A stretch of DNA of 22,053 bases. Origin: a virus. The position numbers and the translations under genes were made by a program. The DNA is taken from IMG/VR virus record IMGVR_UViG_3300035698_010011, positions 1 to 22,053 of that record. The stretch is one strand, 5' to 3'. Positions 1 to 22,053 of the stretch are shown here, one piece after another (within the stretch, counting starts at the first letter, position 1; each line of letters begins with the position of its first letter). The notes below the pieces were generated by a model. It made no database searches, had not been told where the DNA came from, and worked only from the letters and a program-made list of their open reading frames with translations.

Positions 1-69
1 TCTGTGGTGTAATCCGGCAGCACTCAGGACTCATGATCCTGTGGTCCAGTTCAAATCTGGCATGAGCGA
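1..69 (+). tRNA. Partial tRNA with CAT anticodon (Met or Ile2)
   Basis: The gene is cut by the left window edge, which removes about three acceptor bases. A D-arm (7-10 with 20-23), a perfect 5-bp anticodon stem CAGGA/TCCTG (25-29, 37-41) with loop CTCATGA, and a T-arm (46-49 with 57-60, loop TTCAAAT) are visible. The anticodon CAT means elongator Met or Ile2; the anticodon stem lacks the three G:C pairs of initiators. Oddities: base 37 is G, and pairs at the acceptor/T-arm junction mismatch, so the gene may be divergent or decaying. No CCA is encoded. Confidence 0.62.
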
Positions 70-136
70 TTTTCACCATCTTTTCCTCGTAAACTAGATA
101 AGTAATATATGTAATATTGTAATTCCTAACAAAAGG

Positions 137-144
137 TTTAAATA
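137..144 (+). promoter_or_regulatory. TATA box upstream of the tRNA array
   Basis: TTTAAATA follows a purine-rich stretch (AAAAGG) resembling a BRE. By the 29-30 base rule seen at the leaderless genes in this window, the start would fall near 166-167, giving a precursor that runs into tRNA-Asn, -Gln and -Thr. The rest of 70-213 shows nothing I can support. Confidence 0.5.
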
Positions 145-213
145 TAAGTTCTGCTATTGTTAATTAATGAAAGTCACTAATAATCAAACGAATTGAAATT
201 TGATATTAGTCCT

Positions 214-286
214 GCTTCTGTAGTTTAATTTGGTAGAATACTTGGCTGTTGCCCATGAGATATTGGTTCGAGTCCAATCGAAAGCG
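214..286 (+). tRNA. tRNA-Asn (GTT)
   Basis: Full cloverleaf of 73 bases. Acceptor 214-220 pairs with 279-285 with one C-A mismatch and one G-T pair; D-stem GTTT/GAAT; anticodon stem CTTGG/CCATG has a T-T mismatch at 28:42; loop CTGTTGC gives anticodon GTT; T-stem ATTGG/CCAAT is perfect with loop TTCGAGT. The discriminator base is G, as expected for tRNA-Asn. Base 37 is G instead of the A normally modified to t6A in tRNAs reading ANN codons. No CCA is encoded. Confidence 0.85.
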
Positions 287-291
287 TTTAT

Positions 292-365
292 AGCCCTATA
301 GCACAGCTGGACAAGTGTACTGGTCTTTGGAACCAGGGACCTAGGTTCGAATCCTAGTAGGGCTA
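292..365 (+). tRNA. tRNA-Gln (TTG)
   Basis: A clean 74-base cloverleaf. The acceptor AGCCCTA/TAGGGCT has seven perfect pairs, the D-stem GCAC/GTGT, the anticodon stem CTGGT/ACCAG with loop CTTTGGA (anticodon TTG), and the T-stem CTAGG/CCTAG with loop TTCGAAT. Discriminator A, no encoded CCA. It starts five bases after tRNA-Asn, so the array is probably one precursor cut by RNase P and RNase Z. Confidence 0.93.
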
Positions 366-368
366 TCT

Positions 369-439
369 GCTCATCTAGTTTAATGGTAAAACACTTCCCT
401 TGTAAGGAAGAGATTGGAGTTCGATTCTCTGGATGAGCT
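369..439 (+). tRNA. tRNA-Thr (TGT)
   Basis: A 71-base cloverleaf: acceptor GCTCATC/GATGAGC perfect, D-stem GTTT/AAAC, anticodon stem CTTCC/GGAAG with loop CTTGTAA (anticodon TGT), T-stem TGGAG/CTCTG with loop TTCGATT, discriminator T. It starts three bases after tRNA-Gln. No encoded CCA. Confidence 0.92.
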
Positions 440-440
440 T

Positions 441-458
441 ATTAAAGCAGGCTTTAAT
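441..458 (+). other. 8-bp dyad after the tRNA array
   Basis: ATTAAAGC (441-448) and GCTTTAAT (451-458) are perfect reverse complements separated by two bases, directly behind tRNA-Thr. The spacer is too short for a full hairpin loop, but seven pairs with a four-base loop could form. It may be an end signal of the tRNA transcript or an operator. The following 459-537 is AT-rich with nothing else recognisable. Confidence 0.35.
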
Positions 459-537
459 TACAAATTTCCTTATTAAAGAAAACAATCAAAAACTTTAATA
501 ACTTATTAATGTGAGAATATATAATTATATGGGAAGA

Positions 538-545
538 TTTATAAA
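538..545 (+). promoter_or_regulatory. TATA box of a leaderless gene
   Basis: TTTATAAA starts exactly 29 bases before the ATG at 567, the spacing at which archaeal transcription would begin on the start codon itself. The same spacing recurs at the portal and protease genes, which supports the reading. Confidence 0.7.
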
Positions 546-566
546 CTGACATATTCTAGCTATATC

Positions 567-755
567 ATGGAAGACATACAAATTGAAGCAACTGAATCTA
601 TTAAAATAATAAAGAATACAAAGGGTTATAATTACGAGATCAAATTAAGAGATGAAAAAATTGACGACGCTACTCTTATAAGATTAGATTACTTGAATGG
701 AAAGCTGCAGGAAAAATATGGAGATAAGGTAGAAAAGCCTTTCAATGCCAAATGA
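567..755 (+). CDS. Small hypothetical protein, leaderless
   Basis: A 62-residue acidic/basic mixed protein (starts MEDIQIEATES) with no motif I recognise. It has no transmembrane segment and no cysteines. The start is set by the TATA box at 538-545, 29 bases upstream, which predicts an mRNA beginning at the ATG. It is the first protein gene after the tRNA array and is followed by a second promoter rather than by a coupled gene, so it looks like a single-gene unit. Small size and position suggest an early or host-takeover protein, but this is only inference from place. Confidence 0.6.
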   Translation: MEDIQIEATESIKIIKNTKGYNYEIKLRDEKIDDATLIRLDYLNGKLQEKYGDKVEKPFNAK

Positions 756-762
756 ATACTTA

Positions 763-770
763 TTTAAATA
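763..770 (+). promoter_or_regulatory. TATA box for the 791-894 RNA candidate
   Basis: TTTAAATA lies inside a 14-base palindrome (CTTATTTAAATAAG, 760-773). Applying the 29-base spacing of the leaderless genes puts the start at about 791-792, the first bases of the GGGGAGG stem strand. Confidence 0.55.
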
Positions 771-790
771 AGGAGGTAGCACATTCTTGA

Positions 791-894
791 GGGGAGGGAC
801 GGCCTTGAAACATAGGTGTGGATATAGTTGGGATAGACTCCAACTAGAGAAATAAATTAACGTTGAAAAAACCTTAATTTTTCCTTGCCTCCCC
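791..894 (+). ncRNA. Candidate structured non-coding RNA, about 104 nt
   Basis: The stretch 756-1004 has no good gene. GGGGAGG (791-797) pairs perfectly with CCTCCCC (888-894), closing the whole element; GG at 801-802 can pair with CC at 883-884 across a symmetric 3x3 internal loop. Inside, TAGTTGG (825-831) and CCAACTA (840-846) form a 7-bp hairpin with an 8-base loop, and AGGT (814-817) can pair with ACCT (871-874). The TATA box at 763-770 predicts a start at the first G of the closing stem. It matches no RNA family I know (not 5S, SRP RNA, or an obvious C/D or H/ACA guide). A 5' leader of the gene at 1005 is the main alternative. Confidence 0.5.
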
Positions 895-1004
895 AAAACT
901 ACCAAATAAAATGAAAAAAACAAACATAACATTTCAATTATTCCAAGAATGGAATTCGCATAATATTTAAAATGCCTAAGCAATATAAGGAGGAAAGAAT
1001 AACA

Positions 1005-1208
1005 ATGACAAAAGATGAAATAATAGATTTAGTTCTCAAAGGATTTGATGACATAAGAGAAGTCAAAAAAGAATCTGGTAGTTCCGGAGTATTAAGAATG
1101 CCTTCACGTTTTATTGGACAAAAATTCAGAGTAATTTTAATTCCACAAAGTAATTTAGATGAGCATGAATTAAATGAAGAAATGAAGTTATTGAAAGATA
1201 TAAAATGA
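1005..1208 (+). CDS. DUF2080-like small protein
   Basis: A 67-residue protein. The segment SGVLRMPSRFIGQKFRVILI resembles the core of DUF2080 proteins (archaeal small proteins often called transposon-encoded), where a serine/glycine-rich turn is followed by a P-x-x-x-IG-K-x-V-x-V-x-L strand pattern, a swapped-hairpin AbrB-type fold. An upstream in-frame ATG at 972 exists, but AAGGAGGA at 987-994 supports 1005. The stop overlaps the next start by four bases (ATGA at 1205). Function in a virus is unknown; DNA binding or an antitoxin-like role is plausible. Recognition of the family is from memory of its motif. Confidence 0.65.
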   Translation: MTKDEIIDLVLKGFDDIREVKKESGSSGVLRMPSRFIGQKFRVILIPQSNLDEHELNEEMKLLKDIK

Positions 1209-1420
1209 GTATAGCAATGGAAGGTTTGATTGGTAAGGGATTAGTTAAGGAAAGGTTCGATAACCAAAAAGATGATTTAGTAAGAAATATTACTCCCCAG
1301 GGTTTCACGCAATTATTGGAATTACTTAAAGATCCTCTTTATAGGAGAGTTTATCTTTTAATGAAGCGTGGAGTTCCTCAAGAACAAATTAATCAATTTA
1401 TAGAACTATACGAAAAGTAA
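1205..1420 (+). CDS. Winged-helix-like small protein
   Basis: A 71-residue protein translationally coupled to the DUF2080-like gene through an ATGA overlap. The pattern GLIGKGLVKERFDN followed by RNITPQGFTQLLELL looks like the wing and last helix of MarR/PadR-type winged-helix domains (residue-level: helix end, beta-hairpin wing, then T-x-x-G-x-x-x-L-x-x-L). It is shorter than a usual MarR protein and lacks the first helices, so it may be a minimal DNA-binding protein or work together with its neighbour. No catalytic motifs are seen. The regulator call is inference. Confidence 0.55.
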   Translation: MSIAMEGLIGKGLVKERFDNQKDDLVRNITPQGFTQLLELLKDPLYRRVYLLMKRGVPQEQINQFIELYEK

Positions 1421-1430
1421 AAAAAAGAAA

Positions 1431-1664
1431 ATGAAAGTAATATTAAACAAAGTTCCAGTTAAAACAATATTCGCAATTTCCAATGGCGATTCAGTATCAG
1501 CTGTAGGAAGAAAAGTACAAAGTCAATTAGCAACAATGACTATAATTGTTAATAAGTTTGAAAGAGCAGGATTGATAACGTCAGTAAAGATTGGAAGAAT
1601 TAGGAAATTAACATTAACTAAAATGGGAGAAAAAGTAAAATCTCACCTAAAATATCTAAAATGA
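1431..1664 (+). CDS. Winged-helix transcriptional regulator, MarR-like
   Basis: A 77-residue basic protein. Residues about 20-70 fit a helix-turn-helix plus wing: SAVGRKVQSQLATMTIIVNK as the HTH, KFERAGLITSVKIGRIRKL as the wing, and LTKMGEKVKSHL as the last helix. This L-x-x-x-G-L-I pattern followed by a charged hairpin and T-x-x-G is typical of archaeal MarR-like proteins. It starts 10 bases after the previous gene and overlaps the next small ORF by four bases. With the preceding gene it is a candidate regulator of the viral promoters, for example at the dyad at 17589-17605, which is untested. Confidence 0.65.
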   Translation: MKVILNKVPVKTIFAISNGDSVSAVGRKVQSQLATMTIIVNKFERAGLITSVKIGRIRKLTLTKMGEKVKSHLKYLK

Positions 1665-1747
1665 GTAAAGAAATAGTATATGATTGGAATGTTAGTAAGG
1701 AACGAGAGGGGGAAATAGAAGATACACCTTTCACCAACAATGAGTAA
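1661..1747 (+). CDS. Possible 28-residue peptide
   Basis: ATG at 1661 overlaps the stop of the regulator gene by four bases (ATGA), the coupling used repeatedly in this window. The frame runs 28 codons (starts MSKEIVYDWN, ends TPFTNNE) to TAA at 1745-1747. The product is acidic and shows no motif. Coupling is the only support; it may be an unused frame leading into the hairpin at 1759. Confidence 0.35.
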   Translation: MSKEIVYDWNVSKEREGEIEDTPFTNNE

Positions 1748-1758
1748 ATTAAATCATA

Positions 1759-1828
1759 GTCTCAAGGACAATAAGTGGGGGTTGCAGAGCATTATTGTTC
1801 AAAACAATGTTCGCCCTCACTTTGAGAC
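1759..1828 (+). ncRNA. 70-nt long hairpin, candidate RNA element
   Basis: Three stacked stems: GTCTCAA (1759-1765) with TTGAGAC (1822-1828), seven pairs; AGTGGGGG (1774-1781) with CCCTCACT (1814-1821), eight pairs with one G-U wobble and an 8-base bulge on the 5' side; and ATTGTT (1794-1799) with AACAAT (1803-1808), six pairs. It fills the only gap between the small ORF ending at 1747 and the gene at 1844. No TATA box sits about 29 bases upstream, so it is more likely an mRNA-borne structure (processing, stability or translation control) than a free RNA. No T-tract follows, so it is not a standard terminator. Confidence 0.5.
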
Positions 1829-1843
1829 GCCAACCGAACTAAA

Positions 1844-2110
1844 ATGGAAATAAATGATAGAGATTTAAGATTAACAATAATGGGATGTTTTAGATATAGT
1901 TTGGGGAGGAGAACTTATATGCCTAGTCACACTGTAGCAATGATTAAAAATAATAAAGAGATATTTAGAAAATTTGATTGGGAACAAATTATTAGAGAGA
2001 TTAAAGACACTGATGACCATGGAAATATTGGCGATGCTTGTGATGGAGATACTTGGAGAGAGTTAGTAGATTTTTGCAGATTACAATTAAATACGCTAAC
2101 CGAACACTAA
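1844..2110 (+). CDS. Conserved-looking viral hypothetical protein
   Basis: An 88-residue protein. The segment GCFRYSLGRRTYMPSHTVAM (residues about 14-33) resembles a motif (FRYxLGRxTY) that I recall in many small phage proteins of unknown function, in which a W-x-x-I-I-x-E-I segment follows, as here (WEQIIREI). No catalytic residues can be assigned. It starts 15 bases after the long hairpin and has no clear Shine-Dalgarno. The string AACCGAAC occurs just before its start (1832-1839) and again near its end before the next gene. Function is unknown. Confidence 0.7.
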   Translation: MEINDRDLRLTIMGCFRYSLGRRTYMPSHTVAMIKNNKEIFRKFDWEQIIREIKDTDDHGNIGDACDGDTWRELVDFCRLQLNTLTEH

Positions 2111-2116
2111 ACGAAC

Positions 2117-2428
2117 ATGAAAGACAAAAGATTACATCCAAGTAAAGAAATATGTTTATGTTGTGGACATATAGAGAAGTGGCATATTAAAGGGGGTTGT
2201 GTACAGCCAACTTGTATCTGCTCAGGTTTTGAACATAGTAATATATTTTATGGTTTTAGTAATATGGAATGTTATTACAAAGGTCAAGAAGATATGAGAA
2301 AATCAATAATTAAGAGAATTAAAAAGATAGATATAGAAGAGTTTTTTGGTGATTATTGTTTTAAAGCAAATAGTTTGTTAAAAAATATAATAAAGGAAAT
2401 TAAACTTACACCTTCCAATCCTAAATGA
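2117..2428 (+). CDS. Small zinc-binding protein
   Basis: A 103-residue protein whose N-terminal half carries Cys13, Cys15, Cys16, His18, His23, Cys28, Cys33 and Cys35, in a C-x-C-C-G-H-x4-H-x4-C-x4-C-x-C pattern. This type of CGH...GC...C.C.GF knuckle is common in small phage and bacterial proteins and very probably binds zinc. The C-terminal half is charged and helical without further motif. Its stop overlaps the next start by four bases. A nucleic-acid or protein binding role is likely, but no target can be named. Confidence 0.7.
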   Translation: MKDKRLHPSKEICLCCGHIEKWHIKGGCVQPTCICSGFEHSNIFYGFSNMECYYKGQEDMRKSIIKRIKKIDIEEFFGDYCFKANSLLKNIIKEIKLTPSNPK

Positions 2429-2568
2429 AAAAACCAATAAAAAGATGTCCTAGTTGTGGATCAACAAAGATTGTAGTAACAGAGGATAGTCTGAAGTGTA
2501 GTAATTGTGGATTTATTAATGATAAACAGAAGGAGGCCCAGTTTGTAACATATGACAGAAAAGAATAG
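2425..2568 (+). CDS. 47-residue zinc-ribbon protein
   Basis: ATG at 2425 overlaps the preceding stop (ATGA). The 47-codon frame ends at TAG 2566-2568. It encodes KRCPSCGSTKIVV followed by LKCSNCGF, two CxxC knuckles about 14 residues apart, a classic zinc ribbon like those of archaeal transcription factors and small ribosomal or viral regulators. Short flanks leave room for little else. It overlaps the nuclease gene start by 17 bases. The zinc-ribbon fold is strongly supported by the cysteine spacing; the role is unknown. Confidence 0.75.
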   Translation: MKKPIKRCPSCGSTKIVVTEDSLKCSNCGFINDKQKEAQFVTYDRKE

Positions 2569-3043
2569 CAAGAGAGGAAAGAAGGCAAAAGCAACTGGCG
2601 CTGACTTTGAAAGACGTGTTAGGAAGGATATTGAGTTAAAAGGTTGGATAGTTGCTAAGTGGCCCAATAATGTTAGTGATTTTCCAGCAGATAATATTAA
2701 CAGACCCCTTGGATTAAGAGAAGATCGTAAGCTTATCCCGGCAAAGAATAAGTTTAATCCATTCAGTAAAGCAATGATGTTAGGTGGAGGATTCCCTGAC
2801 TTTATTGCTTATAAGTTATTTGGAAATGGAGTATGTGCAGAATTAGTTAATGGAAAGCTTGAAAGACTTGATGGAACTTATGGAGTAATCGGAGTAGAAT
2901 CAAAAGTTCAAGGTTATTTAGATAAGGTAGAAAAACTTAAATGTGAATGGTTGTTAAAGAATAAAATATTTAGTAAGATTCTAATTGCAAGCAAAACAAA
3001 AGTAAAAAACAAAGTTGTAATTGTATACAAGGAGTTCAAATGA
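2552..3043 (+). CDS. PD-(D/E)XK-type nuclease, resolvase-like
   Basis: A 163-residue protein. The N-terminal KAKATGADFERRVRKDIE helix supplies the conserved Glu of archaeal Hjc-like and VRR-NUC-like nucleases, FPDF (about residue 80) the catalytic Asp, and GVESKVQ (about residue 115) the E-x-K pair; LDKVEKLKCEWL fits the following helix. Such enzymes resolve Holliday junctions or trim branched DNA, and viruses use them before or during packaging, which fits its place directly upstream of the terminase. AGGAGG at 2531-2536 is 15 bases from the ATG, rather far. A 38-residue insertion between the first helix and FPDF is unusual. Exact subfamily cannot be settled by eye. Confidence 0.7.
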   Translation: MTEKNSKRGKKAKATGADFERRVRKDIELKGWIVAKWPNNVSDFPADNINRPLGLREDRKLIPAKNKFNPFSKAMMLGGGFPDFIAYKLFGNGVCAELVNGKLERLDGTYGVIGVESKVQGYLDKVEKLKCEWLLKNKIFSKILIASKTKVKNKVVIVYKEFK

Positions 3044-3381
3044 TAGAAAAAAAAGTTATTGAATATTTTAAAGAACAAGGTTTTTATTGTGTTCATCAGA
3101 AAGTTTTTCCTGAACTACTCGTATTATCTCCATTAAGATCTGCAGATGGAAAGCCATTGAAAATACCTACTTTTTATAAACAATCTAATAGAACACAAAT
3201 CATTGTTCCTTTTTTAGTAACTGGAGTAATTTATAAGAAACCTACAAAAAAACAATTAAGGCAGATAGGTGTAACAGTTAGTTCAATAGCTGTTGCGAAA
3301 ATGAAGGGAAAAGATTTAGAATTTGAGATAATATCTTTGGAGGGGGTTGATGATGGAGGAAATGCAGGATATATTGGGTGA
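3040..3381 (+). CDS. Hypothetical protein upstream of terminase
   Basis: A 113-residue basic protein coupled to the nuclease by an ATGA overlap and preceded by AGGAG at 3030-3034 (spacing 5). It has an N-terminal helix (VIEYFKEQGFYCVHQK), a strand-rich middle and a segment KKPTKKQLRQIGVTVSSIAV. No helix-turn-helix of the small-terminase type is visible, although it occupies the place where that gene often sits. The start, a helix followed by GFYC, and basic character would also fit a degenerate nuclease-like fold. Its end overlaps the terminase start by about 30 bases. Function is unknown. Confidence 0.6.
   Translation: MIEKKVIEYFKEQGFYCVHQKVFPELLVLSPLRSADGKPLKIPTFYKQSNRTQIIVPFLVTGVIYKKPTKKQLRQIGVTVSSIAVAKMKGKDLEFEIISLEGVDDGGNAGYIG
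3339..3347 (+). promoter_or_regulatory. Shine-Dalgarno deciding the terminase start
   Basis: GGAGGGGGT holds both GGAGG (3339-3343) and AGGGGGT (3341-3347), which pairs with the archaeal 16S tail ACCUCCU with one G-U. It lies 2-6 bases before ATG 3350 and 5-9 before ATG 3353, so these ATGs are preferred over the TTG at 3347. Confidence 0.65.
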
Positions 3382-4813
3382 TTTAGATATGTCTGAATTC
3401 TTATTCAAATGTAGATTTGATTTTCAATTTTTCTGCAATAAGGTTCTATCTAATCTTTTTACTCCAGAATGCGGTGGATGTAAAGAGTTCCACGTAAAAT
3501 GGTTTAATATCTTCCAAGAAAACGGAAGAGTAATTATTGAAGCACCATCTGGTTTTTCAAAAACAACAATGGTTATTGCATATGTTATATGGTTTATTTG
3601 GAATCATCCAAACGAACCTGTGTTGATCACATCAAAAACATTACCACAGGGAATGAAATTGTTAGAGGTTATTAAGTCATGTATCGAAGAAAATGCCTTA
3701 CTAAGAGAATTAAAGCCAAGAGATGCAAGTCAGATTTGGTCAAGACAATTAATTAGAACAACAAATGGTTGCAGAGTAGCAGTAAGACCTTACTCTATTA
3801 ATATAAAAGGAGAAAGAGCAGGATTGATAGCGATGGATGAAGTTGATTCTTATGATGATCCAGACATTTATTTTGATTATGTTGTTCCAAGACTTACTCC
3901 TAAAGGTAAAATCTTAATGATTACAACAAAAGAGCCTGGAAATTCAATTACTAATCTTATAAAAGATAAAAAGTTGAAAGGTTACGCAACAGTTTCTTGT
4001 GCTGGAATAATTGATGAGAATGGAGATCCTGCAAAAAAACCATACTTCAAAAAAGAAGATGGGAAATATGTTTACAAATCACTATGGCCAGAAAGATTCT
4101 CAATGGAAAGGTTGGAAAAAAGCTACCATGAGTTAGGAGAACAATATTTTGAAAAGAATTTTATGAATAATACTAAAGTAGAGCAAGAGAAGAGTTTTTT
4201 CTCTATTGTTAAGTTTATGGATGGGTTTGATGATTCTATTGGATTCACTAAAGAAAGAACGGGCCCAATCTTTACTGGACATGATTTTGCCATGAGTACA
4301 AGTAAAAGAGCAGATTATGATTCAAATTGTATTATAGAAAAGAAAGGAAACTTTTACATAGTAAAATTTTTAGAAAAATACAGAAGACCTCCCGAAGCTA
4401 AAATGGAAAGACTTCAAGAGATCTATAAAGATTATGATCCAATTTACATGGTGTGTGATGAATCAAATGCAGGAAGTGTTCTGATTAGGGATCTGCGTGG
4501 TGCAGCATTACCAGTTTATCCTCAAAAATTTAGTGGTGGGCCCGGAGGAAGCAGAGCAGAATTATTAAAGGCATTACAGAACATAATAGATGCAGGACTT
4601 TTAGTTATTCCAAGAAAACCTGAAGATAATGTTGTCGAATTGACAAATGAATTACTTGAACAACTAATGGGATTTGTAATAGCAGAATCAAAAATAACTA
4701 AATTACCTACCATTTCATCTACTGCTTCGCATGATGATTTAGTAATGGCACTCGCAATGGCTGTAAAAAGAGCTAGTGAGGTTAGATCTGCTAGCATGGA
4801 TGGAGAATGGTAA
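3350..4813 (+). CDS. terL: Terminase large subunit (packaging ATPase-nuclease)
   Basis: A 487-residue motor protein that pumps DNA into the prohead and cuts it. ATPase domain: Walker A-like APSGFSKTT (residues 65-73), Walker B LIAMDE (159-164) with catalytic Glu164, coupling motif MITT (190-193). RNase H-like nuclease domain: D312 in GHDF, D370-E371 in VCDES, and the HDD triplet 461-463 near the C-terminus. The length is normal for the family. The P-loop GFSKT is a variant of the usual GxxKT/S. The N-terminus has C41-x2-C44 (ECGGC). ATG 3353 is an equally possible start. No small subunit is recognisable nearby. Confidence 0.95.
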   Translation: MMEEMQDILGDLDMSEFLFKCRFDFQFFCNKVLSNLFTPECGGCKEFHVKWFNIFQENGRVIIEAPSGFSKTTMVIAYVIWFIWNHPNEPVLITSKTLPQGMKLLEVIKSCIEENALLRELKPRDASQIWSRQLIRTTNGCRVAVRPYSINIKGERAGLIAMDEVDSYDDPDIYFDYVVPRLTPKGKILMITTKEPGNSITNLIKDKKLKGYATVSCAGIIDENGDPAKKPYFKKEDGKYVYKSLWPERFSMERLEKSYHELGEQYFEKNFMNNTKVEQEKSFFSIVKFMDGFDDSIGFTKERTGPIFTGHDFAMSTSKRADYDSNCIIEKKGNFYIVKFLEKYRRPPEAKMERLQEIYKDYDPIYMVCDESNAGSVLIRDLRGAALPVYPQKFSGGPGGSRAELLKALQNIIDAGLLVIPRKPEDNVVELTNELLEQLMGFVIAESKITKLPTISSTASHDDLVMALAMAVKRASEVRSASMDGEW

Positions 4814-4838
4814 AATATATAAATAAGTATTTCCTTAA
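4810..4838 (+). promoter_or_regulatory. Leaderless promoter of the portal gene (repeat copy 1)
   Basis: TATATAAA at 4816-4823 lies 29 bases from the ATG at 4845, so the transcript should begin at the start codon. The 29 bases 4810-4838 are identical to 6254-6282, and in both copies the ATG follows six bases later. Confidence 0.75.
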
Positions 4839-4844
4839 TAGACT

Positions 4845-6230
4845 ATGAAGTTTTTCGATTATTTTAAGAATAAGAATGTTAGGGCTAAATCTGTAGTCAA
4901 AGATATGGGACAGGCAACAAGTTTCAAACCAAACACATTCAGTACAGAGACCGTTATGACATCAGATAATATAACTCGTGTAGCATCCTCAGAATTAGAA
5001 CAGGCATATATTTCTGATCCTATTTATTTTAGTTCAATCAATAAACAAAATCAATTAATTATGGGTGCAGGCTATGATTTAGTTGGAGATATATCAAAGA
5101 AATGGGAAAAGTTTTTTGAGAATATTGGACTCATTGGAGACGATATGACTTGGAATGAAATGTTTGATCATATATTTCGTTATCAAATGATTTATGGTAA
5201 AGCTTTTATTTTAATAATTATGAATAAAAATAGAACTAAGGCAATTGACTTATTGCTTTTAGATCCTAAAAAGGTAGATTATGCTAAAGATCAAAGTGGT
5301 GGTGTTTTACTTTCTACTGACGGAAAGCAATTAGGTTATATGGTTTCAATACCTAGTTCTGCAGACGAAACGTATATCATAGGGGATAAAATGCCAGATA
5401 ATGTTAAGGTTGAATCAGGTAATGAAAAAAAGGTGTTCATTAAATCTGAAAGAATAGTTCAATATAAATTATATACTTTTGGAGATAGGTTATACCCTAT
5501 GGGATTAATCGAACCTTCTTATGTTTCTGTTTTAAGAAAAATGAATATCGAAGAAGCTCAAGCAAATGCGATTTATCAGAGAGGAAGTTATCCATTATCT
5601 GTTTCTGTAGGTGATGAGAATCATCATCCAAGACCACAAGATGTAGAAAAAGCTGCAAAAACATTTTCAAAGATTAAACACGATAGAGTAATTGCACATC
5701 CTTATTGGGAAGTTCCTACTGTTATAGAAGCTAAACAATCTGACGCTGTTGATAATGTTTTAGTTTATTTAAGAAGAAATCAGATTGCTTCTTTGAGTAT
5801 GCCTGAATCATTAGCTATTGGTTCTGGAGAATCTACAAATCGTGCAACATTAAATAATCAGCAAGCATTTTTAGAATATACTTTAATTGATATTGTTCAG
5901 AAGACATTAGCTACGACAGTTAAATACTTAATTAAACCAATTGCTAAGTTAAATGATTGGTCGGAGATAACTTTTAAGTGGGGAGATATAAGGGCCGAGT
6001 CTGAAATGGATAAAGCAGACACAATAATGAACGCAGTAAGATATGGTGCATTATCTCAAGCAACTGTTGATGCAACATTGAGAAATATATTAAATTTACC
6101 AACTAAAGAAGAGGAAAAAAAGATGGGCGTAACAAGTTCTACAGACGTTGGCGGCGCTGCTTTAGAGGACGAACAAGAAAAAAAGTCTGAAAAAGTAGAA
6201 GAAAAACCAACAGAAACTAAAAAAGAGTAA
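4845..6230 (+). CDS. Portal protein
   Basis: A 461-residue protein forming the ring at the capsid vertex through which DNA enters and to which the neck attaches. The order of features fits the HK97/SPP1-type portal: N-terminal segment with DPIYFSSINKQNQLIMGAGY, wing region with WNEMFDHIFRYQMIYGKAFI, LLLLDPKKV, stem/crown helices with RRNQIASLSMPESLAIG and NRATLNNQQAFLEYTLIDIV, and the GALSQATVDATLRNILNLP helix near the end. The last 40 residues are a charged Lys/Glu tail of low complexity. It lies directly behind the terminase and has its own leaderless promoter, which suggests separate tuning of portal dose. Confidence 0.9.
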   Translation: MKFFDYFKNKNVRAKSVVKDMGQATSFKPNTFSTETVMTSDNITRVASSELEQAYISDPIYFSSINKQNQLIMGAGYDLVGDISKKWEKFFENIGLIGDDMTWNEMFDHIFRYQMIYGKAFILIIMNKNRTKAIDLLLLDPKKVDYAKDQSGGVLLSTDGKQLGYMVSIPSSADETYIIGDKMPDNVKVESGNEKKVFIKSERIVQYKLYTFGDRLYPMGLIEPSYVSVLRKMNIEEAQANAIYQRGSYPLSVSVGDENHHPRPQDVEKAAKTFSKIKHDRVIAHPYWEVPTVIEAKQSDAVDNVLVYLRRNQIASLSMPESLAIGSGESTNRATLNNQQAFLEYTLIDIVQKTLATTVKYLIKPIAKLNDWSEITFKWGDIRAESEMDKADTIMNAVRYGALSQATVDATLRNILNLPTKEEEKKMGVTSSTDVGGAALEDEQEKKSEKVEEKPTETKKE

Positions 6231-6253
6231 AAAATATATATTTATATAAAATA

Positions 6254-6282
6254 GTAAAATATATAAATAAGTATTTCCTTAA
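6254..6282 (+). promoter_or_regulatory. Leaderless promoter of the protease gene (repeat copy 2)
   Basis: TATATAAA at 6260-6267 is 29 bases upstream of ATG 6289. The 29-base block is an exact copy of the one before the portal gene. A further AT-rich TATA-like string lies at 6234-6250. Confidence 0.75.
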
Positions 6283-6288
6283 GTATCT

Positions 6289-7521
6289 ATGACATTCAAA
6301 GATATTAATGCTGGAATCTTCGATTTAGGTGCTAAGAATATAGATATATCTAAGCTACCGATTACAATTAAGGATAAAGTTTTAATGGCTCCTGGAACTT
6401 GGAATGGAGAAACTTATTCTGAAGAACAGATTAATCTTGCTTTTCATAACATGAATTGGAATGATAAAGATTCTATTGGAATTGTAGCAGATCATGCTTC
6501 TAACGCTGTTGATGATGAAAATGCAAACGCAGGATTAAGTGTTCACGATTGGTTTGGGTTTGTTAGAAATGCTAGATTAGACTCAACAGGAGAAATATCG
6601 AATGTTCCCGGTGCAATTGTAGGAGATTTGGAATTACATGATTCTCAGATTGCTCAAAAATTAGTAAACGCAGGAGCTAAGTTCGGAATATCTCCTAGAA
6701 TTTATGGTGCTGAATTAACTCCAGGAGTAATTACTGATTTTTCCTTTAAACATTTTGCTGTTGTAACTAATCCGGCAATATCTAAAGCTTATATTAATTT
6801 ATCAAAAAAAGAAGATTTAGCAAGAGGAGAAGGCCAGGGAGTAGATGGTCCTAAACAAGGAGATGGCGGATCTGCTAAATGTGTTTGTCCTAAATGCGGT
6901 TATTCTATGGTTCACGAAAAAGGAACACCTTGTGCTGATATTAAATGTTCTAAATGTGGAACACAGATGGCGGGAAAATCATCTGATATGGAAGAATCAC
7001 AATCACCCGAAAAGGGAAACACAAGCTTGAAAGGGGGTTTAAAAGAAATGCAAAAACAAAAATTAGAAGATAAGAATAAGGCAGAAGATTTATCTAATAA
7101 AGTGGATAAATTGACTGATCAAGTTAGCAAATTGACATCTATTGTCGAGAAAACATTATCAAAAGATATGAAGAAAGATAAAGCTGAAGATAAAGCTGAG
7201 GAAGAAGTTGCACCTGAAGAATCTGTTAAAGAGGAAGCAGTAGCAGAAGAAGCTCCAGCAGAAGCAGAAGCTGAAGTAGCTGAAGATAAAGCTGAGGAAG
7301 TAGCTGAGGAAGAACCTGCAAAGGATGATTCTGAAGTTAAAGATATGGCAAAAAAACTGGAAGAGACAACAGCAAAATTAAAAGATTTAGAAAAACAAAT
7401 GAATACTCCAGAAAAAGCTGCAGTTAGAAAAGATCTTTCAGCAAATTCAAATCCAATGGTAAGTGGTTACTCCGCAGGAGATCATCAAATGTCTGAATTT
7501 TTGCAAGCAAACTATTCTTAA
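6289..7521 (+). CDS. Prohead protease fused to scaffold, with zinc ribbon
   Basis: A 410-residue protein. Residues 1-172 look like an assemblin-type (herpesvirus/HK97/Mu) prohead protease: His69 in VADHAS and Ser135 in FGISPR are the probable catalytic pair, and FSFKHFAVVTNPA is the usual closing strand. Residues 198-226 form a zinc ribbon (C198, C200, C203, C215, C220, C223; CPKCGY...CSKCGTQM). Residues 255-295 are a heptad-like coiled coil, 298-346 a Glu/Ala/Lys-rich stretch, and 355-372 another coil; the tail ends FLQANYS. Protease plus scaffold in one chain recalls herpesvirus UL26. Capsid protein follows immediately. The catalytic assignment is by motif only. Confidence 0.85.
   Translation: MTFKDINAGIFDLGAKNIDISKLPITIKDKVLMAPGTWNGETYSEEQINLAFHNMNWNDKDSIGIVADHASNAVDDENANAGLSVHDWFGFVRNARLDSTGEISNVPGAIVGDLELHDSQIAQKLVNAGAKFGISPRIYGAELTPGVITDFSFKHFAVVTNPAISKAYINLSKKEDLARGEGQGVDGPKQGDGGSAKCVCPKCGYSMVHEKGTPCADIKCSKCGTQMAGKSSDMEESQSPEKGNTSLKGGLKEMQKQKLEDKNKAEDLSNKVDKLTDQVSKLTSIVEKTLSKDMKKDKAEDKAEEEVAPEESVKEEAVAEEAPAEAEAEVAEDKAEEVAEEEPAKDDSEVKDMAKKLEETTAKLKDLEKQMNTPEKAAVRKDLSANSNPMVSGYSAGDHQMSEFLQANYS
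7032..7038 (+). promoter_or_regulatory. Internal Shine-Dalgarno inside the protease gene
   Basis: AGGGGGT can pair over seven bases with the 16S tail (one G-U) and sits nine bases before the in-frame ATG at 7048. The same string serves the terminase start at 3341-3347. Confidence 0.5.
7048..7521 (+). CDS. Probable nested scaffold protein (internal start)
   Basis: In-frame ATG codon 254 of the protease-scaffold gene is preceded by AGGGGGT at 7032-7038. Starting here yields a 157-residue protein holding only the coiled coil, the acidic Ala/Glu-rich region and the C-terminal tail, with no protease or zinc ribbon. The start falls exactly at the junction between the linker and the first coil. Lambda C/Nu3 and herpesvirus UL26/UL26.5 use the same design to make many scaffold copies per protease. 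This is an inference from position and Shine-Dalgarno; the Met could instead be internal only. Confidence 0.5.
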   Translation: MQKQKLEDKNKAEDLSNKVDKLTDQVSKLTSIVEKTLSKDMKKDKAEDKAEEEVAPEESVKEEAVAEEAPAEAEAEVAEDKAEEVAEEEPAKDDSEVKDMAKKLEETTAKLKDLEKQMNTPEKAAVRKDLSANSNPMVSGYSAGDHQMSEFLQANYS

Positions 7522-7522
7522 A

Positions 7523-8596
7523 ATGAAACATACAATTAGAGATTTATCCGAAACAGGAGCAAGCAGTGTTCAGGGAACAACAGTTGGGACTAAATATGGT
7601 CTACAACCTATTGAATTCCTTAGAGAAATAGTAGATGCTGCGAAGAATAGACACTATTTTGCTCAAGCAGTTAGAATTATAACTCTTTCAAATACTCACG
7701 ATGTAACTATTCCAAAGAGAAGTGCATATGAGGGAAGAAGCGGCATGTCTTTCGATACTACTGAAAGAACAGCGGCTGATATTAGCTGGACAACTATGGA
7801 TAATTTAGCGAGTGTAATCGCTACTCCATCACTTGTTTTAGCTGGATATGCTATAACTCAAACAGCGATCAGAACAAATGCTTTAAACATTACTCAAGAA
7901 GCTAAAGAAGAACTTACTTATGCTTTAGGTGACAGAGTTGATTACGCAATTGCTACGGCAATTGGTGACGCATCAAGTACAACAAGTACAACAAGCGGTG
8001 CACAAAGTGTGTATGGTGGAGATGCTACTGCAGGATCTGGCTTAACTGCTGGAGACGTATTAACTACTGAAATCTTTGCTGAGGCAAGAAAACTTCTTAT
8101 GACAGTAAATAAACAATATAGAGCTAGCACTGGTGCTGGTGGTGGATATGGTGCGCTAACTGGAACTGTAACAGGTAACGGATGGCAAAACTCACCTGAT
8201 GATCCTTTCATAATGTTTATTGGACCTGCTCAAGAAAAAGCTTTCCTTACAGATTCTCAATTTACTAACGCTGGCGAATATGGAGCCAGAGAAGCTCTTC
8301 TTAACGGAGAGATTGGAAAATATTTAGGCGTGAAAATTGTAGTAACAAACAACGTAGAACAGGTTGCAAGCGGTTCGGCTTGTCCTGATGCATCTGCTGG
8401 CGCTGCCACTGTCAATATGACAAGATGTATTATGACAAAAGCAAAGAAAGCATGTGCACTTGTATGGGGTAGAGCTCCAGAACTTAAAGTTTGGGATTAC
8501 AACGAAAGAGATCAAGTAAGACTTAGTATTGTATCTGAGTACGCAATCACACTTATCCAATCTGACGCTATAGTCTTCGTAGACGTAGCTGATTAA
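7523..8596 (+). CDS. Major capsid protein, HK97 fold
   Basis: A 357-residue shell protein. The start is ATG 7523, one base after the protease stop; the frame stays open 60 bases further upstream but that would overlap the scaffold end and has no signal. HK97-fold signs: the spine-helix region (residues about 115-150, ITQEAKEELTYALGDRVDYA), an Ala/Gly/Thr-rich A-domain insertion, the GEYGAREALLNGEIGKYLG motif followed by VKIVVTN, and the closing RDQVRLSIVSEYAITLIQSDAIVFV strand region. There is no long N-terminal delta domain, in agreement with a separate scaffold. A T-rich terminator follows. It has no promoter of its own and is probably expressed from 6254-6282 and by coupling. Confidence 0.92.
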   Translation: MKHTIRDLSETGASSVQGTTVGTKYGLQPIEFLREIVDAAKNRHYFAQAVRIITLSNTHDVTIPKRSAYEGRSGMSFDTTERTAADISWTTMDNLASVIATPSLVLAGYAITQTAIRTNALNITQEAKEELTYALGDRVDYAIATAIGDASSTTSTTSGAQSVYGGDATAGSGLTAGDVLTTEIFAEARKLLMTVNKQYRASTGAGGGYGALTGTVTGNGWQNSPDDPFIMFIGPAQEKAFLTDSQFTNAGEYGAREALLNGEIGKYLGVKIVVTNNVEQVASGSACPDASAGAATVNMTRCIMTKAKKACALVWGRAPELKVWDYNERDQVRLSIVSEYAITLIQSDAIVFVDVAD

Positions 8597-8603
8597 ACGG
8601 ATG

Positions 8604-8632
8604 TTATTTTTTTTATTCCTTTTTTATTTTTT
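8604..8632 (+). terminator. T-rich terminator after the capsid gene
   Basis: Three T-runs (8, 7 and 6 long) broken by single A or ATTCC lie 8 bases after the capsid stop. Runs of T on the non-template strand are the intrinsic terminators of archaea, with no hairpin needed. Only one other such tract exists in the window, at 19183-19213. Confidence 0.7.
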
Positions 8633-8639
8633 AAAGGAA

Positions 8640-8676
8640 GAACGTGGAAGGACGTTCACTCACAGAATCACAGAAT
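8640..8676 (+). repeat. Hairpin plus tandem octamer
   Basis: GAACGT (8640-8645) and ACGTTC (8652-8657) are perfect reverse complements around GGAAGG. They are followed by the direct octamer repeat CACAGAAT at 8661-8668 and 8669-8676. The element lies between the terminator and the TATA box of the next gene, so an operator or mRNA 5'/3' structure is possible. Confidence 0.4.
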
Positions 8677-8685
8677 CACACTCAT

Positions 8686-8703
8686 AATATATTTAAATAT
8701 ATT
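8686..8703 (+). promoter_or_regulatory. Palindromic TATA promoter for the decoration gene
   Basis: An 18-base perfect palindrome centred on TTTAAATA (8692-8699). The 29-base rule puts the start at about 8721, giving a 7-base leader before ATG 8728. The Shine-Dalgarno-like GGAGG at 8709-8713 would then lie outside the mRNA, so either read-through transcripts use it or the start is further upstream. Confidence 0.5.
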
Positions 8704-8727
8704 TGAAAGGAGGATAAATAAAAAATA

Positions 8728-9018
8728 ATGGGAAAAGTTGGATTTAGAAGCGGTGGAATGCATGCGCAAAATTTTCAAGGAGGAACAGTCGATGTAACAG
8801 TTGATAGTTCTGGAGATGGAACTGCTAGTGTAACCTTTGACCACCCGATGAAAGCAACACCTGCGATAGTTATAACTGCTCAAGAAGCAGATACTACTGG
8901 AACGCCTAGCGTTTCGTCTGCTGCGATGACTGGTTTCACAGCAAGAGTAGATGGATCTTCAGTTACTGGAGACACATTAACTATGAGTTGGATAGCTTTC
9001 AACGATGATAGGAGATAG
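8728..9018 (+). CDS. Probable capsid decoration protein, H-type-lectin-like
   Basis: A 96-residue beta-rich protein. The pattern VTFDHPMKATPAIVITAQ, a middle turn, MTGFTARVDG and LTMSWIAFND matches the strand order of small phage proteins with the H-type lectin / gp53-like fold (hydrophobic strand, P-x-V-x-V, then GF strand, W-x-A at the end). It is the first gene after the capsid protein and has its own promoter and the leader motif AGGAGGATAAATAA (8708-8721), which recurs before the tail-tube gene, so high expression is likely. Head decoration or a surface-binding role is inferred; a fibre knob is the alternative. Confidence 0.55.
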   Translation: MGKVGFRSGGMHAQNFQGGTVDVTVDSSGDGTASVTFDHPMKATPAIVITAQEADTTGTPSVSSAAMTGFTARVDGSSVTGDTLTMSWIAFNDDRR

Positions 9019-9038
9019 GCTTTCCTGGTTTAATCAGA

Positions 9039-9293
9039 ATGGTTAGAAAAAAAGTTGAACTTAAACTAGAAAGGAAAAGGTTAGTGCGAGCTGGAAAAAT
9101 CTTAGAAGCGGACAAAATACTTGAAGAATATTGGAAGTTATGTGGGAGTAATGTAAAAATTACTGCTAAAAAATATACAAAAGAAGATCTACAAAAAATG
9201 GATTTTCGGTCTTTAAGAAAAATTGGTTATAGGGTAGGAACTAAAGATAGAAGTAAAGTTGGCCTCATTAAAGAAATTTTAGAATTACAATAA
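9039..9293 (+). CDS. Basic protein with SAP/HeH-like C-terminus
   Basis: An 84-residue basic protein. Residues about 47-84 (YTKEDLQKMDFRSLRKIGYR then KDRSKVGLIKEILEL) resemble the helix-extended-helix domain of SAP/HeH and Rho-N types, in which L-R-x-I-x-x-x-x-G-x-x-x-x-S-K-x-x-L-I-x-x-I is the signature. The N-terminal half is a charged helix ending in EEYWKLCG. In phages this domain is often found in small head-region proteins. It lies in the head block, and its stop is followed directly by the next ATG. DNA contact inside the head or at the portal is a possible role. Confidence 0.6.
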   Translation: MVRKKVELKLERKRLVRAGKILEADKILEEYWKLCGSNVKITAKKYTKEDLQKMDFRSLRKIGYRVGTKDRSKVGLIKEILELQ

Positions 9294-9485
9294 ATGGCAG
9301 TAGCAATAACAGTAAGCACAAATGGAAGGTTTAAAGTTATCTCTAGTGTCAATTCTACATTGGTTACAGCAATTAGTGAAGTAATAACTCAATTGGAAAA
9401 AGAGCAAGTTTCACATAATCAAACACAATTTAGTTTTACACACGATGGTACAAATTATGTTTACCTGGCGAGTGTAAAGTTATAA
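9294..9485 (+). CDS. Small hypothetical protein
   Basis: A 63-residue protein beginning immediately after the previous stop (TAAATG). It seems to consist of a strand (MAVAITVSTNGRFKVIS), a helix (LVTAISEVITQLEKEQV) and two strands (QFSFTHDGTNYVYLASVKL), a small alpha/beta fold. No motif is recognised. It closes the head block before the surface-protein cassette. Confidence 0.65.
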   Translation: MAVAITVSTNGRFKVISSVNSTLVTAISEVITQLEKEQVSHNQTQFSFTHDGTNYVYLASVKL

Positions 9486-9488
9486 ATA

Positions 9489-9629
9489 ATGGAAGATTCG
9501 AAAGATATGACTCCTGGAGGTACCGAAGGTACTGAAAGTAGGGATGGCATCGTAGAAAGATCTAAACTTTCTGATGAAATTAGTATAACAAAAAATGGAA
9601 ACAAAGTTAAAATCGAAAACAGGGATTAA
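9489..9629 (+). CDS. Possible 46-residue hydrophilic protein
   Basis: ATG 9489, three bases after the previous stop, opens 46 codons ending at TAA 9627-9629. The product is hydrophilic and acidic at its start (MEDSKDMTPGGTEGTESRDG), with no motif. Its end overlaps the next gene by 35 bases in another frame, more than usual here. It fills a gap of about 110 bases in a region without other gaps, which is the main support. Confidence 0.45.
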   Translation: MEDSKDMTPGGTEGTESRDGIVERSKLSDEISITKNGNKVKIENRD

Positions 9630-10068
9630 AGGATGGTTTACCCTAAAGCATATAAGAAATGGAGAAGTAATAGAAGAGAGAACCATAAACAATACAGTTG
9701 TAAATGCAGGAATTGCACAAATTGCAGGACTTATTCTTACTGATATAGGTGGAACAGCATTTGACTATATTGCTTTCGGAACTGGAACAACTGCAGTTGC
9801 AGTTACAGATACGACCTTAGAAACAGAGATAACTACCGGTGGCGGAGAAAGAACAGCTGCTACAGGAACAAGAACTACTACTTCAGTTACAAATGATACT
9901 GCTCAATTAGTTGCAACATTCACATTTACAAGTAGTTTTGCTTTAACAGAAAGTGGCGTTTTAAATGCCGCAGCTGTAGGAGTATTACTTTCTAGACAGA
10001 CTTTTGCTGCAATAAATGTAGTAAATGGTGATACTATTCAGGTTGCTTGGAAGATACAGGTATCATAA
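9595..10068 (+). CDS. Fibre/tail-surface-like structural protein
   Basis: A 157-residue Thr/Ala/Gly-rich beta protein. It contains IKGWFTLKHIRNGEVIEERT, then NTVVNAGIAQIAGLI, the IAFGTGTTAVAVTDTTLETEI block, and a final strand series. This layout ("NxVxNxGlxxla...aiGtGtta.a.tdT.L..E") is one I recall from small phage structural proteins found near tail-fibre genes. It has no signal peptide. It opens the 6-kb surface cassette, and its stop is followed at once by the next ATG. Whether it sits on head or tail cannot be told. Confidence 0.65.
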   Translation: METKLKSKTGIKGWFTLKHIRNGEVIEERTINNTVVNAGIAQIAGLILTDIGGTAFDYIAFGTGTTAVAVTDTTLETEITTGGGERTAATGTRTTTSVTNDTAQLVATFTFTSSFALTESGVLNAAAVGVLLSRQTFAAINVVNGDTIQVAWKIQVS

Positions 10069-10233
10069 ATGGAAGGAAAGTTAAGATATTCAGGACAGGC
10101 CAAAGCAATAATTGACGGATTAAAGGAAGAATCCTTTGATATTGAGAAATTTGAGAAATGGTTTAAAGATCAATTTGTTGTTGGTGGTGGACATGTAGTA
10201 GAATATCTGTCATATTTAAAAAAATTAGAATAA
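10069..10233 (+). CDS. Small hypothetical protein, 54 residues
   Basis: ATG 10069 directly follows the TAA of the preceding gene, and TAA 10231-10233 ends it one base before the next ATG, so it fits the packing of its neighbours perfectly. The product (starts MEGKLRYSGQ) is a charged, mostly helical protein ending EYLSYLKKLE. No motif is recognised. The exact tiling of the interval makes it likely to be real. Confidence 0.65.
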   Translation: MEGKLRYSGQAKAIIDGLKEESFDIEKFEKWFKDQFVVGGGHVVEYLSYLKKLE

Positions 10234-10234
10234 A

Positions 10235-10555
10235 ATGGCTTGGAACGACACTAAGAGCTCAGGAGATTTAATCTCTAGTGCTGATTATAATTCCGGAGTT
10301 ACTGATCAAGAAACAAGAGGAATCCCTCAAAGTGAGGAAAATAGAGGTAGTGATTGCTCTGGTTTAGATGGCCAGGCGAATAGAACATTAACATTATCAG
10401 AATCAACAATTAAATCAAGCGGTGTAGTAATTGTCAAGAATGGAACATCCTTACATGAAGGAGCTGCATTAGATTATACAGTAAGTTCTAACATTATTAC
10501 ATTTGTAGGATCTGTATGGGATACAGATTATATAAGAACTATATATTTTACATGA
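10235..10555 (+). CDS. Small tail/fibre-type structural protein
   Basis: A 106-residue protein. Its start MAWNDTKSSGDLISSADYN is the pattern (W-x-D-x-x-x-x-G-D-x-I-x-A-x-D-x-N) that often opens phage fibre or tail-tip proteins, where it folds into a short trimerising segment. The rest is beta-rich with VVIVKNGTSLHEGAALDYTV and ends IRTIYFT, like a C-terminal beta-domain with a loop that displays a hydroxyl-rich turn. It overlaps the next gene by four bases (ATGA). A trimeric fibre part is the best reading. Confidence 0.6.
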   Translation: MAWNDTKSSGDLISSADYNSGVTDQETRGIPQSEENRGSDCSGLDGQANRTLTLSESTIKSSGVVIVKNGTSLHEGAALDYTVSSNIITFVGSVWDTDYIRTIYFT

Positions 10556-12831
10556 AATCAACAAAATTATTTTTAAGCTTAGGCATTTTTATTATGTGTT
10601 TAGCAATAGTTGTAGCAATCCCATGGAGTCCAAGTGGGAATGTAGATTTAAAAAATGTTTTCAATATGACAAATCTAAATTTCTTTGATAGTTTTACAAT
10701 GGTTGGAAATGTTCTAATGAATATGAATAATATTACTGGAGCAGATCTGATTAGTGCAGTAACATTAGTTGGAGATGGTGGAGGAATAACTGGTTTAACA
10801 AATACTCATTTGCATGACATATCCAATATTACTAATTTTAATTACTCTTACAACCAAACAGATGGTTCAATTGTTTTTATTAATGCAGGAGATACAAATC
10901 TACAAACAAACATCAGTGACGTAAATAGCTCTTTAAGTTCCAGAATAGATGGAATATCTACTGCAGGAAATTCTTCATTTAACCAAACATTGACAGATGG
11001 TTTATACGCAGGAATAGAATGGGATTACAATCAAACATACACTGATGGAACATATAATGCAACATATGATAAGTGGGCGTATAATCAAACAGGAGATTAC
11101 TCTTACAACCAAACAGAGACTTTTAATTCTACCCAGTTTGAGAAGAATGAAGGAGATTGGCAAATAATTACAAGTTGGCTTACTTCCTTTGTAAATTCTT
11201 GGTTTAGTGGAAAAGATTCAGATGATTTATCCGAAGGAGTTGTTAATCTTTATGATAATCAAACTTGGAATGAAACAAAGGGGGATGAATCCTATGCGGG
11301 AATAAAGTGGGCGTATAATCAAACAAGCGAAGGAACATTTAACCAAACTTATCAAGATTACTCTTACAACCAAACTGAACCTGCAAACGACTACACAGAT
11401 TTAGCGAGCCAAGGATTACAAACAAACATCAGTGACGTGAATAGTTCCTTAGATAGTAAGTTCAATGATTTTAACTATAATATGACTATAGTTAGCGATT
11501 ATAATTACAATCAAACAACAGGATCCTTAGTGTTCATCAACACAGGAGATACAAATCTGCAATTAAACATCACAAATGTAAATTCATCACTTGATACTAA
11601 ATTCAATGACTTTAACTATAACATGAGTACACCTTATGATGATTTTAATTACAATATGAGTGATGGAAGTTATAATATTACTTACCAGGACTTTGCTTAT
11701 AATCAAACTTATACTGATGGTACCTACAATGTAACTTATGATGGATATGGTGATTATGCTTATAATCAATCTGACGGAAGTTTCAATATAACCTATCAAA
11801 ATTTTGCATACAACCAGACTTACATAGATGGAACATTTAATCAGACTTATCAAAACTATGCTTACAATCAATCTGATGGAAGTTATAATATTAGTTATGA
11901 AGAATGGGCGTACAATCAAACAATACCAGCTAATGAGTATGCTGATTCATTATTAATAACAACTTATTTTAATGCTTCAGTTTTAGGTACACCAGTTGGA
12001 ACACCTCAAGGATCTTTATCTGATATTATATCTTATGATAGTGTACCCTACAATGTTTCAGAGAGCGCAAGTGATTTAACTTTCTTGATTAATTTTACAT
12101 CTGTTGATGACTTCAACCAAATAATTGTTAGATATAGAACTGAAGCGGCAGAGAGTCATGCTGTTACTCTGTATATTTGGGATTATGATGAACTTGGTTG
12201 GGAATCTTATATTATTTTGTCTGATACAGATGGCGAGTATGTTATAATCACTACAGGAGTGTATGATGCTGATGAACATACTGATGGAGGAATTGTTCAA
12301 GTAAAGTTGGAAACAGATAATGGGCCACCTTCTAGAACTCATAAATGGGGTTTTGATTGGGTAACAATTTCGAAGGGAGTTGCAACACCTTTAGGAACTG
12401 AAATTGATCCGCTCTCTATTCACAAAGATGGTGATGTTGCACTAACAGGGAATTGGGAAGCAGGAGATTATAACATTTCAGCAGATAACTTTATAGGATC
12501 TTGGAATAATTACTCTAGAGTTAATGATACACAGATTGAAAATAATGATGGATATTTTAACATTTTAGAAAGTTGGTTAAGTACATTGTTTGATACTTTA
12601 TTTGGAACAAAAGATTCAGATGATTTAAGTGAAGGATCTGTTAATCTATACGATAACCAAACATTCAATCAAACATTAACTGATACTGAATACTTAGGAC
12701 TCTCTGGAGGAAATATGACTGGCTCGTTGAATATGTCTAATAACACAATTGAAACAGTGCTTAATATAACTTTTACTTATGGAGGGTATATCAGAGATAA
12801 TACAACTGCTTTGATTATTGGTCATAGTTAA
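10552..12831 (+). CDS. Exported, sequon-packed fibre-like glycoprotein candidate
   Basis: A 759-residue protein. Start ATG 10552 (ATGA overlap) is preferred over an upstream in-frame ATG at 10516, because it puts a Sec signal peptide at the N-terminus (KSTK, then LFLSLGIFIMCLAIVVA). Residues about 37-460 are degenerate repeats of DGxYNxTYxxxAYNQT type; I count about 50 N-x-S/T sequons in total. Residues about 484-612 look like a beta-sandwich carbohydrate-binding-type domain. The C-terminal part is fibre-like (DVALTGNWEAGDYNISA; LSGGNMTGSLNMSN). A DDLSEGxVNLYDNQT segment occurs twice. It is probably N-glycosylated outside the cell; whether it ends in the virion or on the host is open. Confidence 0.75.
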   Translation: MKSTKLFLSLGIFIMCLAIVVAIPWSPSGNVDLKNVFNMTNLNFFDSFTMVGNVLMNMNNITGADLISAVTLVGDGGGITGLTNTHLHDISNITNFNYSYNQTDGSIVFINAGDTNLQTNISDVNSSLSSRIDGISTAGNSSFNQTLTDGLYAGIEWDYNQTYTDGTYNATYDKWAYNQTGDYSYNQTETFNSTQFEKNEGDWQIITSWLTSFVNSWFSGKDSDDLSEGVVNLYDNQTWNETKGDESYAGIKWAYNQTSEGTFNQTYQDYSYNQTEPANDYTDLASQGLQTNISDVNSSLDSKFNDFNYNMTIVSDYNYNQTTGSLVFINTGDTNLQLNITNVNSSLDTKFNDFNYNMSTPYDDFNYNMSDGSYNITYQDFAYNQTYTDGTYNVTYDGYGDYAYNQSDGSFNITYQNFAYNQTYIDGTFNQTYQNYAYNQSDGSYNISYEEWAYNQTIPANEYADSLLITTYFNASVLGTPVGTPQGSLSDIISYDSVPYNVSESASDLTFLINFTSVDDFNQIIVRYRTEAAESHAVTLYIWDYDELGWESYIILSDTDGEYVIITTGVYDADEHTDGGIVQVKLETDNGPPSRTHKWGFDWVTISKGVATPLGTEIDPLSIHKDGDVALTGNWEAGDYNISADNFIGSWNNYSRVNDTQIENNDGYFNILESWLSTLFDTLFGTKDSDDLSEGSVNLYDNQTFNQTLTDTEYLGLSGGNMTGSLNMSNNTIETVLNITFTYGGYIRDNTTALIIGHS

Positions 12832-12832
12832 A

Positions 12833-14791
12833 ATGGTAAATTATAAAGCTACATCTGCAATAGGAATTGCAATTTTAATTCTTGTTGCTACTCTTGGATA
12901 TAATTTAACTGAATTTTCTTATTATTGTGATAATGAACCTGAAAAATTAATCGAATGTAATTATGGAATTTCAGGAGGATTAGGGACTAGATGTTATTTA
13001 AACGAAGAGCATAATAGGTGGGATTATTGTAAAACTGGATGGGAAAGAGTAATGGATCATATAGAAATTAGTTTTGACAGTATTAGTGCTTTTGAATTTG
13101 AAAACATTAAAGACTATAATGCTGAAACAAAAGAGATAACTATTTCAGATACTTTCTTAAAACTATGGACAACAAATGAAGTAGCAAGATACAAGTTATT
13201 AGAAAACACAGATGTTTGTGTTTATAATTGTTATGCGATTGGAAGTGCAACCTTAAATGAAAAAGGAAGATTATTTGATGATAGAGATTTTATAGATGAT
13301 AAAGAAATCAATGTTGCATTAAATAATAAGATATATATTTCTAATAATAGGGAATTAAAAACAAGAACATTTATTTCAACAGAAACAATATGTAAGGATA
13401 AAATTGAGTTTTCAGATTGTATTAAGGAAGATGTAATAGTTGAAGAAGAATATTATGAATATAATTGGGTAGAATATAATGGAGAAGTTGTAGAACCAAA
13501 TAGTTATTATTGGAAGTTAGAAGCAAGTAAGGATGCAGAACAATCTGTTGATTGGGCAGTTAGTATGTTTGGAATATCTTTAGAAGAAGTTAGAGAAGAT
13601 TGGGCATGGTGGATAGGAACTGCACCTGACCTTTATTGGAAATTAAATGAAGCATCTGGAAATGCATTAGATAGTTCAGGCAATAGTGTTACATTAACTA
13701 ATACTGGTATAACTTATGCTGCAGGTAAACTTAACAACGCAGCTTCTAGTGACGGTGCAGATAGAAATTTATTAACAACAACAACAACAACCTTTACAAC
13801 TAATGATTTTACTATTGCTTATTGGATAAAATCTTCTGATGCAGCAACAGGAATAGTTTATGGAGATAATGATGCATGGACAACTGTAACAACTTTTGGT
13901 AGTTCATTAAATGGTGGTGGAGCTGGTAAGATAGATTTTCAATGGAGTGGTGGAACATTACAATCTGCACAAACAGATTTAAATAATGGTTCATGGCACA
14001 GGGTTGTAGTAGTTAGAGAAGGGTTAGGCGCAGGAGAACTGAAGATGTATATTGATGGAGATACAACTCCAGATGCTACAACAACAGCAAATGTAGATTT
14101 TACAGCACAGGGATGGATGTTATTTGATAATGTTGGAGTTGCACCATTTGAAGGAAGTATAGATGATTTCCAAGTGTTTAATGGATTAGCATGGACTACA
14201 GGAGATGTAACAGAAGATTGGAATAATGGTTTAGGAAAAGAAGGAGAAGTTGTAGATCCAAGATTTGCAAATGCAACATTGTCTTTTCCAGCTAATGCTA
14301 CAAACTTTACAATTCCCAATCCAACATTAGGATGTAACTTTACAGGTAGTCCACAAAATAATATAACAGATGTGCAAGTATTAGTTTATGATAGTGCAGA
14401 CAACTTAGAATATGATAGCACAGAAAGTGGGTTGGAATCAATCAGCTATAATAAAACAAACTGGCAACCTAATCTTCCTGAAGTAGATAGTTATTACTGG
14501 AGTTGTTTTATGCTTGGCGACGGAGGATTGAACGCTTCAACTATGAATTGGACTTTCAATATATTATTAAATATAAGTGGTTATGTTTTAGATGCAAATG
14601 GAGATTTTTCTGAAGCAACAATAGGAATACTTAATCAAACATCTAATAAATTAGTGGCTAATGTTTCCACAAATGGTTCTGGATTCTATTCATATGGCCC
14701 TTTAGATTCAGGAAATTATACAGTTTTTGCTTATAACGAATCTAATTTTAGTAGAGGTGGAGATATAAAACCTCATGTTATAATACCATGA
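12833..14791 (+). CDS. Membrane-anchored LamG/Ig-like/CarboxypepD-reg adhesin
   Basis: A 652-residue protein; ATG 12833, one base after the previous stop, is preferred to TTG 12818. Residues 8-25 (AIGIAILILVATLGYNL) are a membrane anchor or signal. Residues 32-200 hold several Cys (C32, C42, C54, C66, C129, C133, C187, C196), probably disulphides. Residues 265-452 are a LamG/concanavalin-like domain (DLYWKLNEASG, FTIAYWIKS, WHRVVVVRE, MYIDGD, GSIDDFQVFN). Residues 483-577 are Ig-like, and 580-640 a carboxypeptidase-regulatory-like strand set. Many sequons lie in the last third. An AAC tract at 13774-13791 codes for a Thr run. An extracellular binding protein is the likely role. Confidence 0.75.
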   Translation: MVNYKATSAIGIAILILVATLGYNLTEFSYYCDNEPEKLIECNYGISGGLGTRCYLNEEHNRWDYCKTGWERVMDHIEISFDSISAFEFENIKDYNAETKEITISDTFLKLWTTNEVARYKLLENTDVCVYNCYAIGSATLNEKGRLFDDRDFIDDKEINVALNNKIYISNNRELKTRTFISTETICKDKIEFSDCIKEDVIVEEEYYEYNWVEYNGEVVEPNSYYWKLEASKDAEQSVDWAVSMFGISLEEVREDWAWWIGTAPDLYWKLNEASGNALDSSGNSVTLTNTGITYAAGKLNNAASSDGADRNLLTTTTTTFTTNDFTIAYWIKSSDAATGIVYGDNDAWTTVTTFGSSLNGGGAGKIDFQWSGGTLQSAQTDLNNGSWHRVVVVREGLGAGELKMYIDGDTTPDATTTANVDFTAQGWMLFDNVGVAPFEGSIDDFQVFNGLAWTTGDVTEDWNNGLGKEGEVVDPRFANATLSFPANATNFTIPNPTLGCNFTGSPQNNITDVQVLVYDSADNLEYDSTESGLESISYNKTNWQPNLPEVDSYYWSCFMLGDGGLNASTMNWTFNILLNISGYVLDANGDFSEATIGILNQTSNKLVANVSTNGSGFYSYGPLDSGNYTVFAYNESNFSRGGDIKPHVIIP

Positions 14792-15171
14792 AAGTAAAAT
14801 ATCTATTATGTCTAGCAATTCTATTAATATGTTCTGGCCTTATTTCCTCTTATGATGCACCTAGTTATAACTCTGTTAATCTTTCTTTGACAGACAGTTA
14901 TACAGCACCAAGTTATATGTCTGTAAACCTTACATTAGATGGAGCTGTAACCCCTACTGAATGTTCACCTACAATAAACCAAGACTGGTTAATAACAGAT
15001 GAGCAGATTTGTGATGGAGTTTCAAGAGATATTGGGACTGGTTCAATAAAAATTGGAGTATCGGGTAAGTTAATATTAATAAATGAAGCTAATGTTAGTG
15101 CATCAGGATTAGAATTATTGGTATCAGGAGATAAGGTTTTTATAAATCATGGGAGTGAATTAAGAATATAA
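14788..15171 (+). CDS. Small exported protein with repeats
   Basis: A 127-residue protein coupled to the adhesin by an ATGA overlap. The N-terminus (MKVKYLLCLAILLICSGLISS) is a clear Sec signal, possibly of lipoprotein type with a Cys in the hydrophobic core. It is followed by the duplicated motif DAPSYNSVNLSL / TAPSYMSVNLTL, then PTECSPTINQDWLITDEQIC and a beta-rich end. Two of the three mature cysteines could pair. The APSYxSVNLxL repeat is a pattern I associate with secreted DPANN proteins. A short right-handed-coil-like end (GSIKIGVSGKLILINEANV...) fits a stalk. Function is unknown. Confidence 0.7.
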   Translation: MKVKYLLCLAILLICSGLISSYDAPSYNSVNLSLTDSYTAPSYMSVNLTLDGAVTPTECSPTINQDWLITDEQICDGVSRDIGTGSIKIGVSGKLILINEANVSASGLELLVSGDKVFINHGSELRI

Positions 15172-15512
15172 TGGCAAGTATATCTACATTTGATAGTGCA
15201 TATTTTGATCAAGCTTGTTTTGGTTGTTTTTCTTTTTCAGAAGATATAACCTTAGTTTCAACAGAGATTAATGGTAGATATAAGATTTTTACTGAGAAAT
15301 TAACCTTAAATGATACAATAACAAAGTTAGTTCAGAAACAAATTACTGAAAGTATTACATTAACTGATGATTTAGACTTGGGTTTCTTAATCAAAAGATT
15401 AATTGAGGTTAATAATATTGAGCCTAAAATCGCAGAAGTAGGTAATATCAATCCAAATATATCTCTCGTAGATAATGTTGTTCCAAAAATAAATGTAATT
15501 AATGTTCCATAG
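15171..15512 (+). CDS. Repeat-containing structural-type protein
   Basis: A 113-residue protein whose ATG overlaps the preceding TAA (TAATG). It contains the repeated strand motif of E-x-(I/L)-T-L-x-D type (SEDITLVS, TEKLTLND, TESITLTDD), seen in beta-rich phage and archaeal surface proteins, and ends in a degenerate IEPKIAEVGN/INPNISLVDN/VVPKINVINV repeat. No signal peptide is seen, unlike its three upstream neighbours. It is the last gene of the surface cassette and is followed by a new promoter. It may be an intracellular virion part. Confidence 0.6.
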   Translation: MASISTFDSAYFDQACFGCFSFSEDITLVSTEINGRYKIFTEKLTLNDTITKLVQKQITESITLTDDLDLGFLIKRLIEVNNIEPKIAEVGNINPNISLVDNVVPKINVINVP

Positions 15513-15514
15513 AT

Positions 15515-15552
15515 AAATATATAAAATATGTAAACTTACTAAATATATAAAA
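15515..15552 (+). promoter_or_regulatory. Tandem-TATA promoter of the neck module
   Basis: AAATATATAAAA at 15515-15526 is repeated at 15541-15552, with TAAACTTACT between them; the same arrangement precedes the gene at 17628. From TATATAAA at 15518 a start near 15547 is predicted, giving a leader of about 40 bases with Shine-Dalgarno GAGGTT at 15575-15580 before ATG 15586. Confidence 0.6.
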
Positions 15553-15585
15553 AATGCTAAATAAAATACAGATCGAGGTTGAAAA

Positions 15586-16476
15586 ATGAGTAATGTAATT
15601 AGGTGGGAAGTAAATGAAGCTAATCAGATAGATTATAATCAATCATTAGTTTATAGATCATCGTCTGAAGATGGCACTTATGCATTAATCTCTACACAAT
15701 CAATTACAGATAATACCTATAATGATGAAGATGGAAATTCAAGTAGTTGGTATAAAGTAAAGTTTAATAACAGTTCTACTTCTAAAGCATCAGCACTTTC
15801 TGAAGCATTGAAGGCTGCAACATTCATAGGATATTGTTCAGTTACAGATGTTAGGGATATGACTAATATTACTACTGATGATTTGTCTGATACGGAGGTT
15901 GGTAATTTAATCCAGGATGCAGCAATTCAGTTAAATAAAGACATAAATGTTGAAGTAGTTAGAGAAAGAATTGAATCAATAGATACATTAAGAAGTAATG
16001 ATATTAATGGGACTAACACAACTTTCTATGTAAGAAATTGGGAAGGAAGATATATTTCTGATAAAGATGATGACGCAGAGGTCACAACTTCTGATTTAGA
16101 TGTAATTTATAAGGATTCTGATGGTACTGAAACTTCTGCAACTGTATCTTCAATAACTCCAGCAGAAGGTAAATTTGTTATGGCTACTGCTCCAGATAAC
16201 CAAGAAGTTTATGTTTCTTATAATTGGTCTGCTAGAGATGCATCAATTCCTGATGGTTCAATAAGATTGGCTTGCAAACTTCTCTCTGCAGCATATTGTT
16301 ATTCTAAGATTAATATCGGAAGGCCAATTAAAACAGATTTTGGAAACACTAAGATTACTCGTGATATGGGTTCTTATAATCACTATGTTAAAAGATACAA
16401 TGATGAGATTGATAAAATAAATTCTTCTTGGGGAGGATCGCTTTCTGCTTTTGCAGATAGTCCATATACTGTATAA
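15586..16476 (+). CDS. Head-tail adaptor with an FN3-like N-terminus
   Basis: A 296-residue protein. Residues about 84-125 (YCSVTDVRDMTNITTDDLSD, then EVGNLIQDAAIQLNKDIN) match the start of gp6/gp15-type head-tail adaptors, which ring the portal. IPDGSIRLACKLLSAAYCYSKI near residues 222-243 is the next core helix. Residues 1-75 instead look like a fibronectin-III-like beta-sandwich (VIRWEVNEANQIDYNQSLVY, EDGTYALIS, SSSWYKVKF), not usual for adaptors. A beta-rich insert (about 145-215) separates the helices. It has a Shine-Dalgarno and its own promoter. It begins the neck module. Confidence 0.7.
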   Translation: MSNVIRWEVNEANQIDYNQSLVYRSSSEDGTYALISTQSITDNTYNDEDGNSSSWYKVKFNNSSTSKASALSEALKAATFIGYCSVTDVRDMTNITTDDLSDTEVGNLIQDAAIQLNKDINVEVVRERIESIDTLRSNDINGTNTTFYVRNWEGRYISDKDDDAEVTTSDLDVIYKDSDGTETSATVSSITPAEGKFVMATAPDNQEVYVSYNWSARDASIPDGSIRLACKLLSAAYCYSKINIGRPIKTDFGNTKITRDMGSYNHYVKRYNDEIDKINSSWGGSLSAFADSPYTV

Positions 16477-16685
16477 TGGCTAATGGTGGCTTAAACATAT
16501 CAATAAGTGAATTTAAAAGAATGAAGAATTCAGATAAACTTGATTTATTATTTGAAAATGTTGTCCATATACGAACAAGTCTTAATGATTACAAGTTACA
16601 TAAAAAAATACAATATGTTTGGCTTTCAGTTATCACAGTTTTCATTGCTCCTTTTTTTGGAATAAAGAAATTAGTAGGGTGGTAA
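16476..16685 (+). CDS. Small XhlA-like membrane protein
   Basis: A 69-residue protein; ATG overlaps the previous TAA. Residues about 15-45 form an amphipathic coiled helix (MKNSDKLDLLFENVVHIRTS), followed by a single membrane segment (YVWLSVITVFIAPFFGI, about 47-63) and a short basic end (KKLVGW). Coil followed by one C-terminal transmembrane helix is the layout of XhlA-type haemolysin/holin-accessory proteins. Its place inside the neck module is unexpected for a lysis gene. Membrane tethering of some kind is supported; lysis is only a guess. Confidence 0.65.
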   Translation: MANGGLNISISEFKRMKNSDKLDLLFENVVHIRTSLNDYKLHKKIQYVWLSVITVFIAPFFGIKKLVGW

Positions 16686-17552
16686 ATGGTACTTTTAAAT
16701 GTTAGAGAGATTAGAAAAGAAATAGAATATCTAGGTAATGATGTTGTAGTCAGGCTAGTAACTGATGATTCTTATACTGACCATGGAGATCCAATTGAAG
16801 AATTAGGCAGCACTAAGGTTTCTTACACAAGTGGAGATGATAATATTACTCAAAATTATGGTGTAAATTGGCTGGCCCAAACATTTACAACAACTGCAGA
16901 CACTACTCCCCCTATTTCCGATGGAGGAGATGACTTCAATTTAACAAATCTTAAATTAAAACTTTATAGAGTTGGAGATCCTGGAACAATAACAGTTAGT
17001 GTTAGAGCAACAAGTAGTGGAGTTCCAACAGGAACTGATTTATCAACTGGAAATTTAGATGGCGACCAATTAACAACTGATACAGATGGCGAGTGGAAAA
17101 CAATAGATATGTCTAGTTATACCTTATCTGGAGGCGTTTCCGGAACACAATATTCAATAATTATAAGGTCTACTACAGGAGATTCTAATAATTATGTAGC
17201 TGTTTTAGGAGATCATACTTCTGCAAGTTATACAGGTGGCCAGAGATTAACAAGCGCAGATTCTGGAGTAAATTGGTCTGCTCAAGCAAGTACAGATATA
17301 ATGTTTAATGTTTATGGAGATGCTGCTGCAGTTAAGGCATTTGCACAGATTTTGACACAAGAAGACGAATTAGTTAGCGAAGGAGTATTCCAATCTGGAG
17401 ATATTTTGTTCTGGTTTAAATCAGATGCAAGTAATATTTCTAGAGGAAATCGTGTTAAGTGGAATAGTCAATGGTATGAGATAAATGAAGTTGTACCACA
17501 TTATGCAGCAGATACTATTTATGCGTTAGAAGCAAGAACTCAGAAGATTTAA
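16686..17552 (+). CDS. Head closure protein with inserted beta domain
   Basis: A 288-residue protein starting right after the preceding stop. Residues 1-40 (VREIRKEIEYLGNDVVVRLV, then DHGDP) and 215-288 (VKAFAQILTQEDELVSEGVF, GDILFWF, RVKWNSQWYEINEVV, YALEAR) together make one head-closure/stopper of SPP1 gp16 type, which seals the portal channel. Between them, residues about 42-213 hold a complete beta-sandwich domain (LTNLKLKLYRVGDPGTITVS, SGVPTGTDLSTG, QYSIIIRS, DIMFNVYG) of a kind common in secreted and fibre proteins. The normal closure protein is only about 110 residues, so this is a domain insertion. Confidence 0.75.
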   Translation: MVLLNVREIRKEIEYLGNDVVVRLVTDDSYTDHGDPIEELGSTKVSYTSGDDNITQNYGVNWLAQTFTTTADTTPPISDGGDDFNLTNLKLKLYRVGDPGTITVSVRATSSGVPTGTDLSTGNLDGDQLTTDTDGEWKTIDMSSYTLSGGVSGTQYSIIIRSTTGDSNNYVAVLGDHTSASYTGGQRLTSADSGVNWSAQASTDIMFNVYGDAAAVKAFAQILTQEDELVSEGVFQSGDILFWFKSDASNISRGNRVKWNSQWYEINEVVPHYAADTIYALEARTQKI

Positions 17553-17555
17553 GAA

Positions 17556-17594
17556 AAATATATAAACTACATAAACTTACTAAATGTATATAAT
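17556..17594 (+). promoter_or_regulatory. Tandem-TATA promoter of the tail module
   Basis: AAATATATAAAC (17556-17567) and a second, weaker box TATATAAT (17587-17594) are again 26 bases apart, with TAAACTTACT (17572-17581) between, as before 15586. A start near 17588 gives a leader of about 40 bases with GAGGT at 17618-17622, five bases before ATG 17628. Confidence 0.6.
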
Positions 17595-17605
17595 CTGAGA
17601 TTATA
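17589..17605 (+). promoter_or_regulatory. Operator-like dyad at the tail promoter
   Basis: TATAATCT (17589-17596) and AGATTATA (17598-17605) are perfect reverse complements about a single G. The dyad covers the second TATA box and the predicted start site, a position where a repressor would block transcription. The sister promoter at 15515-15552 lacks it. Confidence 0.45.
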
Positions 17606-17627
17606 TGTAAAATACCTGAGGTATAAA

Positions 17628-18107
17628 ATGGTTACAATAAATAAAGCTACATTAAGCAGCAATGTTTGGAAGAACTTCTACGATAGAATAAAAGCACAAG
17701 TTAAAACTGTGTCTACATCTGATGGAAGAATAAGAACAGTTCAAAATTATACTGATTCTTTTCCGGATAGTGAGATAGACAATAAAGATGCTTATCCCAT
17801 AATAGTTATCGAATCTCCAATTGTTCAATGGAATGATCAACCTTCTTTTACTCAAACTAAAAAAGCTACCATGATTACTGTAAATATGGAAGTTTATGAT
17901 TCTAAAAGTGAAAGCGCTGAATTGTTAATAGATTCAGTTAATAATGCTATTGAAACTTATCGTAAGAGCCTTAGAGATCTGGGATTAAGATTTGTTAAGT
18001 TAGAATCTATGGATAATGATGAAGTATTTAGAGGAAAAATTAAAGTGCATGTTAGGAGGGCTGTTTGGACTATGGAGTTTATCTTCACGCCAACTGTAAC
18101 TTATTAA
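17628..18107 (+). CDS. Tail terminator-like (tail completion) protein
   Basis: A 159-residue protein. The order N-terminal helix, VQNYTDSFPDSEIDNKDAYP followed by IIVIESP, the strand MITVNMEVYDSK, the helix ESAELLIDSVNNAIETYRKS and closing strands HVRRAVWTMEFIFT fits the gpU/gp17-type fold that caps the tail tube and joins it to the head. It lies between head closure and gp10-like genes, the usual neck order in siphoviruses. Shine-Dalgarno GAGGT and the tandem-TATA promoter precede it. Called by fold pattern and order rather than by a unique motif. Confidence 0.65.
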   Translation: MVTINKATLSSNVWKNFYDRIKAQVKTVSTSDGRIRTVQNYTDSFPDSEIDNKDAYPIIVIESPIVQWNDQPSFTQTKKATMITVNMEVYDSKSESAELLIDSVNNAIETYRKSLRDLGLRFVKLESMDNDEVFRGKIKVHVRRAVWTMEFIFTPTVTY

Positions 18108-18523
18108 TGGTTGTCCAAATGACTATGGGTGAACAGATGAGATATTTGAAAAATTTGCCAAGGAATATGGAAAGAGAATTATCTAAAACTAATGAATCTT
18201 TTATTATTAAAGTTATTAAATCTGCTAAATTAAGGGTTCCGAAAGACACTGGATCCCTGAAAGAAGACATAAAAAGGAAACCAGTTAGAAAAGGAACAAA
18301 TGTTAGAATTTGGAAGATAGTAGCAGATAATCCGGCAGCAGCACCACAAGAATTCGGATTTACACCACACTTTGCTCCAATATTGAATTCTTCTAAGATG
18401 GCTCCTGGAATCTACTTTGTAAGGAAAAATACACCATTTATGCTACCCGCTATAGAACATAATTTATCCACATTCGCACAACAATTAAATAACTCTGCTG
18501 CTAAAGGCATAATGAAAACATGA
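18107..18523 (+). CDS. HK97 gp10-like neck/tail protein
   Basis: A 138-residue protein. The ATG at 18107 overlaps the previous TAA; the frame is open for 14 codons upstream, but that lies within the preceding gene. The core KLRVPKDTGSLKEDIKRKPV, the EFG motif (APQEFGFTPHFAP) and the end RKNTPFMLPAIEHNLSTFAQ are the signature of the HK97 gp10-like family (P-x-D-T-G-x-L ... E-F-G ... P-F-x-x-P-A). These proteins belong to the head-tail joining region. The start could also be Met5 or Met7. Confidence 0.8.
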   Translation: MVVQMTMGEQMRYLKNLPRNMERELSKTNESFIIKVIKSAKLRVPKDTGSLKEDIKRKPVRKGTNVRIWKIVADNPAAAPQEFGFTPHFAPILNSSKMAPGIYFVRKNTPFMLPAIEHNLSTFAQQLNNSAAKGIMKT

Positions 18524-18582
18524 ATATTCACGAAAAGATAGACTCCAAGACTCCCAAAGTCGGGAAAGAAGAATTAAATAAT

Positions 18583-18596
18583 AGGAGGATAAATAA
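18583..18596 (+). promoter_or_regulatory. Strong leader motif of the tail-tube gene
   Basis: AGGAGGATAAATAA is identical to 8708-8721 before the decoration gene. GGAGG (18584-18588) is ten bases from ATG 18599 and works as a strong Shine-Dalgarno. The 75-base gap before it holds only a poor short frame from 18520. Confidence 0.6.
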
Positions 18597-18598
18597 TC

Positions 18599-19177
18599 AT
18601 GGCACAAGCTAATGAACCAGATGCTTGGACTGAAAGATTTTTATTGACTATCCAGAAAAAGGGTGGAACTGCTAGTAATTACTACGCATATATCACTACT
18701 TATGACATTTCTGGTGGAGATAAAGACTTTTCACAAATAGCAAATGGTAAGGGTGGAAGAATCAAGAATTTTTCACCACAGACTGAAATAGAAATTACTA
18801 TGGAAGGTTATGCTACAGAAGTAGGTAATACTGCGGGTTTTTTTGATCTAATCAATTCAACAACTGCAGATGCATCACAACCATTGTCTTTTCCAACAGA
18901 TCATTCGAGAGATTTGTTTTTGCTTTCAATAATGCATACAACTTACGAATCGCAAACAAGTGCGGTTGCAGTTACTACTCAAGATGAAAGAGCATTGAGA
19001 GAGACTTACAAGAATGGACATTTCACAAGTGTACTAACTTCATTTACTGATGGAATTTGTAAATTCACATTGAAATACAAAGTAACACCATTCGACAAAG
19101 ATGCATCATCTAATGTAACATACGAGTCTACAGATGGAAGTACAACTTCAACTTTACCTGCAATAACTTACACATAA
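18599..19177 (+). CDS. Major tail tube protein
   Basis: A 192-residue beta-rich protein that stacks in rings to form the tail tube. The pattern ERFLLTIQKKGGTASNYYAY at the start, GGRIKNFSPQTEIEITMEGY (strand then E-x-E-I-T), DLFLLSIMHTT, ERALRETYKNGHFTSVLTSF and KFTLKYKVTPFD near the end fits tail-tube proteins of siphoviruses. Place between the gp10-like gene and the two chaperone-like genes is diagnostic. A strong leader precedes it and a T-rich terminator follows, as expected for a high-copy virion protein. No Ig-like extension is fused. Confidence 0.82.
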   Translation: MAQANEPDAWTERFLLTIQKKGGTASNYYAYITTYDISGGDKDFSQIANGKGGRIKNFSPQTEIEITMEGYATEVGNTAGFFDLINSTTADASQPLSFPTDHSRDLFLLSIMHTTYESQTSAVAVTTQDERALRETYKNGHFTSVLTSFTDGICKFTLKYKVTPFDKDASSNVTYESTDGSTTSTLPAITYT

Positions 19178-19182
19178 GCAGG

Positions 19183-19213
19183 TATTTTATTTTATTTTTT
19201 ATTTTTTTAATTT
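19183..19213 (+). terminator. T-rich terminator after the tail-tube gene
   Basis: Five T-runs separated by single or double A begin six bases after the tail-tube stop. It is the second of only two such tracts in the window. The next gene has its own Shine-Dalgarno (AGGAGA, 19219-19224), so read-through must supply it, as no TATA box is obvious. Confidence 0.7.
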
Positions 19214-19228
19214 AGAACAGGAGAAATA

Positions 19229-19522
19229 ATGGACACAGAAATACAAAAAAGAATAGAGAGAAAAGGAATTGTAATTAGTCGTATCCCTGATTGGGCTAAA
19301 GAACTTTTTATTAGTCGTGCTCAGGAAGAATTCTGTGATGATTATGGTATGTGTTTGGCTGCATTGATAAAGGAGAGTGGGGAGTATAACCAACTTAAAT
19401 CAATGTTTTTCAATAATCAACTCAATGCTAAGATTATATTGGATGAAAATAAGATTGATGAAGATAAAGGTATTACTTTTGGTAATGGTAAAAAATTAAA
19501 TCCAAACGGAGGTAAAAAATGA
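19229..19522 (+). CDS. Hypothetical protein between tube and chaperones
   Basis: A 97-residue protein with a good Shine-Dalgarno (AGGAGA) and an ATGA overlap with the next gene. Residues about 12-55 (GIVISRIPDWAKELFISRAQ, EEFCDDYGMCLAALIKE) look like a ribbon-helix-helix-type or short helical domain: "I-x-x-I-P-x-x-x-K-x-x-F" then "F-x-D-Y-G-M-x-L" is a pattern I recall in archaeal and phage small proteins. The C-terminus (NPNGGKK) is flexible. It could be a regulator or a tail-assembly factor; neither is shown. Confidence 0.65.
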   Translation: MDTEIQKRIERKGIVISRIPDWAKELFISRAQEEFCDDYGMCLAALIKESGEYNQLKSMFFNNQLNAKIILDENKIDEDKGITFGNGKKLNPNGGKK

Positions 19523-19854
19523 GTAAAATAGACGATCTAATTTCTCCAAAGAAAGAAATAACTTTTAGAAATGAAAAGTTCATGATTGAGGCAGGATTCA
19601 CTTTAGAAGAGACACCTGTTCTTCAAAAAGCTTTTGCTCCTAATGGAAGTTTAGAAATGAAAGCTGATGCCATGAAAGAGATTCTTAAAATAATTGTTAG
19701 AAAATTGTATCCTGTTGCTACAGAAGATAAAATTTCTAAAGTTGATGTTAAATATTCTGCAGATCTTCTTGAAGTGTTCTATCAATTAGATGACACTAAC
19801 GAAGACGAAAAGGAAAGAATAAAGAAGATTTTAGAGAAAGGAAGGACGAAATAA
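19519..19854 (+). CDS. Tail assembly chaperone-like protein (gpG-like)
   Basis: A 111-residue protein. It starts with KKEITFRNEKFMIEAGFTLE, followed by helices EMKADAMKEILKIIVRKLYP and VKYSADLLEVFYQLDD, a strand-hairpin plus helices typical of the first tail chaperone, which coats the tape measure before tube assembly. Its place just upstream of a second small helical protein and the tape measure is the standard location. No slippery heptamer was found near its end, so the usual ribosomal frameshift into the next frame appears absent. Confidence 0.68.
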   Translation: MSKIDDLISPKKEITFRNEKFMIEAGFTLEETPVLQKAFAPNGSLEMKADAMKEILKIIVRKLYPVATEDKISKVDVKYSADLLEVFYQLDDTNEDEKERIKKILEKGRTK

Positions 19855-20064
19855 ATGTCAGATTCAGCATTACAAGGAAAAATACAAAAGAATAAGGCTT
19901 CTAACGGAGATTATCTAGCTGATGCTCTTTTAGATTTATGTTTTTTTACTTCTTATAAGATTGAAGAATTATTAGCTATGCCTCCGAAAAGATTAAATAG
20001 ATTGTTAGATAGATTAGAATTATGGACAAAAGTAAGAATGAAATCTGCTGGATGTAAAATATAA
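19855..20064 (+). CDS. Second tail chaperone-like protein (T-domain-like)
   Basis: A 69-residue helical protein that starts directly after the preceding stop (TAAATG). KIEELLAMPPKRLNRLLDRL followed by ELWTKVRMKSAGC resembles the downstream part of gpGT-type chaperones, which end with helices binding the tail tube protein. In lambda-like phages this part is made by a -1 frameshift; here it has its own ATG and would be made by reinitiation. Its stop overlaps the tape measure start. Confidence 0.62.
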   Translation: MSDSALQGKIQKNKASNGDYLADALLDLCFFTSYKIEELLAMPPKRLNRLLDRLELWTKVRMKSAGCKI

Positions 20065-21095
20065 TGGCATTATTCAAACACATAGTTGAAACTGAATTGA
20101 AATTTGTTACAAGAAATGGGAAAAAGGTAGAGGAATCTACAAGACAAATAAATCAATTAGGACATGGTGTTCAACAAATGACTTCTCATCAGAAGAAATG
20201 GGATAAGCAAGGAAAAGAAAATATAACTACTACAGATAGGACAGTAAGGGGATTCCAAAGATTCCAAATGGAACAATTAGGAGTTATGTTTGCAGGTATG
20301 GCCCTTAATCGAGCTATGGCAAATTTAAATGCTACTTCAAGAGAATGGTTAGGTATTGGAGAATTAATGGATACTATGATGGGTGTCACAATGTTGCAAT
20401 CAAATATGGATCTTCTTAACTTTGGTGTTCTGCCTTTATTTGATGCTTTAATTAATTTACCACCAGAAGCGCAGAAAGCACTAGGTTATATTTCATTAGG
20501 ATTAGAGGGTGCAGGAGCAGCTATGATGACTGGTGGACAATTTGCTTTAGGAATCAATTCTATGATTACAATGATCCAAAAACTTGGGTTTGCCTCACTT
20601 ACCACTAAAGGATTATTACTAGGATTAGGAGGAATTGGACTAATAGGAATTGGTGTAACATTAGCAATAGGTTCAATTACAAGTGAAGGTGGAACAAGTG
20701 TTTTGATGGCATTAGGTGCCGGATTAGCTGTAGCATTAGGTACTGTTTTATTGGGAGCAAGTGTAGTTGGTGGAATTGCATTAGGAACAATTGTTGTAAC
20801 TGGGTTATTATTATATCAAATGGCTAGTCAAATGGCTGAACAATCAAAGGCCTATGATGCACTTGGAACAGATATTCCATTATCTGAAACACCAAATATA
20901 AGTGAGGCTATTAGAATGCGTGGAACTAGAATGACCACTAATACATTAAGTCCAGAATTACAAGCAGGTGTAAATGGTGTAAATATGAATGTTAATTACA
21001 ATGTAAATGTTTCTGATAAAGTAGAATTTGAAGAGATGCTAAAAAAGAACAATAGTGAATTAACTGCGGATGTAAGGAGGATGACTCAAGCATAA
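20064..21095 (+). CDS. Tail tape measure protein (short)
   Basis: A 343-residue protein whose length sets tail length. Residues 1-80 are charged and coiled (LKFVTRNGKKVEESTRQINQ), a helix pair follows (FQMEQLGVMFAGMALNRAMA), and residues about 180-260 are a long Gly/Ala/Leu-rich hydrophobic stretch (GLLLGLGGIGLIGIGVTLAI and on), which may insert into the host membrane during DNA entry. The end has the NMNVNYNVNVSDKVEFEEML pattern common near tape measure C-termini. At about 1.5 angstrom per residue, the tail would be near 50 nm, short for a siphovirus. Start ATG overlaps the previous TAA. Confidence 0.78.
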   Translation: MALFKHIVETELKFVTRNGKKVEESTRQINQLGHGVQQMTSHQKKWDKQGKENITTTDRTVRGFQRFQMEQLGVMFAGMALNRAMANLNATSREWLGIGELMDTMMGVTMLQSNMDLLNFGVLPLFDALINLPPEAQKALGYISLGLEGAGAAMMTGGQFALGINSMITMIQKLGFASLTTKGLLLGLGGIGLIGIGVTLAIGSITSEGGTSVLMALGAGLAVALGTVLLGASVVGGIALGTIVVTGLLLYQMASQMAEQSKAYDALGTDIPLSETPNISEAIRMRGTRMTTNTLSPELQAGVNGVNMNVNYNVNVSDKVEFEEMLKKNNSELTADVRRMTQA

Positions 21096-21550
21096 TGGCT
21101 GTAAATGACGATATAACAATTGTTAAGGGTGGATTCTCAGTTACATTATTTACTGAAACTTCTACAGAGAACTTTAAGAATATATTGAAAGTTGTTCCAG
21201 GAGTAGTCGCACCGAACAAGCAAAGTGAGGGTGTTAAAGAATCAACAGTTGTAGATTTACTTAGAATTACTCATACTTTAATTTTTAATGCATACATTAC
21301 TGCATCAACTACTCAAACTGCTAAAGAAATTAAGGAAGATCTAAAATCTATATTTAATAGTGGTGATGTCAATAGCTCTCCAGCTACCTTGACATATGAG
21401 GATGAAAGTCTTGATGTATTTTTAGAAGATTTAGTAATTAAAAATATAAAGAGTGATGATACTGTTGTAACTAGCTCGTATCCTGGAAAGGATGCTGCAG
21501 AATATCAGGTAACATTAACTGTTGTAGAAGGTAAATTAGTAGGTACTTAA
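21095..21550 (+). CDS. Tail protein of unknown type, after the tape measure
   Basis: A 151-residue protein; ATG overlaps the preceding TAA. It starts with strands (DDITIVKGGFSVTLFTE), then a helix-rich middle (VVDLLRITHTLIFNAYITAS, AKEIKEDLKSIFN) and ends in strands (LDVFLEDLVIKNIKS, EYQVTLTVVEGKL). Distal-tail or baseplate-hub proteins usually follow the tape measure, and a beta-alpha-beta start of this kind would fit a small tail-tip protein. No specific family is recognised. Confidence 0.6.
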   Translation: MAVNDDITIVKGGFSVTLFTETSTENFKNILKVVPGVVAPNKQSEGVKESTVVDLLRITHTLIFNAYITASTTQTAKEIKEDLKSIFNSGDVNSSPATLTYEDESLDVFLEDLVIKNIKSDDTVVTSSYPGKDAAEYQVTLTVVEGKLVGT

Positions 21551-21551
21551 A

Positions 21552-22053
21552 ATGATTAAAAAGATACTTAGTGCATTCTTGGTTGTAGTTTTCCTAGCTT
21601 CGTCTATCTATTTTTTAATGCCAGATGCAGTTAAGATAGAAATTGGTAAGACTAATACAGAATATTCAGTATGGGAAAATGAAGGCTGGATTTTGGCTGC
21701 AACTGAATATGTTAATCTATATGATGGTAGTACCAAGATGCGAGCCAAAAGTAGGGATTTAGTTTATTGGGAAGATCAAGAGAACGCTTATGTAAGTAGA
21801 ACTTCTATATGGAAGGATAATATTACAACAAATCAAACTTATACTTTTAATAAAGCAGCAGAGAATGTAGAGGATTTGCCAGCTAAAAATGAATTTGAGT
21901 GTATCAATTGTGTTGGCAAAATTGTGCATTACGAAATAAGAGATATTCTTTATGAAGGAGATACTGCAATAATTGATAATCCTTTTTCCTTTGGTCACAA
22001 TATGATGATTGAATGGGAAGATGGTGCTTATTATTCTAAGGTATTTCAACAGA
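21552..22053 (+). CDS. Exported protein, partial (runs off the right edge)
   Basis: ATG 21552, one base after the previous stop, opens a frame that stays open to the window end (167 codons seen). The N-terminus MIKKILSAFLVVVFLASSIY is a Sec signal or anchor. The mature part begins VKIEIGKTNTEYSVWENEGW and includes YDGSTKMRAKSR, a CINC pair, YEIRDILYEGD and FGHNMMIEWEDGAYYSKV, with two sequons (DNIT, TNQT). This motif set is one I recall from secreted proteins of DPANN archaea and their viruses. An extracellular or membrane role near the tail-tip genes is inferred. Confidence 0.75.
   Translation, partial: MIKKILSAFLVVVFLASSIYFLMPDAVKIEIGKTNTEYSVWENEGWILAATEYVNLYDGSTKMRAKSRDLVYWEDQENAYVSRTSIWKDNITTNQTYTFNKAAENVEDLPAKNEFECINCVGKIVHYEIRDILYEGDTAIIDNPFSFGHNMMIEWEDGAYYSKVFQQ

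Follow-up and report, generated by a model that had tools for sequence, protein, structure and literature searches.

The window analysed here, the whole 22,053 bases of the IMG/VR fragment IMGVR_UViG_3300035698_010011, contains an ORF of 759 aa (10552-12831, on the plus strand, as are its parts and the terminase-to-capsid, small and Sec-led genes of the window given below) that specifies a Sec-led, sequon-rich protein of the tail-fibre type. Judged from sequence comparisons, export and N-glycosylation of this protein are jointly very likely, because the sequon excess goes with the signal in related viruses; in presumed bacteriophages, ORFs are not enriched either with or without a signal. As signal and sequon excess are paired in relatives as well, it seems that viruses of this kind produce fibre-like glycoproteins on the outer side of the cell membrane. 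In the mechanism proposed, a repeat protein of the tail-fibre kind, encoded by a tailed virus that probably infects DPANN archaea, would be made as a secreted glycoprotein. It would be exported by Sec and then lose its signal, many of its sequons would be N-glycosylated by the host oligosaccharyltransferase AglB, and it would fold outside the membrane into a fibre with a lectin-like beta-sandwich domain. Virions would take up the glycosylated fibre on leaving or lysing the cell and use it for adhesion.

Terminase, portal, (head-maturation) protease and major capsid genes at 3347-8596 provide a tailed-virus context and support the original prediction of a viral protein. The fibre gene is located between the major capsid gene and the connector and tail genes, and thus within the virion structural module. 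Its ATG at 10552 overlaps the stop codon of a small gene (10235-10555) as ATGA. The same overlap is found in the related virus L190 (14546), where a homologue of the small gene (44% identity) precedes a Sec-led fibre, and another homologue (47% identity) is present near such a gene in L210. Downstream of the fibre gene follow a second Sec-led gene with LamG lectin-like and CarboxypepD_reg domains (12833-14791; 17 sequons, 9.9 expected) and one for a third, small protein of 127 aa with a signal-like N-terminus (14788-15171). The tape-measure-like protein (20064-21095) is very short with only 343 aa, which suggests a short tail. Two genes past it, a further Sec-led protein is cut by the record end (21552-22053). 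It belongs to a conserved Sec-led glycoprotein family, found at the same distance from the tape-measure gene in L210 (10001-12478), where the gene directly precedes a baseplate-hub-like gene (hub assigned by eye). Its complete homologues are sequon-rich, with 36 sequons versus 11 expected in L210 and 51 versus 20.7 in L198.

A hydropathy rule served to call export signals, and the longest ORFs were taken as genes. By hydropathy and by eye, the N-terminus of the fibre, MKSTKLFLSLGIFIMCLAIVVA followed by IPWS, consists of a positive n-region, a hydrophobic core and a V-x-A-type cleavage site. This predicted signal peptide (aa 1-22, 10552-10617) looks cleavable and is conserved at the N-termini of the homologues from L049, L029, L190 and L334. 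In five viral fibres, those of the window, L049, L029, L334 and, more loosely, L190, a P-x-x-(D/N)-(I/V)-(N/D)-L-like motif follows the signal. The proposed routing through Sec is therefore supported. Translation that starts only after the signal, considered in the original prediction, is unlikely because of the ATGA coupling and the conservation of the signal in relatives; the next Met codons fall within or beyond the hydrophobic core. Beyond aa 60, no hydrophobic 19-mer was detected (maximum mean hydropathy 1.15), and hence no membrane anchor of the pleolipovirus type.

The number of sequons, N-x-S/T with x not being P, had been put at about 50, or about one per 15 residues, and is exactly 50 (33 NxT and 17 NxS). 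Most of them are found in a region of YNQT/YNxT repeats (aa 92-460, 10825-11931); 16 are N-Q-T, and Y precedes 21. In 5000 composition-matched shuffles of the fibre, 17.7 +/- 3.5 sequons were obtained with a maximum of 30, and the excess is about threefold. For the fibre alone, z is 8.4 for NxT and 3.3 for NxS. Only the +2 spacing is enriched in the fibre: no enrichment was detected for the spacings +1, +3, +4 and -2 or for NP[ST], D-x-[ST] and Q-x-[ST], and the reversed motif [ST]xN occurs 21 times. In the cytoplasmic virion proteins that the window also encodes, sequon numbers are at or near expectation. The 50 sequons sit in repeats and are hence not 50 independent events; relatives were used to address this non-independence.

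Three adjacent tRNA genes at 213-439, Asn(GTT), Gln(TTG) and Thr(TGT), match the three amino acids of N-Q-T, the sequon that occurs most often. The trio was considered as a supply line for YNQT and rejected as too weak, since it ranks 11 among 1140 trios by excess use in the fibre, a post hoc comparison with an array cut by the record end. Elsewhere, tRNA genes for Ile and Thr are present in L002 and one for Thr in L003, and none in the other relatives scanned.

Relatives were found by their terminase and also by other genes or patterns, and ORFs of at least 150 aa with and without signal were compared. In the related viral contigs, 27 signal-bearing ORFs contain 604 sequons versus 229.5 expected, and 169 signal-less ORFs 421 versus 398. 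In comparison contigs, whose class is presumed and which are presumably mostly from bacteriophages, the numbers are 84 versus 77 for signal-bearing and 3358 versus 2969 for signal-less ORFs. Since some relatives had been fetched with the YNQT pattern, the test was repeated without the window and with only those relatives that the terminase had selected. In these, NxT is enriched 3.2-fold and NxS 1.9-fold in signal-bearing ORFs, with about 1.05-fold in signal-less ones (Mann-Whitney p 1.2e-4). Enrichment tracks the signal also in proteins without such N/T-rich repeats, for example in L198 and L210. In G335, an apparently circular relative of 43,892 bp, one large signal-led protein of the structural region is enriched (51 sequons versus 20), and the fibre-like proteins without a signal have about as many sequons as expected (18 versus 17.5 and 8 versus 8.1).

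Could the protein nevertheless be an ordinary cytoplasmic tail fibre, its N-terminus only a short membrane-touching segment and its sequons a by-product of N/T-rich repeats? Signal calls based on hydropathy and the position of the sequons within repeats would fit such a view, but it is very unlikely, as the enrichment is confined to one spacing, with NP[ST] and the neighbouring spacings flat, follows the signal even into proteins without such repeats, as in L198 and L210, and is accompanied by a signal that nearly all other fibres of the same motif, many with a readable start, do not have (see below). Selection for N-glycosylation sites is thus supported by both the single enriched spacing and the link to the signal.

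The tail-fibre character of the protein is apparent from two canonical copies of the phage tail-fibre unit TDDLxEGxxNLY, SDDLSEGVVNLYDNQTWNETK (aa 223-243, 11218-11280) and SDDLSEGSVNLYDNQTFNQTL (aa 689-709, 12616-12678). They are followed by a C-terminal fibre end (GGNMTGSLNMSNN...GGYIRDNTTALIIGHS, 12697-12828) devoid of a further hydrophobic segment. Profile searches matched many phage fibres, and together with the repeat units bear out the description as tail-fibre-like. Neither the viral collection nor annotated phages yielded a match on direct look-up, and searches of Pfam, PHROGs, NCBIfam and PDB sequences revealed no family. When the viral collection was scanned for TDDLxEGxxNLY, 122 non-redundant ORFs were available for comparison, and the three highest sequon excesses are those of the three Sec-led ones, L190 (z 9.4), the window fibre (8.8) and L049 (6.6). 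No signal was detected in 118 of the 119 other ORFs, many with a readable start, some on contigs without one, and many contigs ending inside the fibre gene; the sole ORF flagged is not enriched in sequons. A sequon follows the motif in all five units of the three Sec-led proteins versus 2 of the 156 units from the remaining viral proteins (p 2.5e-8). The unit reads NLYDNQTWNExR in the former and NLYYTxAR in the latter, so that the first unit of the window fibre has a sequon where other phages have YYTxxR.

Between the two units, the region aa 474-634 (11971-12453), which has a homologue in L207, was modelled from three sequences as a beta-sandwich with a mean pLDDT of 59 and 70-80 in the core. 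Structure matches in the PDB were weak and mostly to carbohydrate-binding modules, and the best viral ones were lectin- or collagen-type fibre proteins of uncultured tailed phages (E 4e-6). Tentatively, the model may be described as a jelly-roll-like domain with a CBM- or lectin-like fold.

By these sequence criteria, the combination of signal and sequon richness is common among these uncultured viruses, and the structural modules of relatives encode between one and several proteins that are both Sec-led and rich in sequons. The exported fibre, described as unusual in the original prediction, is not a single oddity, as relatives and DPANN chromosomes contain such proteins too. Signal-led proteins with the sequence YNPFTGKLDY are sequon-rich in archaeal-type viruses (76 versus 23-24 in L206/L213; also L207 and L188); among annotated phages no close relative was found. 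In comparable slots after the portal gene, a signal-less fibre (FNPLTGKLDY) is present in L186 versus signal-led proteins in L188 (YNPFTGKLDY) and L190. Some relatives possess signal-less fibres in addition to Sec-led proteins, and the latter therefore need not replace the virion fibre. In L003 (86% terminase identity), different Sec-led proteins occupy the fibre locus (9131-10386), one with a LamG-like stretch, indicating a cassette swapped between close relatives. A signal followed by YNPFTGKLDY is also encoded in L204 (1199-2005), L205 (1696-2334) and L209 (83-1318), presumed bacteriophages, without sequon excess; Sec-led fibre-like proteins may thus not be limited to archaeal viruses. The 43.9-kb relative L186 encodes, in addition, a Ku-domain protein (5317-6099). 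The same test for signal and sequons, which may miss haloarchaeal Tat signals, revealed no Sec-led sequon-rich protein in the cultured archaeal tailed viruses HFTV1, HSTV-1, psiM2 and Drs3.

The host is probably a DPANN archaeon, in agreement with the original prediction. This assignment follows from three observations: fibre homologues in DPANN genomes, an STT3/AglB gene in five of six DPANN genomes with such proteins, and an archaeal-type thermosome in the related virus G345. The YNQT/YNxT region has a homologue in the DPANN genome G103 (35% over 217 aa), encoded on the chromosome and followed, in the same order as in the window, by a Sec-led LamG gene; the two LamG proteins gave no convincing alignment. 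The locus is near genes for the DNA polymerase D large subunit, Cdc6, a proteasomal ATPase, LonB and ArgRS, and 39 kb read around it contained no virus structural genes. Among 371 genomes from the phylum to which a Pacearchaeota genome belongs, 6 contain fibre homologues, and those whose surroundings were read are chromosomal. Their presence in DPANN chromosomes beside housekeeping genes implies that such proteins also exist without a virus. A conserved DPANN chromosomal locus (L344, 13590-19310; L358, 4633-9320) consists of a Sec-led fibre homologue and a GSGNYxEGIYGSGNY-type gene, with a LamG gene between them in L344, and adjoins a DDE transposase. In virus G345, whose terminase is a distant match and which also has a signal-led YNPFTGKLDY protein, the thermosome subunit of 468 aa is encoded at L336 10815-12221. 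Searches of DPANN genomes for the major capsid protein gave only weak matches, without Sec-led fibres, those for the tail-tip domain no match, a result that carries no weight, and the stretch read in DPANN proviruses with distant terminases contained no sequon-rich Sec-led gene.

Even less probable than a cytoplasmic fibre is a bacterial host with its own N-glycosylation of the Campylobacter PglB type. Such a host would fit the window itself, where no gene was recognised as an archaeal hallmark, but the DPANN fibre homologues, the STT3/AglB genes in five of six DPANN genomes with such proteins, the thermosome of G345 and the lack of enrichment in signal-bearing ORFs of presumed bacteriophages all speak for an archaeon.

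In the accepted view, fibres of tailed viruses are built in the cytoplasm, beyond the reach of AglB. No tailed virus is known that makes a part of its virion outside the membrane, nor is a route known by which an exported protein could reach tails assembling in the cytoplasm. This favours a different fate, in which the exported glycoprotein never joins virions and is displayed on or around the infected cell as a virus-borne surface glycoprotein of the host type. Held by an uncleaved signal or by S-layer binding, it could change adhesion or cell contact, mask receptors or exclude other viruses, ideas that the original prediction had put forward in part. The chromosomal homologue of G103 with its LamG neighbour, and those of the other genomes, fit this fate, which we regard as a serious though doubtful possibility. 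Against it are the position of the gene within the virion module and its coupling to a gene of that module, the canonical repeats with signal-less counterparts in comparable slots, and the signal, the sole candidate for a membrane anchor, which looks cleavable.

Docking of the secreted fibre glycoprotein on virions is slightly favoured over display on the cell, its own probability being just short of even. Counted in its favour are the place in the structural module, the coupling to the small gene, the slots of L186, L188 and L190, and the second Sec-led family, which in L210 is located at a tail-tip position; counted against it are the four cultured viruses without Sec-led, sequon-rich proteins and the DPANN homologues without virus genes around them. 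That archaeal tailed viruses of a whole group finish their particles outside the membrane, with fibres passing through Sec, receiving host glycans and docking on or after exit, is a tentative proposal. If true, the infectious particle would wear host-type sugars, and the rule of wholly cytoplasmic assembly of tailed virions would be broken. In general, a whole group of uncultured archaeal tailed viruses with fibre-type proteins that pair export signals with selected glycosylation sites would reveal a new route of assembly or else a new type of cell-surface glycoprotein made by viruses, in hosts dependent on cell-cell contact. The signature of a signal plus an N-x-T excess can be used to find such proteins and may help to assign archaeal hosts to viral contigs.

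In the literature on archaeal tailed viruses, no report of exported tail fibres was found. The usual fibre of Caudoviricetes is cytoplasmic and without export signal, whereas that of the window has a Sec-type signal conserved in relatives. With tailed-phage fibres of the TDDLxEGxxNLYxTxxR type it shares the unit, a GGxMTGxLxMxxN element near the C-terminus and the place in the structural module, but these have no export signal (118 of 119 ORFs) and no sequon in the unit (two exceptions in 156). Spikes of pleomorphic archaeal viruses of the HRPV-1/HFPV-1 type are likewise virus-encoded surface proteins, N-glycosylated as is predicted for the fibre; they belong to enveloped viruses, whereas the window fibre has tail-fibre repeats and no hydrophobic segment past the signal. 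The haloarchaeal tailed virus HRTV-DL1 resembles the window virus as an archaeal tailed virus with sequons in its attachment protein, ORF24, although these are few, nine in number. In the passages concerned, faint glycoprotein bands from virions are described, its virion proteins are possibly glycosylated, infection was unaffected when aglB was deleted, and an exported fibre is not described (PMC10384203). In a DPANN co-culture, cryo-tomography revealed antennae on the host S-layer with tips that recall tail fibres (PMC11329633); a link to viral fibres is speculation. The DPANN chromosomal Sec-led YNxT-repeat proteins, for which no family name was found, differ from the window fibre in being chromosomal with no virus genes nearby, but share with it the signal, the sequon excess, homologous repeats and, in G103, the LamG neighbour.
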